A stretch of 64,000 nt of DNA, from the NCBI RefSeq assembly GCF_030348945.1, contig NZ_JAUCEN010000002.1:1302001-1366000 (forward strand), written 5' to 3'. The translations under genes were made by a program, and so were the position numbers. Source of the stretch: Peribacillus sp. ACCC06369. GTDB taxonomy: Bacteria > Bacillota > Bacilli > Bacillales > DSM-1321. Below the pieces are notes generated by a model. That model did not search any database and was not told the DNA's origin. It was given only the letters and a program-made list of their open reading frames with translations. Positions within the stretch are counted from its first letter, which is position 1, and each line of letters opens with the position of its first letter. Positions 1 to 64,000 of the stretch are shown here, piece by piece.

Positions 1-2
1 CT

Positions 3-89
3 TATGCCAAACCGATGAAAAAAGATCAGCCGGTCAAAATCAAGAAAGACTGTGGCTGTAATAATAACAATAAAAATAAAGGATATTGA
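3..89 (+). CDS. C-terminal tail of an unidentified protein (5' end outside window)
   Basis: An open frame enters from the left edge and stops with TGA at 87-89, giving 28 residues that end in a Lys-rich stretch followed by CGCNNNN and a terminal KGY. It is followed at once by a strong terminator. The Cys/Asn-rich tail resembles small spore coat or spore-associated proteins, and the next operon is sporulation-specific, but the family cannot be named from the tail alone. The reading frame is supported by the stop-terminator spacing. Confidence 0.5.
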   Translation, partial: YAKPMKKDQPVKIKKDCGCNNNNKNKGY

Positions 90-94
90 GTAAA

Positions 95-125
95 AAAACC
101 TTTCCATTTTGGAAAGGTTTTTTAT
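95..125 (+). terminator. Rho-independent terminator
   Basis: A 9-bp perfect stem (AACCTTTCC / GGAAAGGTT) with a 5-nt loop is followed by a T-rich tract. It ends the partial gene at the left edge and separates it from the spoVA operon. Confidence 0.85.
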
Positions 126-201
126 TTCCTTATCCTACCATTCATAAAAATACCGTTAAACAAGAAAATAACAATAGAACGATAAATTAGGATGTGATTC
201 T

Positions 202-699
202 ATGTTCAGACAAGGAAGATATTTTAAGGGCAGCTGGCTGGTTTTTATAGTTGTTTTGTGTGTTCTTACTGCCTGCAGCAATCAGAATGATGGAAAAACG
301 GAGCATTTAGCAATGATTAAACGTACGAATCCTGAACCGATGGATATCATTAATGGAATGGATGAGAAAGATGAAAAGGGACTGATCTCAAAGGTCAAGG
401 AAACAATTGCTAATGAAGACACCATCTATGACGTGATCGTCGTGAAAAACGGAAAAAAGATTATCGTCGCTTATAAAGTGAAGCACTTACAACGTTTTCA
501 TATGAAGAAGATTGAAAAGACTGTGACTGAAAATTTGGAAGAAAAGTTTCCCAAGAATGATTTTATCGTTTCGAGTGATTATAAAATCTTTTTGGAATCT
601 TTAAGATTGAACGAATTACTCAAGAAAAAAGATGTTCCAGAGAAAAAGGCAAGGGAGAAGTTCAAGGAAATTGAAGGACTTCAAAAAGAATTGATTTAG
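202..699 (+). CDS. YhcN/YlaJ family sporulation lipoprotein
   Basis: 165 aa. The N-terminus has a positively charged start, a hydrophobic stretch (about residues 11-21) and a lipobox LTAC with Cys25, so the mature protein should be lipid-anchored, probably on the spore inner membrane. The rest is charged and matches the YhcN/YlaJ sporulation lipoprotein pattern. It is the first gene of a yhcN-spoVAC-spoVAD-spoVAE operon, an arrangement known for the second (spoVA2-type) operon of the B. cereus group. A role in spore germination or dipicolinate handling is inferred from this context. The gap to spoVAC is only 18 nt. Confidence 0.85.
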   Translation: MFRQGRYFKGSWLVFIVVLCVLTACSNQNDGKTEHLAMIKRTNPEPMDIINGMDEKDEKGLISKVKETIANEDTIYDVIVVKNGKKIIVAYKVKHLQRFHMKKIEKTVTENLEEKFPKNDFIVSSDYKIFLESLRLNELLKKKDVPEKKAREKFKEIEGLQKELI

Positions 700-717
700 A
701 AAGAGAGGATCAGCACT

Positions 718-1188
718 ATGAGCGGCAAGGAGAAAATCACCCCCCAGCAGGATGCATATAAGGAGCTCCAAGGGAAGCATGAAATTAAAAGACCAATATT
801 GAAGAATTGTTTGAAAGCCTTTTTAGTAGGCGGGATTTTCTGCATAGTGGGTCAAGCCATTTCTTATTTCTATATTTATTTTTTCAACTTTACAGAACAG
901 ACAGCCGGAGGTCCGACAACTGCTACCATGGTGTTTCTGTCCCTTTTGATGACCGGCTTCGGGTTTTACGACCGCATTGGCCAGTTTGGTGGGGCTGGGA
1001 GTGCCGTCCCTGTTACGGGATTCGGTAACGCAGTCATTTCGGCTGCTATCGAACATCGGACAGAAGGTTTTGTACTTGGTGTTGGATCCAATATGTTTAA
1101 ATTGGCCGGTTCGGTCATTTTATTTGGAGTATTTTCAGCCTTTGTCGTGGCGTTGATAAAAACGATTTATCAAATGATTGGGGGCTAA
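718..1188 (+). CDS. spoVAC: Stage V sporulation protein AC
   Basis: 156 aa, close to the usual ~150. A charged cytosolic N-terminus (about 35 residues) precedes several hydrophobic membrane segments, with the conserved Gly-rich part FGGAGSAVPVTGFGNA in the middle. SpoVAC is an inner spore membrane protein; the B. subtilis homologue behaves as a mechanosensitive channel involved in Ca-dipicolinate release at germination. The start has a GAGAGG ribosome binding site. The next gene, spoVAD, begins 3 nt after the stop, so the two are almost certainly cotranscribed, presumably by SigG in the forespore. Confidence 0.95.
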   Translation: MSGKEKITPQQDAYKELQGKHEIKRPILKNCLKAFLVGGIFCIVGQAISYFYIYFFNFTEQTAGGPTTATMVFLSLLMTGFGFYDRIGQFGGAGSAVPVTGFGNAVISAAIEHRTEGFVLGVGSNMFKLAGSVILFGVFSAFVVALIKTIYQMIGG

Positions 1189-1191
1189 GGT

Positions 1192-2217
1192 GTGTTAAAA
1201 GGAAAACAAACATGGATGTTCGCCAATAAACCGGTCATTTTGGAAACAGGGGTAACAGGCGGTCCATTTGAGGCAAATGGAGAAATCGCGGGAGATTTCG
1301 ATATTCTATATGACGATTTGTGGATGGAGCAGGATTCATATGAGAAGGCTCATCGCCATTTAATGGAGAAAGCCGTTGAGCTTGCATTGGAGAAAGGTAA
1401 GATCGACAAGGGGCAGGTACAATTTTTCTTGGCGGGTGATTTAATCAATCAGGTGACACCGACAAGTTTTGCAGCCAGAACCAACGGCATTCCATACTTC
1501 GGCTTGTTTGGAGCCTGTTCCACGTCAATGGAAGGGCTAGCTCTAGCTGCCTTCATCACCAATTATGGCGGGGCTAACTATGTGTTGACAGGCGCCTCGA
1601 GCCATAATGCAGCTGTTGAAAAGCAATTTCGCTATCCAACTGAATATGGAGGGCAAAAACCACCTACAGCTCAATGGACGATAACAGGAGCAGGGGTGGC
1701 GCTGGTTGCTCCTAATGGAAGTAAGCAAGGGGAATTTCCCCATATAGTTTCGGCCACTATCGGAAAGGTCATTGACATGGGATTGAAAGATCCTTTCAAT
1801 ATGGGGGGAGCGATGGCCCCGGCCGCCGTCGATACGATTCTTGCCCATTTCAAAGATACTGGTTTGAGCCCGGACGATTATGATTTCATCATTACTGGTG
1901 ATTTAGGACAAATAGGCAGGGAGACAGCCATGGACTTATTAAAGCAAAAGGGCTGCAATATCAATCAGGAAAAATTCAAGGATTGCGGTTTGATGATTTT
2001 TAAAAAGGATCAGCCTGTTTTGGCTGGCGGGAGTGGTGCGGGATGTTCAGCAGTGGTTTTATATGGCCATATACTAAATGAAATGATTCAGGGTAAATAT
2101 AAAAAAATCCTGCTTGTTGCAACAGGAGCATTATTGTCACCGCTATCCGTCCAGCAAAAAGATTCGATTCCGTGCATTGCCCATGCGGTAGCCATTGAGT
2201 ATGGGATGAATTCATGA
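1192..2217 (+). CDS. spoVAD: Stage V sporulation protein AD (dipicolinate-binding)
   Basis: 341 aa, full length for the family. It starts with GTG, directly behind an overlapping GGGGCTAAGG ribosome binding site at the end of spoVAC. The fold is thiolase-like: [10 protein letters not shown] near residue 110 sits where thiolases carry the active Cys, and Gly-rich C-terminal segments ([10 protein letters not shown]) follow. SpoVAD binds dipicolinic acid and is needed for its uptake into the developing spore. It lies between spoVAC and spoVAE as in all spoVA operons. Confidence 0.95.
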
Positions 2218-2233
2218 AAAAGGAGAGATTTGG

Positions 2234-2590
2234 ATGTTACCAATGTTTTTTTGGGCCTTTGTCATCGGTGGCTTGATCTGTGTAGTCGGCCAGCTTCTTT
2301 TCGATGTTGCTAAGCTGACACCAGCACATACGTTAAGTTTGTTCGTTGTAATAGGAGCTGTTCTTGGCGGGTTTGATTTATATGAACCGCTAGTTGACTT
2401 TGCCGGTGCAGGAGCAACCATACCAATCGTTTCCTTTGGGAACTCGCTAGTGAACGGGGCAATGATGGAATCGGAAAAACATGGTCTCGTTGGCGTACTG
2501 ACAGGAATGTTTGAAATTACGAGTTCCGGTATCTCTGCAGCGATCATCTTTGGATTTATCGGAGCATTAGTATTCAGACCAAAAGGATAA
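2234..2590 (+). CDS. spoVAE: Stage V sporulation protein AE (SpoVAEB type)
   Basis: 118 aa, mostly hydrophobic, with three or four predicted membrane segments and a conserved [16 protein letters not shown] core that parallels the FGGAGSAVPVTGFGNA segment of SpoVAC, showing the shared ancestry of the two membrane subunits. Usual family length is about 116 aa. It is preceded by an AAAGGAGAG ribosome binding site, 17 nt after spoVAD. It completes the minimal three-gene spoVA channel set for Ca-dipicolinate transport; no spoVAA, AB or AF homologue follows, as in other secondary spoVA operons. Confidence 0.95.
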
Positions 2591-2694
2591 AATAAGCGGA
2601 AATTAGGCTGCCTGGACTAGGACATGGCCTATACATATTTGTCCAGACCTACATATGTTATCAGTAAGCTTTAGCGAGAGCGAGGTGATTTAGT

Positions 2695-2835
2695 ATGTTT
2701 GGTTATGGTAGCTACGGTTGTTGTGGCGGCAGCGGTTATGGATACGGCGGCGGTTATGGTGGAGGCGGTTCTACTTTCGCGATAATCGTTGTATTGTTTA
2801 TCCTATTAATCATTGTAGGGGCTTCTTTCTGCTAA
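2695..2835 (+). CDS. YjcZ family small Gly-rich sporulation peptide
   Basis: 46 aa. The N-terminal half is Gly/Tyr-rich with a Cys pair (GYGCCGG, then [13 protein letters not shown]), and the C-terminal half is a single hydrophobic helix of about 18 residues ending in SFC. This is the YjcZ/SscA-type small sporulation protein pattern. GAGGTG lies just upstream of the ATG and a terminator follows. In B. subtilis yjcZ also sits next to spoVIF, so the position supports the call. Confidence 0.85.
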
Positions 2836-2838
2836 GGT

Positions 2839-2877
2839 AAAAGGAATAGGCAGAAGAAGCCTATTCCTTTTATTTTT
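2839..2877 (+). terminator. Rho-independent terminator after the YjcZ-type gene
   Basis: A 12-bp stem (AAAAGGAATAGG / CCTATTCCTTTT) with a 9-nt loop is followed by a T-rich tail. Confidence 0.85.
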
Positions 2878-2948
2878 ATTTGCATGGGCCTAGCACCAAT
2901 TTTCTGATATTGCCATAGGATAGGTACAGAAAAGGGAGGGGCTTAGGT

Positions 2949-3203
2949 ATGGATAATAACTTTTTTAAAAACATAGAAGGTAAAACGGGCGTAAATATGA
3001 AAGATGTATTAGAATTGGCAAACTCTCTACAAGGAGCCAATTTTAAAGATGAAACAACTGTTAGAAACGTCATTAAGCGCGTTTCAAAAATAGCGAATAA
3101 ACCGGTCAATAAAGAAACGGAAGATAAAATCGTCCATTCCATCGTAGCTGAAGGGAATAAACTGGATTTCGGAACCATTTCCAATATGATAAATAAAAAG
3201 TGA
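2949..3203 (+). CDS. spoVIF: Stage VI sporulation protein F
   Basis: 84 aa, soluble and helical, matching SpoVIF (YjcC) in length and in the segments NNFFKNIEGKTGVNMKDV and GTISNMINKK. SpoVIF acts in the mother cell during late coat assembly through the GerE regulatory branch. It is preceded by a GGGAGGGG ribosome binding site. Its place between a yjcZ-like gene and the yjcD helicase reproduces B. subtilis gene order. Confidence 0.92.
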   Translation: MDNNFFKNIEGKTGVNMKDVLELANSLQGANFKDETTVRNVIKRVSKIANKPVNKETEDKIVHSIVAEGNKLDFGTISNMINKK

Positions 3204-3208
3204 CAAAG

Positions 3209-3236
3209 AGGCCTGCTATCGTGCAGGCCTTTTCTA
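3209..3236 (+). terminator. Rho-independent terminator after spoVIF
   Basis: An 8-bp GC-rich perfect stem (AGGCCTGC / GCAGGCCT) with a 6-nt loop and a T-rich tail. It lies between two convergent genes. Confidence 0.85.
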
Positions 3237-3273
3237 GTTTATCCATCCTTTCCAAGGAGGGATAAACTCATGG

Positions 3274-5547
3274 TCAAAGCTTCAAGAAACGTGATGGATG
3301 GGCGGTCCGTCCGCGTCTAGTTTGCAGGATGGAAAGGTAAAGGTCCTTTTTAGCCCTGGTTGCCGCTACATAGAGCAAGCGCCTTTCCTCTTCAAGAGGA
3401 GCCAGTTCCCCTTTTCGGTATGATTCAAGTGCGAAATCATGAGGAATGCTGCCATCGACTGCAGCAAGAACATAAACGGTTTGATATTCAAGCCCTTTTG
3501 AACGGTGTATGGTGGTAAGTTGAATCGCATCCTTAAAATGTTTCGATAGCTGTTTTATCTCTTGGACCATCGCAGTCATATGATCGACATGATCAAGGAA
3601 AGCGGCGACGGTAGGAAAACGATTTGCTGCCACCTTTAGGTCACGGATGTCATCGGAACCCTTTTCCAGGTTCGCATCATTTCCGCGTTTTTTTACATAT
3701 TCCTGATATCCTAAATCTTTCTCGATGATTTCTAACGCAACGAGTGGTGACATATTTTTTAAAGAGCGGATCTGCCCTGGTATCGTTTTTAATTTTCGTT
3801 CTTGAAAAGCATGTCCTGTCTTAACAAAAGCAAATGCATCGATAAAATCACAATCCTGCAGAATTGTCTGTGCTTTTAACTCCTGTAATATACTTTGCTT
3901 CAAGAATAAGGAGGAAAGGACATCCGATGCTGCCTTGCTATCATGGGGATACAAACTCAAGCGCATAAAGGCAAGCATGCCGCGAATGACCCTACGCTGA
4001 TAAAACGAATCCGCATCTTTTTCAATGACAAATGGCAGGTTGGAAGCTGCGAGCCGTTCAAAAATGGCCCTGGACATCGTGTGTGTCCTGTACAAAACTG
4101 CAAATTCCCCAGGGTTTGCTCCCTTGGATATTTTTTCTTGGATATCGGATACGATCATCGTTGCTTCCAATTCCTCATCATAAGGATAAAATAATACAGG
4201 GGGATTTCCAGAATCATGCTGTGCCCGCATCTTTTTTTCCATCCGGTTCTGGTTACGCTTGATCAAGCGGTTCGCTGTAGCGACAATTTCATGGGAAGAG
4301 CGGTAATTCTCAGTCAGCTTTATAACCTGGGATCGAGGGAAATCATGATTGAAATTCAGAATATACTTCGGATCGCTTCCCCGGAATGAATAAATGGATT
4401 GATCATCATCTCCAACCGCACATACATTTTTTGATTCAGCAGAGAGTAGTTTTATCAATTCATATTGAACTTTATTGATATCCTGAAACTCATCAACCAA
4501 AAAATAGTTAAACCTTTGCTGATATTTCTTTAATGAATCCGGGTGATTTTTTAAAAATACATAACAGCCCACAAGCATATCATCAAAATCATACTTCCCT
4601 GTTTGCTGTTTATATTCTTCATATCTTTTATATAAAAATAAACAGGATTTCTCCCACTCGTCCTTCGGCTGAATATCTTCTGGAAAGGCCAATGAGTTTT
4701 TCCAAAGCCCAATTTGTTGAAGGGCTTGATCATATGCAAATTCCTTATCATCAAGTTCCATTTCCCTGCCAGCCTGTTTCAATATCTTTTCTTTTTCCCA
4801 TTCCCACTTCAAAAGGAAATCCCGCTGCCATTTGGATGGTTCGTGAAAAATCAGGATTTTATAAAAGATGCTATGAAAAGTCCCGCTAACTATTTGCGAA
4901 ACAAGGGAAGGAGTCATATAGGGATAGCCGAGCAGACGCTGTTGCATTTCCTTTGCAGACTTCGCCGTAAAGGTCACAAGCATGATACTTTTTGGATCAA
5001 TCTTTTTCACTGTGAGCATATAGGCAGTACGTACCGTTAATACTCGGGTTTTCCCACTGCCGGCTCCTGATAGGACCAGAATTGGTCCATCGATCGTGAT
5101 CACCGCTTTGAGTTGCTCTGCATCGAGAACAACCCCGGATGAGGATAATTCCTGAAAATATGGTTCCTCTGATTGTGCCAGTGCAGAAGGTTTAGCTGAA
5201 TATTTCGGATTGCCAGCTATGGGCCGGCTTTTAAGGAAAGGTTCCGTAATGGTTTTTGTTTCCGTAATGGTTCGTGATGTAGGAATCCTAAATCCATTCT
5301 GTTCCATATATTCTAATGGCTTGTCCTCATTCATTGGTTCTGAGTTTGGCATTTCACAGGGTGCCTGCGATGGGTCACTATGATAAAAATAGGGTGTCTC
5401 ATGAATTCCAATAAACAATTTCACTGGTTTATGACAAATGATACAAGAAAGCTGATCACGTTTTCCTTTTTCAAAGAGTGTCTGCAGCTCACCAGCTGAA
5501 ACGGTATGTAAATGTACAATTTCATTGCCAGATTTTGCTTGATTCAT
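3274..5547 (-). CDS. yjcD: UvrD/PcrA-like superfamily 1 DNA helicase, YjcD type
   Basis: 757 aa. SF1A helicase motifs are in order: Walker A GAGSGKT (161-167), motif II VDEFQD, motif III GDDDQSIYSFRG, then TIHRSKGLEY and VAATRAKKDLYL near the end. It should unwind DNA 3'-5' using ATP. The first ~75 residues are not helicase core: they hold CIICHK (C35, C38), H49, H56 and C64, a likely zinc-binding module reminiscent of the CoiA-type N-terminus. The neighbouring spoVIF and cotXW/yjcFGH genes match the B. subtilis yjcD locus. The ATG is weakly preceded by GAGGTATCC. Confidence 0.9.
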   Translation of the reverse strand: MNQAKSGNEIVHLHTVSAGELQTLFEKGKRDQLSCIICHKPVKLFIGIHETPYFYHSDPSQAPCEMPNSEPMNEDKPLEYMEQNGFRIPTSRTITETKTITEPFLKSRPIAGNPKYSAKPSALAQSEEPYFQELSSSGVVLDAEQLKAVITIDGPILVLSGAGSGKTRVLTVRTAYMLTVKKIDPKSIMLVTFTAKSAKEMQQRLLGYPYMTPSLVSQIVSGTFHSIFYKILIFHEPSKWQRDFLLKWEWEKEKILKQAGREMELDDKEFAYDQALQQIGLWKNSLAFPEDIQPKDEWEKSCLFLYKRYEEYKQQTGKYDFDDMLVGCYVFLKNHPDSLKKYQQRFNYFLVDEFQDINKVQYELIKLLSAESKNVCAVGDDDQSIYSFRGSDPKYILNFNHDFPRSQVIKLTENYRSSHEIVATANRLIKRNQNRMEKKMRAQHDSGNPPVLFYPYDEELEATMIVSDIQEKISKGANPGEFAVLYRTHTMSRAIFERLAASNLPFVIEKDADSFYQRRVIRGMLAFMRLSLYPHDSKAASDVLSSLFLKQSILQELKAQTILQDCDFIDAFAFVKTGHAFQERKLKTIPGQIRSLKNMSPLVALEIIEKDLGYQEYVKKRGNDANLEKGSDDIRDLKVAANRFPTVAAFLDHVDHMTAMVQEIKQLSKHFKDAIQLTTIHRSKGLEYQTVYVLAAVDGSIPHDFALESYRKGELAPLEEERRLLYVAATRAKKDLYLSILQTRRGRTAHPSRFLKL

Positions 5548-5686
5548 ATAAATGGATACCTCTAATCTATAAAAATATCGGCAATACTCATCATACCAGA
5601 AGATTAGGAAAAAAGAATGCGGAAATTGTGCTTAAATATCGTCCCAGACGGGTATTAAAATGACAACTTATAACGGAGGGATTACT

Positions 5687-5977
5687 ATGGGATACATAGC
5701 ACCTGTCACACAATTTGATTACATTCAATATGCCAACCGGACGCTCGAAGCTGCAGAGAAAGTAAGAATTGTTAAAGGAACGACACCCATTCAACCTATC
5801 CGTTTTGATCAGGTGTTGGAAGAGGAAAGGGGAAGCTTTGAAGGATTCGATCAAGTTCAATATCATAATCGGGAAAGGACATATGGAGCAGGCACGTATA
5901 AAAATCAAATGAGAATTAGTGAAGAACTAACGGCTGAAATGTCTGGAAAAGGTGGGTACTTCAACAAAATTGTGTAG
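5687..5977 (+). CDS. Small conserved hypothetical protein
   Basis: 96 aa from the ATG at 5687, chosen because GGAGGG lies 6 nt upstream; an in-frame ATG at 5660 lacks a site. The protein is soluble and hydrophilic with no membrane segment or Cys. It has a Tyr/Gln-rich start (YIAPVTQFDYIQYANRT) and a polar C-terminus rich in Gly and Tyr. No family is recognised. It lies between yjcD and a coat cluster and has its own terminator, so a sporulation role is possible but is only context inference. Confidence 0.7.
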   Translation: MGYIAPVTQFDYIQYANRTLEAAEKVRIVKGTTPIQPIRFDQVLEEERGSFEGFDQVQYHNRERTYGAGTYKNQMRISEELTAEMSGKGGYFNKIV

Positions 5978-5995
5978 TTTTGCATTGAAAAACAA

Positions 5996-6022
5996 AAGAG
6001 GACACGCGAAGTGTCCTTTTTG
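5996..6022. terminator. Bidirectional terminator between hypothetical gene and cotX
   Basis: Perfect stem AGGACAC / GTGTCCT with loop GCGAA, T-rich on the plus strand and A-rich upstream, so it can serve both convergent genes. Confidence 0.8.
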
Positions 6023-6032
6023 TGTTGATTTC

Positions 6033-6521
6033 TTAGAGAATGTCAATTTCCACGATTAGAGCTAACAATAGTTGTAGTAATAGTTGGATGTTAAGAGCGA
6101 TTTGTGCATCAGTTGTTGTAATGTCGATATCACGGCTGTTTTCAACAATTGTTTTTTGGCGCGTGATTTGTTTAACATTAGAAGATTGGATTAATTGTTG
6201 AGTGATCTTTTCAGCATTATCAGCATCTGCAATGGAAATGCTTACGATGACCGCAATTGCTGCTTGTAGAGCTGCTTGTAGAGAAAGAGCCGCTTTAACA
6301 TCTGTTGAAGTGATATTTACATTACAAGAATCTTTAATGTAAATAAGTTCTTCAGAAAGCTGAACTTGATTATTATCCTGTCTTGCATCTTGGTCAATCC
6401 GTGTGTCATCGTCGTTACAGAATCCTGACAGGGGATGTCTGGAAGCTGAATCTAGAGCTGACCATGATCTTTCAGAGTCTTCATGCGTGTTACAGTTGCT
6501 TCGATATACATTTTGGTTCAT
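6033..6521 (-). CDS. cotX: Spore coat protein X
   Basis: 162 aa. After a polar N-terminus (about 50 residues) it has two homologous CotX/CotV-type domains: one with KDSCNVNITSTDVKAALSLQ (about 67-86) and one with ENSRDIDITTTDAQIALNIQ (about 127-146), each followed by a strongly hydrophobic stretch. CotX belongs to the insoluble fraction of the outer coat/crust. The ribosome binding site is TAAGGAGGA. Together with the CotW-like gene upstream on the same strand and spoVIF nearby it reproduces the B. subtilis cotVWX-yjc region. Late mother-cell (SigK/GerE) expression is expected. Confidence 0.92.
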   Translation of the reverse strand: MNQNVYRSNCNTHEDSERSWSALDSASRHPLSGFCNDDDTRIDQDARQDNNQVQLSEELIYIKDSCNVNITSTDVKAALSLQAALQAAIAVIVSISIADADNAEKITQQLIQSSNVKQITRQKTIVENSRDIDITTTDAQIALNIQLLLQLLLALIVEIDIL

Positions 6522-6755
6522 GTTGTTTTTTCCTCCTTAGGTTTTATTCCCTATTAAAATATGCTTTGATGGATAATCGGGTTGGACGAATAAACCAGTT
6601 AATTCGTCTATTTTTTAATACATAGGGAAAGTATTAGTTTGCGGGGGTTGAATAATAAAGAAGCTGGAACTTTAGGAATTAAATGTAAGTTCTGCTATGT
6701 CTTGGTATATTTATTTCTCGCCAGCAAGTAAGGTTTGATTAGGTGATATGGTGAG

Positions 6756-7019
6756 TCATTTATCTTTGGAATCCGTGAATTTGTTGTGAATGGTATTTGT
6801 AACTGGATTAACATCATGTTCCGTGATGTTCTTTTCTTGGTTTATGATTTTCTGTGATTGCTCTTGTAAATAGCGAACGGTTTCTTTTAAGTTGTTTTTC
6901 TCTTTTTCAGTTAGATCGACATTCCCCTTTTTGAAACCATTTTTTCTCATAGTCCTTGAAACCAGCAATTCCATTAGTCTTTTTTGAGACTCCTCCAGGT
7001 TAAATTCATTGTTACCCAT
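6756..7019 (-). CDS. cotW: CotW-like spore coat protein
   Basis: 87 aa, hydrophilic and helical, Lys/Glu/Asn-rich. The pattern 'short helix, MRKNGFKKG, LTEKEKNNLKETVRYLQEQSQKIINQEK' lines up with B. subtilis CotW (helix, [33 protein letters not shown]), and the gene lies upstream of cotX on the same strand as in B. subtilis. AAGGAGGG precedes the ATG. CotW is a crust component that interacts with CotX. The identity rests on this remembered alignment plus synteny, so it is good but not certain. Confidence 0.65.
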   Translation of the reverse strand: MGNNEFNLEESQKRLMELLVSRTMRKNGFKKGNVDLTEKEKNNLKETVRYLQEQSQKIINQEKNITEHDVNPVTNTIHNKFTDSKDK

Positions 7020-7130
7020 AAAATTTTCCCTCCTTCTTGCTTTCTATATATAGACTATGTATTTTTGCGGAGATTGCCATTGAACGGATATGTTTTTTTT
7101 ATAAAACGATAATTTAAGATCATGAACGAA

Positions 7131-7176
7131 CAAAAAAAAGCTGTCCAATCAGAAGACTGAAAGGACAGCGTTTTTA
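7131..7176. terminator. Terminator of the yjcFG operon (bidirectional stem)
   Basis: Stem GCTGTCC / GGACAGC around a 16-nt loop; on the minus strand it is followed by eight T, on the plus strand by GTTTTTAT. Confidence 0.8.
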
Positions 7177-7178
7177 TA

Positions 7179-7607
7179 TCATAAAATGGTTTTCTTCATC
7201 GTTTTATGTGGAATGCCAGCATCCAGAAATTCGTCGGAAACGATCTCATATCCTAATTTCGAATAAAAAGGAATCGCATGTACCTGGGCATCAAGCTTCA
7301 ATTGAGGTACTTCCTGCTGGATTGCGTATTCTTCGATAGCGTTCATGATCATGGCACCGGCACCATTCTTTCGGCCCGATGACAGTACACAAATGCGCTG
7401 GACTTTACCAATGTTGTCGATGACCCTGAAGCGGCCGGCACCGATTGGCTGTTCCTGCTCATCATATAAAACGAAATGTGTAGACTCTTCTTCATATTCA
7501 TCGATCTCTTCTTCAAGAGGGACATTTTGCTCTTGGACGAATACTTTTTTTCTAATCAAATAAGCATTTTCAAGCTCTTGGCTGTTCTCTGCAATTTTTA
7601 CAAACAC
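7179..7607 (-). CDS. yjcF: GNAT family N-acetyltransferase, YjcF type
   Basis: 142 aa, the size of a single GNAT domain. The N-terminal part has RKKVFVQEQNVPLEEEIDEYE, typical of the YjcF/ElaA branch. The acetyl-CoA-binding segment is QRICVLSSGRKNGAGAMIMNAIEEYA (about 70-95), and the end is the usual FYSKLGYEIVSDEFLDAGIPHKTMKK. The substrate is unknown. It starts 4 nt after the stop of yjcG and shares an operon with it, matching the B. subtilis yjcFGH order. Confidence 0.9.
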   Translation of the reverse strand: MFVKIAENSQELENAYLIRKKVFVQEQNVPLEEEIDEYEEESTHFVLYDEQEQPIGAGRFRVIDNIGKVQRICVLSSGRKNGAGAMIMNAIEEYAIQQEVPQLKLDAQVHAIPFYSKLGYEIVSDEFLDAGIPHKTMKKTIL

Positions 7608-7611
7608 GAAA

Positions 7612-8127
7612 TCATTCAGCTCCTAATCTAAATGTTTCATAAACGGTCCATGCCCCATCTTCAAGCTGATACAGCAAGTGAACGCGTTTCACCTCTTCTT
7701 CATGGCTAACGTCAAGCATGCTCAATTGGCCTAAAACATCAGAATGCTCATTATCGGATAAATCTTGAGCGATGGTAATATGCGGGACAAATGCATGTTC
7801 ATTTTCACTTTTCATAAATTCCTCATTGTTAAGTGCATCATGCAGCTCTTGAAGCCCTTCGGATAAATCAACTTTGAAATAAATAGTATTGCTTACGGGT
7901 TGGAAAGACTTCGCTTTCGTTACGTTCATCGTAAAAGGCTTGCACTTTTTAGCAATGTCTTTTAATTGTTCAGCAATGGTTGAAATTTCCATATCCGTCG
8001 CTTCGAACGTTGGTTTAAGCGTTAGATGCGGTGGGATGAAAGCATATTTCGTATCATACCGTTTTCGATAGGAGTTAGCTAAATCTTGAAGTTTTTTTGA
8101 TGGGAAAATTGCAACACCATATTTCAT
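7612..8127 (-). CDS. yjcG: 2H phosphoesterase / 2'-5' RNA ligase family protein, YjcG type
   Basis: 171 aa with the two diagnostic HxTx motifs of the 2H phosphoesterase fold: PPHLTL (about residues 33-38) and VPHITI (about 113-118). These two His residues form the catalytic centre for hydrolysis of cyclic phosphodiesters or 2'-5' linkages. The physiological substrate of the YjcG branch is not known. The ribosome binding site is CAGGAGG. It lies between yjcH and yjcF as in B. subtilis. Confidence 0.9.
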   Translation of the reverse strand: MKYGVAIFPSKKLQDLANSYRKRYDTKYAFIPPHLTLKPTFEATDMEISTIAEQLKDIAKKCKPFTMNVTKAKSFQPVSNTIYFKVDLSEGLQELHDALNNEEFMKSENEHAFVPHITIAQDLSDNEHSDVLGQLSMLDVSHEEEVKRVHLLYQLEDGAWTVYETFRLGAE

Positions 8128-8216
8128 AAATAAAACCTCCTGATATTTTTTGATTGTTGTATTATAGTTGGAAGTGTTTTTCTTGAAACCATCTTAAAGG
8201 GATGATTTCGAGTAAG

Positions 8217-8939
8217 TTAGAACATTTCCAATAGTGCTCTTTTTAAATCTGCCTGCCAATATTTCCAGGTATGATTACCTTCAAATTCTTCATAGAAGCA
8301 TGGAAATCCTTTTTGGTTTAGTAACTTATGCAATTCCCTGTTGGGTTCTATGAAGTTTGCCTTGTTGCCATCCGTGGTCGGAACATCCGTTTCCCCAGTC
8401 CCGATCACATGGTAAAGTTCGAGGAGATGCGGATCCTCAAAATTACGTACAGCATCCATTACGGCTTCATTGGCAAGTGGCGACTGCATGATGCATTTCC
8501 CGAATGTATGGGGGTATTGCAGGGCGGCCAATAAAGAAACTGTACCACCAAGAGAGTCACCGATCAAAGTTCGACCATGTCCCATTTGATAGGTTGGAAA
8601 TTCATCATCTAAAAACGGGACAAGTTCATGGGCAAGAAAACGTATGTATGCAATGTGCTGTTCCCCGTCCGGATGATATTTGCGCCTGCGGTCAAAGCGG
8701 TCTTTATAGGGAATTCCGACAATGATGATATTCTCGATCTCATCGTTTCCTAACAGTTCATCGGCTACGCGACCAATTCGGCCCATTTGAAAATAATCAC
8801 GGCCATCCTGAGCAATCACAAGTGAATATTTATACAATGGCGAAAAATTAGCAGGCAAGTAAACAAGTAGTTCCAATTCTTCTGCTAAAGCTTCGCTTTT
8901 AAACATGTACTCTTTAATTGTGCCTTTGCGTAAACTCAT
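8217..8939 (-). CDS. yjcH: YjcH-type alpha/beta-hydrolase (esterase-like)
   Basis: 240 aa, full length. The nucleophile elbow is IGDSLGGT (Ser about residue 129), and a late NHTWKYW supplies the probable catalytic His. The overall pattern is that of the Fes/EstD-like esterase family (PF00756). No signal peptide, so it is cytosolic. The substrate is unknown. It is the upstream gene of the yjcH-yjcG-yjcF run, separated from yjcG by 89 nt. Confidence 0.88.
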   Translation of the reverse strand: MSLRKGTIKEYMFKSEALAEELELLVYLPANFSPLYKYSLVIAQDGRDYFQMGRIGRVADELLGNDEIENIIIVGIPYKDRFDRRRKYHPDGEQHIAYIRFLAHELVPFLDDEFPTYQMGHGRTLIGDSLGGTVSLLAALQYPHTFGKCIMQSPLANEAVMDAVRNFEDPHLLELYHVIGTGETDVPTTDGNKANFIEPNRELHKLLNQKGFPCFYEEFEGNHTWKYWQADLKRALLEMF

Positions 8940-9131
8940 TCTCCCGCACCTCGATGATAATTAATAATGAAAAACAACTTACTTGATTATTTTAGCATAG
9001 CCTTGCGACTTTTTCCCGTGACAAGAAGTTAGAATAGAAAATTTTCATTATATTTTCTAAAAATTTAAATTATAAGGTGTTATAATACAAGGATATAGAA
9101 AAATAATACAATAAAAGAGGTGGCGAATAAA

Positions 9132-9689
9132 ATGGCAGATGTACAGGTACACAGCAGGGAAGTAACAAAGGCGGCTAAACGATCATTAATAGAACGTGGT
9201 GTCAGTGTGGAAGCAATTGCAAAAATCGTTTATGAATTGCAGTTCCCGTATAAAGCTGATCTTAAGCTTGAGGAATGCATCCACAGCGTTGAGCGTGTCC
9301 TGTTGAAAAGGGAAATTCAACATGCCATTTTAGTCGGTGTGGAGCTGGATAAACTGGCAGAGCAAAAAAAGCTATCAGAACCCCTGCAATCGATTGTTGA
9401 ATCTGATGAAGGTTTATTCGGAGTGGATGAAACGATTGCCTTTGGTGCAGTGCTCGGTTACGGAAGCATTGCTGTAACGACCTTTGGCCATTTGGACAAA
9501 AATAAAATAGGCGTCATTCACGAACTTGATAAGAAACAAGAAGGAATCGTGCATACCTTCCTGGATGATATCGTTGCAAGTATTGCCGCGAGTGCCGCCT
9601 CAAGGTTAGCTCATCGTCTGAGAGATGAAGAAGAATCATTAACTGAACAGGAAAAGGACATTCAGGAAGAAGAAGAGTTAATCGGTTGA
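9132..9689 (+). CDS. Phosphatidylglycerophosphatase A family protein (YutG-like)
   Basis: 185 aa from ATG 9132; AGAGGTGG sits 7 nt upstream, so the in-frame GTG at 9120 is part of the ribosome binding site. The sequence matches PgpA/YutG of Bacillus: soluble N-terminal helices, FGVDETIAFGAVLGYGSIAVTTFG in the middle, and an Asp-containing FLDDIVASIAASAASRLAHR segment. PgpA would dephosphorylate phosphatidylglycerophosphate, but the Bacillus form lacks clear membrane helices, so the reaction is uncertain. The C-terminus is acidic (EEEE). A TATAAT box lies at 9081-9086 with no good -35. Confidence 0.8.
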   Translation: MADVQVHSREVTKAAKRSLIERGVSVEAIAKIVYELQFPYKADLKLEECIHSVERVLLKREIQHAILVGVELDKLAEQKKLSEPLQSIVESDEGLFGVDETIAFGAVLGYGSIAVTTFGHLDKNKIGVIHELDKKQEGIVHTFLDDIVASIAASAASRLAHRLRDEEESLTEQEKDIQEEEELIG

Positions 9690-9706
9690 ATCTTAATAAA
9701 CAATTT

Positions 9707-9928
9707 TCATCCAGACCTATCAAACCTGGCCTTAATGAGGCGGGCAGAAAGGATATTGGCCATTTTAAATGTCCGTTTTGTCTGCCTTAGAAAACAGAAT
9801 GCGTGAATATGGCCTGGATAAACTTCAAGCACCTGGATTTTCCGCTGCGTAATCTTTCCTTGTTCGGAGAGATAGATTATTTCCAATGGAGCGTTTTCTT
9901 CCATATGTTTGCGAAGTATATATTTCAT
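9707..9928 (-). CDS. Small stand-alone WYL-domain-like protein
   Basis: 73 aa. The pattern IIYLSEQGKITQRKIQVLEVY, then HAFCFLRQTKRTFKMANILSA, follows the WYL domain core (Y-x-x-x-G-x-x-x-x-R ... aRTFkl-x-x-I). WYL domains sense ligands or nucleic acid, usually fused to an HTH; here there is no DNA-binding part. AAAGGAG lies upstream of the ATG and a promoter can be placed at 9966-9995. It runs convergent to the PgpA-like gene with a 17-nt gap. Confidence 0.75.
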   Translation of the reverse strand: MKYILRKHMEENAPLEIIYLSEQGKITQRKIQVLEVYPGHIHAFCFLRQTKRTFKMANILSARLIKARFDRSG

Positions 9929-9965
9929 TCCTTGTCACTCCTTTGCTGACTTGCTTGCTTGCTAT

Positions 9966-9995
9966 ATTATATGCGAACATACGTTTTTTATGCAA
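9966..9995 (-). promoter_or_regulatory. SigA-type promoter of the WYL gene
   Basis: On the minus strand, TTGCAT (-35) is separated by 18 nt from TATAAT (-10), about 38 nt before the start codon. Confidence 0.6.
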
Positions 9996-10076
9996 GGGAA
10001 AAGGGAACGTCGGTTCTGGTTTTTAAGTGAGGTAAAATAAAAAAAGATAAAATTAAAACTTTTTTAATATAACTCG

Positions 10077-10104
10077 TTGACTTTTTAACAAAAAAACTTA
10101 TAAT
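10077..10104 (+). promoter_or_regulatory. SigA-type promoter of tRNA-Val
   Basis: TTGACT (-35), 16-nt spacer, TATAAT (-10); transcription would begin about 35 nt before the mature tRNA. Confidence 0.65.
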
Positions 10105-10145
10105 AAATTATGTACTTAAGTAATTTACCAGCCAGTCTTACATAC

Positions 10146-10217
10146 GACTTGTTAGCTCAGTGGGAGAGCACTTCCTTGACAGGGAAGGGGTCGTGGGTTC
10201 GAATCCCTCACAGGTCA
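10146..10217 (+). tRNA. tRNA-Val (anticodon GAC), CCA not encoded
   Basis: 72 nt. The acceptor arms GACTTGT and ACAGGTC pair fully (one G-T). The D-arm is GCTC/GAGC, the anticodon stem CTTCC/GGAAG carries the loop TTGACAG with anticodon GAC, and the T-arm has TTCGAAT. One T-stem pair is mismatched (GTGGG/CCCTC). The 3' end is A followed by TCC, so CCA must be added enzymatically. It stands alone rather than in a tRNA cluster. Part of its 3' half is repeated at 12493. Confidence 0.9.
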
Positions 10218-10218
10218 T

Positions 10219-10266
10219 CCGAACGGCGGAAGCATTGTTAAACAATGTTTTTGCCGTTTTTTATTT
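10219..10266 (+). terminator. Terminator of the tRNA gene
   Basis: AACGGC...GCCGTT closes an extended imperfect stem with an inner CATTGTT/AACAATG pairing, followed by TTTTTTATTTT. Confidence 0.85.
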
Positions 10267-10327
10267 TAAATCACGACTGTATTATGATGGGGTCAAGTTA
10301 AACACCATGGAATGCCAACAAACCACT

Positions 10328-10361
10328 TCACGCTAAAATATGTGAGGTGTTTTTTTATGCT
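10328..10361 (+). terminator. Orphan hairpin with T-tract
   Basis: CACTTCAC / GTGAGGTG stem (one G-T) with a long AT-rich loop and seven T on the plus strand. No plus-strand gene lies directly upstream other than the tRNA. Confidence 0.5.
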
Positions 10362-10434
10362 TTTAAAATTTGGAATTCAAGTGTTTCATGAAGATCGTCA
10401 ATTTAAAAATCTTACCGAAAGTATTTAATGCTAG

Positions 10435-10587
10435 TCACAGGTCATTAACAGCCAAAGGCTTAAATCCATGATATAACAGGGATTTTGGCCCATTTTCTGT
10501 TTTCGTTTCCATCCATTTTTCCTGTGTGTTCATGCTTTGCACAAAGTTGCTCAGAAACTGCATATGACGGTGAATCGTTCGTTGCAT
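10435..10587 (-). CDS. Small hypothetical protein (50 aa)
   Basis: A 50-aa frame starting with ATG at 10587 behind AAAGAGG at 8-nt spacing. It reads MQRTIHRHMQFLSNFV, then a middle with QEKWMETKTENGPKS, and ends YHGFKPLAVNDL. It is soluble and basic at the N-terminus. No family is recognised. Support for a real gene comes from the ribosome binding site and from a decayed copy at about 12600-12650 in which HxHM(Q/E)FL is still readable in the same orientation. It lies between tRNA-Val and truA. Confidence 0.5.
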   Translation of the reverse strand: MQRTIHRHMQFLSNFVQSMNTQEKWMETKTENGPKSLLYHGFKPLAVNDL

Positions 10588-10948
10588 GACGTTAGCCTCT
10601 TTGATACACTATGCAGAAGTACATTTCACTTTGATTGCTAGGATTATAAGATGTATGAACTTTACATAAATCATGGTCCTTGTAAGCTGTGGGGTGCTCC
10701 AATCGAGACCTGAAAAGGGGATCGGATTATCCTGTTACTACAGTTGCTTTAGACTTTTGAAAGAAGTAACGAAGTTCAGTTTAACCTGATATATAGGGGA
10801 ATAAAGGGACAAAATACAATACAATATAATATTGTTTATAAGAAAAAATCATATGTTCCCTCATACAGCAGGAGTTGTATGGGGGCTTGTATTTTATCAA
10901 GAATTTTCTGTTTAGATGACTATACAGTAATAAAATAAGGAGGAAGAA
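10588..10948. other. Intergenic region upstream of truA
   Basis: 361 nt, AT-rich. It contains the perfect palindrome ACAATATAATATTGT (10821-10835). No promoter stands out with confidence and no further frame with a ribosome binding site was seen. Confidence 0.4.
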
Positions 10949-11686
10949 ATGAACAATTATAAATTGACGATTCAATATGATGGCGGGCGCTATAAGGGCT
11001 GGCAACGACTCGGTAATAGTGATGATACCATTCAAGGGAAAATAGAAAATGTATTAACGGAAATGGTAGGGGAAAAAATTGAAATCATCGGATGCAGCAG
11101 AACAGATGCAGGTGTACATGCTCTTGCTCAAATTGCCAATTTTAAGATCGGAGAAAATCTGACTGAATCTGAAATCATGAACTATTTGAATAGATATTTA
11201 CCCCAAGATATCAGCGTTGTGGATGTTACATTAGTTCCTGATCGTTTTCATGCCCGTTATAATGCTAAGGATAAAACCTATCTGTATAAGATCTGGAACG
11301 AGCAATATACAAATCCTTTCATGCGAAAGTACAGTATGCATGTTGAGGAAAAGCTGAATATCACAAAAATGAAAAGAGCATGTCAATATTTTATAGGTGA
11401 ACATGATTTTACTTCTTTTTCTAATGCAAAGTCTAAGAAAAAATCAATGGTGCGTGAAATATATTCTATTGATATAGAAGAAAATGCCGGCTTCATCAAA
11501 ATTACAGTGCGAGGTGATGGATTTCTTTATAATATGGTCAGAAAAATTGTCGGAACGTTGATAGAAGTTGGGTTGGGTGAAATAGATGCTGAAAATATAC
11601 CAAGTATTTTAGAGTCAAAAGAAAGAATCCAGACGGGTCGTATGGCGGAGGCAGCTGGGTTGTACTTGGTAAAGGTTGATTTTTAG
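10949..11686 (+). CDS. truA: tRNA pseudouridine synthase A paralogue
   Basis: 245 aa, full length. The catalytic motif GCSRTDAGVHALAQ (Asp about residue 52) is present, together with the start YKLTIQYDGGRYKGWQ and the C-terminal RGDGFLYNMVRKIVGTLIEVG. TruA isomerises uridines 38-40 in the tRNA anticodon arm. AAGGAGGAAG precedes the ATG. Bacilli usually keep one truA in the ribosomal protein cluster (rplQ-ecfT-truA-rplM); this copy is outside it and so is likely the second, accessory TruA known in some species. It lies within the segment bracketed by tRNA 3'-end repeats. Confidence 0.93.
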   Translation: MNNYKLTIQYDGGRYKGWQRLGNSDDTIQGKIENVLTEMVGEKIEIIGCSRTDAGVHALAQIANFKIGENLTESEIMNYLNRYLPQDISVVDVTLVPDRFHARYNAKDKTYLYKIWNEQYTNPFMRKYSMHVEEKLNITKMKRACQYFIGEHDFTSFSNAKSKKKSMVREIYSIDIEENAGFIKITVRGDGFLYNMVRKIVGTLIEVGLGEIDAENIPSILESKERIQTGRMAEAAGLYLVKVDF

Positions 11687-11823
11687 ACCAAATATTGATG
11701 TATCGCCTAATGCATTGTTTAAATCATTACCAATATCCCATAGGGTCTCAAAACACTTTGGACTAGTTGCAAGAAATAGGGAAGAATGGTAAAGGGGAAA
11801 TAACGAAAGAAGGGGAGATTTCC

Positions 11824-12348
11824 ATGAGGTTAGAAGGAAAGAAAATTATCAGTCTTGTGCACCACGATTTTGAAGATTTAGAGCTCTGGTATCCGATCTT
11901 ACGATTGAAAGAAGAGGGAGCGATTGTTCACCTCGCTGGAGAAAAGGCGAATGAAACGTACATTGGAAAATATGGTGTACCAGCCGTATCTGATTATGAG
12001 TATGGCAGTATTAAAGCTGAAGAATATGATGCCATTCTTGTACCAGGTGGTTGGGCACCTGACAAAATTCGTCGGTTTCCTGAAGTGATATCACTTATCC
12101 AAAGCATGGAAGAAAATAAAAAACCCATCGGGCAAATTTGTCACGCTGGTTGGGTGTTGATTTCTGCCAAAATTTTATATGGGAAGAATGTAACGAGTAC
12201 ACCTGGCATTAAAGATGATATGGAAAATGCGGGGGCAACTTGGATAGATAAGCCCGTCGTAGTAGATGGAAACCTTGTATCAAGCAGACGCCCGCCTGAT
12301 CTACCGGATTATTTAAGGGAATTGATTAACGTGATTGAAAAGCGTTAA
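11824..12348 (+). CDS. DJ-1/PfpI family protein (general stress type 18-like)
   Basis: 174 aa from ATG 11824, chosen for the GGGGAG site just upstream; an in-frame TTG at 11767 is less likely. The fold is class I glutamine amidotransferase-like with the nucleophile elbow GQICHAGW (Cys about residue 106) and the acidic partner in HHDFEDLELWYP. YfkM/YraA-type members act in stress protection as deglycases or proteases; the exact activity is not shown. A strong terminator follows. Confidence 0.88.
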   Translation: MRLEGKKIISLVHHDFEDLELWYPILRLKEEGAIVHLAGEKANETYIGKYGVPAVSDYEYGSIKAEEYDAILVPGGWAPDKIRRFPEVISLIQSMEENKKPIGQICHAGWVLISAKILYGKNVTSTPGIKDDMENAGATWIDKPVVVDGNLVSSRRPPDLPDYLRELINVIEKR

Positions 12349-12362
12349 AACATAATAGCGTG

Positions 12363-12402
12363 AAAAAGTGGTTTTTCCTTCTGGAAAAACCACTTTTAAT
12401 TA
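12363..12402 (+). terminator. Rho-independent terminator after the PfpI gene
   Basis: A perfect stem AAAAGTGGTTTTTCC / GGAAAAACCACTTTT (15 bp) with a short loop and T-rich end. Confidence 0.85.
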
Positions 12403-12492
12403 TTCCTATTTCCAATTACCAAATGCGAAATATGAAAATAAAAAGGAGTATCTTCACTCATTTAATGCAGTAACCAGTTTGATTTCTATGAA

Positions 12493-12650
12493 GGGGTCCC
12501 TATTCGAATTCCTCACGGGTCATCCGAACGGCAAAAGCATTGCTGTTCTTCCCGATTTTTATTTTGTCATTTTAGAAATCTTTACCTTCTGAATGCAAAG
12601 CACAAAGACTGCACAGAAACTCCATGTGAGGGTCAATTTGTCAGAGTCTT
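12493..12650 (+). repeat. Decayed second copy of tRNA-Val 3' end plus flanking small ORF
   Basis: GGGGTC...TTCGAATTCCTCACGGGTCATCCGAACGGC repeats, with a few changes, the T-arm, acceptor strand and terminator start found at 10187-10230. About 60 nt later GCACAAAG...TGCACAGAAACTCCATGTGA repeats the start of the 50-aa gene (10538-10570). The partner segments are about 2.3 kb apart in direct orientation. Confidence 0.75.
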
Positions 12651-12684
12651 TAGGTTTAATGATGTTATTTGAAACAAAGGATTA

Positions 12685-13374
12685 TTATCTTAATTGTTCC
12701 TTAATCAGATCAATATACAAATTTCCTTTTGTCCCTATGACGGCATATGAGATGTCAAAAACAGAAAGGTTTCTTTTTTTTAGTTCAGCCATTAACCATT
12801 CGTCATCGTAGTTGTGTTTCGATAAGTTTTCGTATAAGATCTTCCCATCATAAACCAGCTCTAACGGTACAGAACCTGCTGAGGCCAGTAGAGGTAAATC
12901 CTGCTTGGTGGTATTTTGGTATTGTTTTTTTTTTAATACAGAGAGGGAGCCATTTATCTCTAGAATTGCGCACTCCACTTCTTCTATGTTGAAGATATCT
13001 TTTCCCCGCAATGCCTGTTTAAGAGAATCCAGTGAGTACCCCATTCGCTCCATTGACTCTTCGAGAATTTGTCCTTTTTGAATTAAGGTAGCAGGTTCTC
13101 CAGCAATCCATTTCCCGAAGCGCGGATTTCGAACCGCTAGTAGATTCAGTATAAAAACGACGGTACCCATTATGATAATTGCAATGATAAAATACAGGAA
13201 TTTAATTTTAATATTAAAGGCTAGATTTCCTGCAATTGTCCCCATCGTAATTGAAGCGATATAAAGGTGATAGGTCCTCTGGGCAATCGTCTGTTTACCG
13301 AGCAGCTGTACAAATACCCATAATAAAATAAACGCGGTAAAGGTTCGAAAGATGATTTCAACAGATTCTGACAT
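12685..13374 (-). CDS. DUF421 (YetF/YdfR-type) membrane protein
   Basis: 229 aa from ATG 13374, picked because AAGGGAG lies 8 nt upstream. Three membrane helices fill about residues 7-85, followed by a soluble part typical of DUF421: RFGKWIAGEPATLIQKGQI, GKDIFNIEEVECAILEINGSLSVLKK, and a final ISYAVIGTKGNLYIDL. Members occur in spore inner membranes, where some influence germination or resistance; the function of this one is unknown. It is convergent with the PfpI gene across the decayed repeat. Confidence 0.88.
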   Translation of the reverse strand: MSESVEIIFRTFTAFILLWVFVQLLGKQTIAQRTYHLYIASITMGTIAGNLAFNIKIKFLYFIIAIIIMGTVVFILNLLAVRNPRFGKWIAGEPATLIQKGQILEESMERMGYSLDSLKQALRGKDIFNIEEVECAILEINGSLSVLKKKQYQNTTKQDLPLLASAGSVPLELVYDGKILYENLSKHNYDDEWLMAELKKRNLSVFDISYAVIGTKGNLYIDLIKEQLR

Positions 13375-13605
13375 GACTATTTCTCCCTTACAAAAATCCC
13401 GACAGTTCGTTTGTGATAGCATGTTCATACAGCAAGCCCTTTATTCTGTAATTAGTAAGAAGAAAGATACCGTCTTTGGATGGGAAACCCATTTGACATA
13501 AATAGATAGATTTATTCAATGGGTGTGATAGATGAAGAAGAATTAATCATAATTATGAAACGTACTTCCTTTTAAACCAAGCCTTCAAGATAAGTTAAAT
13601 CTCCG

Positions 13606-13636
13606 GAAGCAGGTAGCTCGTTACTTGCTTCTTTTC
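13606..13636 (+). terminator. Orphan hairpin with T-tract
   Basis: GAAGCAGGTA / TACTTGCTTC stem with a 6-nt loop, then CTTTTCG. The stretch 13375-13730 otherwise holds the divergent upstream regions of the DUF421 and YhgE genes; nothing else was recognised. Confidence 0.5.
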
Positions 13637-13730
13637 GCTTTGAAAAATCCATGGATATGTTTACTTAGTATTGATTAAGAACATTTTTCGAATAATAGCA
13701 TCAAAATACTTTTTTGCACGGGGGTATGGT

Positions 13731-15833
13731 TTGAGTAATATTCGGGAAATATTCATTGACGATTTAAAAAGCATTTATAAAAATTTCTTCGTTTGTATCG
13801 TTGTTGTGTTCCTTATGTTCATTCCGTCCATTTATGCGTGGTTTAATATTGTCGCATCCTGGGACCCGTATGCAAATACGGAAGGAATCCTTGTCGGTGT
13901 TTCTAATAGTGATAAAGGTGCGGATATAAATGGCGAAGCGGTGAACATAGGGAAGGAAGTAATAGAGGGGTTAAAAGGGAATAAAGATTTGGGCTGGAGA
14001 TTCACAACGGAAAAAGAAGCGATAGCAAAGGTGGAAAAGGGGGATTATTACGCATCCATCATCATTCCAGAGAATTTTTCCGAGCATATTGCGACAATCA
14101 TGACCGATGACCCTGTGAAAGCGGAGATTGATTACTATGTTAATGAAAAAATCAATTCCGTTGCTCCTAAAATTACGGCAGCGGGGGCCAACAGCATTGT
14201 GGATAATGTGAGCAAAAGCTTTATCAAATCAGCTAGTGGGAGTATCCTTGCAATCTTTAATGAACTGGGAATCACCTTGCAAAATGAGTTGCCGACGATT
14301 CAAAAAATGAAGAATATGGTGTATTTATTAGAGGCTGAACTGCCTGAGCTTGAACAAAATATCAAAACCGTTCAAACACATGTTAAAAAGGCTGAAGATA
14401 TCATTAAGGTGGTAAATGATGGTCTGGATTCCATAGAAGGGATAACATCGCAGAAAGACAAATTGGTTTCAGACGTTTCTAGTTATGTAGATTCAACAAA
14501 GCAGGCATTTGAAGGACTCAATCCACTCTTGAAAAATGATATTGCGAATATCAGGAGCTTTAATGAATCCACTTTAGTGCTGGCGAACCGGTTAACGGGT
14601 CAGGATTTGCCTGGCAATGAGTCGGATCAGTTAATGGAACAAGGGATAACGAGGATAAATAAAGAGTTGTACCTTTTGGATAGTATGTATAATTTATTGG
14701 TGAGAGTCAATCAATTTAGTGAGAAAAGCTTGCTTCAGCCGGAAATACAGCTAGTGGAGGATTTGCGGGATAATGCTTCGAACCAACTTCACGCACTGAA
14801 TAACCGATCCTTCGGCAATCTTATCGAACTTGGCGAGAACACTGATCAAGTCTTGGCAAGATTCCAGGATGTCTATTTAAAGGAAACAGCGCCAAAATTC
14901 AATGAAATATGGAATGAAACGGAATCAATATTGAATAAAGTCAGGGTTACGATGGAAGAGGGGACCAAGGTCATTCCAGAAGTGAAGACGCTTTTGGATG
15001 AGACCAATCGAACGTTGGAAACACGTTCAGGGGATATCGATAAGTTACAGAAAAAGTTCCCGGAAATCGAAACGAAAATAAAGGCCTTAGCTTCTAAAAT
15101 GAGAGAAATCGATAAGTCTTATAATATGGAAGAAGTGATTGATTTCCTAAGGAATGATATTGAACAAGAAAGTGAATTTTTTTCAGAACCAGTGCTGCTC
15201 AATAAACATAGTCTCTTTCCGATTCCAAACTATGGATCAGCCATGTCTCCTTTCTTTACGGCACTATCCCTTTGGGTGGGTGGTACAATATTGATTTCCA
15301 TGCTTAGCGTGGGTGTTTCTCAAAAAAATTACAGTCCGTATCAAATTTATATCGGTAGGTATCTTATATTCTTCATAATTGGGTTAATGCAGGCACTTAG
15401 TGTGTCCATAGGGAATATTCTACTGATCGATGTGTACGTAGCGGATAAATTTGAGTACATCCTGTTTTCTGTCTTGATAAGTACAGTATTTACACTCATT
15501 GTCTACACCTTCGTTTCAGTTCTTGGAAATGTTGGAAAGGGGATTAGTGTCGTCTTGATGGTCCTTCAAATTTCAAGTTCAGGAGGCACATTTCCCATTC
15601 AAGTTACGCCTCCCTTTTTTCAACATATCAACCCCTTCCTGCCATTCACCTATGCCGTTGGTTTACTTCGTGAATCTGTTGGGGGAATAACCTGGAGCGT
15701 TGCTGGTAGGGATATTTTCATCTTGTTTCTCTATATAATGATCACGCTCATCTTAGGAATCATTTTGAAAAAGCCCTTGCATGCAAGGACACAAAGGATG
15801 AAGGATAAATTGTATGGAAGCAGGATTTTTTAA
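13731..15833 (+). CDS. YhgE/Pip domain membrane protein
   Basis: About 700 aa. One N-terminal helix (FFVCIVVVFLMFIPSIYAWFN) is followed by a long extracellular coiled-coil-rich region, then five membrane helices at the C-terminus, the ABC-2-like layout of YhgE/Pip proteins. The GGVSNSDKG-like segment (ILVGVSNSDKGADINGEAVNIG) is typical. Members include phage infection protein Pip and subunits linked to type VII secretion or export. Start: TTG 13731 behind GGGGG at 6 nt is preferred; an in-frame TTG at 13671 would add 20 residues. It stands alone with its own terminator. Confidence 0.88.
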   Translation: MSNIREIFIDDLKSIYKNFFVCIVVVFLMFIPSIYAWFNIVASWDPYANTEGILVGVSNSDKGADINGEAVNIGKEVIEGLKGNKDLGWRFTTEKEAIAKVEKGDYYASIIIPENFSEHIATIMTDDPVKAEIDYYVNEKINSVAPKITAAGANSIVDNVSKSFIKSASGSILAIFNELGITLQNELPTIQKMKNMVYLLEAELPELEQNIKTVQTHVKKAEDIIKVVNDGLDSIEGITSQKDKLVSDVSSYVDSTKQAFEGLNPLLKNDIANIRSFNESTLVLANRLTGQDLPGNESDQLMEQGITRINKELYLLDSMYNLLVRVNQFSEKSLLQPEIQLVEDLRDNASNQLHALNNRSFGNLIELGENTDQVLARFQDVYLKETAPKFNEIWNETESILNKVRVTMEEGTKVIPEVKTLLDETNRTLETRSGDIDKLQKKFPEIETKIKALASKMREIDKSYNMEEVIDFLRNDIEQESEFFSEPVLLNKHSLFPIPNYGSAMSPFFTALSLWVGGTILISMLSVGVSQKNYSPYQIYIGRYLIFFIIGLMQALSVSIGNILLIDVYVADKFEYILFSVLISTVFTLIVYTFVSVLGNVGKGISVVLMVLQISSSGGTFPIQVTPPFFQHINPFLPFTYAVGLLRESVGGITWSVAGRDIFILFLYIMITLILGIILKKPLHARTQRMKDKLYGSRIF

Positions 15834-15896
15834 GTTCTCTGAATGGGCTGGGAACTTCGTTTACCCTTATTTGAAACGAAACTGGATACTTGAAAT

Positions 15897-15933
15897 TAAC
15901 CTGAACCCTTAGAAAGGGCTCAGGTTTTTTTAT
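15897..15933 (+). terminator. Rho-independent terminator after the YhgE gene
   Basis: AACCTGAACCCTT / AGGGCTCAGGTT stem with a short loop and TTTTTTTATTTT. Confidence 0.85.
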
Positions 15934-16048
15934 TTTGGTGCATGGAAGTTGTCCAAATGGTTGTTTTGTGCAAGTTTGGAATATTTATAAATAAAATGAC
16001 AGTTAAATAGAAAGATACCGATAAATTAGAATTTTTGCATTTTTATAG

Positions 16049-16077
16049 TTGACAAAAACCATTGGATTAATCATTAT
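16049..16077 (+). promoter_or_regulatory. SigA promoter of the sulfonate-type ABC operon
   Basis: Consensus TTGACA, 17-nt spacer, CATTAT. No SAM riboswitch or T-box elements were seen between it and the first gene (16128). Confidence 0.65.
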
Positions 16078-16127
16078 TAAGAAATAATGTTTAGTAAATC
16101 GATGCGATATAAAAGTGGGGTGACTTT

Positions 16128-16970
16128 ATGTATTTAACAATAGATGGCATTGAAAAAAGTTTTTCGAATGAAAAGAAAGAAAGCATAAAGGTGCTCGATG
16201 AGATTAACATAGAAGTCGAGAAAGGAAGCTTCGTTTCAATCGTCGGACCTTCAGGATGTGGCAAATCGACACTTCTTTATTTAATTGCCGGCCTTGATAA
16301 GGCTGATAAAGGAGAAATACGTGTAGCTGGAAAAAAGGTGATGAAGCCAGGTCCGGAACGGGTCGTAGTGTTTCAGGAGGCCGGGTTATTTCCTTGGTTG
16401 ACGGTACTTGAAAATGTTACATACGGATTGAAGTTAAAGAAAATTCCCAAAGAAGAGGCTAAATCCAAGGCATTGGACATTTTAAAAATGGTTCACCTCA
16501 GCCGCTATGTTGACTCCTATCCACATCAACTTTCGGGGGGCATGAAACAGAGGGTAGCCATCGCAAGAGCGCTGGTGATGGAACCGGATATCCTGTTGAT
16601 GGATGAGCCATTTTCTGCGCTGGATGAGCAAACGAGGATGGTCTTGCATAAAGAGCTACTCGAAATCTGGAGAAAAACTAAGGTGACAATCTTCTTCGTT
16701 ACCCATAATATTCGTGAGGCTGTTCAGCTTTCCGAAAAAATTATCGTCTTTGCAACCCGTCCAGGGAAAATTAAAGAGACGATTTCCGTCCCTTCCATGA
16801 AAGATGGGGTTATGCCGGATAGTGTAACTTTGCATACTGAACAAAGGGTTCTATCGATCTTGCAGGAGGAAATTGAAAAAGTGCTGAAGGAGGAAATGGG
16901 GAATGATTACAGCTTTAAGACGAATCATATTCATCGCGATGATAGCGGGGATATGGGAAGTCACATCTAG
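16128..16970 (+). CDS. ABC transporter ATP-binding protein, SsuB/TauB/NrtD type
   Basis: 280 aa. Walker A GPSGCGKST, Q-loop VVFQEAGLFPW, signature LSGGMKQRVAIARAL and Walker B ILLMDEPFSALDEQ are all intact. The FQEAGLFPWLTVLENV segment is typical of the nitrate/sulfonate/taurine subfamily. It drives import from the cytosolic face. The permease gene begins inside its last 68 nt, so the two are translationally coupled, and the binding protein follows. Confidence 0.92.
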   Translation: MYLTIDGIEKSFSNEKKESIKVLDEINIEVEKGSFVSIVGPSGCGKSTLLYLIAGLDKADKGEIRVAGKKVMKPGPERVVVFQEAGLFPWLTVLENVTYGLKLKKIPKEEAKSKALDILKMVHLSRYVDSYPHQLSGGMKQRVAIARALVMEPDILLMDEPFSALDEQTRMVLHKELLEIWRKTKVTIFFVTHNIREAVQLSEKIIVFATRPGKIKETISVPSMKDGVMPDSVTLHTEQRVLSILQEEIEKVLKEEMGNDYSFKTNHIHRDDSGDMGSHI

Positions 16971-17661
16971 ACTTTCAAGTCTTCCGGATTTCATGTTCCC
17001 AAGCCTGACGCAGGTTTTGGAAACTCTGTTTAATGGACTGGTGAGCGGACAAATAACCGAAGCCATCGGAAAAAGCCTTGGCCGTATCCTGATTGGCTTT
17101 ACGATTGCCATTATAGTAGGTCTAATATTAGGATATTTCATTTGGCGCTTTAAACTGGTGGAAGATACTCTAGGATTCGTCGTGACGGCCTTACAGTCCA
17201 TCCCGAGTATCGTTTGGTTCCCTCTAGCGATCATTTGGTTTGGATTGAATGATTTTTCAATTCTCTTTATCGTCACGATCGGTGCAACTTGGACGATGAC
17301 TGTTAATGCAACCAGTGGATTCCGGAATGTGCCCCAATTGTATCAGCGGGTTGCCAAAACATATGGATCGACCGGGTTTCATTTTCTTCGCACCGTGATT
17401 TTACCGGCATCCGTCCCACAAATAATATCCGGTCTGCGAATTGCATGGGCATTTTCCTGGCGTGCATTGATGGCTGGTGAATTACTTGGCGGGGGAGGCG
17501 GTCTTGGACAATTGCTGGAAATGGGCAGATCACTGGGACAAATGGATTTGGTCATCTCCGTAATGATCATTATCGCAATCATCGGTACAATCGTGGATAA
17601 TGTTGTCTTCTCTCGCCTGGAACGTAATGTTCAACTGAAGTGGGGCGTGAATCAACGGTAG
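16903..17661 (+). CDS. ABC transporter permease, SsuC/TauC type
   Basis: 252 aa with about six membrane helices and the EAA-type loop TYGSTGFHFLRTVILPASVPQIISGLRIAWAFSW. The ATG lies behind AAGGAGG inside the ATPase gene, giving a 68-nt overlap in another frame. It forms the membrane channel of the importer encoded by the three genes. Confidence 0.92.
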   Translation: MITALRRIIFIAMIAGIWEVTSRLSSLPDFMFPSLTQVLETLFNGLVSGQITEAIGKSLGRILIGFTIAIIVGLILGYFIWRFKLVEDTLGFVVTALQSIPSIVWFPLAIIWFGLNDFSILFIVTIGATWTMTVNATSGFRNVPQLYQRVAKTYGSTGFHFLRTVILPASVPQIISGLRIAWAFSWRALMAGELLGGGGGLGQLLEMGRSLGQMDLVISVMIIIAIIGTIVDNVVFSRLERNVQLKWGVNQR

Positions 17662-17696
17662 TTTAATAGGATAATAGTTAAAAAGGAGAGAAAAAT

Positions 17697-18710
17697 ATGC
17701 TGAAAAAATCATTTTTTTCCCTTATTATGTCCGTATTGTTGATCGGAATAGTAAGCGGATGCACGCAATCCACCAGTAATGAAGAAGGAGAAGGCTCGGG
17801 GAAAAAAACTGTGAAAATTGGATATTTTCCTAACTTAACTCACAGTGCAACGATCATTGCACTTGAAAAAGGCTTTTTTGAAGAAGAGTTCGGTAAAGAT
17901 GTCAAGATTGAAACCAAGACAGTGGCCAATGGCGGTTTATTCATGGAAGCAATGGCTACAAACGCCATTGATGTCGGAACGGTTGGTCCTGGTCCATTGC
18001 TTAACTTTTACGTAAAAAACCCTGAATACCACCTGATCTCTGGAGCTGTTAATGGCGGTGCCGTTCTTGTAGCTAGCGAGGGCAGCAAGGTTACTGATTT
18101 AAAGGATTTGGACGGTAAAAAGGTAGCGATTCCCGTCATTGGGAGCACACAGGATGTCATGCTTAGGAAAGCCCTTCAAGATGTTGACTTAAAACCGACT
18201 ACAAATGGGGGGACAGTTGAGCTGTATGCATCAGCACCTGCTGACACAACTGCTCTTTTTGTCCAAAAATCAGTCGATGCAGCAGCTACCCAGGAACCAT
18301 GGGGGTATGTATTGGAAAACCAGGCAAAAGGAAAGTTAGTGCTTGATTGGGATCAATTTGCATGGGGGAAAGATTCACCAAATACGGTTGTGGCTGCGAG
18401 CCAGAAGTTCTTGGATAAAAAGGGGCGCGCCGCTTCCTATTTGAAAGCTCACGAAAAAGCAGTGGATTTTATTCAAAACAATCCTGAAGAAAGCCAAGAA
18501 CTTGTCATTAAGCATTTGAAGGAACTGACAGGAAAAGAATTAAGTAAAGAAGAAGTGGCTTCAGCATTTTCACGCCTGGAAGTGACCACTGAAGTTAATG
18601 AGCAAGTCATTCAGGAAATGGCTGACATAAGCAAAGAAGCTGGTTATATCCCAAGCAGTGATATAAAAGGTATGATCGATCTATCAACTCTTGAAGATGT
18701 ATCCAAGTAA
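17697..18710 (+). CDS. ABC transporter substrate-binding lipoprotein, SsuA/TauA-like
   Basis: 337 aa. Signal peptide with lipobox VSGC (Cys about residue 22). The mature part is an SsuA/NMT1-like periplasmic-binding fold: KIGYFPNLTHSATIIALEKGFFEEEFG, AIDVGTVGPGPLLNFYV, and DLDGKKVAIPVIGSTQDVM. Family members bind alkanesulfonates, taurine, nitrate or related anions; the ligand cannot be read from sequence. The usual monooxygenase (ssuD/tauD) is absent next door, but a PAP-phosphatase type gene follows, which fits a sulfur role. It is the last gene of the operon. Confidence 0.88.
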   Translation: MLKKSFFSLIMSVLLIGIVSGCTQSTSNEEGEGSGKKTVKIGYFPNLTHSATIIALEKGFFEEEFGKDVKIETKTVANGGLFMEAMATNAIDVGTVGPGPLLNFYVKNPEYHLISGAVNGGAVLVASEGSKVTDLKDLDGKKVAIPVIGSTQDVMLRKALQDVDLKPTTNGGTVELYASAPADTTALFVQKSVDAAATQEPWGYVLENQAKGKLVLDWDQFAWGKDSPNTVVAASQKFLDKKGRAASYLKAHEKAVDFIQNNPEESQELVIKHLKELTGKELSKEEVASAFSRLEVTTEVNEQVIQEMADISKEAGYIPSSDIKGMIDLSTLEDVSK

Positions 18711-18719
18711 ATTGAAACA

Positions 18720-18757
18720 AGAAGCGCCTCAGCCATCCAGGCTTTGGCGCTTTTTGG
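18720..18757 (+). terminator. Terminator after the sulfonate-type ABC operon
   Basis: AAGCGCC / GGCGCTT stem around a 17-nt loop, followed by TTTTT. Confidence 0.8.
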
Positions 18758-18882
18758 TAATCCGGTATAGGCCGGATTACTCTGTTATATGTCGAATTAA
18801 TCCGTATTAATGAACCTGGATATAATCCTAAATAAACACGGCAGCAAAATGATTGCTGTCATAATATGAAGTCATGCACCTG

Positions 18883-19821
18883 TTAAAGACAGACTTGATC
18901 CAACGCTTGAATAACATGATCAACCTCTTCCCAGGAATGGATGGTAGCTCCTGAAGCCAGTGAATGTCCCCCTCCATTGAATTGACGTGCGACTGAAGCG
19001 ATGGGAATATTTCGTGAACGAATCCTGACACGGATTTCAGAAGGATATTCTATGAAAAAAGCCCAGATTTTGTTTCCTCTGACACCTGATAGCGTATTAA
19101 CTAAATTCGAAGCTTCGATTCGGTCTACACCATACATATTTAACAAATCCTCCGTAATAATGAAGTAAGCCACCCCTTTATCGGTTACCTTGAAGCTCAT
19201 GAGAATGTCCTTTTGAAGTCTGGAAGCGTTTTTCGGCTTTATATTAAGGCAGTTATGGATTCTTTCTGGCTGAATATTAAAAGTTCTTAAGTGCGAAACC
19301 AATTTTAATGTCCTAGGAGTGGTATTCCCATTCATGAAATTCCCTGTATCACCAAGTATTCCTGCATAAAATGATTTAGCTGCCTCTTTATTCATGATAA
19401 AGCTTTCTGGAAATAGTAAAAATAAATCAACAAGCATTTCACTTGCAGAGCTATAGGACGGATCGACCCAAGAAAGGTCACCGAATTGTTCATATTCGGG
19501 GTGGTGGTCAATTTTGATCAGCAACTCCCCATGATCATAGCGGGAATCACTGATCCGTGAAATGTTGGCAGTATCACAAACAATCACCAAGGCCCCATTG
19601 TATTTGTTATCGGAAATGGCATCCATCTCACCAATGAATAGGAGCTTTTCCACTTCCTCGCCTACCACAAAGACTTCTTTAGAAGGGTAGGACTGCTTCA
19701 ATAGTTTCTTTAAGCCAATTTGTGAGCCCAATGCATCCGGGTCCGGATTAACATGACGATGAATGATAATTGTGGGGTATTTCTTGATGGCTTCGACTAT
19801 CTCTTTCTTTATATTTTCCAT
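18883..19821 (-). CDS. nrnA: DHH/DHHA1 phosphoesterase, NrnA-type (nanoRNase / PAP phosphatase)
   Basis: 312 aa, the same length as B. subtilis NrnA (YtqI). DHH-family metal motifs are intact: IIHRHVNPDPDALGS (about 19-33), VCDTANISR, IDHHPEYEQFGD, then GDTGNFMNGNT, and the DHHA1 substrate-binding FNGGGHSLASGATI near the end. NrnA degrades 2-5 nt RNA and dephosphorylates 3'-phosphoadenosine 5'-phosphate, a by-product of sulfate assimilation. AAGGGAGATGG precedes the ATG. It may be a paralogue, since the main nrnA of Bacillus usually lies elsewhere. Confidence 0.9.
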   Translation of the reverse strand: MENIKKEIVEAIKKYPTIIIHRHVNPDPDALGSQIGLKKLLKQSYPSKEVFVVGEEVEKLLFIGEMDAISDNKYNGALVIVCDTANISRISDSRYDHGELLIKIDHHPEYEQFGDLSWVDPSYSSASEMLVDLFLLFPESFIMNKEAAKSFYAGILGDTGNFMNGNTTPRTLKLVSHLRTFNIQPERIHNCLNIKPKNASRLQKDILMSFKVTDKGVAYFIITEDLLNMYGVDRIEASNLVNTLSGVRGNKIWAFFIEYPSEIRVRIRSRNIPIASVARQFNGGGHSLASGATIHSWEEVDHVIQALDQVCL

Positions 19822-19989
19822 TTTGCCATCTCCCTTTGAATCTTTAAATGCCTTCTAAATAGGTTTGTTTTATCATATAGAGTTTGAGTATCTTAATCAT
19901 CACATGTCACCTCTGTAAAGGCAATTTAAACATCCTGAAAATGAATATGGTGAGATTTTAGAGCCCACGATAAAGGATTCTTTAAAAAA

Positions 19990-20715
19990 AGTTTCTTTAA
20001 AGAATCCGTATTGCAACAACAAATTAATGAATCAACAATCTGGGAAGAAGAAAAACAAAAACAAAACAAACTTAAAAAGAAAGGGAAGCTTACAGACGTT
20101 TCTCTTAAAGAATTGTTCAGTGTGAAAGAAAACCGTAAAGCCTTATTCCTTTTAATCGGGATATACGGATTCTGGAATTTAGTAGCTGGAGTAATGGGGT
20201 ACTTTATGCCATTATATATGAAACAGTAGGTGGCCTCACCGCTACACAAGCTAACTTATTACAAGGTACACTATGGTTATTGACTGTTGTCTCCACCTAT
20301 TTTGTATTTATTAAATTAGGAGATAAAGTAAACAGAAAGGTTCTATTTGGGATTGGAGCTGCAATGGGAATCGTTGCTTGGCTCATCCTAACGTTTGGAG
20401 GAATGGGCTGGACGGAACTGCTGTTGTTTGTTTTGCTTCGGGGAACCGCAGCAGGATTTGGGGCACAATCATTTTATGCCTTATGGTCAAGTGAGCTGTT
20501 TCACACGAAGTATCGTGCAAAAGCTCAAGGTGTCATGTTTTCGATTGCCCGCATTGGTGTAGGGCTATTCTCTAATCACGACATTAGGGTTCAAGGTCGC
20601 TGGTTTGATTATGATTGCATTCCTAATCATCCATTTAGTCATTGGTCTTACCATGTCACCGGAAACTCGAGGGAAGTCTCTTAAAGAAATCCAAAAAGAA
20701 CGTTATGGCGCATAA
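19990..20715 (+). pseudogene. Remnant of an MFS sugar-porter-type transporter (C-terminal half, frameshifted)
   Basis: Only the second half of an MFS permease can be read, in three frames. The first piece contains LKELFSVKENRKALFLLIGIYGFWNLVAGV up to a stop at 20229. A frame change gives ETVGGLTATQANLLQGTLWLLTVVSTYF to about 20570. A second change yields FKVAGLIMIAFLIIHLVIG and the family-typical end SPETRGKSLKEI, stopping at 20713-20715. The N-terminal half is missing, with no start or ribosome binding site. It is a decayed gene. Confidence 0.85.
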
Positions 20716-21058
20716 CCATATAGTGTGAATTTTTGCTTTTTAAACATAAAGGATCCCAAGATTACAAGAGCAACGATTAAAGGGCTTTAAAAATTATGAT
20801 CGACCAATAAACAAAATTATTGCAAAATTCAAACAATGGTTCTATACTTAATTTACCAAACCGATGACAACAAGTTACCTTGTTGCATGGCCGGCTTGTC
20901 ATAAATCTGGAATTTATAAAAATTGACTTGGTTCACTTGATCTTCCTTTGCAGGAAGACAGTGCGTGGATAAGGGTCAGTGAAACGTTCAATGTAATGAC
21001 ATTGTTTGTTTTACTGGCTCTTTTTTGTGTATCCCGACAGTTTGAAAGGGGTGATGGT
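20716..21058. other. Intergenic region upstream of the CoA-transferase operon
   Basis: 343 nt. It contains a 7-bp inverted repeat CAACAAG-TTAC-CTTGTTG (about 20869-20886), which could be an operator. A TTGACT box lies near 20923 but no matching -10 was found. No further gene was recognised. Confidence 0.35.
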
Positions 21059-22246
21059 ATGAATGGAGCTTTGGAAGGAGTCAGGATTATCGATGTGTCC
21101 CGTGTTTTGGCGGGTCCGTTTTGTTCAATGATTCTCGGTGATTTGGGTGCGGATGTAATTAAAATCGAGCATCATGAATCAGGTGATGAAACGAGAGGGT
21201 GGGGTCCGCCATTCGCGCAAGGAGAAAGCGCTTACTATTTATGTGCAAACCGAAATAAGCAAAGCATGACCTTGAATTTAAAGTCGGAACAAGGGAAAGA
21301 GATATTCCGGAAGTTGGTGTCTTCAGGGGATATAGTGATTCAAAACTTCAAGACGGGTACATTGGAAAAACTGGGGTTAGGTTATGAGGATTTAAAGGAA
21401 TGCAACCCCAAACTGATCATGGCCTCGATTACGGGATTTGGTTTAACCGGACCATATAAAGATTTACCTGGCTATGATTATATCATTCAAGCGATGAGTG
21501 GTTTGATGAGCATCACTGGAGAAAAAGATGGGAGCCCCGTGAAGGTCGGAGTGGCCATAGCTGACATATTGACTGGCTTGTATACATGCATTGGCATTTT
21601 ATCCGCTTTACATCATAGGGATAAAGCGGGGGAAGGACAGGAAATTGATATTTCGTTAATGGATTGTCAGGTTTCTTCATTGGTGAATGTCGCCAGCAAC
21701 TATTTATTCAATGGTTTGACCCCTGAACGCATGGGAAACCAACATCCCAATATTGTTCCATACCAAACGTTCCGAACACGCGATGGGGAGCTTGTAGTGG
21801 CTGTAGGCAATGATGAGCAGTTCAGGAGATTCTCAACCGTTATTGGCAGAACTGATTTAGCGGAGCTAGAACAGTTTAAGCATAATGAAAAACGATTGCT
21901 GAACAAGGAAAAATTAATACCAATAATAGAGGATTCATTGAAAGAAAAAACAAAAAAAGAGTGGAAAATGCTGTTTGATGATGCAGGGATACCAAATGGT
22001 CCGATTAATGATATCGCAGAGATGTTCGAGGATCCACAGATCATCGAAAGAGGCATGTTGGTGAAAATGGAACACCCCTCAATCGAAAATCTTAGAGTGA
22101 CGGGATCGCCCTTGAACCTTTCAAAAACACCGGTCACGATGAGAAAGCATCCGCCGCTGTATGGGGAACATACCGATGCCATTTTGGCTGAAATTGGATA
22201 TAGTCCGGACCAAATAATCAAATTCAAGCAAAATAAAATTATTTAG
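21059..22246 (+). CDS. Class III (CaiB/BaiF) CoA-transferase
   Basis: 395 aa from ATG 21059, behind AAAGGGGTGATGG. Family III features are intact: N-terminal GVRIIDVSRVLAGPFCSMILGDLGADVIKIE, the catalytic-Asp region SLMDCQVSSLVN, and NRNKQSMTLNLKSEQG. It transfers CoA between carboxylic acids. The operon continues with an acyl-CoA dehydrogenase and a DUF3870 protein, which suggests activation then oxidation of a short or dicarboxylic acid. Glutarate (CoA-transferase plus glutaryl-CoA dehydrogenase) is one candidate, not proven. Confidence 0.92.
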   Translation: MNGALEGVRIIDVSRVLAGPFCSMILGDLGADVIKIEHHESGDETRGWGPPFAQGESAYYLCANRNKQSMTLNLKSEQGKEIFRKLVSSGDIVIQNFKTGTLEKLGLGYEDLKECNPKLIMASITGFGLTGPYKDLPGYDYIIQAMSGLMSITGEKDGSPVKVGVAIADILTGLYTCIGILSALHHRDKAGEGQEIDISLMDCQVSSLVNVASNYLFNGLTPERMGNQHPNIVPYQTFRTRDGELVVAVGNDEQFRRFSTVIGRTDLAELEQFKHNEKRLLNKEKLIPIIEDSLKEKTKKEWKMLFDDAGIPNGPINDIAEMFEDPQIIERGMLVKMEHPSIENLRVTGSPLNLSKTPVTMRKHPPLYGEHTDAILAEIGYSPDQIIKFKQNKII

Positions 22247-22257
22247 GAGGAATTTTG

Positions 22258-23466
22258 ATGATGAATTTCGAATTAACAGAAGAGCAGCAAAGCGTGAAGA
22301 AAGTGGTAAGGAAATATGTGGATAAGGAAATTATCCCATATATTCAAGAGTGGGATAGGCAAGGGGAATTTCAACCACATATTTTAAAAAGGTTAGCGGA
22401 ATTGCAGTTAATGGGCGTTTGTATCCCCGAAGAGTATGGTGGAGTCGGAATGGATTATAATACCCTGGCCATCGTTTGTGAAGAGCTGGAGCGAGGCGAT
22501 ACGGCTTATCGAACAGCAGTTTCTGTACATACGGGGTTGAATAGCATGACCCTGCTGCAATGGGGGACGGAAGAACAAAAACAGAAATATTTAGTTCCGC
22601 AAGCAAAAGGGACAAAGATTGGCGCTTTTGGGCTGACTGAACCGAATGCAGGGTCTGACGTAGCGGCGATGAAATCAACGGCAAAACGTGTTGGGGACCA
22701 TTATATCTTGAATGGATCAAAAACCTGGATTTCGCTCTGTGATTATGCAGATCATTTCCTCATTTTCGCCAAGACTGATCATGATGCTGGCTCAAGGGGA
22801 ATTACCGCTTTTATTGTGGAACGGACTTTTGAGGGAGTGGAGTCGAAGGCCATTAAAGGAAAATTGGGAATTCGTGCGGGGAATACAGGCGAAGTCTTTT
22901 TAACGGATGTTAAAGTCCCGGTGGAGAATAGGCTTGGTGAAGAAGGTGAGGGCTTTAAAATTTCCATGTCGGCATTGGACAGCGGCCGGTTTACAGTGGC
23001 AGCAGGTGCTGTAGGATTAATTGAAGCAAGCCTTGAAGCAAGCTTGAAGTATTGCCATGAACGAAGTACATTCGGAAAAGAGATTGGCAGGCATCAGCTC
23101 GTTCAACAGATGATTGCCAAGATGACCGCAAATTTAGAGATTTCCAGATTGCTGGTATTTAAAGCGGGTACCTTAAAAAACCAAGGAAAAAGGAATACGA
23201 AGGAAACATCACTTGCCAAGTGGATTTCATGTAATGCTGCTAACGAAGCGGCCAATGATGCTGTTCAAATTCATGGTGCCTATGGCTACTCGGATGAATA
23301 TCCAGTCGAACGTTTTCTGCGGAATTCAAAAGCTCCGGTCATTTACGAAGGCACCCGTGAGATTCATACAGTAATGCAAGGTGAATACGCACTTGGCTAC
23401 AGACAAGATAAAGAGCTTCGTAAGCAATTGCCTGCATGGCCCTTCGAGCAGGTTTCCGTACATTAA
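22258..23466 (+). CDS. Acyl-CoA dehydrogenase (possibly glutaryl- or short-chain type)
   Basis: 402 aa. The start is one of two adjacent ATGs (22258, 22261) behind TAGGAGGAATTTTG. Signature segments are GAFGLTEPNAGSDV (FAD/substrate), LNGSKTWIS, FGKEIGRHQLVQQ, and the catalytic-Glu region VIYEGTREIHTVMQGEYALG. FAD-dependent oxidation of acyl-CoA to enoyl-CoA, electrons passing to ETF. The RxGNTGEVFLTDVKVP segment is common to short-chain and glutaryl forms. The gap to the CoA-transferase is 11 nt, so they are one operon. Confidence 0.92.
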   Translation: MMNFELTEEQQSVKKVVRKYVDKEIIPYIQEWDRQGEFQPHILKRLAELQLMGVCIPEEYGGVGMDYNTLAIVCEELERGDTAYRTAVSVHTGLNSMTLLQWGTEEQKQKYLVPQAKGTKIGAFGLTEPNAGSDVAAMKSTAKRVGDHYILNGSKTWISLCDYADHFLIFAKTDHDAGSRGITAFIVERTFEGVESKAIKGKLGIRAGNTGEVFLTDVKVPVENRLGEEGEGFKISMSALDSGRFTVAAGAVGLIEASLEASLKYCHERSTFGKEIGRHQLVQQMIAKMTANLEISRLLVFKAGTLKNQGKRNTKETSLAKWISCNAANEAANDAVQIHGAYGYSDEYPVERFLRNSKAPVIYEGTREIHTVMQGEYALGYRQDKELRKQLPAWPFEQVSVH

Positions 23467-23486
23467 TTATAGATAGAGGAGATCAG

Positions 23487-23801
23487 ATGATGAACACATA
23501 CTTTATTGCAGGGCATGCAAAGCTTCCACAAGGGATGGCAGCGAGAAATATATATGATTCCATCACCATCACGGTAGAACTTGACTTTAAATATGGTGTA
23601 ATAGTCGAGGCTTCCTGTACACTTGCTACAGAACATGGCAGGGAATTCATTCGTAAACTGCTGCGCGGTTATTGCCTGAAAGATGGAATCGAAGAATTGA
23701 TTGATCGTGTGCAAATGCATTATCGTGGAAAGGCTGGTCAGGCCATTCAAGCAGGGCTGAAGGATGTGTATGCACAGTTCGAATTGGTCTCCGTCAAATA
23801 A
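23487..23801 (+). CDS. DUF3870 domain protein
   Basis: 104 aa from ATG 23487 behind AGAGGAG. It has the DUF3870 pattern: FIAGHAKLPQGMAARNIYDSITITVELDFKYGVIVEASCTLATEHGREF, then RGKAGQAIQAGLKDVY. It is soluble, and its function is unknown. Such genes often accompany CoA-transferases and acyl-CoA dehydrogenases, as here, so a regulatory or accessory role in that catabolic step is plausible. Confidence 0.82.
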   Translation: MMNTYFIAGHAKLPQGMAARNIYDSITITVELDFKYGVIVEASCTLATEHGREFIRKLLRGYCLKDGIEELIDRVQMHYRGKAGQAIQAGLKDVYAQFELVSVK

Positions 23802-23810
23802 GTGCAACTG

Positions 23811-23850
23811 GAAGGATCCTACCTTAAGTTTGAGGGTAGGGTCCTTTTTA
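23811..23850 (+). terminator. Terminator of the CoA-transferase operon
   Basis: AAGGATCCTACC pairs with GGTAGGGTCCTTTT around a 10-nt loop, followed by T. Confidence 0.85.
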
Positions 23851-23948
23851 ATAGATTTGGGTACATGGCAAATAAATGATGGAGCTGTGGATTTAATGGA
23901 AATATTAGTTGAACTGATTTTAACCTGCTGCTGGTTTGGCTTTAACAA

Positions 23949-24047
23949 GATTATGCTAGAGTTGGTCTAACAGTTGTAGGTAAGTTTGATATTTTAGATC
24001 AATTGGATAGTGTTTCTCAATCGTTAGCAAAATTAATTGAACAGTAA
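23949..24047 (+). pseudogene. Short C-terminal gene remnant (possibly flavin reductase-like)
   Basis: A frame with no start reads DYARVGLTVVGKFDILDQL, then DSVSQSLAKLIEQ and a stop at 24047. It looks like the last 32 residues of a protein, perhaps an NADPH-dependent FMN reductase, but that name is a guess. Stops directly upstream show that the rest is lost. Confidence 0.4.
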
Positions 24048-24123
24048 ATTATCATTAAATGAAATGTTCCAAGAAGAACTTAATTTATTTGTACGATAAT
24101 AATATTTCCGATACTAAATTGTC

Positions 24124-24153
24124 CACTGTCATTATAAATGGCAGTGTTTTTTA
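24124..24153 (+). terminator. Hairpin with T-tract
   Basis: CACTGTCAT / ATGGCAGTG stem and TTTTTTATT; it follows the gene remnant, consistent with a lost gene upstream. Confidence 0.6.
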
Positions 24154-24203
24154 TTGTTTAAGGAACGGGACATTTTAATGGATATAACGATCGTTATAAT
24201 TTT

Positions 24204-24248
24204 AAAAACACAAAACTCGCCCCTTTACGACGAGTTTGTGTTTTTTTA
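24204..24248. terminator. Bidirectional terminator of the CotG-like gene
   Basis: ACACAAAACTCG / CGAGTTTGTGT stem with T-tracts on both strands; on the minus strand it lies about 80 nt after the repeat-protein stop. Confidence 0.75.
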
Positions 24249-24324
24249 TAGAAATTGGACTTAAAAGTAAAGCTTAATATCCAGTAAAAAAATATTAGTT
24301 GTACATTAAAACGGAACCATGAAA

Positions 24325-24765
24325 CTAGAAGCACCTTTTCCGTTTATTGCGAATGTTATTGCAGCAAAGCCAACTGCAGTGGTTGGAGGAACACCGGTTT
24401 CTGTTGGAGCGCCTTTGTCTGCTGCATATGGAACACCGGTTTCTGCTAGTGCGCCTTTGCGTACTGCAAGTGGACCTCCTCCTGCTAGTGCGCCTTTGCG
24501 TGCGGCAAGTGGACCTCCTCCTGCTAGTGCGTCTTTGCGTGCTGCAAGTGGACCTTCTCCTGCTAGTGCGTCTTTGCGTGCTGCAAGTGGACCTTCTCCT
24601 GCTAGTGCAACGTTTAGTGCTTCTGCGGCGGGAAGTTCGCCTATTATTGTTGTTTTTACGTGAAGAACGGCCTTTTGAACATGGGTCATTATGCATGAAA
24701 TCGCTTAACCCGAAGGAATTGGCTCTTTCCACCGCATTTTGTATATTGCGAATGATGTCAGACAT
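24325..24765 (-). CDS. CotG-like Arg/Ser/Cys-rich repeat protein (candidate spore coat protein)
   Basis: 146 aa from ATG 24765 behind AAAGGGGG. The non-repetitive N-terminus (MSDIIRNIQNAVERANSFG, then LSDFMHNDPCSKG) precedes about 100 residues of 13-residue repeats of the type RRRSTCSTQRRTS, and a Cys/Asn/Arg-rich end. The protein is strongly basic, with Ser/Thr flanked by Arg. CotG-type coat proteins are defined by basic random-coil repeats and are phosphorylated by CotH; in B. subtilis cotG and cotH are divergent neighbours, as here. All three minus frames and one plus frame stay open because the repeat is 39 bp, so the frame rests on the start signals and context. Confidence 0.6.
   Translation of the reverse strand: MSDIIRNIQNAVERANSFGLSDFMHNDPCSKGRSSRKNNNNRRTSRRRSTKRCTSRRRSTCSTQRRTSRRRSTCSTQRRTSRRRSTCRTQRRTSRRRSTCSTQRRTSRNRCSICSRQRRSNRNRCSSNHCSWLCCNNIRNKRKRCF
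24403..24612. repeat. Tandem 39-bp repeat inside the CotG-like gene
   Basis: Four full 39-bp units (24445-24483, 24484-24522, 24523-24561, 24562-24600) differ at a few positions; degenerate partial units flank them on both sides. 39 is a multiple of 3, so the repeat number can vary without a frameshift. Confidence 0.9.
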
Positions 24766-24919
24766 ATTTATATATCCCCCTTTCTATACGTTAAACTATG
24801 CCCTTGTACGTAATATGCCAGAGATAATAGCACAATTTTTAATAAAAATTTGTTTTTGGTGACACCCATCGCTTTTTTTCATAATTTAATATGAAAGTGA
24901 AAGGGAAGTGAAGGGTTTT

Positions 24920-26011
24920 ATGAATTCTGACAAGAAGCTGCCTGTGTACCAGCTTTTTATTCCACCAGTTAATTTAATGGAACTTCGCAGAGATATATGG
25001 TGCAATGATCCTTTACCAGCAAAGTTAACACTTAACAGAAAAAAACTGGATATTGATATTGTTTACCGTGGCTCACATATCCGCGGTTTTCGCAAAAAAT
25101 CCTATAATGTAGTCTTTTATAAACCTAATACTTATAAGAATGCCAAGGAAGTTCATTTAAATGCTGAATATAAGGATAAATCTTTACTAAGAAATAAATT
25201 ATCTTTAGACTTTTTTGCGGATATTGGGACCTTATCGCCGAAATCCCAGTTCGTTTTCCTGAATCTGAACGGGAAGGAAGAAGGAATATACCTAGAATTG
25301 GAATCAGTGGATGAATATTTTTTGAAGAATAGGGATCTCCCTAAGGGATCGATTTTCTATGCCGTGGATGGTGATGCCAATTTCTCATTGATGAGCGATT
25401 TGGATAAAGGAATCAAAAAATCATTGGAGATGGGATATCAAAAAAAATGCGGGACAGGAAAGGATGAATTACATTTACAAGAGTTGATCATTCAAATCAA
25501 CACAATTTCAAGGGTGGATTTTGAAAAGGAAATCGTAAAATATGTCGATGTGGAAAAGTACCTGCGCTGGCTGGCCGGAGTCATATTCACGCAAAACTAT
25601 GATGGGTTTGTCCATAACTATGCCTTGTATCGAAATGGAGATACAGGACTCTTTGAAATAATCCCATGGGATTATGATGCGACATGGGGCAGGGATGTTA
25701 ATGGGAAAGTGATGGAAGAGGATTATGTGGGAATCGAGGGATTCAACACATTGACTGCTAGAATCCTTGATGTTAGGGCATTTCGTGTTCGATACCAGAG
25801 TCTTCTAAAGAAGATTTTGAGTAATCGGTTTAACGTTGGGTATATGAAACCTATCATTCAGGAAATGCATGATCAATTAAGACCTTATGTTCCAAAAGAC
25901 CCGTATATTAAGGGGGAAAAAGAAAAATTTGATAATGAGCCCGAATTTATCCTGAAATTCATTGAGGCCCGTGCAAAGTATATAAATAGCCGGCTGGTTA
26001 AATTGGATTAA
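24920..26011 (+). CDS. cotH: CotH-type spore coat protein kinase
   Basis: 363 aa from ATG 24920 (AAGGG just upstream; an in-frame GTG at 24908 is an alternative). Atypical-kinase features are present: the nucleotide-binding segment YRGSHIRGFRKKSYNVVF (about 46-63), NKLSLDFFADIG, LELESVDEYFLK, and the metal-binding IIPWDYDATWGRD (about 248-260). CotH phosphorylates Ser residues of CotB/CotG and controls inner-coat assembly and germination. The divergent neighbour encodes a basic Ser/Arg repeat protein, the expected kind of substrate. Confidence 0.92.
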   Translation: MNSDKKLPVYQLFIPPVNLMELRRDIWCNDPLPAKLTLNRKKLDIDIVYRGSHIRGFRKKSYNVVFYKPNTYKNAKEVHLNAEYKDKSLLRNKLSLDFFADIGTLSPKSQFVFLNLNGKEEGIYLELESVDEYFLKNRDLPKGSIFYAVDGDANFSLMSDLDKGIKKSLEMGYQKKCGTGKDELHLQELIIQINTISRVDFEKEIVKYVDVEKYLRWLAGVIFTQNYDGFVHNYALYRNGDTGLFEIIPWDYDATWGRDVNGKVMEEDYVGIEGFNTLTARILDVRAFRVRYQSLLKKILSNRFNVGYMKPIIQEMHDQLRPYVPKDPYIKGEKEKFDNEPEFILKFIEARAKYINSRLVKLD

Positions 26012-26035
26012 TAATTTTCTGATGGAAAATGGAAA

Positions 26036-26080
26036 AAACAGCAGGAGTGCTGAAAGAAAATCACTCCTGCTGTTTTTTCT
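26036..26080 (+). terminator. Terminator after cotH
   Basis: AACAGCAGGAGTG / CACTCCTGCTGTT (13 bp) with TTTTTT. Confidence 0.9.
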
Positions 26081-26108
26081 GCACGATTCCATTTGCTTTT
26101 CTATACTA

Positions 26109-26138
26109 TTACAGCTATGTTTGATAGAAAGATATAAT
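26109..26138 (+). promoter_or_regulatory. Probable SigA promoter of the methyltransferase gene
   Basis: TTACAG, 18-nt spacer, TATAAT. A start of transcription near 26145 would make the ATG at 26148 unlikely and favours the TTG at 26166. Confidence 0.45.
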
Positions 26139-26165
26139 CTAAAGTAAATGAAGGATGGGAATGGA

Positions 26166-27119
26166 TTGACTAATCATAGCCGTAAACCGGCATATATATA
26201 TACCTTTACATGCACCCCTGACGAACGTGAATTATCTAAAATGGAGATGCGCTCGTTCTTTGGCTTTGAGACTTCAGGAAATATTTTAAAAAGTGATATA
26301 GAAATTGAACCGAGCAGAAGTCCTTTTATGAAAGGGCGGGTCGATGTCATGTTTGAAGGGGAAAACATATCCGAAATTGTTGAGCTAGTGAAGGATATTC
26401 AATTGCCGGATTCGACGTTCAAAGTATTATTCGTAAAAATTAATGATCTGACTAAAGAAGCAAAAATAGATTATGAGGGACAGCGTGAAATTGAACGTGA
26501 AATTGGCTGGCACATTCAGGGGAATGCCGATGTACGTAATCCTGATCAGGTCTATGGAATCGTGCCCTTGGGCGGCCGTTGGTATTTTGGGAAATATGTC
26601 AAACCTGAGTCTGTTTGGTTACATCATATGAAGAAGCCGCGTGAATATTCAACTGCACTTAGCACAAGAGTGGCGAGAGCCATTGCCAACATAGCCGTTC
26701 CACATCCTGATGGAGTGAGGGCCATTGATCCATGCTGCGGAATTGGAACGGTATTGGTAGAGGCACTATCAATGGGGATAAATATTGTTGGCCGAGATAT
26801 CAACCCACTTGTTACTGACGGTTCTAGAGAGAATATTGCCTATTTCGGACTCGAAGGTGATGTAACTACAGGTCCGATTTCAGAAGTCACCAGTAAATAT
26901 GATGTAGCGATTATCGATATGCCTTACAATTTGTATACGCATGCAACGCCGGAGGATCAGCTATCTATCCTTAAACATGCCAGGAGCTTTGCTGACAAGG
27001 TCGTCGTCGTAACGATTGACACGATGGATCATATGATTGAAGAAGCAGGATTTGAAATTGCTGATCGCTGTGTAGCCAGGAAGGGTATTTTTTCCAGACA
27101 GGTAGTCGTGTGTGTATAA
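26166..27119 (+). CDS. TRM11/RlmKL-like SAM-dependent methyltransferase
   Basis: 317 aa from TTG 26166, preferred because AAGGATGGGA lies 6 nt upstream; ATG 26148 has no site. The N-terminal half (AYIYTFTCTPDERELSKMEMRSFFG) is a THUMP-like region. The C-terminal half is a Rossmann methyltransferase with IDPCCGIGTVLVEAL (SAM loop, about 188-202), GRDINPLV, and the catalytic IIDMPYN, a (D/N)PPY-like motif with Met. It probably methylates guanosine in tRNA; the site is unknown. Confidence 0.85.
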   Translation: MTNHSRKPAYIYTFTCTPDERELSKMEMRSFFGFETSGNILKSDIEIEPSRSPFMKGRVDVMFEGENISEIVELVKDIQLPDSTFKVLFVKINDLTKEAKIDYEGQREIEREIGWHIQGNADVRNPDQVYGIVPLGGRWYFGKYVKPESVWLHHMKKPREYSTALSTRVARAIANIAVPHPDGVRAIDPCCGIGTVLVEALSMGINIVGRDINPLVTDGSRENIAYFGLEGDVTTGPISEVTSKYDVAIIDMPYNLYTHATPEDQLSILKHARSFADKVVVVTIDTMDHMIEEAGFEIADRCVARKGIFSRQVVVCV

Positions 27120-27136
27120 ATTTCCCTGGGTAGATG

Positions 27137-27175
27137 AAAAGGCTGAAATCCTTAATGGGTTTCAGCTTTTTTTGA
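27137..27175. terminator. Bidirectional terminator between convergent genes
   Basis: AAAAGGCTGAAATCC / GGGTTTCAGCTTTT with TTTTTT on the plus strand. Confidence 0.85.
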
Positions 27176-27177
27176 TG

Positions 27178-28149
27178 TCATTTAGCTTGATAATGAACTA
27201 CATTTTCGATGAGTTTCTTCTTGACCTTCCCCTGATATTCCAAGTAATCCAAATGGCCGATGATTTCAGACATGACGAGTGGGAATTCTGATATATACTT
27301 TTGTTTGTAAAATTCCTTTGCCAGTTCATTGCCTGTAGAAATTCCAGATTCTATCAAGGCCAGGATTTTTTGTGATTTTCTCTCGATGCTATTGAGTCTT
27401 TTTTCAATCAATGGACCAGGATGTTCAATGATGTTACCATGACCAGGAAAGATGAGATTCACCTGTAATGCTAAACATCGCTTTAATGAGTCGATATGAT
27501 CCAAAAGTGTCAGCATTCTATTGCCTTTTTCATCAGGTTCGATCAAGGCGTTGCTTGAAATATGTTCAATCAATAAATCACCGGCAAGAAGCCGTTTCCC
27601 TTTTTGGTCAAGGAAAGCGATTTGATCCGGGGCATGCCCGGGAAATTCAATCACTTCAAAATTCAGCCATTGTTTTTCGGTGATTTCGATGATGTCACAA
27701 TTCAGTTTTTGATCCTTATTATTATCAACCGCGTTGAATAGGTAAGCTACTTGTTTATCTCCAAGTTCACCACAGCCCATTTCAAGGTATAGCTGCTTAT
27801 AAAATTCAATTCTCATACTTAAGAAGTCAGGATCCCGTTTTAAACGGGGAACGGATTTAGAATGGGCATAAACGGGAATCGGATGGAGTCCGGTAATCCG
27901 GTTGACCAAACCAACATGGTCCCCATGGTGATGGGTTAACAAAATTTCCGTGATATCCTCAACGGTAAATCCATTTTCCTTTAAAGTTTGCTGCAGTGCA
28001 TCCCAGCAAACGTCATCATTCATACCAGCATCGACTAATGTTAAAGATTCATCCTGTTTAACTAAATAAAAGTTTATACTTTTTAAAGATAGAGCGCTTG
28101 GAGCTATAATTGGATAAATTTCAAATTTTGCATTAGTTTTCATGAACAT
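27178..28149 (-). CDS. Metallo-beta-lactamase-fold hydrolase
   Basis: 323 aa. The metal motif LLTHHHGDHVGL (about 74-85), later FPGHAPDQIAF and FPGHGNIIEH, identify the MBL fold with two metal sites. The C-terminal helical tail (about 60 residues) is the kind seen in MBL hydrolases with a winged-helix-like end (RNaseZ/LACTB2 type). It is probably a thioester or lactone hydrolase; the substrate is unknown. The start is ATG 28149 behind CAGGAGGAAATGGG; a second in-frame ATG lies 6 nt downstream. Confidence 0.88.
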   Translation of the reverse strand: MFMKTNAKFEIYPIIAPSALSLKSINFYLVKQDESLTLVDAGMNDDVCWDALQQTLKENGFTVEDITEILLTHHHGDHVGLVNRITGLHPIPVYAHSKSVPRLKRDPDFLSMRIEFYKQLYLEMGCGELGDKQVAYLFNAVDNNKDQKLNCDIIEITEKQWLNFEVIEFPGHAPDQIAFLDQKGKRLLAGDLLIEHISSNALIEPDEKGNRMLTLLDHIDSLKRCLALQVNLIFPGHGNIIEHPGPLIEKRLNSIERKSQKILALIESGISTGNELAKEFYKQKYISEFPLVMSEIIGHLDYLEYQGKVKKKLIENVVHYQAK

Positions 28150-28466
28150 CCCATTTCCTCCTGAATCGAGATAAATTTCATCTAAATTGCGATATACCTA
28201 AATAATGAAAGAATAGATTTAAAGGGTTTACTCTATGATTAGTTGAATGAAATGAAACTGTCAAGCGGAAGCTTTCAGGCAAACGAGAATTTAATGGTAA
28301 TAATAATTGGGAATGAATGGTCTATTCATCTAATTTATTTTAAAATTGAATAAACAAGATGATTATTTAGCCAATATTCTTGAAATGGATTGTTGTATGT
28401 GAATATGAAATGAACACTGAATGTGTAACGCGTTCTATGAAATGAAACGGTATGGGAGGTTATGGT
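28150..28466. other. Divergent intergenic region
   Basis: 317 nt, AT-rich, between the divergent MBL hydrolase and 2-hydroxyacid dehydrogenase genes. Promoters for both must lie here but none is clear. No further gene seen. Confidence 0.3.
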
Positions 28467-29444
28467 TTGAAGCCTAAAATTTATATTACAAGGAAATTGC
28501 CGGAACAAATCATCGATGGACTTAGTGGGAATTATGATGTCAGGATGTGGGACCAAGAGGATATACCGGTCCCTAGGAAAGTCCTTGAAGAAGAAATGAA
28601 AGAAGTCGAGGGGCTGCTTTGCTTGTTGACGGAACAAATCGATGAGTCACTGATTGAAAAGGCGGCTAATCTGAAAATCATCGCGAATATGGCAGTAGGT
28701 CATAATAATATTGATGTTCAAAGTGCAACTAAACGGGGCATCATGGTAACGAACACACCGGGGGTCTTAACGGAAACGACAGCAGATTTAACCTTCGGAT
28801 TGCTGCTTGCAACGGCTAGGAGGCTGATGGAGGCAGAAGACTATTTAAGGAGTGGGAGATGGGAAACGTGGTCGCCAATGCAGCTGACCGGACAAGATGT
28901 ACATGGTGCAACGCTGGGTATCATCGGGTTAGGTAGGATTGGGGAAGCCCTTGCCAAAAGAGCAAAGGGATTTGATATGAACTTAGTTTATTATAATCGA
29001 AGCCGAAAATATGGTCAGGAAAAGGAATTGGGAATCGAATACCAACCCCTTGAAAAATTGCTCCAAATCTCGGATTTCGTTTGTGTCATGCTGCCGCTCA
29101 CACCGGAGACCGCTTATATGATCGGTAAGGAGCAGCTGGATTTAATGAAAGGGACGGCTGTGCTCATAAATACCGCAAGAGGCGGGATTATCGATGAAAA
29201 AGCGTTATATCAGGCGCTGAAAAACCGAGAGATTTGGGCGGCTGGATTGGATGTATTTGAAGAAGAACCCGTTCCCGTGGATCACCCGCTGCTAACATTG
29301 CCCAATGTGGTTACATTACCGCATATCGGGAGTGCAAGTATTGCCACAAGATTGAAAATGGCAACTCTTGCTGTTCAAAACTTGAAGGAAGGATTATCTG
29401 GTGATACTCCCCGTAATTTAATTTTGTTGAATAAATCAAGATGA
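28467..29444 (+). CDS. D-isomer 2-hydroxyacid dehydrogenase (glyoxylate/hydroxypyruvate reductase-like)
   Basis: 325 aa from TTG 28467, preferred as GGGAGG lies 8 nt upstream and gives the family-typical start KPKIYITRKLP. The Rossmann motif GIIGLGRIGEALAKR, catalytic Arg in NTARGGIIDEKAL, Glu in EEEPVP and His in LPHIGSAS are intact. It is closest to GyaR/GhrB-type enzymes that reduce glyoxylate or hydroxypyruvate to glycolate or D-glycerate with NAD(P)H. A link to the glycerate kinase 18 kb away is possible but speculative. Confidence 0.9.
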   Translation: MKPKIYITRKLPEQIIDGLSGNYDVRMWDQEDIPVPRKVLEEEMKEVEGLLCLLTEQIDESLIEKAANLKIIANMAVGHNNIDVQSATKRGIMVTNTPGVLTETTADLTFGLLLATARRLMEAEDYLRSGRWETWSPMQLTGQDVHGATLGIIGLGRIGEALAKRAKGFDMNLVYYNRSRKYGQEKELGIEYQPLEKLLQISDFVCVMLPLTPETAYMIGKEQLDLMKGTAVLINTARGGIIDEKALYQALKNREIWAAGLDVFEEEPVPVDHPLLTLPNVVTLPHIGSASIATRLKMATLAVQNLKEGLSGDTPRNLILLNKSR

Positions 29445-29600
29445 CCCTAAGATGGGGTTCGGAAGGCCTCATCCCGCATTCCTTTCACGATTTTGTCGAG
29501 GGAATATTATTACCCTGATTGGAAGACGGGACTTCGTTACACTCATGATTTTTTATATGGGATTAAAATTGAAAATTCACTGGGTTGAAGAAATTTGCGA

Positions 29601-29644
29601 CAATCCTGCCGAATAATTGGCTAGCCAATTATTCGGCAGGATTG
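29601..29644. repeat. Perfect 44-bp palindrome
   Basis: Two 22-nt arms with no spacer, centred on CTAG at 29621-29624 (left arm begins CAATCCTGCC). No T-tract follows, so it is not an ordinary terminator. Confidence 0.9.
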
Positions 29645-29942
29645 ATTGCGGCGAGGAGGCTTGGCAGAGAGTCGGCGGATTGAAAACACTGGAACGTTTT
29701 CTTGAGGGTTTGTAAAATTGGAACGTTGCCTCCAGGCACTCGCTTTCCCCCGGGCGGTCCGGGAGCCTCCTCGGCGCTATTTGCGCATGTAGGGTCTCCT
29801 TTGGACTTAGCTTTCCCGCAGGAGTCTCGTACCTTCCGTTCCACTTAGCTGGAATGTTTTTTGGAAAAGACTGTAGGCAAACTCGCTTTCTTCGAATTTG
29901 TCCACAGTCTGAAATGACTCCAAAATGGGGTCATTTTTTAAT
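29645..29942. repeat. GC-rich interspersed intergenic repeat of Bacillus type
   Basis: The block carries CTCGCTTTCCCCCGGGCGG, GGGTCTCCTTTGGACTTAGC and CCCGCAGGAGTCTCGTACC, a sequence style I recognise from non-coding repeats scattered in many Bacillaceae genomes. It is more GC-rich than its surroundings. It ends with an imperfect inverted repeat (29866-29910; AGACTGTAGGCAAACTCG versus CGAATTTGTCCACAGTCT) and a terminator-like hairpin at 29912-29940. No coding frame is convincing. The rest of the gap (29943-30239) holds nothing recognised. Confidence 0.65.
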
Positions 29943-30239
29943 GGGGATATTTCAATATGTGGGGAATTATTTGGACCATTAATAGTTTTCCTAGGCTCGT
30001 AGTATCGAAATCAATTATATTTCCTGATATATGATTAGTTCTTTTCAGTATAAAGATATGTAAGATATGTTTCAGAGGTTTGAAGTATAAGTGTAGAAAA
30101 CACATTGAACTTAATGAGTGGTGAAAGGAAGAATCCAATTCAAGGCAAGCATACTTATCGTAAATTGTTCGGATTTTTTGTAAACTAAAGAAATCCGGGT
30201 TTTATTTAGGAAAACAATTAGTTTGAAAGTAGGGTAATA

Positions 30240-31472
30240 ATGATTGAAATGAAGGAAACGATATCATCAGGCAACGAAATGACCAAATCCAAAAGGCTGT
30301 TGATGGCGCTTATGCTGGGGTCTTTTGCTGCGATTGGACCACTGTCACTTGATATGTATTTACCGGGTCTCCCGACACTGGCAGAGGATTTGAAAAGCAG
30401 TACGTCTTTAGCCCAGCTGAGTTTGACTGCCTGCTTGTTAGGATTAGCTTTAGGCCAAATTTATTTAGGGCCGCTAAGTGATGCAAAGGGAAGACGGACA
30501 CCGTTAATCATATCATTATCCATTTATTGCATTTCATCTCTGTTATGTGCTTTTGCTCCATCCATAGAATTGCTTTTATTATTACGTTTTATCCAGGGGA
30601 TTGCGGGAGCTGGAGGCATAGTCATTTCAAGGGCCATAGTTCGTGACCTTTTTTCAGGAACGGAACTGACCAAATTCTTCTCCATGTTAATGCTGGTAAA
30701 TGGAGCGGCACCGATTTTGGCTCCAGTTTTTGGCGGTCAGCTTTTGCAGTTCACTTCTTGGCGGGGAGTTTTCATTGTCATTTCAGTATTAGGTATCCTT
30801 ATGGTTGCGGCTGCATTTTTTGGGATAAAAGAAACTTTATCGCCTAATCTCAGGAGTGCCGGTGGAATAAACGATACAATCAAGACTTTTGGGAATTTAT
30901 TGAAGGACCGAGTGTTCATGGGCTATGCTTTTTCACAAGGGTTCATTAGTGCCGCCATGTTCGCTTATATTTCCGGATCGCCTTTTGTTCTCCAGAATAT
31001 TTATGGGGTTTCCCCACAGACATTCAGCCTGATTTTTGCAATAAACGGAATTGGGATCATCATTGCTTCCCAAATTTCCGGAAAGCTGGCAGGGAAGGTT
31101 AAAGAAGAAAAACTGCTTCAGATAGGACTATGTCTTGCTTTGTTTGGAGGAATATTCCTTCTTGCCTCAGTCCTTCTCGAAATCGGGTTGGCAGGAATCT
31201 TAGTCGCTTTGTTCCTCTCCGTTTCCAGCGTCGGTATTGTCGGTACAACGAGTTTTTCTTTAGCGATGCAAAATCAGAAAAAAACTGCAGGCAGTGCTTC
31301 GGCTTTAATTGGACTGCTTCCTTTTATATTAGGATCAGTAATGGCACCGCTCGTGGGCTTAGGCTCAGGTGAGTCCTCCTTGCCGATGGGAATTGTGATG
31401 GTAAGTTGTCATGTCATTGCCATGTTCGCTTATTTGATTCTTGCCCGTCGCGGGTTAAGGCGAGTTGCTTAA
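30240..31472 (+). CDS. Bcr/CflA family multidrug efflux MFS transporter
   Basis: 410 aa with 12 predicted helices. Segments typical of the DHA1 Bcr/CflA branch are present: GPLSLDMYLPGLP after the first helix, motif A GPLSDAKGRRTPL, and IQGIAGAGGIVISRAIVRDLF. It should export drugs by proton antiport. The ribosome binding site is weak (GTAGGGT), and ATG 30249 is a possible alternative start. It stands alone with its own terminator. Confidence 0.9.
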   Translation: MIEMKETISSGNEMTKSKRLLMALMLGSFAAIGPLSLDMYLPGLPTLAEDLKSSTSLAQLSLTACLLGLALGQIYLGPLSDAKGRRTPLIISLSIYCISSLLCAFAPSIELLLLLRFIQGIAGAGGIVISRAIVRDLFSGTELTKFFSMLMLVNGAAPILAPVFGGQLLQFTSWRGVFIVISVLGILMVAAAFFGIKETLSPNLRSAGGINDTIKTFGNLLKDRVFMGYAFSQGFISAAMFAYISGSPFVLQNIYGVSPQTFSLIFAINGIGIIIASQISGKLAGKVKEEKLLQIGLCLALFGGIFLLASVLLEIGLAGILVALFLSVSSVGIVGTTSFSLAMQNQKKTAGSASALIGLLPFILGSVMAPLVGLGSGESSLPMGIVMVSCHVIAMFAYLILARRGLRRVA

Positions 31473-31476
31473 AAAG

Positions 31477-31519
31477 GAAAAAGCTGAAATCCTGAAGTGG
31501 GATTTCGGCTTTTTCTTTT
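31477..31519. terminator. Bidirectional terminator
   Basis: AAAAGCTGAAATCC pairs with GGATTTCGGCTTTT; T-rich on the plus strand. Serves the convergent MFS and SDR genes. Confidence 0.85.
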
Positions 31520-31549
31520 AATGGGTTTATTTAAGGTCTTAAGAATGAA

Positions 31550-32335
31550 TCATAATAGTGATTCTGCTCCATCGATATAAACTTCCGTGCCCGTAACATG
31601 GGAGGACATGTCTGATGCTAGGAACAATACGAGATCACCAGCTTGTTCGGTAGTCCCCGCTTTCTTCGCTAGGGGCTGAGAGCCTTCTGGATATTCAATG
31701 GGAATCCTGATTTTTTTTAGGTTTTCATCTTCTGGGAAGGTGTTATCATGAATATTCGTATCGATGGAGCCGGGACAAATGGTATTTACCCTGATTTTAT
31801 ATTTTGCCAATTCGAGTGCAGCCATTTTACCAAAAGCGACTTGGCCAGCTTTGGATGAACTATAGGCAGAAAAACCAAAATTCTTGAAATATCGGTTTCC
31901 ATTTATGGAGCTGTTAATAACGATGCTGCCACCCGTTTCCTTCATATAGGGAATGGCGTATTTAATGGTGAGAAAGGTGCCTTTGAGGTTGATGGTATGA
32001 GTCTGATCCCAATCTTCTGGCTTAATATCTTCTATAGGGGCGATCACTCCGTTGATGCCTGCGTTTGCGAATACAAAATCAATTTTCCCAAAATGGTCAT
32101 AGGCGACCTTGTAGGCATGTTCAACTTGCTCAGCCTTGGAAACATCCGTTTTAATGATTAAAGCCTCTCGGCCCAGGTTTTCCACTTCCGCCTTCACCTT
32201 TTCGGCATTTTCGACTGTACGGTCAAAAAAGATGATGTTCGCACCGTTTTCAGCTAATTTCAGTGCTGCACCCCGGCCAATTCCCGATCCTCCACCGGTA
32301 ATGATGGCAACTTTGTTTTTCATTAAATCTGTCAT
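31550..32335 (-). CDS. Short-chain dehydrogenase/reductase
   Basis: 261 aa. Classical SDR: cofactor loop TGGGSGIGRG (about 13-22), NAGINGV, catalytic Ser in INSSINGN and YSSSKAG (Tyr/Lys), and a C-terminal GTEVYIDGAESLL. The substrate is unknown. Start is unclear: ATG 32335 is listed; a GTG at 32344 is closer to AAAGGAG but with only about 3 nt spacing, and ATG 32323 is also possible. It is divergent from the Gfo/Idh/MocA gene. Confidence 0.88.
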   Translation of the reverse strand: MTDLMKNKVAIITGGGSGIGRGAALKLAENGANIIFFDRTVENAEKVKAEVENLGREALIIKTDVSKAEQVEHAYKVAYDHFGKIDFVFANAGINGVIAPIEDIKPEDWDQTHTINLKGTFLTIKYAIPYMKETGGSIVINSSINGNRYFKNFGFSAYSSSKAGQVAFGKMAALELAKYKIRVNTICPGSIDTNIHDNTFPEDENLKKIRIPIEYPEGSQPLAKKAGTTEQAGDLVLFLASDMSSHVTGTEVYIDGAESLL

Positions 32336-32538
32336 AAACTTCACACGCTCCTTTTAAGTTTTTCTTTCCCGTTTAGGGAGTATGTAGAAACATCATGGCA
32401 GTGGTAATATAGAAAAATTATAAACGAATATTGCCTGAAAAATCCAATTTAAACCATTGACAGTGTTCATTATACTTTGTTTTTCAGTGAAATGTCTGTA
32501 TATTGAGGACATGATAAGTTAGCTTGAAAGGGGATAGG

Positions 32539-33528
32539 ATGTTGATACGATTAGGGGTAATAGGTACAAATTGGATCACGGAGCGATTTTTGGAGGCTGC
32601 AAAGCATGTAGAGGATTTATCGTTAACCGCCGTGTATTCACGTACAGAAGAGAAAGCCAAGGAGTTTGCCAATAAGTACGATGTACATACGATTTTTACA
32701 AATTTAGAAGAAATGGCGGCCAGCGATGATATCGACGCTGTATATATAGCCAGCCCTAACTCTCATCATTGCAGGCAAGCCGTGTTATTTTTACAAAATA
32801 AAAAACATGTATTATGTGAAAAGCCAATGGCCTCAAATGCGGCAGAAGTAAAGGAAATGATTGAGGCTGCAAAACAAAATGAAGTGCTATTGATGGAAGC
32901 GATGAAATCAACCATCATGCCGAATTTCGAAAGTATAAAGGGGAATCTGGATAAAATCGGGAAGATACGACGTTTTTCAGGAAGCTTTTGTCAATATTCA
33001 TCACGTTTTGATGCGTATAAACAAGGTACTGTGCTGAATGCATTCAATCCTGAATTCTCCAGTGGTTCTTTAATGGATTTAGGGATTTACGTCCTCTATC
33101 CACTTGTTGTACTATTCGGTAAACCTAATAAGGTGCAGGCATCAGGAACGATGCTTGAATCAGGAGTTGATGGACAGGGGACGATCTTGCTTTCCTATGA
33201 TGAAATGGAGGCAGTCGTCATGTTTTCCAAGATTACTGAATCCAATTTGCCAACGGAAATTCAAGGTGAGCTTGGAAGCATCCTCATTCAGAAAATTTCT
33301 GGACCTCAAGCTGTGGATATTCAGTATCGGGATGGAACCACTGAAAATATTTCGGCTAAACAGGATATGCATACGATGTATTATGAAGCGAAAGAATTTG
33401 TTGAATTGATAAAGCAGGGGAAAAAGGAATCGGATATAAATTCATATTCGAATTCACTGTTGACTATGGAAATCATGGATGAAGCAAGAAAGCAAATCGG
33501 CGTCGTCTTTCCTTCAGACCGATTATAA
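32539..33528 (+). CDS. Gfo/Idh/MocA family oxidoreductase
   Basis: 329 aa from ATG 32539 behind AAAGGGG. N-terminal Rossmann fold (LIRLGVIGTNWITERFLEAA), the family motif CEKPMASNAAEV (Lys-Pro), and a C-terminal alpha/beta domain with GSLMDLGIYVLYPLVVLFG. It is an NAD(P)-dependent dehydrogenase of a sugar or related polyol; the substrate is not predictable. It is separate from the homologous YcjS-like gene at 43.6 kb. Confidence 0.88.
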   Translation: MLIRLGVIGTNWITERFLEAAKHVEDLSLTAVYSRTEEKAKEFANKYDVHTIFTNLEEMAASDDIDAVYIASPNSHHCRQAVLFLQNKKHVLCEKPMASNAAEVKEMIEAAKQNEVLLMEAMKSTIMPNFESIKGNLDKIGKIRRFSGSFCQYSSRFDAYKQGTVLNAFNPEFSSGSLMDLGIYVLYPLVVLFGKPNKVQASGTMLESGVDGQGTILLSYDEMEAVVMFSKITESNLPTEIQGELGSILIQKISGPQAVDIQYRDGTTENISAKQDMHTMYYEAKEFVELIKQGKKESDINSYSNSLLTMEIMDEARKQIGVVFPSDRL

Positions 33529-33638
33529 GCACCTAATTGGACATGGCCAAGCAAGGAAGGGTATAAATGGATGTTACTGATGCCCCTTAATTGGGTAGAA
33601 TTCAGTACATGGAAATTTTTATTGTTGGAGGAATGGAC

Positions 33639-33947
33639 ATGAATTGTAAAATTAATCGTAATGCAGCAAAAGTCTTACAAAAAATGCTGAGCACTGAAGA
33701 AGCCGAAGGGAAAATGATTCGTGTATATATCACCCATATGCATGGCGATCATGCCCATTATGAGATGAAACTAGATACACCTACAGAGCATGATGAAATC
33801 GTCAAAACAGATAAAGATATCGATATTTTGCTTGATTCTCGTGAGGAATTTCTGGATGGTGTCTGGATTAAATATTTTTATGTACCTGAAGAAGGCTTTG
33901 AAATCACGAACCCTTCCAAGGAGCCGCACGGACACCATCACCATTAA
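33639..33947 (+). CDS. HesB/IscA-like small protein
   Basis: 102 aa from ATG 33639 behind TTGGAGGA (ATG 33633 is an alternative). It follows the Fe-S biogenesis A-type (HesB/YneR-like) pattern: INRNAAKVLQKML at the N-terminus and WIKYFYVPEEGFEITNP near the end. However, the three Cys of IscA/SufA are missing (the only Cys is at residue 3), and a GDHAHYE segment and a terminal HGHHHH stretch suggest metal binding by His instead. It is followed 21 nt later by the flavin oxidoreductase gene. Confidence 0.7.
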   Translation: MNCKINRNAAKVLQKMLSTEEAEGKMIRVYITHMHGDHAHYEMKLDTPTEHDEIVKTDKDIDILLDSREEFLDGVWIKYFYVPEEGFEITNPSKEPHGHHHH

Positions 33948-33968
33948 GATTAAAGGGGGAGGATTGGC

Positions 33969-35090
33969 ATGAATCAAAAATACGAAAAGATCTTTCAACC
34001 ATATAAATTTCCATCAGGGGTAGAAGTGAAAAATCGTATCATGATGGCACCTATGACCACTTATTCTTCGGATGATCAAGGGTTTGTAACCGATGATGAA
34101 CTGGCCTATTACGCTGAACGCTCGGCAGGTGTAGGTGCGGTTGTCACGGCATGTGCTTATGTATCTGCTGGAGGAAAGGGATTCCCAGGTCAATTAAGTG
34201 CAGATGACGATTCATTTATCCCATCTTTGAGAAAATTAGCGGAAACGATACAGTCTAACGGGTCAAAAGCGATATTGCAAATATATCATGGAGGCCGCCA
34301 AAGTCCGCCGGAATTATTGCCAGATAACCAACCTGTTTCTGCAAGTGCCATTGCTTCCAGCGAGGAAGCACCGGTACCGCGGGAAATGAGTGAAGATGAA
34401 ATTCAAGGCGTAATCAAGGAATTTGGAGAAGCAACAAGAAGGGCCGTCGAAGCGGGATTTGATGGTGTGGAAATCCATGGTGCCAATACTTATTTGCTTC
34501 AACAATTCTTCTCGCCGCACTCGAACCGTCGGACGGATAACTGGGGAGGAACTCTGGGAAAACGATTGATTTTCCCGCTTACCATTGTGAATGAAGTAGA
34601 GAAATCGGTTGCTGAGCATGCGGAAAAGCCATTTATCATTGGTTACCGAATTTCTCCTGAAGAAGGCAGCGATCCTGGAATCACTTTAGATGATACGATC
34701 CAGTTTGTTGATAGATTAGCAAATCAAAACCTCGATTATCTACATATATCGGTAGGTCACTTCTGGAATGGATCATTCCGTGAGAGTGATAGGACAAAGT
34801 CGCGCATCGTTAAAATTTACGACAAAGTAGGGAATCGTATTCCGGTTGTCGGTGTAGGATCCCTGCATACACCCGATGAAGTTGCAGAAGCTATGGAAAC
34901 GGGTGTCCCATTTATCGCACTTGGCCGTGAACTTCTTATGGAACCGCATTGGATTGAAAAAATCAGGTCTGGAAAAGAAGGGGAAATACGGACGACCCTT
35001 TCGAAAAAAGATCAGGATGAACTTGTCATTCCAGATCCGCTTTGGGAAAAGTTGATTCATATAAAAGGTTGGCTCCCCGTTGTGGAGTGA
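33969..35090 (+). CDS. NADH:flavin oxidoreductase / Old Yellow Enzyme family protein
   Basis: 373 aa. TIM-barrel flavoprotein: KNRIMMAPMTTY, ILQIYHGGRQSPP, the catalytic EIHGANTYLLQQFFSPHSNRRTDNWGG (His/Asn region about 168-194), and GVGSLHTPDEVAEAM plus ALGRELLMEP for FMN phosphate. It reduces activated C=C bonds with NAD(P)H. GGGGGAGG precedes the ATG. Its 3' end and terminator recur in decayed form at 49101-49248, on the other side of the carbohydrate operon. Confidence 0.92.
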   Translation: MNQKYEKIFQPYKFPSGVEVKNRIMMAPMTTYSSDDQGFVTDDELAYYAERSAGVGAVVTACAYVSAGGKGFPGQLSADDDSFIPSLRKLAETIQSNGSKAILQIYHGGRQSPPELLPDNQPVSASAIASSEEAPVPREMSEDEIQGVIKEFGEATRRAVEAGFDGVEIHGANTYLLQQFFSPHSNRRTDNWGGTLGKRLIFPLTIVNEVEKSVAEHAEKPFIIGYRISPEEGSDPGITLDDTIQFVDRLANQNLDYLHISVGHFWNGSFRESDRTKSRIVKIYDKVGNRIPVVGVGSLHTPDEVAEAMETGVPFIALGRELLMEPHWIEKIRSGKEGEIRTTLSKKDQDELVIPDPLWEKLIHIKGWLPVVE

Positions 35091-35152
35091 TGAGTCAACA
35101 TCTTGAATAATATGTAACCCGTCCTCTTTTTATTGGAGGGCGGGATTTTGTT
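34998..35152 (+). repeat. Direct repeat, copy A (tail of the oxidoreductase gene and terminator)
   Basis: CAGGATGAACTTGTCATTCCA and the following ~130 nt, through ATCTTGAATA...TAACCCGTCCTC and the terminator, resemble 49101-49248. Copy A is the intact gene end. Confidence 0.7.
35113..35151 (+). terminator. Terminator after the flavin oxidoreductase gene
   Basis: CCCGTCCTC / GAGGGCGGG stem, then ATTTTGTTT. Confidence 0.75.
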
Positions 35153-35185
35153 TGATGTCCATAAAAGCTAAAAGAGGTCCATAAC

Positions 35186-35236
35186 TAAAAAAACCTGCAT
35201 TTGTTATTTAACAATAATAAATGCAGGTTTTTTTAT
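35186..35236. terminator. Bidirectional terminator
   Basis: AACCTGCATTTGTTATT pairs with AATAATAAATGCAGGTT (17 bp, one mismatch) and has seven T/A on each side. It lies about 135 nt beyond the stop of the divergent LacI gene. Confidence 0.85.
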
Positions 35237-35369
35237 GAAGTAATATAACTTAGGGTTACTCGTGAAAATGGCATGTTTAAGAAAAAAGCAGAATTCCCAC
35301 CCGTTTAAAAGGTTTCAAAACCCTTTTAGGAAGACATTATGAATTTGAATAATTATATTAAGAAATAAT

Positions 35370-36380
35370 TCAAACTTCAGCTACGGAATTTTGGATAATG
35401 TTTTCAGTCGGAATGATGGTATGCGGTATCTGATCTTGATTACCCTTTATCTTTGTAAAGAGAACCTGTATAGCTATATCCCCTAATTTTTTCACGGGGA
35501 TTTCTTTACAAGTCAAAGAGGGAGAGAGAAATGGATGTAAATTTGAATTACTGTAGCCTACGATGGATAGGTCTTTTGGTATGGAGATTCCATTTTCTGC
35601 TGCCATCTTATAAATACTCATCACCTTAAGATCATCAGTTGCAAAAACAGCTGTAGGCCGGTTATCTCCCAATAGTTGTTTTGCTGATTGATGTGCGGCA
35701 TCAATTGTATACCCACTGTTGATGATCCATTCATTCTTTAGTGGGAGCCCATTGTTCTTAATGCATGATTTATATCCTTCCAAGCGATCGATGGAAACAT
35801 GATAATCGAGTGGAGAATGTAAGCAGGCGATATCACGATGTCCTTTATCAATCAAATACTGCGTCAAATCATAACTGTCCTTGTAGTTATTCGTGTCAAC
35901 GGAAAAAACGTTTTTGTAATGACCTTCGACCTTTCCAATGACTACTATAGGGATATTAAATGGATCTATTTGTTGAAAGAAGTTCTCATTTGCTGGTGAA
36001 CTTAGCATTATGATCCCTTTTATTAATTTCTCTTTTATTTTCCTTATGCACTTTTGAAGTTCATCCTGACTGTTTTTCGCAGTCTGTAATATGACATCGA
36101 AGTTTTCGTCTTCAGCATTGGTTGATATTGTATGAATGATTTCTGAGAAAAATGGGTTATTTTCGGTAGTCTTGGCAGAACGCGATAGTACCATGATCGC
36201 ATCAAATCCGGAGGAAAGGGCCCGGGCTAATTTACTAGGTTGATAATTTAATTGTTCAATTGCTTTTAACACGCGCTCTCGCGATTCAACAGAGATGTTG
36301 CTTTGATTGTTTAGCACGCGTGATACGGTGGATTTTGAAACCATTGCAACACGGGCAATATCGTAGATAGTGTGTCCCAA
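35370..36380 (-). CDS. LacI/GalR family regulator (YcjW-like position)
   Basis: 336 aa, standard length. The N-terminal HTH (TIYDIARVAMVSKSTVSRVLNNQ) with hinge helix YQPSKLARALSSG is followed by a periplasmic-binding-like sensor domain. It is transcribed divergently from the ten-gene glucoside operon, whose upstream region carries LacI-type palindromes, so it very probably represses that operon and is released by a sugar. E. coli has a LacI regulator (YcjW) with the equivalent cluster. The ATG is preceded by AGGAGGAG. Confidence 0.93.
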   Translation of the reverse strand: MGHTIYDIARVAMVSKSTVSRVLNNQSNISVESRERVLKAIEQLNYQPSKLARALSSGFDAIMVLSRSAKTTENNPFFSEIIHTISTNAEDENFDVILQTAKNSQDELQKCIRKIKEKLIKGIIMLSSPANENFFQQIDPFNIPIVVIGKVEGHYKNVFSVDTNNYKDSYDLTQYLIDKGHRDIACLHSPLDYHVSIDRLEGYKSCIKNNGLPLKNEWIINSGYTIDAAHQSAKQLLGDNRPTAVFATDDLKVMSIYKMAAENGISIPKDLSIVGYSNSNLHPFLSPSLTCKEIPVKKLGDIAIQVLFTKIKGNQDQIPHTIIPTENIIQNSVAEV

Positions 36381-36517
36381 TAAAATTCTCCTCCTCCTAG
36401 TATGTTATCTGTATGATTATTTCCGAATATTAATAGGTTTTGTAAGTACCATTGAAAAAAATGAATCCTTACTGGTTGGTTTATTTTTTTATAGATTGAT
36501 TTTATTTATTAATAATA

Positions 36518-36531
36518 AGAGCGGTTTCATA
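36518..36531. promoter_or_regulatory. Third, weaker LacI-type half-site
   Basis: GAGCGGTTTCAT resembles the GAGCGGTTCCAC half of the operator at 36713. It lies between the regulator and the operon promoter. Confidence 0.35.
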
Positions 36532-36677
36532 GGGTAAATTATATTGATGAATCATGATAGTGGCAATAGAAATTTTAAAAGTAGTAGGCAATCTTGCAGA
36601 GAAAGCCATTTTTGGACCCCATATAAAATTAGGTAAACCCTCTAAAATAAAAGCGTGGTTCCCCATTTGGGTTCTTG

Positions 36678-36706
36678 TTGACAGAGAACGCTTACTGTAT
36701 TATATT
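36678..36706 (+). promoter_or_regulatory. SigA promoter of the glucoside operon
   Basis: Consensus TTGACA, 17-nt spacer, TATATT; start of transcription expected near 36713, inside the first operator. Confidence 0.7.
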
Positions 36707-36712
36707 TTGTTT

Positions 36713-36728
36713 GTGGGAGCGGTTCCAC
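36713..36728. promoter_or_regulatory. LacI-type operator 1
   Basis: GTGGGAGCGGTTCCAC, a 16-bp imperfect palindrome just after the -10 box, well placed for repression. Confidence 0.65.
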
Positions 36729-36755
36729 GGAAAATTATTTAACTATTAATTTATA

Positions 36756-36769
36756 TGGAAACGGTTCCA
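36756..36769. promoter_or_regulatory. LacI-type operator 2
   Basis: TGGAAACGGTTCCA, an imperfect palindrome sharing CGGTTCCA with operator 1, about 42 bp (four helical turns) from it centre to centre. Confidence 0.65.
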
Positions 36770-36783
36770 AGAAGGGGGCGTAT

Positions 36784-38466
36784 ATGGAATATATTAAACA
36801 GAGATTATCCGTAATTTATGGAGAATCGGATACACAAAAGATTTGGACTGACCTAAAAGGTAAACTTGTAAAAGCAAAAGAAACACCCTATAAAAAAAGA
36901 AAACAAAGATGGGATGAAAAAGATATTGTCTTGATTACGTATTCTGATCAATTTCAGGAGGAAGGCAAGCCTACACTGGCGACTTTTGAGAAGGTATTTG
37001 ATCGTTATTTAGCAGACAAATTTGAAATCGTTCATCTTCTGCCTTTTTATCCATATTCGTCGGATGATGGTTTTTCGGTAGTGGATTATAAGAAGGTCAA
37101 TCCAATTGCAGGAGATTGGGAAGATATTGAAAAACTATCGAAAAAAACGAGAATCATGTTTGATTATGTGTGCAACCATATCTCAGCAAAAAGTGATTGG
37201 TTTAAAGAGTACATAAACGGGAATCCTGAATATTCCGGCTTTTTCACGGAGATGGATCCCAATGTAGATTTAAGTTCAGTAACAAGACCAAGATCCACAC
37301 CTGTCCTCACCAGGTTTAAAATGGATGATGGATCGGAAAAGCATGTTTGGACGACGTTTAGTGAAGACCAAATTGATTTGAATTTCAAAAACCCGAAAGT
37401 TTTATTGAGAATGATTGATGTTCTATTATTTTATATTGAGCGAGGTGCGGAATATATTAGGCTAGATGCGGTAGGGTTCATGTGGAAAGAAGTCGGAGGG
37501 ACTTGTATCCACCTTGAAAAAACGCACCAAATCATAAAATTGTTCCGTGATATTGTTGAGGAAGTCGCTAAAGGAACTGTCATCATCACTGAAACGAATG
37601 TACCTCATAAAGATAATATTTCATATTTCGGCAATGGAAGCGATGAGGCACATATGGTTTATCAGTTCCCTTTACCGCCGCTTGTGCTTTACTCCATTAA
37701 TCGCGGAGATGGGAGCGCTCTCACAGAGTGGGCAAGAAATCTACAGCCAGCAGGGGATAATACAACATTCTTTAATTTCCTTGCTTCACACGACGGTATT
37801 GGATTGAATCCTATTCGCGGTATTATCTCAGAGGAAGAAATTCTTGATCTGGTAACGGACCTGAAAAGGGAAGGCGCAAAAGTTAACTACAAAAAAAATC
37901 CAGATGGCACGGAAAGTCCATATGAAATCAATGTGACGTACTTGGACGCGTTAAATAAACTGTCGGATGATGATGAGTTAAAGGTGAAAAGGTTTTTAGC
38001 GGCACACTCCATTTTATTATCACTTCAGGGAGTGCCAGCAGTTTATATCCAGAGTATATTAGGATCTAGTAATGATTATGAAGGTGTAGCTAAAACAGGA
38101 ATGAACCGTTCAATTAACCGCCAAAAGTATAGCTTGGATAAAATTGAAACAGAACTGGAAAAATCAGGTTCTTTACGAAGCAAGATATATAGAGAGTTAA
38201 CGAACATTATCAAAATTAGAAAAGCAGAAGCATTATTTCATCCAGATGTGCCTATGGAAATTTTGGATAAAGGTGAAAAATTATTTGCACTCAAAAGAGG
38301 AAATGATCCCCAAAATAGTCTATTCATTATTCACAATTTTGCAAATGAACCTGTAGATTGCCAGGCTTCAGGCAATTTTGTAAATGTAATAACGGGGGAT
38401 AAAATGGCTCTCGAAGGTACCATTACACTAAATCCCTATCAATTCCTTTGGTTGAAATCAATTTAA
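36784..38466 (+). CDS. GH13_18 sucrose phosphorylase-like enzyme (glucosylglycerate phosphorylase candidate, YcjM-like)
   Basis: 560 aa, the size of E. coli YcjM. Catalytic residues of GH13 are seen: nucleophile D228 in YIRLDAVGF, acid/base E270 in IITETNVPH, and D337 in LASHDGIG. Features HLLPFYPYSSDDGFSVVDY and YICNH-like FDYVCNHIS are typical of subfamily 18, which phosphorolyses sucrose, glucosylglycerol or glucosylglycerate to alpha-glucose 1-phosphate. The glycerate kinase in the same operon favours glucosylglycerate as substrate. No signal peptide, so it acts on imported sugar. GAAGGGGGCG precedes the ATG. Confidence 0.88.
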   Translation: MEYIKQRLSVIYGESDTQKIWTDLKGKLVKAKETPYKKRKQRWDEKDIVLITYSDQFQEEGKPTLATFEKVFDRYLADKFEIVHLLPFYPYSSDDGFSVVDYKKVNPIAGDWEDIEKLSKKTRIMFDYVCNHISAKSDWFKEYINGNPEYSGFFTEMDPNVDLSSVTRPRSTPVLTRFKMDDGSEKHVWTTFSEDQIDLNFKNPKVLLRMIDVLLFYIERGAEYIRLDAVGFMWKEVGGTCIHLEKTHQIIKLFRDIVEEVAKGTVIITETNVPHKDNISYFGNGSDEAHMVYQFPLPPLVLYSINRGDGSALTEWARNLQPAGDNTTFFNFLASHDGIGLNPIRGIISEEEILDLVTDLKREGAKVNYKKNPDGTESPYEINVTYLDALNKLSDDDELKVKRFLAAHSILLSLQGVPAVYIQSILGSSNDYEGVAKTGMNRSINRQKYSLDKIETELEKSGSLRSKIYRELTNIIKIRKAEALFHPDVPMEILDKGEKLFALKRGNDPQNSLFIIHNFANEPVDCQASGNFVNVITGDKMALEGTITLNPYQFLWLKSI

Positions 38467-38481
38467 CTAGGAGGCAGAAAG

Positions 38482-39783
38482 ATGAAATTCAAAATCCTAA
38501 TTTTGGTATTTATCTTAGTTTTAAGCATGGCTTTATCAGCATGTGGTGGGAACGAAAAGGCAGGAGAAGAGGCAAAAACAACAATTGAGTTCATGCATTC
38601 CTCTGTAGAGCAAGAGCGTCTAGCCGTCGTCAACAAGCTGGTAAAAAAGTTTGAGAAAGAAAATCCCACTATTAAAATCAAGCAAGTTCCAGTTCAAGAA
38701 GATTCATATAATACAAAAATTATCACTTTAGCTAGTGCTGGGAAACTTCCTGCGGTACTTGAAGTTGGGCAAGATTATGCCAAAGTCATGGATAAAGAAC
38801 AACTTATCGACAAAGAGGCAGTTAGTAATACCCTTGATAAAGCTGGTAAAAAAGACTTCTATGATGGTGCCTTAAAATTAGTAACACCAGAAGATGGGAA
38901 AGGGCACACTGGTATCCCTATCAGCGGCTGGGTTCAAGGCATTTGGTTTAATAAAGAAATGCTGGCATCCAAAGGATTCGAAGAGCCGAAAACCTGGGAT
39001 GATGTAATGTCGATCGCAAAGGCATTTACTGACAGCGGCAATAAAAAGTACGGTATTGGTTTGCCGACTGTTGAAGGCGGATTTTCAGAGCAGGCATTCT
39101 CACAATTTGCTCTATCAAACAATGCGAATGTTCTTGATGGCAAAGGGCAGTTGGATTTTAATAAAAAGGCGATGAAAGAAGCGCTAACTTATTATAAAGA
39201 ATTGGCCCAATATACGATGCCTGGTTCAAATGATACCACTGAGGTGAAAGATGCATTCATGAATGGCACAACACCAATGGCGGTATATTCAACTTATATC
39301 CTTCCTTCTGTATATGAAGAAGGCGATGCAGAAAATATAGGGTTTGCAATTCCGGAGCAAAAAACAAAAGCGGTGTTTGGAACGGTTTCTGCAATCACGA
39401 TCTCTTCTGGATTGGATGATCCTCAAAAAGAAGCAGCACAGGAATTCACAACGTTTTTGTCCAGGCCAGAAAATATGACCGAGTGGGTATTAATGTCACC
39501 AGGCGGTGCACAACCAGTTAGTAAAGCGGTTACAGAAAATGCTGCATATCAGGCAAATGAAGTAGTAAAGTCCTTCGGAGACTTATCAACCGAAATCGCC
39601 GCATCATTTAATGAAATCCAAGTGTTTGGTTTGGTCGGTGAAAAAAACTACGTGAAAATGGGAGTGATAACGAGTTCAGGCTCTATTTCCAAATTGGTAA
39701 ATGATATAACAGTCGGAGGAAAAAGCGTTGATATGGAAGTTAAAAACGCTGAACAGAAAATGAAAGATGTCTTAAAAAAATAA
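38482..39783 (+). CDS. Extracellular sugar-binding lipoprotein of ABC importer (YcjN-like)
   Basis: 433 aa. Signal peptide with lipobox LSAC (Cys21). Family 1 solute-binding fold: TIEFMHSSVEQERLAVVNKLVKKFEKENPTI near the N-terminus, and GWVQGIWFNKEMLASKGFEEPKTWDDV. It captures the oligosaccharide or glucoside at the cell surface for the two permeases that follow. The start is 15 nt after the phosphorylase stop, behind CTAGGAGG. Confidence 0.92.
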   Translation: MKFKILILVFILVLSMALSACGGNEKAGEEAKTTIEFMHSSVEQERLAVVNKLVKKFEKENPTIKIKQVPVQEDSYNTKIITLASAGKLPAVLEVGQDYAKVMDKEQLIDKEAVSNTLDKAGKKDFYDGALKLVTPEDGKGHTGIPISGWVQGIWFNKEMLASKGFEEPKTWDDVMSIAKAFTDSGNKKYGIGLPTVEGGFSEQAFSQFALSNNANVLDGKGQLDFNKKAMKEALTYYKELAQYTMPGSNDTTEVKDAFMNGTTPMAVYSTYILPSVYEEGDAENIGFAIPEQKTKAVFGTVSAITISSGLDDPQKEAAQEFTTFLSRPENMTEWVLMSPGGAQPVSKAVTENAAYQANEVVKSFGDLSTEIAASFNEIQVFGLVGEKNYVKMGVITSSGSISKLVNDITVGGKSVDMEVKNAEQKMKDVLKK

Positions 39784-39915
39784 GGCATAAGTGAAGGTGA
39801 TTAAGGCCCTCTATTTTTAGAAATAAGTCCAAGGTCTACGCCTAACAATAAAGTTAGAAAATCCCTTATTGGTTTGTACAATTTAAAAAATGTGATTATT
39901 TAGGGGGATCAAAAA

Positions 39916-40791
39916 ATGGAAAAAAGAGGGAAATCAGATTTGAAATTGGCAGTGGTGCTACTTTTCCCAAGTGTCTTTTTAGTGCTTTTGCTGGTTGCAT
40001 ACCCAATGATATCTAACATAAAGATCAGCTTTTTTGATCTTCCAATTAACCCAAGGCTAAGTGCAACCTTTGTCGGGTTACAAAATTATACAGAAATACT
40101 GACGGATATCGAATTTTTAAAATCATTGGGAACTACACTTTTATACATGATTTTAGCGGTGGCGGGGAGTACAGCCTTGGGATTGGTTGTGGCAATCTTT
40201 TTTAACCGTCCATTCAAATTCCGTAAGGCTGCCCGTTCATTAATTATTCTGTCCTATGTAACCCCTTCAATTTCTTTGGTTTTTGCTTGGAAATACATGT
40301 TCAATAATGGCTATGGTGTCGTAAATTATTTAGGAGTTGACGTGTTTCATTTATTTGAAAAGGCACCTCTCTGGTTTGATAATCCTGTTAGCAGCTTCAT
40401 TCTAGTCGTTCTTTTTGCAATATGGAGATACTTTCCTTATGCGTTCATCTCATTCCTGGCGATATTGCAGACAGTGGATAAAAGTTTATATGAGGCGGCA
40501 GAAATTGATGGGGCCTCCACCTGGGAAAAGTTCAAAAATGTTACCATCCCGGCAATTATGCCTGTGCTGATAACAATTATAACGCTACGTTCCATCTGGT
40601 TGTTCTATATGTTCACAGATGTATATCTGTTAACAAACAAAGTGAATATTATTGGGATTTACCTATATGAAACGGCATTTGCTTTTAATGATCTCGGTAA
40701 AGCCGCATCCATCTCTGTAATTCTTTTTATTATTCTTTCTATCGTTATAATAGCATCAAGAAAGCGGGTGAAATTAAATGGCAATGGCTAG
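39916..40791 (+). CDS. Sugar ABC transporter permease 1 (YcjO-like)
   Basis: 291 aa with six predicted helices and the EAA loop YEAAEIDGASTWEKFKNVTIPAIMPVL (about 193-219). A MalF-type permease without the large insert. It forms the pore together with the next gene product, whose ATG overlaps its last codons by 14 nt. The 132-nt gap from the binding-protein gene holds no terminator that I can see. Confidence 0.93.
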   Translation: MEKRGKSDLKLAVVLLFPSVFLVLLLVAYPMISNIKISFFDLPINPRLSATFVGLQNYTEILTDIEFLKSLGTTLLYMILAVAGSTALGLVVAIFFNRPFKFRKAARSLIILSYVTPSISLVFAWKYMFNNGYGVVNYLGVDVFHLFEKAPLWFDNPVSSFILVVLFAIWRYFPYAFISFLAILQTVDKSLYEAAEIDGASTWEKFKNVTIPAIMPVLITIITLRSIWLFYMFTDVYLLTNKVNIIGIYLYETAFAFNDLGKAASISVILFIILSIVIIASRKRVKLNGNG

Positions 40792-41632
40792 CAGTAAAAA
40801 GAATAAAGCAGCAAGAAAGATCGGGTTTTATCTTGGGCTGATCATCCTGTTGACTATTTCCCTATTCCCATTCTTCATCATGTTGATGACTTCCTTTAAA
40901 AGTTCGAAGGAAGCGGTTGCTACTAACCCATCCTTTTTTCCAGAGGATTGGACATTCCAGCATTATGTAGATATCTTTAATCCCGATATCTTCCCCTATT
41001 TATCTTATTTTAAGAATAGTTTAATAGTGGCCCTTACTGCAGCATTGCTGTCAGTTGCAATAGGCATTTTCGGGGCTTATGCCCTTTCGAAATTGAAGTT
41101 TATCGGAAAAACTACCATAAATGCTAGTTTTTATACGGTGTATATGTTGTCTGGGATTTTACTTGTCGTTCCTTTATTTAAGATCATCTCCGGACTTGGG
41201 TTATATGATACGAAAACAGCACTGATTATCACCATGATTGTTCAAACGCTTCCAACCTCGATATTCATGTTAAAAAGTTATTTTGACACTATCCCAGAGG
41301 ATCTGGAGGAAGCGGCGATGATTGATGGGTTGAACCGTGTGCAGATCATTTTCTATATTATCATTCCACTAGCCATATCAGGTATCATATCCGTTTTTGT
41401 ATATTCCTTTATGGTCGCTTGGAATGATTATCTATTTGCATCCATTTTCTTGTCGGATTCTGCAAACTTCACGCTTCCAATCGGCTTAAATGCATTGTTC
41501 AGTACACCTGACTATATATGGGGCAGAATGATGGCCGCTTCGCTTATAACGGCGCTGCCTGTAGTAGGGATGTACGCAATCTCCGAGCACTTCATAAAAG
41601 GAAACTTAACTGAAGGAGGAGTGAAAGGGTAA
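40778..41632 (+). CDS. Sugar ABC transporter permease 2 (YcjP-like)
   Basis: 284 aa, MalG-type. Helices follow a charged start (SSKKNKAARK), with the EAA loop LEEAAMIDGLNRVQIIFYIIIPLAI and a C-terminal HFIKGNLTEGGVKG. It pairs with the preceding permease. No ATP-binding gene is present in the operon (E. coli has ycjV), so a shared MsmX-type ATPase encoded elsewhere is expected. ATG 40784 is an alternative start. Confidence 0.93.
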   Translation: MAMASSKKNKAARKIGFYLGLIILLTISLFPFFIMLMTSFKSSKEAVATNPSFFPEDWTFQHYVDIFNPDIFPYLSYFKNSLIVALTAALLSVAIGIFGAYALSKLKFIGKTTINASFYTVYMLSGILLVVPLFKIISGLGLYDTKTALIITMIVQTLPTSIFMLKSYFDTIPEDLEEAAMIDGLNRVQIIFYIIIPLAISGIISVFVYSFMVAWNDYLFASIFLSDSANFTLPIGLNALFSTPDYIWGRMMAASLITALPVVGMYAISEHFIKGNLTEGGVKG

Positions 41633-41668
41633 ACGGAATACAAAATAAATGAGAGAAGGTAATTTATT

Positions 41669-42727
41669 ATGAAAAAACTAGTTGCGGTAAAACCAAGAGT
41701 AGCGGCATTGCTGGATTATGAAGAAAGTTCCATAAAGCCAAATGAGGTGAAAATAGAAGTGCAGTTTGCCTCCCCTAAACATGGCACGGAAGTTATAGAC
41801 TTCCGCGGGATGACTCCTTTTATGGATGAGAACTTCTCTGAAGAATGGCGCATGTTTATGCCACGGGAAGAAGGTACAACTAAAGGGATCGTATTTGGTG
41901 AATTCCAGCTTGGAAATATGGTTGTAGGTCAAATAATTGAAGTAGGAACCGAAGTAACGGGATACCAGGTGGGGGAGACTGTTTGTACATATGGACCAAT
42001 CAGGGAGACTGTTATTGTAAATGCAGTTGATAACCACCGTTTACGTAAAATGCCAGAGGGTTCAAAATGGCAAAATGCAGTTTGCTATGATCCTGCACAA
42101 TTTGCAATGAGCGGTGTACGCGATGCTAATGTTCGCGCAGGTGATTACGTAGTGGTGGTTGGGCTTGGAGCAATTGGACAGCTGGCAATCCAGTTGGCTA
42201 AAAAAGCAGGTGCGAGTATCGTTGTCGGCATTGACCCACTGAACCAGCGCCGAGATATTGCGCTTCGTAACGGGGCGGATGCTTGTTTTGATCCAACTGT
42301 TTGTGATGTAGGTTTTGAAGTGAAAAAGCTGACAAACAAAATAGGGGCAGATTCAATCATTGAAACAAGTGGCAATGCTGCAGCTCTTCAGGCGGCACTA
42401 AAGGGTATTGCATATGGCGGGACTATCTCATATGTAGCCTTTGGGAAGGCTTTCCCAGAAGGGTTGAATTTTGGCCGTGAAGCTCATTTCAATAATGCTA
42501 AGATTGTGTTCTCCCGCGCAGCAAGCGAACCTAATCCAGATTATCCACGTTGGAATAGAAAGCGGATAGAGGAGACCTGTTGGGAGTTGTTAATGAACGG
42601 GTATCTGAATTGTGAAGATATCATCGAACCAATCGTTACGTTTGAAAAGAGTGCAGAAGCGTACATGGAATATGTAGATCAGCATCCTGAACTAAGTATT
42701 AAAATGGGAATCGAATATAAAAAATAA
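41669..42727 (+). CDS. MDR-family zinc-type dehydrogenase (YcjQ-like)
   Basis: 352 aa. Medium-chain dehydrogenase layout: an N-terminal GroES-like part (PKHGTEVIDFRGMTPF, GNMVVGQIIEVGTEVTGYQVGETV) and a Rossmann domain with VVGLGAIGQLAIQLAKKAGAS (about 167-187). In the equivalent E. coli cluster YcjQ is reported to interconvert 3-keto-gulosides and gulosides. The position, directly before an epimerase and a Gfo/Idh/MocA dehydrogenase, matches E. coli order and supports the same role. Confidence 0.87.
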   Translation: MKKLVAVKPRVAALLDYEESSIKPNEVKIEVQFASPKHGTEVIDFRGMTPFMDENFSEEWRMFMPREEGTTKGIVFGEFQLGNMVVGQIIEVGTEVTGYQVGETVCTYGPIRETVIVNAVDNHRLRKMPEGSKWQNAVCYDPAQFAMSGVRDANVRAGDYVVVVGLGAIGQLAIQLAKKAGASIVVGIDPLNQRRDIALRNGADACFDPTVCDVGFEVKKLTNKIGADSIIETSGNAAALQAALKGIAYGGTISYVAFGKAFPEGLNFGREAHFNNAKIVFSRAASEPNPDYPRWNRKRIEETCWELLMNGYLNCEDIIEPIVTFEKSAEAYMEYVDQHPELSIKMGIEYKK

Positions 42728-42834
42728 TAATGAGTTTGTCCAGGTTGTAGCGGTTTCCTTACAATTTGAAAAAATGAAAATAGCGGATTTTAGTGAATTT
42801 TCCATTTTAATACATGTGTATGGGGGAGTTATTA

Positions 42835-43650
42835 ATGAAAATTGGTACACAGGACCAGGAGTTTTTCCCTAAGAATATCAGAGAAAAATTCCTTTTTTTA
42901 AAAGAGGCTGGCTTTGAAGGATTTGAAATTGATGGCAGAATGCTAGTTGAGCATCTAGACGAAATAAAAAATGCCATAGCGGAAACTGGAATTCCGGTTA
43001 CGACTGCCTGCGGAGGCTATACAGGCTGGATTGGTGACTTTGTCGAGGAACGCAGACTAAATGGATTAGTTGAAATCAAAAAAATCCTGGAAGCGTTACA
43101 AGAAGTAGGTGGGAAAGGGATCGTGGTTCCAGCTGCGTGGGGCATGTTCACTTACCGTCTGCCCCCAATGGTTTCTCCCAGAAGCCAGGAGGGTGATAAA
43201 GAGTCCATAAGCAATTCCCTGCTTTACCTGGACACAATCGCAAAAGAGACTGGGACGACAATTTTCTTAGAACCATTGAATCGCTATCAGGATCATATGA
43301 TCAACACATTAGCCGACGCAAGAAGTTATATAGAAGGAAATAATTTAAACAATGTAAAAATCATTGCAGACTTCTATCATATGAATATTGAAGAAGATGA
43401 TATTTCAGGGGCATTACATGCAAATCGGGACTTGATTGGGCACATTCACTTGGCAGATAATCATCGTTTTCAGCCGGGTAGCGGCTCACTGGATTTCAAG
43501 ACCCCTTTTAATCAACTAAAAGAAGATGGATATGATGGTTTTTTAACACTTGAATGCCGTGTAAGAGGAAATGATCCAAAAGCGGAATATATAAAAGCAT
43601 TGCGTCACCTCCAACAATCATTAGGCTTTAGAGGGGCTGAACAAGGATGA
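42835..43650 (+). CDS. Sugar isomerase/epimerase, TIM barrel (YcjR-like)
   Basis: 271 aa from ATG 42835 behind GGGGGAG; an upstream in-frame ATG (42814) lacks a site. AP-endonuclease-2-type barrel with metal ligands in IFLEPLNRYQDHM (Glu), IIADFYHMNIEE (Asp/His), HIHLADNHRFQPG and LTLECR. In E. coli YcjR acts as a C4-epimerase of 3-keto-glucosides/gulosides. It overlaps the next gene by 4 nt (ATGA). Confidence 0.88.
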   Translation: MKIGTQDQEFFPKNIREKFLFLKEAGFEGFEIDGRMLVEHLDEIKNAIAETGIPVTTACGGYTGWIGDFVEERRLNGLVEIKKILEALQEVGGKGIVVPAAWGMFTYRLPPMVSPRSQEGDKESISNSLLYLDTIAKETGTTIFLEPLNRYQDHMINTLADARSYIEGNNLNNVKIIADFYHMNIEEDDISGALHANRDLIGHIHLADNHRFQPGSGSLDFKTPFNQLKEDGYDGFLTLECRVRGNDPKAEYIKALRHLQQSLGFRGAEQG

Positions 43651-44681
43651 AGAAGAAAGTTGCGATAATTGGTGGAGGACAAACGGCAGAAAAAGTACAT
43701 GTTCCCTACTACCATACACGTGAAGAAGTAGAAATTGTTGCAGTTGTTGGTCCGAATATTGAGCGGACAAAAAACTTTGCGAAACGTAACGGAATAGCTC
43801 GATCATATACAGATGCAGATGAAATGTTTCAGGCAGAACAGCCTGACATCGTTAGTGTCTGCACGCCAAATAGATATCATTATGAAAATGTGATAAAGGC
43901 TTTGGAATATGGCTGTCATGTAATGTGCGAGAAACCACCCGCAATATCCTCTATAGAAGCAAAGCATATGCAAGAAGTTGCTAAAGAAAACAACCTTATT
44001 CTTGCATATAATTTTCATCACCGTTTTGCTGATGATGTTAATATTTTGCGAAAAAATGTGACAGAAGGTGTGCTGGGGGATATTTATGTCGTAAAAGCAA
44101 AAGCCCTGCGCCGAAGCGGTGTACCAGGGTGGGGGAATTTTATAAATAAAGAATCGCAAGGAGGGGGGCCTCTAATAGATTTAGGTGTCCACATGCTCGA
44201 TGCCGCCCTCTATGTGTTAGGCTATCCAAAAGTGGAGAAGGTAACAGCCAAGATGTTTCAAAAAATTGGCACAAAAAAATCACATGGATCTTTTGGGGAA
44301 TGGGATCCAAAAAAGTATGAAGTGGAAGATTCCCTTTTTGGTTTTATTGAGCTTGAAGGCGGTTGCTTGCTGCAACTCGAGACTTCATTTGCTTTAAATA
44401 TTAAAGAAACATCAATCATGAATGTGGAATTCTTTGGAGATGAGGCGGGAGCAACACTTTTTCCTGCCAATATTTATACTGATCAAAAAGGTGAATTAGT
44501 GACGATTTTGGACAGAAAGACAGCTGATCCGGATAGGGTTCAGAAAGGAATGGCTGCCTTTGTTGATAAATGTTTGGGCAAAGAAGTCATGGTGGCTAAT
44601 GGAAGAGAAGGTTACTTGATCGTGCAACTTATCGAAGCTCTCTATCAATCTGCTGAAAAAGGTGAAAGTGTAACCATATGA
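43647..44681 (+). CDS. Gfo/Idh/MocA family dehydrogenase (YcjS-like)
   Basis: 344 aa. Rossmann start KKVAIIGGGQTAEKVHVPYY, motif CEKPPAISSIEAKHMQ, and the catalytic-domain segment GGGPLIDLGVHMLDAALYVLG with the usual Asp/His pair. E. coli YcjS oxidises glucosides at C3 with NAD. Four-nt ATGA overlaps at both ends couple it to the epimerase and to the GH65 gene, so the three conversions are tightly co-translated. Confidence 0.9.
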   Translation: MKKKVAIIGGGQTAEKVHVPYYHTREEVEIVAVVGPNIERTKNFAKRNGIARSYTDADEMFQAEQPDIVSVCTPNRYHYENVIKALEYGCHVMCEKPPAISSIEAKHMQEVAKENNLILAYNFHHRFADDVNILRKNVTEGVLGDIYVVKAKALRRSGVPGWGNFINKESQGGGPLIDLGVHMLDAALYVLGYPKVEKVTAKMFQKIGTKKSHGSFGEWDPKKYEVEDSLFGFIELEGGCLLQLETSFALNIKETSIMNVEFFGDEAGATLFPANIYTDQKGELVTILDRKTADPDRVQKGMAAFVDKCLGKEVMVANGREGYLIVQLIEALYQSAEKGESVTI

Positions 44682-46900
44682 AAAAATTAGTGGAAAATGG
44701 ATTTGACCTGCGTTATATAAATAAATTTGCTAGTTTAATGACAATAGGGAATGGATACTGTGGTCTGCGTGCCACCCATGAAGAAAACTATGTAGATCAA
44801 ACACGAGGTATGTATGTAGCCGGTATTTATAATAAAGCTACGGCTAATGAACCGTCCGAATTAGTCAATTTGCCAGATATGATAGGAATGAATATTGAGG
44901 TTGATGGAGAAATTTTTTCCCTGCTAACGGGAGAAGTCCTTTCATATAAACGCCAGCTAAACTTTGAAACCGGGGAATTAAACCGTGAAATACTATGGAA
45001 AAGTAATTCTGGTGCACGTTTCCGTTTTACATTTCAACGTTTTGTAGCAAAAAATGACCTTCATGTTCTAGGTACAAAATTAACCGTCATTTCTTTGGAC
45101 AAAAACACACAAATAAAAATAGTAACTGGAATCAATGCGCAGCAAACTAATTTTGGAAAACAGCATCTTATTGAAGAAAAGGTTCGTGTAATTGAGGGGG
45201 ACTTGATACAGGGCATCTATAAAACTACCGAATCAGGGCATACGATTGCACTTGCGGCGTGTTGTATGTGTTCAGTCGAGAGTGATATATCTTATTCAGC
45301 AAAAAATAGGCAGCTGCTATCCACCATTAAGCAGGACCTTCTGCCTGATACCCCTTTTGTTCTAGAAAGAATCGGTGCCGTTTTTACGTCACTTGATGCA
45401 GATATTATGGGGAAAAGCCCAGAAGTAGCAAGTGTTGTGGCACTAAGAAAATACTCTTCATATGGATATGACGCTTTACTTGAAAAGTCAGCAGGGAAGT
45501 GGGCGCAATTTTGGAAGCAAAAGCGCATCAAAATATCGTCAACCAGGGATTTTGATCAGCTTGCTGTTGATTTTTCTTTATATCAAATAGAAGTTATGAC
45601 ACCTGCACATGATGAACGATTCAGTGTCGGAGCGAAAGGTTTGACGGGGGAAGGATATAAAGGTCATGTTTTTTGGGATACTGAAATGTTCATTTTACCC
45701 TTCCATCTGTTTACAGAACCGGAAAAAGCGAGAAAACTATTGCGATACCGCTATTTAAAACTAGAACAGGCAAAAGAGAAAGCTGCATCCAATGGCTTTG
45801 AAGGTGCTTTATTCCCTTGGGAAAGTGCTTTTACCGGAGAAGAAGAAACACCTGAATTTGCGGCCATTAATATTAAAACTGGAAAGCGGCAGAAAGTGGC
45901 GTCCGCTATAGCTGAACATCATATTGTGGCAGACATTGCTTATACAGTTGTGGAATATTACAAAAATACATTAGATGATGCTTTTATGAGAAAAGAAGGG
46001 CTTGAGCTGCTTAAAGAAACGAGCCGGTTTTGGATCAGCAGGGGTGTAGAAGAAAATGGACAGTTGGTTATCAAAGATGTCATCGGGCCGGATGAATACA
46101 CAGAACACGTTGATAATAATGCATTTACAAACTATATGGCTTGGTACAATGTTGATCAGGCACTATTTTTTATGGATAAGTATGGGGATTCTGATGGTTT
46201 GCTAATGGAACGAGGACAGGAATTTCTAAAGCGTTTATATTTACCTAAGGCTAATGATCATAAAATCATTCCCCAGGATGATACATTCCTCAGCAAGCCT
46301 GAAATCGACCTTTCCCGCTATAAAGAATCTCAGGGTAGTCAAGGGATTCTTATGGATTTTTCACGTCAAGAAGTAAATGAAATGCAAATTTTAAAACAAG
46401 CCGATGTCGTTATGCTGCTTTATTTATTTCCGGAGTTATTTCCAAGTGATGTAATCTCTGAAAATTTGCATTATTACGAGGAGCACACCATACACGATTC
46501 TTCACTGAGCAAAGCGATTCATGCCATAGTTGCAGCAAGAGCGGGTGAACTAGAAAAGTCATATGAATTTTTCCATGAAGCATCTTTAATCGACTTGGGC
46601 CCGAACCCACTATCTTCAGATGAAGGGCTTCATGCTGCATCCCTTGGTGCCATCTGGATGGCGACAATGTTCGGTTTTGCGAATATCTCGATCAAGGATC
46701 ATCGCTTAAGCTTAAAACCTAACATGCCATCTGACTGGTCGGAACTTGCCTTTCCATTAATTTTCCGAGGGTCGCGCTTACATATCATCCTTACACATAA
46801 GCAAGCCGTAATAACGAAAGTCTCGGGTGATGATGTACTAATAGAACTAAACGGTGCTGAATATTTGCTATCGAACAAAGTTGAAGTAAGCTTTCAATAG
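44678..46900 (+). CDS. GH65 disaccharide phosphorylase (kojibiose/maltose phosphorylase-like, YcjT-like)
   Basis: 740 aa, full length. Catalytic acid E473 lies in VIGPDEYTEHVDNNAFTNYMAW; KGLTGEGYKGHVFWDTEMFILPF lines the active site and the phosphate-binding HxSS-like HDSSLSKAIHA follows. GH65 inverting phosphorylases split alpha-glucobioses into beta-glucose 1-phosphate. The linkage cannot be fixed from sequence; E. coli YcjT is a kojibiose phosphorylase. The product fits the beta-phosphoglucomutase encoded downstream. Confidence 0.92.
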   Translation: MKKLVENGFDLRYINKFASLMTIGNGYCGLRATHEENYVDQTRGMYVAGIYNKATANEPSELVNLPDMIGMNIEVDGEIFSLLTGEVLSYKRQLNFETGELNREILWKSNSGARFRFTFQRFVAKNDLHVLGTKLTVISLDKNTQIKIVTGINAQQTNFGKQHLIEEKVRVIEGDLIQGIYKTTESGHTIALAACCMCSVESDISYSAKNRQLLSTIKQDLLPDTPFVLERIGAVFTSLDADIMGKSPEVASVVALRKYSSYGYDALLEKSAGKWAQFWKQKRIKISSTRDFDQLAVDFSLYQIEVMTPAHDERFSVGAKGLTGEGYKGHVFWDTEMFILPFHLFTEPEKARKLLRYRYLKLEQAKEKAASNGFEGALFPWESAFTGEEETPEFAAINIKTGKRQKVASAIAEHHIVADIAYTVVEYYKNTLDDAFMRKEGLELLKETSRFWISRGVEENGQLVIKDVIGPDEYTEHVDNNAFTNYMAWYNVDQALFFMDKYGDSDGLLMERGQEFLKRLYLPKANDHKIIPQDDTFLSKPEIDLSRYKESQGSQGILMDFSRQEVNEMQILKQADVVMLLYLFPELFPSDVISENLHYYEEHTIHDSSLSKAIHAIVAARAGELEKSYEFFHEASLIDLGPNPLSSDEGLHAASLGAIWMATMFGFANISIKDHRLSLKPNMPSDWSELAFPLIFRGSRLHIILTHKQAVITKVSGDDVLIELNGAEYLLSNKVEVSFQ

Positions 46901-47028
46901 CAGAAGAAATACTATCGCTCTTAAAAGCATTCGTACTTGCAATGTAATCATCTGAATTAGGATTTTACTTGCTTGCTTTCACGATTATTCATAAGAAGAA
47001 CTCATTAGGTAACATTCAGGAGGCAGAC

Positions 47029-48165
47029 ATGAAAATTGTAATTGCACCAGATTCATTTAAAGAGAGTTTACCATCAGACCAGGTCGCAAGAGCCATTCAA
47101 TCCGGTTTCATGTCCATTTTCCCGAAAGCGGAGTATCATTTGCTTCCAATTGCAGACGGCGGTGAAGGTACTGTTCAAGCTTTGGTATCCGCTCACAAGG
47201 GAAGGGTCGAAAGCATTTCTGTTACCGGTCCACTAGGATTGCCGGTTGAAGCGAAAATAGCTTTCTCGAATGATGGAGAGACAGCATTTATCGAAATGGC
47301 GGAAGCATGCGGATTGCATCTTGTTCCTATAGAGCAACGAAATCCCTTACATACTACTTCTTTTGGTGTGGGAGAGCTGATGATTCACGCTATGAACCAA
47401 GGTGCTTCCGAACTGATCATTGGAGTTGGCGGGAGTTCAACTAATGATGGAGGAGTAGGGATGGCTTCCGCTCTTGGTTATGAATTTTTTGATGGTGAAA
47501 GAAAAGCAGTAAAGGGTACCGGCAAGGATCTGTTTAATATTGTTTCTATGTCTGAAAGGAACCGTGACCGGAGATTAGATCTTGTTAATATTACGATAGC
47601 AGCAGATGTGGAAAATCCCTTAACGGGCCTTGACGGTGCAACCTATATTTATGGTCCACAAAAAGGGCTTCCTGAAGATATGCTAGATGAAATGGATAAA
47701 GCCATGGGCAGGTTTCATCAAATGGCAGGCAACTATTTAGGAATGGATGTCTCCTCCTTACCCGGGAGTGGTGCAGGTGGAGGGATGGGCGCCGGTCTGT
47801 TGTTATTCACAGGAGCTAAACTAAAAAAGGGCATTGAACTTATGATGGAGCATCTAAAGGTAAAAGAAATTTGTCAAGATGCAGATATAGTGATTGTGGG
47901 AGAAGGGAAAATAGACCATCAGACAATATATGGAAAAGCACCCTCGGGTGTAGCTAAATGCGCACCACCCAAAGCAAAAGTAATAGCGATTTGCGGAAGT
48001 GTGGGTGAGGGATCTGATGTTCTTTACGATCATGGGTTTGATGCCATATTCCCTACGATTCCTGCAATGCTGCCCATCGAAAACATTCTAGGTAGTGCAT
48101 TTAAAAATATAGAGAGAACATCTCGAAATGTTGCAGCACTTCTTCGAAAAGAGAGGGACGGTTAA
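47029..48165 (+). CDS. Glycerate kinase (GarK/GlxK family)
   Basis: 378 aa from ATG 47029, behind CAGGAGG; the in-frame codons upstream lack a site. The start KIVIAPDSFKESLPSDQVARAI, then IADGGEGTV, GVGGSSTNDGGVGMASALGY and GAGGGMGAGLLLF are diagnostic. It phosphorylates D-glycerate to 2-phosphoglycerate. It has no counterpart in the E. coli ycj cluster. Its presence between the GH65 and beta-PGM genes indicates that a glycerate moiety is released, which fits glucosylglycerate phosphorolysis by the first enzyme. Confidence 0.93.
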   Translation: MKIVIAPDSFKESLPSDQVARAIQSGFMSIFPKAEYHLLPIADGGEGTVQALVSAHKGRVESISVTGPLGLPVEAKIAFSNDGETAFIEMAEACGLHLVPIEQRNPLHTTSFGVGELMIHAMNQGASELIIGVGGSSTNDGGVGMASALGYEFFDGERKAVKGTGKDLFNIVSMSERNRDRRLDLVNITIAADVENPLTGLDGATYIYGPQKGLPEDMLDEMDKAMGRFHQMAGNYLGMDVSSLPGSGAGGGMGAGLLLFTGAKLKKGIELMMEHLKVKEICQDADIVIVGEGKIDHQTIYGKAPSGVAKCAPPKAKVIAICGSVGEGSDVLYDHGFDAIFPTIPAMLPIENILGSAFKNIERTSRNVAALLRKERDG

Positions 48166-48166
48166 A

Positions 48167-48844
48167 ATGGAAGAAAAATTTATTGATGCAGTAGTATTTG
48201 ACCTTGATGGTGTCATAACCGATTCAGCGCATTATCATTTCCTGGCTTGGCGAGAACTGGCTAGTGAAATAGGAATTAGTATTAACGAGGTCTTTAACGA
48301 GAGGCTAAAGGGGGTAAGCCGAATGGATTCCCTTGAGTTGATTTTGCAAGAAGGAAATCAGCAAAATGACTTCACTTTGAGCGAAAAAGAAAAAATGGCT
48401 GAAAAAAAGAACCTTCACTACTGTGAGTTTCTGAATGAATTGACGCCTCAAGATATACTGCCAGGGATTTTGGAGCTGATTACCAACATTAAATTAGAAG
48501 GAATTTCCATTGGACTTGCTTCTGTTTCCAGAAATGCAAGCACCGTATTAAAGGCACTACAGTTAGAGGATACTTTTGATTACGTTGTAGATGCTGCAAA
48601 AGTAAAAAAATCTAAACCTGATCCGGAAATTTTCTTGACGGCATGTAAACAACTTGATGCGAATCCAAAACGATCAATCGGAATTGAAGATGCTTCTGCA
48701 GGGATTGACTCCATCAAGGCAAGCGAAATGTTTGCTGTCGGTGTGGGAAATACTCTTAATAAAGCCGATTATCAGGTACATGCAACGAAAGAACTTCAAT
48801 GGGAAATGATAAAGTCTGAATATAAAAAATGGAGAGAAAGATAG
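48167..48844 (+). CDS. pgmB: Beta-phosphoglucomutase (YcjU/PgmB-like)
   Basis: 225 aa from ATG 48167, one nt after the glycerate kinase stop, with GAGAGGGACGG upstream. HAD-fold motif 1 is VVFDLDGVITDSAHYHFLAW (Asp nucleophile and acid/base), SVSRNA is motif 2, KVKKSKPDPEIF motif 3 and IGIEDASAGIDSIKA motif 4, all as in beta-PGM. It converts beta-glucose 1-phosphate from the GH65 enzyme to glucose 6-phosphate. Last gene of the operon. Confidence 0.93.
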   Translation: MEEKFIDAVVFDLDGVITDSAHYHFLAWRELASEIGISINEVFNERLKGVSRMDSLELILQEGNQQNDFTLSEKEKMAEKKNLHYCEFLNELTPQDILPGILELITNIKLEGISIGLASVSRNASTVLKALQLEDTFDYVVDAAKVKKSKPDPEIFLTACKQLDANPKRSIGIEDASAGIDSIKASEMFAVGVGNTLNKADYQVHATKELQWEMIKSEYKKWRER

Positions 48845-49100
48845 TTCTCCAAGATACTGCCCAATTAAGTGGGCAGTAATACTCCAGGCAGTGCACTGTC
48901 CATAACAGAAAATGCTGATCACCGTGCAAATGAATCAATAAGAACTATTGATGACCAATGGGCTCAACGTGTAACTCCACACAAGGGATGGCCTACATAG
49001 CAATCATCAGATTTTTCATAATTGCTTCGCCACTTAAAGGGGAGTGGAAAGGACCCTGCACCATCAAATGGGCTGCTATTGCCAAATTTGTAGAATTCTA
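48845..49100. other. Intergenic stretch after the glucoside operon
   Basis: Contains a hairpin TACTGCCCA / TGGGCAGTA (about 48857-48880) without a T-tract, a weak end for the operon. The rest appears to be degenerate, non-coding sequence. Confidence 0.4.
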
Positions 49101-49248
49101 TCCTTCAAAAAGGCTCAGGATGAACTTGTCATTCCAGTTCACCTATGGGAAAAGCCAGTTAAGAGGGTTGACCTTGGTCGTGGAAAGGTGAGCCAAAATC
49201 TTGAATATATGTGTAACCCGTCCTCCTTAGGTGGACGGGTTTTGTATG
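49101..49248 (+). repeat. Direct repeat, copy B (decayed oxidoreductase gene tail)
   Basis: In one frame AQDELVIPVHLWEK matches DQDELVIPDPLWEK at the end of the flavin oxidoreductase gene. The following untranslated part, ATCTTGAATATATG...TAACCCGTCCTCC, and the terminator also match. There is no intact gene here. Confidence 0.75.
49215..49246 (+). terminator. Terminator within copy B
   Basis: AACCCGTCC / GGACGGGTT stem with TTTTG. Confidence 0.7.
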
Positions 49249-49643
49249 TGTACATACGATAGATAGGGATAAACCTAGATGGAGAAACAAGAAATATTTG
49301 AGGGGAATGCAATCAAAATGAAACCCGTCATTCGTATACAATCTACATCCGAAATCACCAAACCAGTATATTGAATACCCTATTTGTTCAAAAGGGTAAG
49401 TAAGGTTATTTCATCTTTGACTAAAAGAGAGGCATTGATTCACAGAATTAACGTCTTTTATTTTAGGTTTCTCATTGACACGGGATTTAATCATTCCTAT
49501 ACAGTAAATACTATCTTTAATGGTTATGTTATTACGAAGATTATATAGTCAAATATTGAATAAAATTATATAAATATTTGTGCCAATGAATAAAATATAT
49601 TATTATCAATTTAATAAGCTGGTATAAAAACGGAGGGTTTATT
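49249..49643. other. Upstream region of the GH1 gene
   Basis: 395 nt, strongly AT-rich. No ribonucleic antiterminator (LicT/BglG-type) or clear operator was recognised. A short frame at 49279-49374 has no ribosome binding site. Confidence 0.35.
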
Positions 49644-51053
49644 ATGAAGTTTCCACACGATTTTTTATTCGGAGCAGCTTCTGCTTCTTTTCAAATAGAA
49701 GGAGCATGGAATGAAGATGGTAAAGGTATAACGAATTGGGATGTTTTTTCAAAGATTCCGGGGAAAACATATGAAGGTACAAACGGAGATGTAGCCATAG
49801 ACCATTATCATCGTTACAAAGAAGATATTAAATTAATGGCAGAGATGGGACTTGAATCGTATCGGTTTTCCATTTCATGGGCACGTATTTTGCCCACAGG
49901 TGACGGAGAAGTAAATGAAAAAGGCTTGGAATTTTATAATAATGTAATAAATGAATGCTTAAAATATGGGATAGTTCCTTTTGTTACGCTGTATCATTGG
50001 GATTTGCCTTTGACGCTTGAACAAGATGGAGGATGGACGAATAAGCGAACAGCTGAAGCATTCGTCAAGTATGCAGAAATTTGTTTTAAGGCATTCGGAG
50101 ACCGCATCAAACATTGGATCACGTTTAATGAAACGGTAATGTTTTGCGGATTGGGCTATTTAAAAGGTGCGCATCCGCCTGGTATCCAAAATGATGAGAA
50201 TAAATATTTTCAAGCGACACATTACGTGTTTTATGCACATGCGAAAGCAGTAGAAGTATACAAGGCACTGAATCATTACGGTGAAATTGGGATTACCCAT
50301 GTTTTCTTACCAGCTTACAGCATAGATGATAAGCATGAGAATGCATTAGCTGCCCGACATGCCAATGAATATGAAACTTTTTGGTATTATGACCCAATAT
50401 TAAAAGGTGAATATCCAGCTTATGTGGTTGAGCAATTAAAGGAGAAAGGCTGGACGCCAAGTTGGACCGAAGAAGAACTGGATACGTTAAAAAGAAATGC
50501 GGAAAAGAATGATTTTATTGGACTTAATTATTACCAGCCCATTCGAGTGGAAAAAAATCGGGAAGCCGTTTCATCCATGGAGCATTCAAGAGAAACATCT
50601 ACTCTAGCTCCAGGGAACCCATCTTTTGATGGCTTTTATCGGACCGTGAAAATGGAAGATAAAACATATACAAAATGGGGGTGGGAAATCTCTCCTCAAG
50701 GATTTTTAGATGGGCTTCATATGTTAAATGGGCGTTATGGTGATATTAAAATGTATGTTACGGAAAACGGACTTGGTGATGAGGATCCGATTATTGATGG
50801 TGAAATAGTGGATGTTCCTCGTATTAAATATATTGAGGAACATTTAAAAGTTATTAAGCGTGCAATCAAAGAAGGCATTCACTTAAAAGGGTATTACGCT
50901 TGGTCTGTCATCGATCTATTAAGCTGGTTAAACGGGTATAAAAAGCAATACGGATTTATTTACGTGGACCATCATGATCAATTAAACCGAAAAAAGAAGC
51001 TGTCGTTTCATTGGTACAAGCATATTATCGAGACGAGAGGAGAAGAGCTGTAA
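49644..51053 (+). CDS. GH1 6-phospho-beta-glucosidase
   Basis: 469 aa, full length. FLFGAASASFQIEGAWNEDGKG is the family start, the acid/base Glu is in TFNETVMF (about 166) and the nucleophile in YVTENGLGDED (about 373). Near the end, DLLSWLNGYKKQYGFIYV shows Ser, then Lys at +7 and Tyr at +9, the phosphate-binding triad of 6-phospho-beta-glycosidases rather than plain beta-glucosidases. It would hydrolyse PTS-imported phospho-beta-glucosides, but no PTS gene lies in the window. CGGAGGG precedes the ATG. Confidence 0.9.
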   Translation: MKFPHDFLFGAASASFQIEGAWNEDGKGITNWDVFSKIPGKTYEGTNGDVAIDHYHRYKEDIKLMAEMGLESYRFSISWARILPTGDGEVNEKGLEFYNNVINECLKYGIVPFVTLYHWDLPLTLEQDGGWTNKRTAEAFVKYAEICFKAFGDRIKHWITFNETVMFCGLGYLKGAHPPGIQNDENKYFQATHYVFYAHAKAVEVYKALNHYGEIGITHVFLPAYSIDDKHENALAARHANEYETFWYYDPILKGEYPAYVVEQLKEKGWTPSWTEEELDTLKRNAEKNDFIGLNYYQPIRVEKNREAVSSMEHSRETSTLAPGNPSFDGFYRTVKMEDKTYTKWGWEISPQGFLDGLHMLNGRYGDIKMYVTENGLGDEDPIIDGEIVDVPRIKYIEEHLKVIKRAIKEGIHLKGYYAWSVIDLLSWLNGYKKQYGFIYVDHHDQLNRKKKLSFHWYKHIIETRGEEL

Positions 51054-51060
51054 ATAGAAA

Positions 51061-51097
51061 GAAAACCTCTTGATATTAATCAAGAGGTTTTTTGTAT
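51061..51097 (+). terminator. Terminator after the GH1 gene
   Basis: AAAACCTCTTGAT / ATCAAGAGGTTTT with TTTTTT. Confidence 0.9.
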
Positions 51098-51347
51098 ATA
51101 TAGACCAGTAAATGATTGAACGAATAATAGGGAAATTATATCGACCATAAAAGATAAGTTTGGAAAAAACGATTCTGTAGTATCGGGAATTATGATCAAT
51201 ATTTGTTTCAAGGCGACACCTTGAGATGAGTGGGGAATTAGTCGAAAGTTCAAACTTCCCGGTTTGTAGTCTATATCTCCGGGATCAAACTAACTAGACT
51301 GGAAGTATGGTCCCGGATTGTAATGTGTATGTAAAAATATTCAAAAA

Positions 51348-51369
51348 AATGTAAACAAATGTTTACATT
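51348..51369. promoter_or_regulatory. Perfect inverted repeat, candidate operator
   Basis: AATGTAAAC and GTTTACATT arms (9 bp) around AAAT. It sits about 30 nt upstream of a TATAAT box (51400-51405). The bound regulator is unknown; MerR-type protein from 53383 is one candidate. Confidence 0.55.
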
Positions 51370-51648
51370 GCTAACAATGTACAGTTTTACGTTTTACTGT
51401 ATAATGTTGAAGCGTGGCCAAGAACCATGTCAAATAACTTAACAAAGGAGATTACATATGACGATTATTTATTATTTTTGAAAGGTCCCCCGTATGTTTG
51501 TAGTGAACCAATCAGTCCCGTTGAAAGAATAGTATCCTCTACAATAGTTAATATTGATATCGATTGAGTAACTCCCTCTAAAATGAAAGAATATCTTTTT
51601 CCTGATAATGGTAAATTCCAATTTTAAAAAACGACTAAGGATGTGAGT
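51370..51648 (+). promoter_or_regulatory. Putative long leader upstream of the SulP gene
   Basis: From TATAAT at 51400 to the SulP start there are about 245 nt. They include a 7-codon frame (51458-51481, MTIIYYF) with a strong AAAGGAG site at 7-nt spacing. No terminator hairpin was found in the leader. The stretch 51098-51347 shows short inverted repeats but no gene. Confidence 0.35.
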
Positions 51649-53298
51649 TTGAAAAGGATGATAAAAGATTCCAGATTCCAAGGATATAACATGAAGGGTT
51701 TTCAAAAGGACGTAACGGCAGGATTGGTTGTAGGTGTTGTGGCCATTCCTTTAGGATTGGCTTTTGCAATTGCTTCAGGCGTCGAACCGATATACGGATT
51801 ATATACGACCATCATCGCGGGAATCCTCATATCGATTTTGGGTGGCTCCAAGTATCAAATTGGAGGACCGACCGGAGCATTTGTACCTTTATTATTTGGT
51901 ATCGTTATGCAATATGGATATGAAAGTCTGCTAATTGCCGGGTTTTTAGCGGGGATGATATTAGTCTTGATGGGCCTTCTTAAGTTAGGGAATTTGATGA
52001 AGTTCATTCCCCGTCCTGTCATCATTGGATTTACTACAGGAATTGCGATAATAATCTTTTCTGGGCAGATTGCCAGCTTCTTTGGTATGAATGTGGAAAA
52101 ACATGAATTTTTTATAGATAACATGAAAGAACTGGTGATTAATGCAGGCACGATCAATATATATAGTGTGATTGTTGCGATCATATGTTTCATCGTCATC
52201 CTGCTGGCACCTAGACTTCTGCCGCGAGTGCCAGCTCCACTTCTGGGGCTGCTAATATCCACAATGTCTGCCTACTTTTTATTTCCCGATAAGGTGGCTA
52301 CGATTGGTTCCACTTATGGAGCGATTCCGAGAGGTTTTCCGGAATTCCAAGTGCCGGAGCTTTCAGTGGAGATCATTATCACACTCCTTCCAGTTGCTTT
52401 TACGATTGCTTTGTTGGGCGGTGTCGAGTCATTGTTATCCGCTACCGTGGCCGATAACATGGGGGGGACCAAGCATGATAGTAATAAGGAATTGGTTGCC
52501 CAAGGGATCGCGAACATCGCGACTCCATTCTTCGGTGGGATACCGGCAACAGGTGCTATTGCCAGGACAGCTACCAATATAAAAAGCGGGGCAGCCTCTC
52601 CGATGTCAGGAGTCATTCACGGAATTGTCGTTTTATTAGTCTTGCTTGTCCTTTCTCCATTTGCAGCGCATATACCTTTGGCTAGCATGGCACCCATATT
52701 GATGTTTGTTGCCTGGAATATGAGTGAAAGAAAGGAATTCGCCCATGTATTGAGAACGAAGACTGCGGATTCTGCCGTTTTGCTAGTCACCTTTCTCGTC
52801 ACTGTCTTCACTGATTTAATCATGGGAGTGGGGATTGGCTTATCGATTGCATTCATCACCTTCATTGCAAAAATGAGCCAAACGTTAAAGGTTAGGGAAA
52901 GAAGTCATGAGATTACTGAGGTTGTTCCTATTGATAATTCGGATTCAAAGATCAATGTGTATAACTTGGAAGGTCCTCTCTTCTTTGGTTCGATTGATGT
53001 CCTGGAATCATCGATATTAGCGAACTTGGATAGTAAGACGAAGGTGTTGGTATTAAGCATGCGCCGGGTAACCTATATGGACACTTCAGCAGAGGCTGCA
53101 CTATTGGCGATTGTTAATCGTATCGGAAAATATAAGGGGAAATTAATCATTTCTGGAATCCAGCAGCAACCAAAGGAATTGCTACTCAGCACCGGATTGT
53201 ATCATAAAATAGAAAAACAGCACTTTTTTAAATCGAAGGAAGATGCTCTGTATTTTGCCAAGAAGCAGCTGAAGGGTAATTCGGATAAAGTAGTCTAA
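51649..53298 (+). CDS. SulP family anion transporter with STAS domain
   Basis: 549 aa from TTG 51649 (AAGGA at 7 nt); GTG 51643 and ATG 51658 are alternatives. About 10-14 membrane helices (KDVTAGLVVGVVAIPLGLAFAIASG at the start; GGPTGAFVPLLFGIV; GGVESLLSATVADNMGG) precede a cytosolic STAS domain (about 430-540, LSMRRVTYMDTSAEAALLAI). It may carry sulfate or bicarbonate; ligand not predictable. A MerR gene follows. Confidence 0.9.
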   Translation: MKRMIKDSRFQGYNMKGFQKDVTAGLVVGVVAIPLGLAFAIASGVEPIYGLYTTIIAGILISILGGSKYQIGGPTGAFVPLLFGIVMQYGYESLLIAGFLAGMILVLMGLLKLGNLMKFIPRPVIIGFTTGIAIIIFSGQIASFFGMNVEKHEFFIDNMKELVINAGTINIYSVIVAIICFIVILLAPRLLPRVPAPLLGLLISTMSAYFLFPDKVATIGSTYGAIPRGFPEFQVPELSVEIIITLLPVAFTIALLGGVESLLSATVADNMGGTKHDSNKELVAQGIANIATPFFGGIPATGAIARTATNIKSGAASPMSGVIHGIVVLLVLLVLSPFAAHIPLASMAPILMFVAWNMSERKEFAHVLRTKTADSAVLLVTFLVTVFTDLIMGVGIGLSIAFITFIAKMSQTLKVRERSHEITEVVPIDNSDSKINVYNLEGPLFFGSIDVLESSILANLDSKTKVLVLSMRRVTYMDTSAEAALLAIVNRIGKYKGKLIISGIQQQPKELLLSTGLYHKIEKQHFFKSKEDALYFAKKQLKGNSDKVV

Positions 53299-53382
53299 TG
53301 GATTCATCCTCGAAGTCACCTTTTTGGATTGTTATGTTATAGTATCGTTAACAGTAGATTTTAAAAGAAGGTGACTGTCTGG

Positions 53383-53796
53383 ATGAATATATATCGGATT
53401 GGCCAGCTTGCTGAACTTGCGAATGTTTCGAGGAGAACCATTGACTATTACACACAATTAGGAATGCTGAACTATGAAAAAACTGGGTCAAGATATCGAT
53501 ATTACACAGAAGATGCCCTAAATCGTCTTCAAATGATTAATCGGTATAAAGAACAGAATATGCCGTTGACTGAAATCAAGGAACGGTTACAAGTTTTGTC
53601 TGAAACCACTGTTGATTCGGAGCAAGTGCTCTTGTTGGTGGACAAGATATCTACAGACCTTAAAGGACTGGAGAATGAATTGCTTGAATTAAAGCCCTTA
53701 CTGGAAAAGCTTGATGAACAGCAGTTAACATATGCTGCAAAACAGCTTTCCGTTCGGAGCAGCTCTTTATTGAGCATCATTGCCATGCTCACCTAA
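53383..53796 (+). CDS. MerR family transcriptional regulator
   Basis: 137 aa from ATG 53383 with AGAAGGTGA upstream. The N-terminal winged HTH is typical (YRIGQLAELANVSRRTIDYYTQLGML, SRYRYYTEDALNRLQMI), followed by a coiled-coil dimerisation helix. No Cys is present in the effector region, so it does not sense metals through thiols. It lies 85 nt after the SulP gene and may control it. It ends before a very long hairpin. Confidence 0.9.
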   Translation: MNIYRIGQLAELANVSRRTIDYYTQLGMLNYEKTGSRYRYYTEDALNRLQMINRYKEQNMPLTEIKERLQVLSETTVDSEQVLLLVDKISTDLKGLENELLELKPLLEKLDEQQLTYAAKQLSVRSSSLLSIIAMLT

Positions 53797-53800
53797 GATT

Positions 53801-53858
53801 TTTGCCGAGTTCAACAAAAAAAGACCTGATTGGGTCTTTTTTTTGTTGAACTCGGCAA
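53801..53858. terminator. Long terminator hairpin
   Basis: An almost perfect 26-bp stem (TTTGCCGAGTTCAAC...AAAGACC with GGGTCTTT...GTTGAACTCGGCAAA) and a 4-5-nt loop. T-tracts lie inside the stem, so it can terminate in both directions. Confidence 0.8.
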
Positions 53859-54001
53859 ACGATGCTTACTTAAGGATTGCATAAGATAGTGGCACTTGGC
53901 TAAATGGAGATTTTAATCTTTTTTCGATATAGATGAAGGATATAAGTGAACGGAAAAAGAAGAACTTAAGTATCTACGACTATATGAAGAGGTGAGAGTG
54001 A

Positions 54002-55515
54002 ATGATTGGATCAATAGTTACGACAGGTAAAGGACATCTTCAAGGCACTATGGAAAACGGTATATGCGTTTGGCGTGGAGTCAGGTATGCGAAACCGCCG
54101 ATAGATGCTCTGCGTTTCCGCTCGCCTGAGCCCGTTGATAAATGGAGCGGTGTCATGGATGCAGTGGATTTTGGTCCCATACCCCAACAGCCGATGGATC
54201 GGGCTGTAAGAACAGGAATGGCAGGAAATGAAAAAATGGATGAGGATTGCTTGTTCCTGAACATCTGGTCACCTAGAGCTGATGATAAAAAACGCCCGGT
54301 CATGGTGTGGATTCATGGTGGAGCATATATAACGGGAGCCGGATCCCTTGACATGTACAATGGACACTTATTGGCTAAGAATGGAGACGTAGTCGTAGTA
54401 AGCATCAACTATAGGCTGGGTGCACTGGGATATTTGGATTTTACCGATTTGGCAGTTGATGGGGAAATATTTGAAACCAATTTAGGTTTACGTGATCAAG
54501 TGGCGTCTCTGAAGTGGATTAAAGAGAATATAGAAGCTTTTGGCGGCAACCCTGAAAATGTTACGATATTTGGTGAATCAGCTGGAGGGAATGCCGTAAC
54601 GACTTTACTTACCGTTCCTTCAGCGAGAGGTCTATTTAAACAAGCTATTGCAGAAAGTCCCGCTCCGACATCTGTTTACGGAAAAGGATTTGCGCGCCAT
54701 TTCAGTGAAAGGTTCCTTGAGATCTTGGGCATTGAAAAGAATGAAATCCATCGGTTAAAAACACTTCCAGTTCAAGAGATTGTCGCGGCATCCTACCAAC
54801 TCTTACAGGAAAACTCGCAAGACAAGCCGGGTTCCCTATCATTTGGACCTGTCGTGATGGTGACTTCCTGCCTGATTATCCACTAGATTCGATTCGATCA
54901 GGAAAAGTAAAGGGAATATCCTTGCTTATAGGAACAAATAGGGACGAAGCTACATTATTCGACCAGATGGATTCCCCGTTAATCCCGACAAATGAAGAGA
55001 TGATACATAAAATGTTTGAAAATACTGATCCAGAGGCGAAAGAGCGAATTACGAATGCTTATTTGAACTACCCGAAAAAGGAAGCTATGCTAGGCATTGG
55101 CCGGGATGTGACTTTCCATATTCCTTCGGTTTGGTATGCGGAGGCATACAGTCGCATCGAAAAAACATGGATGTACCGTTTTGATTATAAAACGGCGGCA
55201 ATGCGCATAAGTAAATTAGGGGCGACCCATGGTATTGAAATTCCTTTTGCCTTCCAGACTTTCGACTCGGCATTGGGCAAACGGATTACTTCATATGGTT
55301 CCAGGCCAGCTGCACTAAAGGTTTCCCAAAGGATACAGGGCCATTGGGTCAACTTTGCGAAACATGGAAACCCCAATCCCCCGGAAGGCGAAATCTGGCC
55401 GAAATATGATGAAACCAATCACTACACAATGATTTTTGATAAAAAGGATTATATTGAAAAAGATCCTAACAGAATGATAAGGTTGGCATGGGAAGGGGTA
55501 GGGATTTACAAGTGA
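54002..55515 (+). pseudogene. Type-B carboxylesterase (PnbA-like), split by a frameshift
   Basis: Two frames, 54002-54886 and 54887-55515, together give a full-length (~505 aa) carboxylesterase. The first has the start GKGHLQGTMENGICVWRGVRYA, oxyanion segment VWIHGGAY, and the nucleophile FGESAGGNAV (Ser about 195). The second holds TNRDEATLFD and the catalytic-His region ATHGIEIPFAF. The reading frame breaks near 54850, where GGACCTGTCGTGATGG lacks one base relative to the frame needed to read RDGDFLPDYPLDSI. A single-base loss explains it (mutation or sequencing error). GAGGTGAG precedes the ATG. Confidence 0.85.
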
Positions 55516-55551
55516 AATATAGTGGACTCGGAAGAAAGCGAGGGGAATTTT

Positions 55552-56820
55552 ATGTCAATGAAAGAGGATGCGAAAACTTTGGATCAGGTAGATCCATTAG
55601 TTCCTTACCGAGAGGAGTTCTACTTGAATCCCGGGATGATTTATATGGATGGAAACTCATTGGGACTTTTATCGAAGCGGGCTGAGAAAAGTTTAATGAA
55701 TTCATTGGAAGATTGGAAAAGGTATGGAATTGATGGGTGGACGAAGGGTGCAGAGCCTTGGTTTTACTATTCTGAGAGATTGGGTGAATTGAGTGCCCAA
55801 TTGGTTGGGGCAGCAGTGGATGAAGTGATAATGGGAGGGTCAACTACAGCTAATCTGCATCAGCTTGCGGCGACCTTTTTTGAACCGATAGCTGGCAGGA
55901 ATAAGATTTTGGCGGATGACCTAACCTTTCCCAGTGATATCTATGCACTTCAAAGCCAGCTCCAATTGCATGGGCTGGACCCTTCGTCACATTTAGTCCA
56001 GGTGAAAAGCCGAGATGGTAAATTCCTTGAAGAAGATGACATCATTGCAGAGATGAAAGAGGAAATAGGGTTGATTGTACTTCCGACGGTCTTATATCGA
56101 AGCGGACAGATCCTTGAAATGGAGAGGTTAACAAAAGAAGCGCATGCGCGTGGAATCATGATAGGATTCGATGCCTGTCATTCCGTGGGTGCCATTCCGC
56201 ATTGGTTTGACAAGTGGGAAGTGGATTTCGCTTTTTGGTGTAATTATAAGCATTTGAATGGCGGGCCAGGTTGTGTAGCGGGGTTATATGTGAACCGTAA
56301 GCATTTTGACAGGAAGCCCGGGTTGGCGGGATGGTTTGGCTCGCGGAAGGATAAGCAGTTCGATATGGAACATTCCTTCACTCAGGCAAATTCAGCAGGT
56401 GCCTTTCAGATTGGAACTCCCCATATTTTAAGCATGGCTCCTCTTTTAGGCTCGCTAGAAATGTTTGCGGAAGCGGGAATCGAACAAGTCCGGAATAAAT
56501 CTTTGAGGATGACTCAATATCTTATGGATTTAATCGAATCGGAATTGGCGGGATTTGGATTTGAAATTGGCAGCCCAAGGGATGAATCAAAAAGGGGCGG
56601 TCATATCATCATTGAACATCAAGAAGCTGCAAGAATATGTAAAGCATTGAAACATGAGGCTATCATACCCGATTATCGTGAACCGAATATGATTCGTTTA
56701 GCACCTGTTGCTCTTTATACCACTTTTCAGGAAGTTTATGAAACGGTACAGGTCCTCAAAAAGATCATGGACGGCAGGTTATATGAAAACTATGAAAATA
56801 AAAGGGGAATCATTGCCTAG
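55552..56820 (+). CDS. kynU: Kynureninase
   Basis: 422 aa from ATG 55552 (GAGGGGAA at 6 nt). PLP-dependent fold type [48 protein letters not shown] (Asp for the pyridine N), and the lysine motif [20 protein letters not shown]. It splits kynurenine to anthranilate and alanine. It starts the intact part of a Trp catabolic operon with an amino acid permease, kynA and a broken kynB. Confidence 0.95.
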
Positions 56821-56834
56821 AATGGGAGCACCAA

Positions 56835-58184
56835 ATGGAGAAAAATAAGCTGCATCGTGAATTATCATCGAATCAAATTACAATGATTGCCATGGGTTGT
56901 GCAATCGGCACAGGATTATTTTTGGGCAGTGGCCTTGCGATTTCAACGGCAGGTCCAAGTGTACTGATCAGCTATGCAATAGGTGCATTCATTGTCCTTC
57001 TCCTGATGGGATGTTTGGCGGAAATGACTGTAGCCCATCCAACATCAGGGTCCTTTGGAACCATTGCTGAAAAATATATAAGTCCATTTGCGGGTTTTGT
57101 TGTGAGGTATTCATATTGGATAGCGAATGTCCTTGCCATTGGTGTCGAAGTGAGTGCAATCTCGGTATATATGAAATATTGGTTCCCGGATGTACCTGGA
57201 AGCGTTTGGATCTTCCTTTTTGCTGCCTTGCTAATCTATGTAAATGCGACAAGTGTCAATACATTCGGGAATTTTGAGTATATATTTTCAATGATCAAAA
57301 TTAGCGCCATTGTCATTTTCATTCTTTTGGGTGCCTATGTGGTGATTGGCGCCGAACCTTCAAGCGGGATCGGTGCAGAGAACTATGCCAATGATGGAGG
57401 TTTTATGCCTTTCGGGTTTTGGGGGCTTTGGGTCGCTATATTTATTTCTCTCTTCAGCTTTTTAGGAACTGAGTTGATTGCGGTGACGGCGGGAGAAGCA
57501 AAAGACCCTGATATTGCCGTCCCTAAAGCGTTGAAGGCAACTGTCTTCAGACTTGCCACTTTTTATGTACTGACAATCGGAATCATGTTAATGATCGTTC
57601 CCTGGCAATCCGCTGGTATTGAGAAAAGCCCATTTGTTAGGGTAATGGAAATCCTGAATATCCCTGGAGCATCGGGGATAATGAATTTCATTATTTTAAC
57701 AGCTGCTTTATCTGCAATGAATAGCCAATTATATGCCTCCACCAGAATGATATTTTCATTATCCGAGCAAAAGCAGGCTCCATCCCTGTTTCAAAAAGTG
57801 AGCCGGAAAGGAGTCCCGATAAGAGCCCTTCTCATATCCACTTTGGGCATATTTCTTGCTGCAGGAGTAAAGGTCCTGCTTCCGGATACCTCATATGCAT
57901 TCATGATGGGGATATCGATGTTCGGAGCCATTTTAACCTGGTTCATGGTGTTCATCTCCCATTTATATTTCAGAAAGGGGTGGGAGAGATCAGGGGGGCG
58001 TAAATTACCGGTCAAAATGTATGGCTTTCCGTATTTAACGATTCTTGGTGCATTACTCTTGTTTGCTTTAACGGTATCTACTTGGTTCACTGGCCCGTTT
58101 AAAATCGTTCTCCAGTTCGGTGTTCCTTGGCTGGTCTTCCTTTGCATCGTTTATTTTTTAATGTCGAAAATCAAAAGAACGTAA
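56835..58184 (+). CDS. APC family amino acid permease (probable tryptophan/kynurenine uptake)
   Basis: 449 aa, 12 predicted helices. The start [27 protein letters not shown] and [16 protein letters not shown] are typical of the AAT branch of APC transporters. It imports an amino acid by cation symport. It lies between kynU and kynA with gaps of 14 and 17 nt, so tryptophan or kynurenine is the likely cargo by context only. Confidence 0.88.
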
Positions 58185-58201
58185 AGGGAAAGAGGGATGG
58201 T

Positions 58202-59047
58202 ATGGATAATGGACCAAAGGATAAACATCGTTTGGAAGAAGGGATGGTAACTGATTTTGAGAAGGATATGTCCTATGGGGACTACCTGCATTTAAATCAA
58301 ATTTTATCAAGTCAGCACCGGCTTTCCGGACATCACGATGAAATGCTGTTCATCATCATTCACCAAACCAGTGAATTATGGATGAAATTGATCCTCCATG
58401 AATTGACTGCAGCAACGGAACATATTGAGGCAGGGCACTTGGAGCCTTCCTTTAAGATGCTATCCAGAGTGGCTAGAATCCAACAGCAACTTGTTCAATC
58501 CTGGAATGTGCTTTCGACCTTAACTCCATCTGATTATATGGAATTCCGGGATAAACTAGGAAACTCTTCCGGATTTCAATCATTTCAGAACAGGTTGATA
58601 GAATTTGCATTGGGTCAAAAGAATTCGCAAATATTGGCGGTTTTCCGTCATCAGCCTGAGCTGTATGAGTCGATGATGGCTGCTTTGAATAAACCTAGTA
58701 TTTATGATGCGGCGATTGGGGCTTTGGCTGCAAAAGGACTTCCCGTTGATGAATCAGTCTTGAACAGGGATTGGTCTGAAACCTATCGGGCAAATGCCAG
58801 TGTCGAAAGCGCGTGGCTGAAAGTTTACCGTGATGTGCATAAATACTGGGATTTGTATGAGTTGGCCGAAAAACTCGTTGATATTGGAAGTCAGCAACAA
58901 TTCTGGAGATTCAATCATATGAGCACTGTCGAGCGGATCATCGGTAATAAGATGGGAACGGGCGGATCATCCGGTGTAAGTTATCTGAAGAAAGTGGTCG
59001 AACAGCCATTTTTTCCTGAGCTTTGGACTTTAAGGACCAAACTGTAA
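58202..59047 (+). CDS. kynA: Tryptophan 2,3-dioxygenase
   Basis: 281 aa from ATG 58202 (AAAGAGGGATGG). Heme enzyme of the TDO family: [35 protein letters not shown] with the substrate-pocket His, [21 protein letters not shown], and the heme-ligand region [26 protein letters not shown]. It opens the indole ring of Trp to N-formylkynurenine, the substrate of KynB encoded next. Confidence 0.95.
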
Positions 59048-59072
59048 GCTTTGACTGGAGGGGAAATTATAG

Positions 59073-59698
59073 TTGAATCCATGGTTAGATATTTCTCAGC
59101 GCCTGAATGAAAGTACGCCATATTGGCCAGGAGATGCACAATATTCATATCGGCTTAATTCATCAATAGCGGAGGGTGCATCCGTGAATGTAGGGGAAAT
59201 TCGGATGAGTACCCATTTAGGAACCCATATTGATGCGCCCTTTCATTTTGATGGACAGGGAAAAAAAACATCGAACTTGATATCGATTTATATATTGGAA
59301 CTGCACTTGTAGTAAAGGTGGGTGCAGCTGAAAGTATTGGCATCAAAGATTTTGAAGGCGTTGAATTGACAGGAGTCCGAAGGTTGTTGCTGGGTACTGG
59401 ACAATGGAAGGACCACAGCCGTTTTCCTGAATGGATTCCAGCGGTTGAACCAGGTTTAGCACCCTTCCTTGCAAATAAAGGAGTGAGGCTGCTTGGGATT
59501 GATTTACCTTCCGTTGACTTTCTCGACAGCAAAGAATTGCCTGCACATCATGCGCTGTCTGGCTGTGGGATTCATATCCTGGAAGGGCTGGTCCTTGACG
59601 GACTTGAGCCTGGGCTATACGATTTGGCTGCATTACCGCTTGCATTAGAAGCAGGGGATGGGAGTCCGGTCAGGGCCGTGGTGAAAAAGAAAGGCTGA
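59073..59698 (+). pseudogene. kynB: Kynurenine formamidase, frameshifted in an A8 run
   Basis: Start TTG 59073 behind GGAGGGG. The first frame reads PWLDISQRLNESTPYWPGD, then the metal motif STHLGTHIDAPFHF, and runs off at 59312. The second frame resumes with IELDIDLYIGTALVVKVGA and continues through LLGIDLPSVDFLDSKELPAHHAL to 59698. The break lies in an eight-A run (59261-59268); nine A would give an intact ~208-aa KynB. It may be a real mutation, a sequencing error, or a site of polymerase slippage that restores some product. Confidence 0.88.
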
Positions 59699-59714
59699 TG
59701 AGGGGGATATAAGG

Positions 59715-60368
59715 ATGGGCAAAATTGGAGTTTATGGATCTTCCTTCGATCCAGTCACCAATGTGCATTTATGGACAGCATCCACCATTGCGCATCGTGC
59801 TAAGCTAGACAAGGTGATTTTTTTGCCTTGTGCCAATGGCCGCATCGATAAACAGATGAAAACGAGCAATGGACACCGTTGGAAAATGCTTGGTCTGGCA
59901 ATAGGGGGCAACCCGTTATTCGAAGTTAGTGATTATGAAATTAATGAACGTGCTGGAACGAGTAAACAATATACTTGGTATACGATGGAATATTTTAAAT
60001 CAAGATATCCTATGGATGAAGTTTATTTCATAATGGGTGCGGATTTACTTGAAGATATTGATAATCAGGAGTTACCGATCCACTTACGATGGAAATTCAG
60101 GGAAAAGTTGATTGCCAATCATAAATTCATCGTCATGGCACGGGATGGGATCGATATGTTGAAAATCATATCCAAAAGTCCATTGCTAAGGAATTATGAT
60201 GATGGCAATACATTTCACCTTATAGATAAAGGTCTTTCCATGGAAATCAGTTCTACATATATAAGGGATGAATTCGCGATGGGTGGGGAACCAAGATATT
60301 TACTGCCTGATCAGTGCTATCAGTATATTGTGGACAATAAGCTGTATCAAAAAGGATCAAATTCTTAA
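59715..60368 (+). CDS. NadD-like nicotinate-nucleotide adenylyltransferase paralogue
   Basis: 217 aa. Nucleotidyltransferase fold: GVYGSSFDPVTNVHLW (HxGH-type motif with Thr in place of the first His) and ISSTYIRDEFAMG (the ISSTxIR motif). VYFIMGADLLEDI matches the NadD core. NadD would adenylylate nicotinate mononucleotide in NAD synthesis, but this divergent copy closes a kynurenine operon that makes anthranilate, so its substrate is open. AGGGGGATATAAGG precedes the ATG, 16 nt after kynB. Confidence 0.82.
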   Translation: MGKIGVYGSSFDPVTNVHLWTASTIAHRAKLDKVIFLPCANGRIDKQMKTSNGHRWKMLGLAIGGNPLFEVSDYEINERAGTSKQYTWYTMEYFKSRYPMDEVYFIMGADLLEDIDNQELPIHLRWKFREKLIANHKFIVMARDGIDMLKIISKSPLLRNYDDGNTFHLIDKGLSMEISSTYIRDEFAMGGEPRYLLPDQCYQYIVDNKLYQKGSNS

Positions 60369-60375
60369 GTGTCGG

Positions 60376-60412
60376 GCTCGATCTCTCCGTGGATCGAGCT
60401 CTTTCGTATGGA
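60376..60412 (+). terminator. Terminator of the kynurenine operon
   Basis: GCTCGATC / GATCGAGC stem with an 8-nt loop, then TCTTTCGT. The T-tract is poor, so termination may be partial. Confidence 0.6.
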
Positions 60413-60479
60413 AAATTCATTCACCTTCGATACGTGAATGAGTTTAAATAAAAGGACATGTTTATTAATGAAAACGTAG

Positions 60480-60509
60480 TTGACAACTTGGTATACTATG
60501 CTTTATGTT
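60480..60509 (+). promoter_or_regulatory. SigA-type promoter of the sulfate transport operon
   Basis: TTGACA with TATGTT about 18 nt downstream. It leaves a leader of about 115 nt before sbp. Confidence 0.5.
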
Positions 60510-60550
60510 AATGATACATAAATTCAGAATATTTGCTGATCAGAGAACTG

Positions 60551-60607
60551 AAGGCATACTATCTCCTTGGAAAAAAAATTAAAAGGGAAGTAGTGTGCTT
60601 TTTTTGT
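60551..60607 (+). promoter_or_regulatory. Terminator-like hairpin in the sbp leader (candidate attenuator)
   Basis: AAGGCATACTATCTCCTT pairs imperfectly with AAGGGAAGTAGTGTGCTT (several G-T pairs) and is followed by seven T. It ends 24 nt before the sbp start, so it would stop transcription before the gene unless prevented. A short TTCAG/CTGAA pairing upstream (60522-60551) could be the competing arm. No SAM-I, T-box or other known riboswitch core was recognised. Confidence 0.5.
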
Positions 60608-60630
60608 TGCAAAAAAACAGGGGGAATTCC

Positions 60631-61668
60631 ATGAAAAAGTTGATGAAATTGACAAGTTTGATATTAGCCTTCGGTGTACTTGCAGGATGTAACTCGGAAA
60701 AAACGGAAGGGGACGGGACATCAAAGTCAAAGACACTTGAGCTATTGAATGTGTCATACGATCCGACACGCGAATTGTACCAGGAATTCAATGAAGCGTT
60801 TGTGAAGCACTGGAAAGAAGAATCGGGTCAGGATGTAACGATTCAACAATCCCATGGCGGATCTGGTAAACAGGGTAGGGCTGTCATTGATGGATTGGAA
60901 GCGGATGTCGTTACATTGGCATTGGCCTATGATATTGATGCCATTTATGAAGCTAGTAACCTATTAGCGGGGGATTGGCAGAAACGTCTGCCGGAAAACT
61001 CGACACCTTACACCTCAACCATTGTGTTTTTGGTAAAAAAGGATAACCCTAAAGGTATTAAAGATTGGGATGATTTAACCAAAAAGGATGTTTCCGTAAT
61101 TACACCAAATCCAAAGACAAGCGGAGGGGCAAGGTGGAATTACCTGGCAGCTTGGGCTTATGCAGAGAAGAATTTCGATAATGACGAAACAAAAGTAAAG
61201 GATTTCATGAAAAAACTTTATCAGAATGTTGAAGTCCTGGATTCAGGGGCACGTGGTGCAACCACCACTTTTGTAGAAAGGGGAATTGGTGACGTACTTA
61301 TCGCTTGGGAGAATGAAGCCTATTTAACACTTGAAGAATTCGGTGATGACAAATATGAAATCGTCAATCCTTCGATCAGTATATTAGCAGAGCCACCGGT
61401 AGCTGTTGTCGACGAAGTGGTAGAGAAAAAAGGAACCAAGGAAGTGGCTGAAGCCTACCTGGAATACCTATATACGGATGCAGGTCAGGAAATTGCCGCG
61501 AAAAACTTCTATCGTCCAAGGGATGAGAAGCATCTCGCTGAATATGAAGACCAATTTGCAAATATAGATATGGTGACTGTCGATGATACGTTTGGCGGGT
61601 GGAAAAAAGCCCAGGAAACACATTTCAATGACGGTGGTACATTTGACGAAATTTATCAACCGCAATAA
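60631..61668 (+). CDS. sbp: Sulfate-binding lipoprotein of ABC importer
   Basis: 345 aa from ATG 60631 (GGGGGGAATTCC upstream). Lipobox LAGC (Cys about 19). The mature part is a typical Sbp: [73 protein letters not shown]. It binds sulfate (or thiosulfate) outside the membrane for CysT/CysW. First gene of a four-gene operon. CysB-independent control by the leader hairpin is likely from its position. Confidence 0.95.
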
Positions 61669-61676
61669 GCATGGGG

Positions 61677-61704
61677 GAGAAGATGGATATTCACATCTTC
61701 TCTT
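61677..61704 (+). other. Intergenic hairpin between sbp and cysT
   Basis: Perfect 9-bp stem GAGAAGATG / CATCTTCTC with an 8-nt loop and TTTC. It covers the in-frame ATGs at 61671 and 61683, which supports the later cysT start and suggests partial termination or mRNA protection after sbp. Confidence 0.55.
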
Positions 61705-61736
61705 TCATAAATCAGAAAAAGAGCTGGGGCGAAGCG

Positions 61737-62576
61737 ATGAATATAGCGACAGAAGGAAAACAGAAGAAAAAGAGGACCATACCCGGTTTTGGATTGACGA
61801 TGGGGTTTACGTTGCTATATCTCACCATCATCGTTTTGATCCCATTATCGATGGTTTTTCTAAACACATTTTCAATGGGATTTCAGGATTTTTGGGCGAC
61901 CATAACTGAACCAAGGGTTGTCGCTTCGTATAAATTGAGTTTTTTGACAGCGTTAACTGCGGCCTTCGTGAACGCAGTTTTTGGCGTTTTAATTGCCTGG
62001 GTGCTTACACGTTATGAGTTTCCCGGCAAGCGGATCATCGATGGGCTGGTTGATTTGCCTTTTGCCCTCCCAACTGCTGTGGCAGGGATTACTTTGACGA
62101 CTTTGTACTCACCGAACGGATGGATCGGGCAATTTTTCAGCTTTAAAATCGCTTTCACTCCTATCGGGATTATCATCGCACTTATATTCATCGGACTTCC
62201 ATTCGTAGTGCGGATGGTTCAACCGGTGCTTGAAAATATCGAAAAAGGGATGGAAGAGGCATCTGCTTCTTTAGGGGCGAATCGAATGCAGACATTCATT
62301 AAAATTATCTTCCCGGAATTGATTCCAGCGATATTGACGGGTTTTGCACTTTCTTTTGCGAGGGCACTTGGAGAGTATGGATCCGTTGTCTTCATTGCAG
62401 GAAATATGCCGTTTAAAACGGAGATTTCCCCGCTGATCATCATGACAAAGCTCGAACAGTATGATTATGAAGGGGCAACAGCTGTTGCAGCCGTCATGCT
62501 CATTATTACATTCATAATTTTGTTCACCATCAATATCTTACAATGGTGGACCGGCAAAAGATATTCAGGGAAGTAG
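61737..62576 (+). CDS. cysT: Sulfate ABC transporter permease CysT
   Basis: 279 aa from ATG 61737, which gives the usual length; earlier in-frame ATGs fall in the hairpin. Six helices, with the EAA loop MEEASASLGANRMQTFIKIIFPELIPAI and the CysT segment LPFALPTAVAGITLTTLYSPNGW. It pairs with CysW. The ribosome binding site (GGGGCG) is weak, so translation may depend on sbp. Confidence 0.93.
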   Translation: MNIATEGKQKKKRTIPGFGLTMGFTLLYLTIIVLIPLSMVFLNTFSMGFQDFWATITEPRVVASYKLSFLTALTAAFVNAVFGVLIAWVLTRYEFPGKRIIDGLVDLPFALPTAVAGITLTTLYSPNGWIGQFFSFKIAFTPIGIIIALIFIGLPFVVRMVQPVLENIEKGMEEASASLGANRMQTFIKIIFPELIPAILTGFALSFARALGEYGSVVFIAGNMPFKTEISPLIIMTKLEQYDYEGATAVAAVMLIITFIILFTINILQWWTGKRYSGK

Positions 62577-62584
62577 GAGGGGAC

Positions 62585-63472
62585 ATGTTGGAACATGATA
62601 ATTCGGTGGTTGCAAAAACGAATGACCCGGTCATTATAACGAGAAACGCAACAAAAGAGCCTAAATCCATACAGTGGGTCCTTATTTCCATTGTATTGTT
62701 ATTTCTGACTTTGTTTTTAGTTGTCCCATTAATCGCGATCTTTGTAAAGGCATTCGAAAAAGGTGCCGAAACATATTTTGCGGCCATTTCCCATCCTGAT
62801 TCCTTGGCTGCGATTAAATTGACATTGATCGTTGTCCTCATCACTGTGCCGCTCAATGCCATATTTGGGGTAGTGGCTGCGTGGACCATAACTAAATATG
62901 ATTTTAAGGGGAAAAACTTTTTAATAACGTTGATAGATTTGCCTTTTTCCGTATCCCCAGTCATAGCCGGTTTGATTTTTGTCCTTCTCTTCGGCTTGCA
63001 TGGAACACTTGGTCCATTGCTGCAAACCTTTGACATTAAAGTGATCTTTTCAATACCAGGGATTGTCATTGCCTCCATTTTCATTACCTTTCCATTCATT
63101 GCGCGTGAATTGGTCCCGCTCATGCAAAGTCAGGGGACGTCTGAAGAAGAGGCATCACTAACGCTGGGGGCGGGAGGGTTTAAGACATTTTGGTACGTAA
63201 CCCTTCCCAATATAAAATGGGGACTATTATATGGAGTCATACTTTGCAATGCCAGGACAATCGGGGAGTTTGGGGCTGTATCGGTCGTATCGGGCCATAT
63301 ACGGGGGATGACCAATACGATGCCGCTTCATATTGAAATCTTATACAATGAATATCAATTTTCAGCTGCTTTTGCCGTTGCATCCCTGATGTCCATTTTT
63401 GCAATCATAACCTTGATCATTAAAAGTTTCATAGAATGGAAAACGGACTTTAAATCAACAAAAGCGAGTTAG
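62585..63472 (+). CDS. cysW: Sulfate ABC transporter permease CysW
   Basis: 295 aa from ATG 62585, with AGGAGGGGAC just upstream. Six helices after a polar start; DLPFSVSPVIAGLIFVLLFG and EEASLTLGAGGFKTFWYVTLPNIKWGLLYG (EAA loop) identify CysW, and the C-terminal LCNARTIGEFGAVSVVSGHIRG is conserved in the family. It follows cysT by 8 nt. Confidence 0.94.
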   Translation: MLEHDNSVVAKTNDPVIITRNATKEPKSIQWVLISIVLLFLTLFLVVPLIAIFVKAFEKGAETYFAAISHPDSLAAIKLTLIVVLITVPLNAIFGVVAAWTITKYDFKGKNFLITLIDLPFSVSPVIAGLIFVLLFGLHGTLGPLLQTFDIKVIFSIPGIVIASIFITFPFIARELVPLMQSQGTSEEEASLTLGAGGFKTFWYVTLPNIKWGLLYGVILCNARTIGEFGAVSVVSGHIRGMTNTMPLHIEILYNEYQFSAAFAVASLMSIFAIITLIIKSFIEWKTDFKSTKAS

Positions 63473-63484
63473 GGGGGGAATGAA

Positions 63485-64000
63485 ATGAGTATCATCATTG
63501 AAAATGTTACAAAATATTACGGGTCTTATCAAGCTCTCCAAAACATTAATATGGAAATAAAAAGCGGGGAACTCGTAGCACTTCTTGGCCCGTCCGGATC
63601 TGGAAAAACGTCATTACTGCGTATCATTGCGGGTCTTGAACAGGCAGAGAACGGAAAGATCCTCTTTAATGAAGAGAATTACACGCATAAGCATGTAAAA
63701 GATCGAAATGTTGGTTTCGTCTTCCAGCATTATGCCCTTTTTCGCAATATGACCATTTTTGACAATATTGCCTATGGATTGAAGGTCCGTCCTAGAAAAA
63801 TAAGGCCAAGTAAAAAAGTGATTGAACAGAAGGTTACCGAGTTGCTTCAGCTCGTCAAGCTTGAAGGATATAAAGATCGTTATCCATCCCAATTATCAGG
63901 CGGCCAACGCCAGCGTGTTGCTTTGGCAAGGGCACTTGCGGTTGAACCGAATATTCTTTTGCTTGATGAACCATTCGGGGCACTGGATGCCAAGGTTCGT
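63485..64000 (+). CDS. cysA: Sulfate ABC transporter ATP-binding protein CysA (3' end outside window)
   Basis: The first 172 codons are present, starting at ATG 63485 behind AGGGGGGG. Walker [11 protein letters not shown]-loop [12 protein letters not shown], signature [15 protein letters not shown] and Walker [17 protein letters not shown] are complete. The usual CysA is about 350 aa, so roughly half lies beyond the edge. [19 protein letters not shown] matches the CysA subfamily. It energises CysT/CysW. Confidence 0.94.

Follow-up and report, generated by a model that had tools for sequence, protein, structure and literature searches.

The window analysed here is a 64,000-nucleotide stretch of the Peribacillus sp. 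ACCC06369 genome, and at positions 35370-48844 it carries eleven genes: ten on one strand and, divergent from them, a LacI gene. A family-model search assigned every gene to the family given in a preliminary description of this DNA, and the order and strands described there are also correct. Of the ten plus-strand genes, nine correspond to E. coli MG1655 ycjM-U and stand, as had been claimed, in the same order; the LacI gene corresponds to ycjW. Identities are about 50-72% (blastp, one way). The ycj gene order is thus kept between phyla and is therefore not due to chance.

The LacI-type repressor gene (35370..36380, minus strand) is a relative of YcjW (59.5%) with LacI and periplasmic-binding domains. 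The plus-strand genes begin with a GH13_18 protein related to YcjM (36784..38466, 53.5%), predicted to be a 2-O-glucosylglycerate phosphorylase (GGaP). Next come the components of an ABC importer: a sugar-binding protein related to YcjN (38482..39783, 50.2%, SBP_bac_1/8) and two permeases related to YcjO (39916..40791, 71.3%) and YcjP (40778..41632, 70.6%). The expected YcjQRS relatives follow, here named by their E. coli products: an MDR dehydrogenase (YcjQ, D-guloside 3-dehydrogenase; 41669..42727, 72.0%), a TIM-barrel epimerase (YcjR, 3-dehydro-D-guloside 4-epimerase; 42835..43650, 66.2%) and a Gfo/Idh/MocA dehydrogenase (YcjS, D-glucoside 3-dehydrogenase; 43647..44681, 58.7%). A GH65 inverting phosphorylase related to the kojibiose phosphorylase YcjT (44678..46900, 49.9%), a class-I glycerate kinase (47029..48165) and a beta-phosphoglucomutase (beta-PGM) related to YcjU (48167..48844, 50.2%) complete the set. 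The two permease genes overlap by 14 bases, and the epimerase/Gfo and Gfo/GH65 pairs by 4 bases each. Three of the frames are open further upstream. The epimerase frame is open from 42814 and probably starts at 42835, because its alignment with YcjR begins there. The kinase frame is open from 46969, and its start is probably the ATG at 47029, which has AGGAGG just 5′ of it, rather than the TTG at 46969. The beta-PGM frame is open from 48128 and probably starts at 48167, one base past the kinase stop.

Compared with ycjMNOPQRSTUV-ompG-ycjW of E. coli K-12, the locus shares genes M to U in order, the type of repressor and the presence of operator-like sites before the first gene. It differs in having the glycerate kinase between T and U, and in the position of the LacI gene, which is divergent at the front whereas the E. 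coli repressor gene lies at the far end. Counterparts of ycjV (an ATPase gene, flagged as a pseudogene in E. coli) and of the porin gene ompG were not found among the frames of at least 120 amino acids listed at 35370-48844; two MalK-type ATPases are encoded elsewhere in the genome.

A promoter-like site, TTGACA-17-TATATT, lies 5′ of the operon (36678..36706, plus strand) and matches the consensus at 11 of 12 positions. The scanned stretch holds 45 such sites against 42.9 expected, so the single site is a consensus match only. Between it and the first gene is an operator-like palindrome, TGGGAGCGGTTCCA (36714..36727, plus strand), placed as the YcjW site is reported to be placed before E. coli ycjM. 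The palindrome search returned a second one, TGGAAACGGTTCCA (36756..36769, plus strand). An operator common to all relatives was considered and rejected, as sites fitting the pattern occur near the GGaP start in only 15 of 32 Bacillota loci. None was seen around the GGaP start in the Gottfriedia group (L014-L020 and L030), where L016 offered just 231 bases.

The GH13_18 protein is of the GGaP type. According to the review PMC7178133, GGaPs are marked by (T/S)ETN at strand beta-5 and by a loop-A Glu in place of Gln; the window protein has TETN at residues 269-272 and Glu381 within SPYEI. Both signatures are present in 135 of 135 GGaP-like proteins and in none of 8 sucrose-phosphorylase-like proteins, all 8 of which have the Gln. 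In a tree, the window protein and YcjM fall in a single set of 135 rows, split from the 8 sucrose-phosphorylase-like rows with an SH-aLRT of 100; the tree was built without the M. silvanus and S. thermophila GGaPs or characterised sucrose phosphorylases, and eight of ten sucrose-phosphorylase-like matches entered it, the other two each having an in-frame stop. The sucrose phosphorylase loop-A motif N(L/V)D(I/L/V)YQ is replaced by SPYEI, and the TIGR03852 score (227.5 bits) is under the cut-off of 334.4. Motif, tree and score reject a sucrose phosphorylase, in agreement with the original assignment, and support the prediction that the protein phosphorolyses glucosylglycerate and not sucrose.

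The GH65 protein is of the kojibiose-phosphorylase type, also as first proposed. Residues E64, W391, E392, A394 and P402 of CsKP are kept, and the EEAPxx pattern (CsKP 64, 392, 394 and 402, with 416 and 585 variable) appears as E61, E382, A384 and P392. Of the acceptor triad W391, E392 and T417, the Trp and Glu are kept and the Thr is a Ser, as it is in YcjT, in all 55 ycj-type GH65 proteins compared and in 4 of 5 from kojibiose-phosphorylase (KP) operons; frames of 600 amino acids or less (pieces in L028) were left out of this comparison. We read five KP-type operons (L132-L136). They share with the window a GH65 protein having E64, W391, E392 and P402 and an ABC importer, with beta-PGM in 4 of 5, whereas GGaP, QRS and the glycerate kinase were not found in them. 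In loop 3, numbered as in the window protein, position 404 is A or Q in them, 405 is T and 408 is W, where ycj-type proteins mostly have R, Q and A. The residues R404 and Q405 (each in 53 of the 55 ycj-type proteins) and A408 (in 50 of them), all absent from the five KP-operon proteins, were considered as a signature of glycerate binding and rejected: they mark clade and not substrate, because the GGaP-adjacent proteins of L057, L088 and L131 keep a KP-like loop.

Since KP-type operons lacking GGaP and QRS exist, the GH65 protein could serve free kojibiose here. The operon would then handle two substrates, with GH65 and beta-PGM acting on kojibiose (or other alpha-1,2-glucobioses) and GGaP and the kinase on glucosylglycerate, the importer and repressor being shared and the phosphorylases never meeting on one molecule. 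We consider this a serious possibility, slightly short of an even chance. It fits the conserved kojibiose-phosphorylase positions, a table in PMC8950772 that gives kojibiose phosphorylase for YcjT and glucosylglycerate phosphorylase for YcjM, and the report in PMC6599011 that 1 mM kojibiose makes YcjW of E. coli leave its operator in vitro. According to that same report, however, E. coli did not grow in minimal medium with kojibiose as sole carbon source, for which low solubility is noted, and its growth in rich defined medium was defective; the YcjW inducer is suspected by the authors to be "some derivative of kojibiose". A thermal-shift screen of YcjN that included kojibiose found no ligand, and binding is not excluded according to its authors. 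The two phosphorylases also keep company: YcjQ (E to 1e-70) occurs in 12 of 328 genomes, and GGaP and GH65 lie in the same cluster in all 12 of these YcjQ-bearing clusters read in the order, as do both families in the divergent cluster L131, which argues against separate substrates.

The kinase gene sits between the GH65 and beta-PGM genes, and its product has no match among the E. coli MG1655 ycjM-U and ycjW proteins (blastp). Its place in the glycerate kinase family is secure, with 454.7 bits for PF02595 (glycerate kinase, class I; cut-off 23.3) and 458.4 bits for TIGR00045 (cut-off 168.45). It scores below both equivalog models, GlxK (381.5 of 686 bits) and GarK (369.6 of 625 bits), so the 2-phosphoglycerate first named as the product is not established. 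Within the family it forms a clade of its own, in a comparison without frames of 300 amino acids or less (L025, pieces in L028), and it is 47.7% identical to E. coli GarK. A second intact glycerate kinase is encoded in the genome at G000:C2:1377507-1378625, a point against the model favoured below. The separate clade, the modest identity to GarK and the low equivalog scores would be expected if the kinase used a substrate other than glycerate, or if the GH13_18 protein had drifted to another acceptor. We think this highly improbable: the kinase is far over the family cut-offs, none of the 135 GGaP-like proteins departs from the signature residues, and GGaP has partners from other branches of the kinase family in the ycj-type operons L087 and L088 as well as in clusters with GH38 or CdaR.

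The preliminary description regarded the kinase as an addition to the operon. It is instead the rule in Bacillota, present in 27 of 29 assessable ycj-type loci against 1 of 13 from Enterobacterales, and it is conserved in the Bacillaceae copies. In L010 and L054, the two Bacillota loci without it, neither the stretches read nor a tblastn search yielded a kinase. As 2 of 29 Bacillota and 12 of 13 Enterobacterales loci lack it, the operon does not strictly require it. In the source organism's order it is found in 12 of 12 ycj-type operons read (the window and 11 loci) and in 42 of 48 fetched GGaP loci, the 11 included; 7 of 56 GGaP matches at E to 1e-100 were not fetched. The loci extend about 10 kb past GGaP, and any kinase gene lying beyond that would have escaped notice. 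L028 is counted as having kinase and GH65 despite fragmented frames, L024 is cut by a contig end and L057 ends shortly past U. L139-L146 (8 loci) are not independent, because they largely repeat named loci; six form identical pairs in the GGaP set.

The partnership extends beyond the ycj-type operons and is already in print, the review PMC7178133 stating that GGaP genes are "frequently accompanied" by a glycerate kinase. The window pair shares TETN, the loop-A Glu and the kinase association with those described there, and differs in lying inside an ABC-QRST operon and in having a kinase of a separate clade. In Bacillales, the same GGaP and kinase families also stand side by side in clusters with a GH38 mannosylglycerate-hydrolase-like protein and an MngA-like PTS (L098 and 24 others), where the window has an ABC importer, QRS and GH65 in place of the PTS and GH38. 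The kinase is present in 20 of 25 GH38-type GGaP loci and missing in 5 of 25. Of the 48 GGaP loci, 11 have a CdaR-like (sugar-diacid) regulator gene, and every one of these also has the kinase. No GH38 gene was found in the Peribacillus genome in a search run without a positive control. L087 has genes N to U at 62-83% identity, yet its GGaP belongs to the clade associated with GH38 and its kinase branches from within those of GH38-type clusters; this placement indicates that ycj-type operons have drawn GGaP and kinase from a second source. What is new here, judging from the trees, is that such a kinase entered ycj-type operons on at least two occasions. Conservation and repeated recruitment reject a chance insertion.

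We conclude that the window probably holds the Bacillota form of the ycj operon, catabolic and directed at an imported alpha-glucoside ending in D-glycerate. The LacI repressor would block the promoter until a sugar effector arrives. The binding protein and two permeases would import the compound, served by a MalK/MsmX-type ATPase encoded elsewhere in the genome. The relatives of YcjQ, YcjR and YcjS, predicted at 58.7-72.0% similarity to act on gulosides and 3-keto glycosides, would convert a gulosyl (or galacto-configured) residue to glucosyl via 3-keto intermediates, if needed before GH65. GH65 would phosphorolyse the outer alpha-1,2-linked glucose to beta-glucose 1-phosphate, which beta-PGM would turn into glucose 6-phosphate. 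Finally, GGaP would phosphorolyse glucosylglycerate and the kinase would phosphorylate the freed glycerate. Behind this model stand the genes themselves, their similarity to characterised enzymes, the GGaP signatures, the kinase family and the repeated GGaP-kinase partnership; from these we infer the activities in Peribacillus, repression, import and, above all, the action of GH65 and then GGaP on one molecule. The glucosylglycerate route first proposed holds at this level, its natural substrate still being inferred, and the earlier interpretation as a whole is partly supported.

GGaP-type enzymes are reversible, so the direction of the pathway rests on context. GGaP might run in the synthetic direction, the operon making or recycling the compatible solute glucosylglycerate, and the review PMC7178133 suggests that GGaP might regulate its intracellular levels. 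A mannosylglucosylglycerate-synthase-like gene adjoins GGaP at 4 of 48 loci, in some Bacillales, and once the two occur within a divergent cluster with QRS and GH65. The importer, repressor, beta-PGM and glycerate-draining kinase point instead to breakdown. A mannosylglucosylglycerate synthase model has no match in the Peribacillus genome and one glucosyl-phosphoglycerate synthase (GpgS-type) model has a best match of 27 bits against a cut-off of 262; breakdown is more likely because neither gives a match over its cut-off, and synthesis seems to us very improbable.

The comparison with other genomes suggests that the operon breaks down a compound made of sugars and glycerate and has its own kinase for the glycerate set free. 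The preliminary description had QRS widening the route to gulosides. We prefer a reading in which a single molecule has glucosylglycerate as its inner part and carries an outer sugar on which QRS and GH65 would act. More broadly, and tentatively, at rather less than an even chance, the ycj operon, that of E. coli included, may be a pathway for hexosyl-alpha-1,2-glucosyl-alpha-1,2-glycerate (kojibiosyl-glycerate or its gulosyl or galactosyl form), a relative of the osmolyte mannosylglucosylglycerate. A core of GGaP and kinase would be plugged into interchangeable outer-sugar modules, GH38 and PTS for mannosyl, YcjQRS and GH65 for gulosyl or glucosyl. The E. coli ycj enzymes have been studied singly; if true, the modular reading would give a natural substrate to an operon lacking a known ligand. 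The Bacillota form adds a clue absent from the E. coli cluster, namely that glycerate looks like a product worth a dedicated kinase. Together with the mannosylglucosylglycerate-synthase-like link, this narrows the candidate substrates to a short list of testable compounds.

Framing the operon around spore-formers is of no help, as Listeria and Enterococcus, among the best 80 of 186 relatives scanned, carry the same operon. In the order of genome G599, YcjQ was found in 1 of 38 genomes, G599 itself. In two M-only Enterobacterales loci examined, the gene 5′ of GGaP is Tex (L056) or FeoB (L086).

A divergent LacI gene and ten plus-strand genes occupy 35370-48844, as the preliminary description had claimed. 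LacI stands at the start of this interval, and the ten genes follow in the order GH13_18, sugar-binding protein, two permeases, MDR dehydrogenase, TIM-barrel epimerase (refined start 42835, + strand), Gfo/Idh/MocA dehydrogenase, GH65, glycerate kinase (refined start 47029, +, with AGGAGG directly ahead) and beta-PGM (refined start 48167, +). Relatives of YcjM to YcjU and of YcjW were matched to E. coli MG1655 at 49.9 to 72.0% identity; the glycerate kinase found no match in the MG1655 ycj region. The operon is a kinase-bearing variant of the known ycj operon. The genome that carries it measures 5.62 Mb in two contigs (window, G000:C2:1302001-1366000), and the nearest named relatives of its 2-O-glucosylglycerate phosphorylase (GGaP), among the best 80 of 186 matches, belong to Peribacillus muralis (86%) and P. 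simplex (84%).

Two features tell GGaP from sucrose phosphorylase, (T/S)ETN and a Glu in loop A (PMC7178133), and the window GH13_18 protein shows both (TETN, Glu381). Of 143 aligned proteins, the 135 GGaP-like ones all carry TETN and Glu, and the eight sucrose-phosphorylase-like Bacillales ones all carry PE(I/V)H and Gln. A quick maximum-likelihood tree, in which YcjM was the only one of the three characterised GGaPs, placed the window protein with YcjM and split this set from the eight uncharacterised outgroup proteins (SH-aLRT 100). The 135 include YcjM, which a table in PMC8950772 gives as a characterised GGaP.

The best PDB match of the window GH65 was the kojibiose phosphorylase 3wiq (399.7 bits). 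At sites taken from PMC8537180 (3wiq numbering), it retains E64, W391, E392, A394 and P402, so its sequence marks it as a predicted enzyme of the kojibiose-phosphorylase type. T417 is replaced by Ser, as it is in YcjT and in 55/55 ycj-type proteins. A loop-3 feature (R404, Q405 and A408 in window numbers) is common among ycj-type GH65 proteins; it was rejected as a substrate marker because it is absent in loci L057, L088 and L131. Six Gottfriedia-group genomes (L127-L130, L137, L138) carry a second GH65, 54-55% identical to the reference, whose surroundings showed no recognisable ycj gene; at the positions of E64, E392 and P402 it has K, A and, in most cases, Q.

The occurrence of a glycerate kinase near GGaP is already in print (PMC7178133). 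Clusters resembling ycj in Listeria, Enterococcus and Bacillus have been published via YcjN, and the sections of that account compared here make no mention of the kinase (PMC11543891). Among 80 named loci fetched with a GGaP query (the best 80 of 186), 43 also held GH65, and 28 of these 43 held the kinase. It was present in 27 of 29 Bacillota GGaP and GH65 loci, in 1 of 13 from Enterobacterales (L062, Limnobaculum) and in 0 of 1 from Fusobacteriota (L057); a thirtieth Bacillota locus, L024, ends at a contig end and is outside the 29. The two Bacillota loci without it are L010 and L054, and tblastn gave no match there either. Among Bacillota, ycj-type loci as a rule carry the kinase. Of the earlier interpretation, the likeness to ycj and the GGaP type were upheld; the idea of the kinase as a local extra was not.

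The window's genome has a second intact glycerate kinase, adjoined by a frame that reads, by eye, like a CdaR-type regulator, and a third kinase gene (G000:C2:2737097-2738157) in three pieces in different frames. In Listeria fleischmannii (L028:17735-21042), the record splits the GH65 gene over two frames, and the kinase gene likewise. The GGaP tree places L060, recorded as Martelella alba, among Sodalis-type Enterobacterales; the name on the record may be wrong. In Fictibacillus terranigra (L012), a second YcjN-like gene (70%) lies upstream of the LacI gene, ahead of the ycj operon; genes with a weak likeness to Q and R (25-27%) are close by, and the group may form a second, related operon.

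A search of 328 genomes in the order found YcjQ in 12 (E to 1e-70) and 56 matches to GGaP (E to 1e-100); 48 of these matches were read as loci, the window not counted. The kinase is present at 42 of the 48; at 30 of these no other labelled gene lies closer to GGaP, and the other 12 are nine window-type operons and L089, L092 and L094. It accompanies GGaP in 11/11 loci with GH65, 11/11 with a CdaR-like gene and 20/25 with a GH38 protein, and the one remaining locus has other company and no kinase. The 25 GH38-type loci (L098, L100-L105, L107-L123, L126; e.g. L098:5991-14691) combine GGaP with a mannosylglycerate-hydrolase-like GH38, an MngA-like PTS and an RpiR regulator. In L098, GH38 scored 766.8 bits against the mannosylglycerate hydrolase model (cut-off 1138) and the PTS 490.1 against the 2-O-mannosylglycerate model (cut-off 763); the remaining GH38 and PTS genes were labelled via blastp to this pair. 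Such scores point to relatives of these two families, below equivalog standard. The 25 loci are possibly operons that break down mannosylglucosylglycerate, a known osmolyte (PMC3694870). In L118, a mannose-6-phosphate isomerase gene adjoins GGaP, and the kinase was not found.

Two ycj-type operons carry GGaP and kinase genes of foreign lineage. In genome G102 (L087:6594-18491) the order is N-O-P-Q-R-S-T-U-M-K (ycj letters, K for the kinase), with GGaP and kinase appended as an end pair. Identity to the reference ycj proteins is 62-83% for its N to U, 46% for its GGaP and 38% for its kinase. This GGaP falls inside the GH38-associated clade (27 rows, SH-aLRT 100), and the kinase nests among GH38-cluster kinases (12 rows, 100/100); the 36 ycj-type kinases form one clade of their own (100/100), to which it does not belong. 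In genome G221 (L088), GGaP and kinase are adjacent and both of non-ycj-type lineages, the kinase on a long branch (1.13) that makes its placement unsure. Ycj-type operons thus acquired a glycerate kinase at least twice, and this repeated gain is the strongest evidence in this analysis for glycerate as a pathway product.

The ycj substrate may be a hexosyl-glucosylglycerate. A mannosylglucosylglycerate-synthase-like protein is present at 4 of the 48 GGaP loci (388.9-445.6 bits, cut-off 640), and a reverse search from the synthase (E to 1e-60) found 4 of 276 genomes of the order, all at those same loci. Overall, synthase-like proteins were seen at the GGaP locus in L089, L092, L094, L095, L131, L149 and L150. 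In L131 and L150 the gene lies inside an importer cluster, odd for a synthase. These proteins, of a family resembling GT4, could be phosphorylases themselves; GT4 phosphorylases are known (PMC8950772). The divergent L131 cluster (G599) reads GH4, GGaP, synthase-like (423.1 bits), P, O, N, Q, S, R, LacI, GH65. Identity is 31-46% for its Q to T, and the kinase was not found in the cluster. L150 (G527) reads W-N-O-P-synthase-GGaP, and QRST were not found at the locus. The divergent QRST-GGaP clusters L088 and L131 each end in a gene of alpha-galactosidase type, but the families differ: GH36 in L088 (melibiase-type, L088:16813-18993) and GH4 in L131 (L131:1563-2903, scoring over the cut-off of a model for an alpha-galactosidase subfamily). 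The 3-keto forms of a galactoside and of a guloside are one compound, and a galacto-configured outer sugar would therefore fit YcjQRS.

In E. coli, 1 mM kojibiose releases YcjW from DNA, kojibiose as sole carbon source gave no growth in minimal medium, and the authors of that study name "some derivative of kojibiose" as a possible inducer (PMC6599011). Kojibiosyl-glycerate would be such a derivative. The literature we found reports no kojibiosyl- or gulosyl-glucosylglycerate, and none of it joins GH65, GGaP and a hexosyl-glucosylglycerate substrate; the proposal could still exist in Franceus 2017, Mukherjee 2018 or the YcjR structure paper. This testable substrate idea for the ycj variant was not met in the compared sections of PMC7178133, PMC8537180, PMC8950772, PMC6599011, PMC11543891, PMC3694870, PMC3899277 and PMC11397096.

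Finally, E. coli YcjW sites lie ahead of ycjM and also between ycjT and ycjU (PMC6599011). A scan of locus L006 found GGGACCGCTACC at both places, with as many matches in 17/100 shuffles. In the window, a promoter-like site (TTGACA-17-TATATT, 36678-36706) is followed by two operator-like near-palindromes, TGGGAGCGGTTCCA (36714-36727) and TGGAAACGGTTCCA (36756-36769). The operator pattern is absent near the GGaP start in 17/32 Bacillota loci. TGGRANCGGTTCCA matches exactly at these two near-palindromes and nowhere else in the 64 kb. When two mismatches are allowed, the count rises to 8, where 2.67 would be expected; a palindromic site enters this count once per strand, and 2/100 shuffles gave 8 or more. 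On this sequence evidence only, the two near-palindromes are candidate operators.
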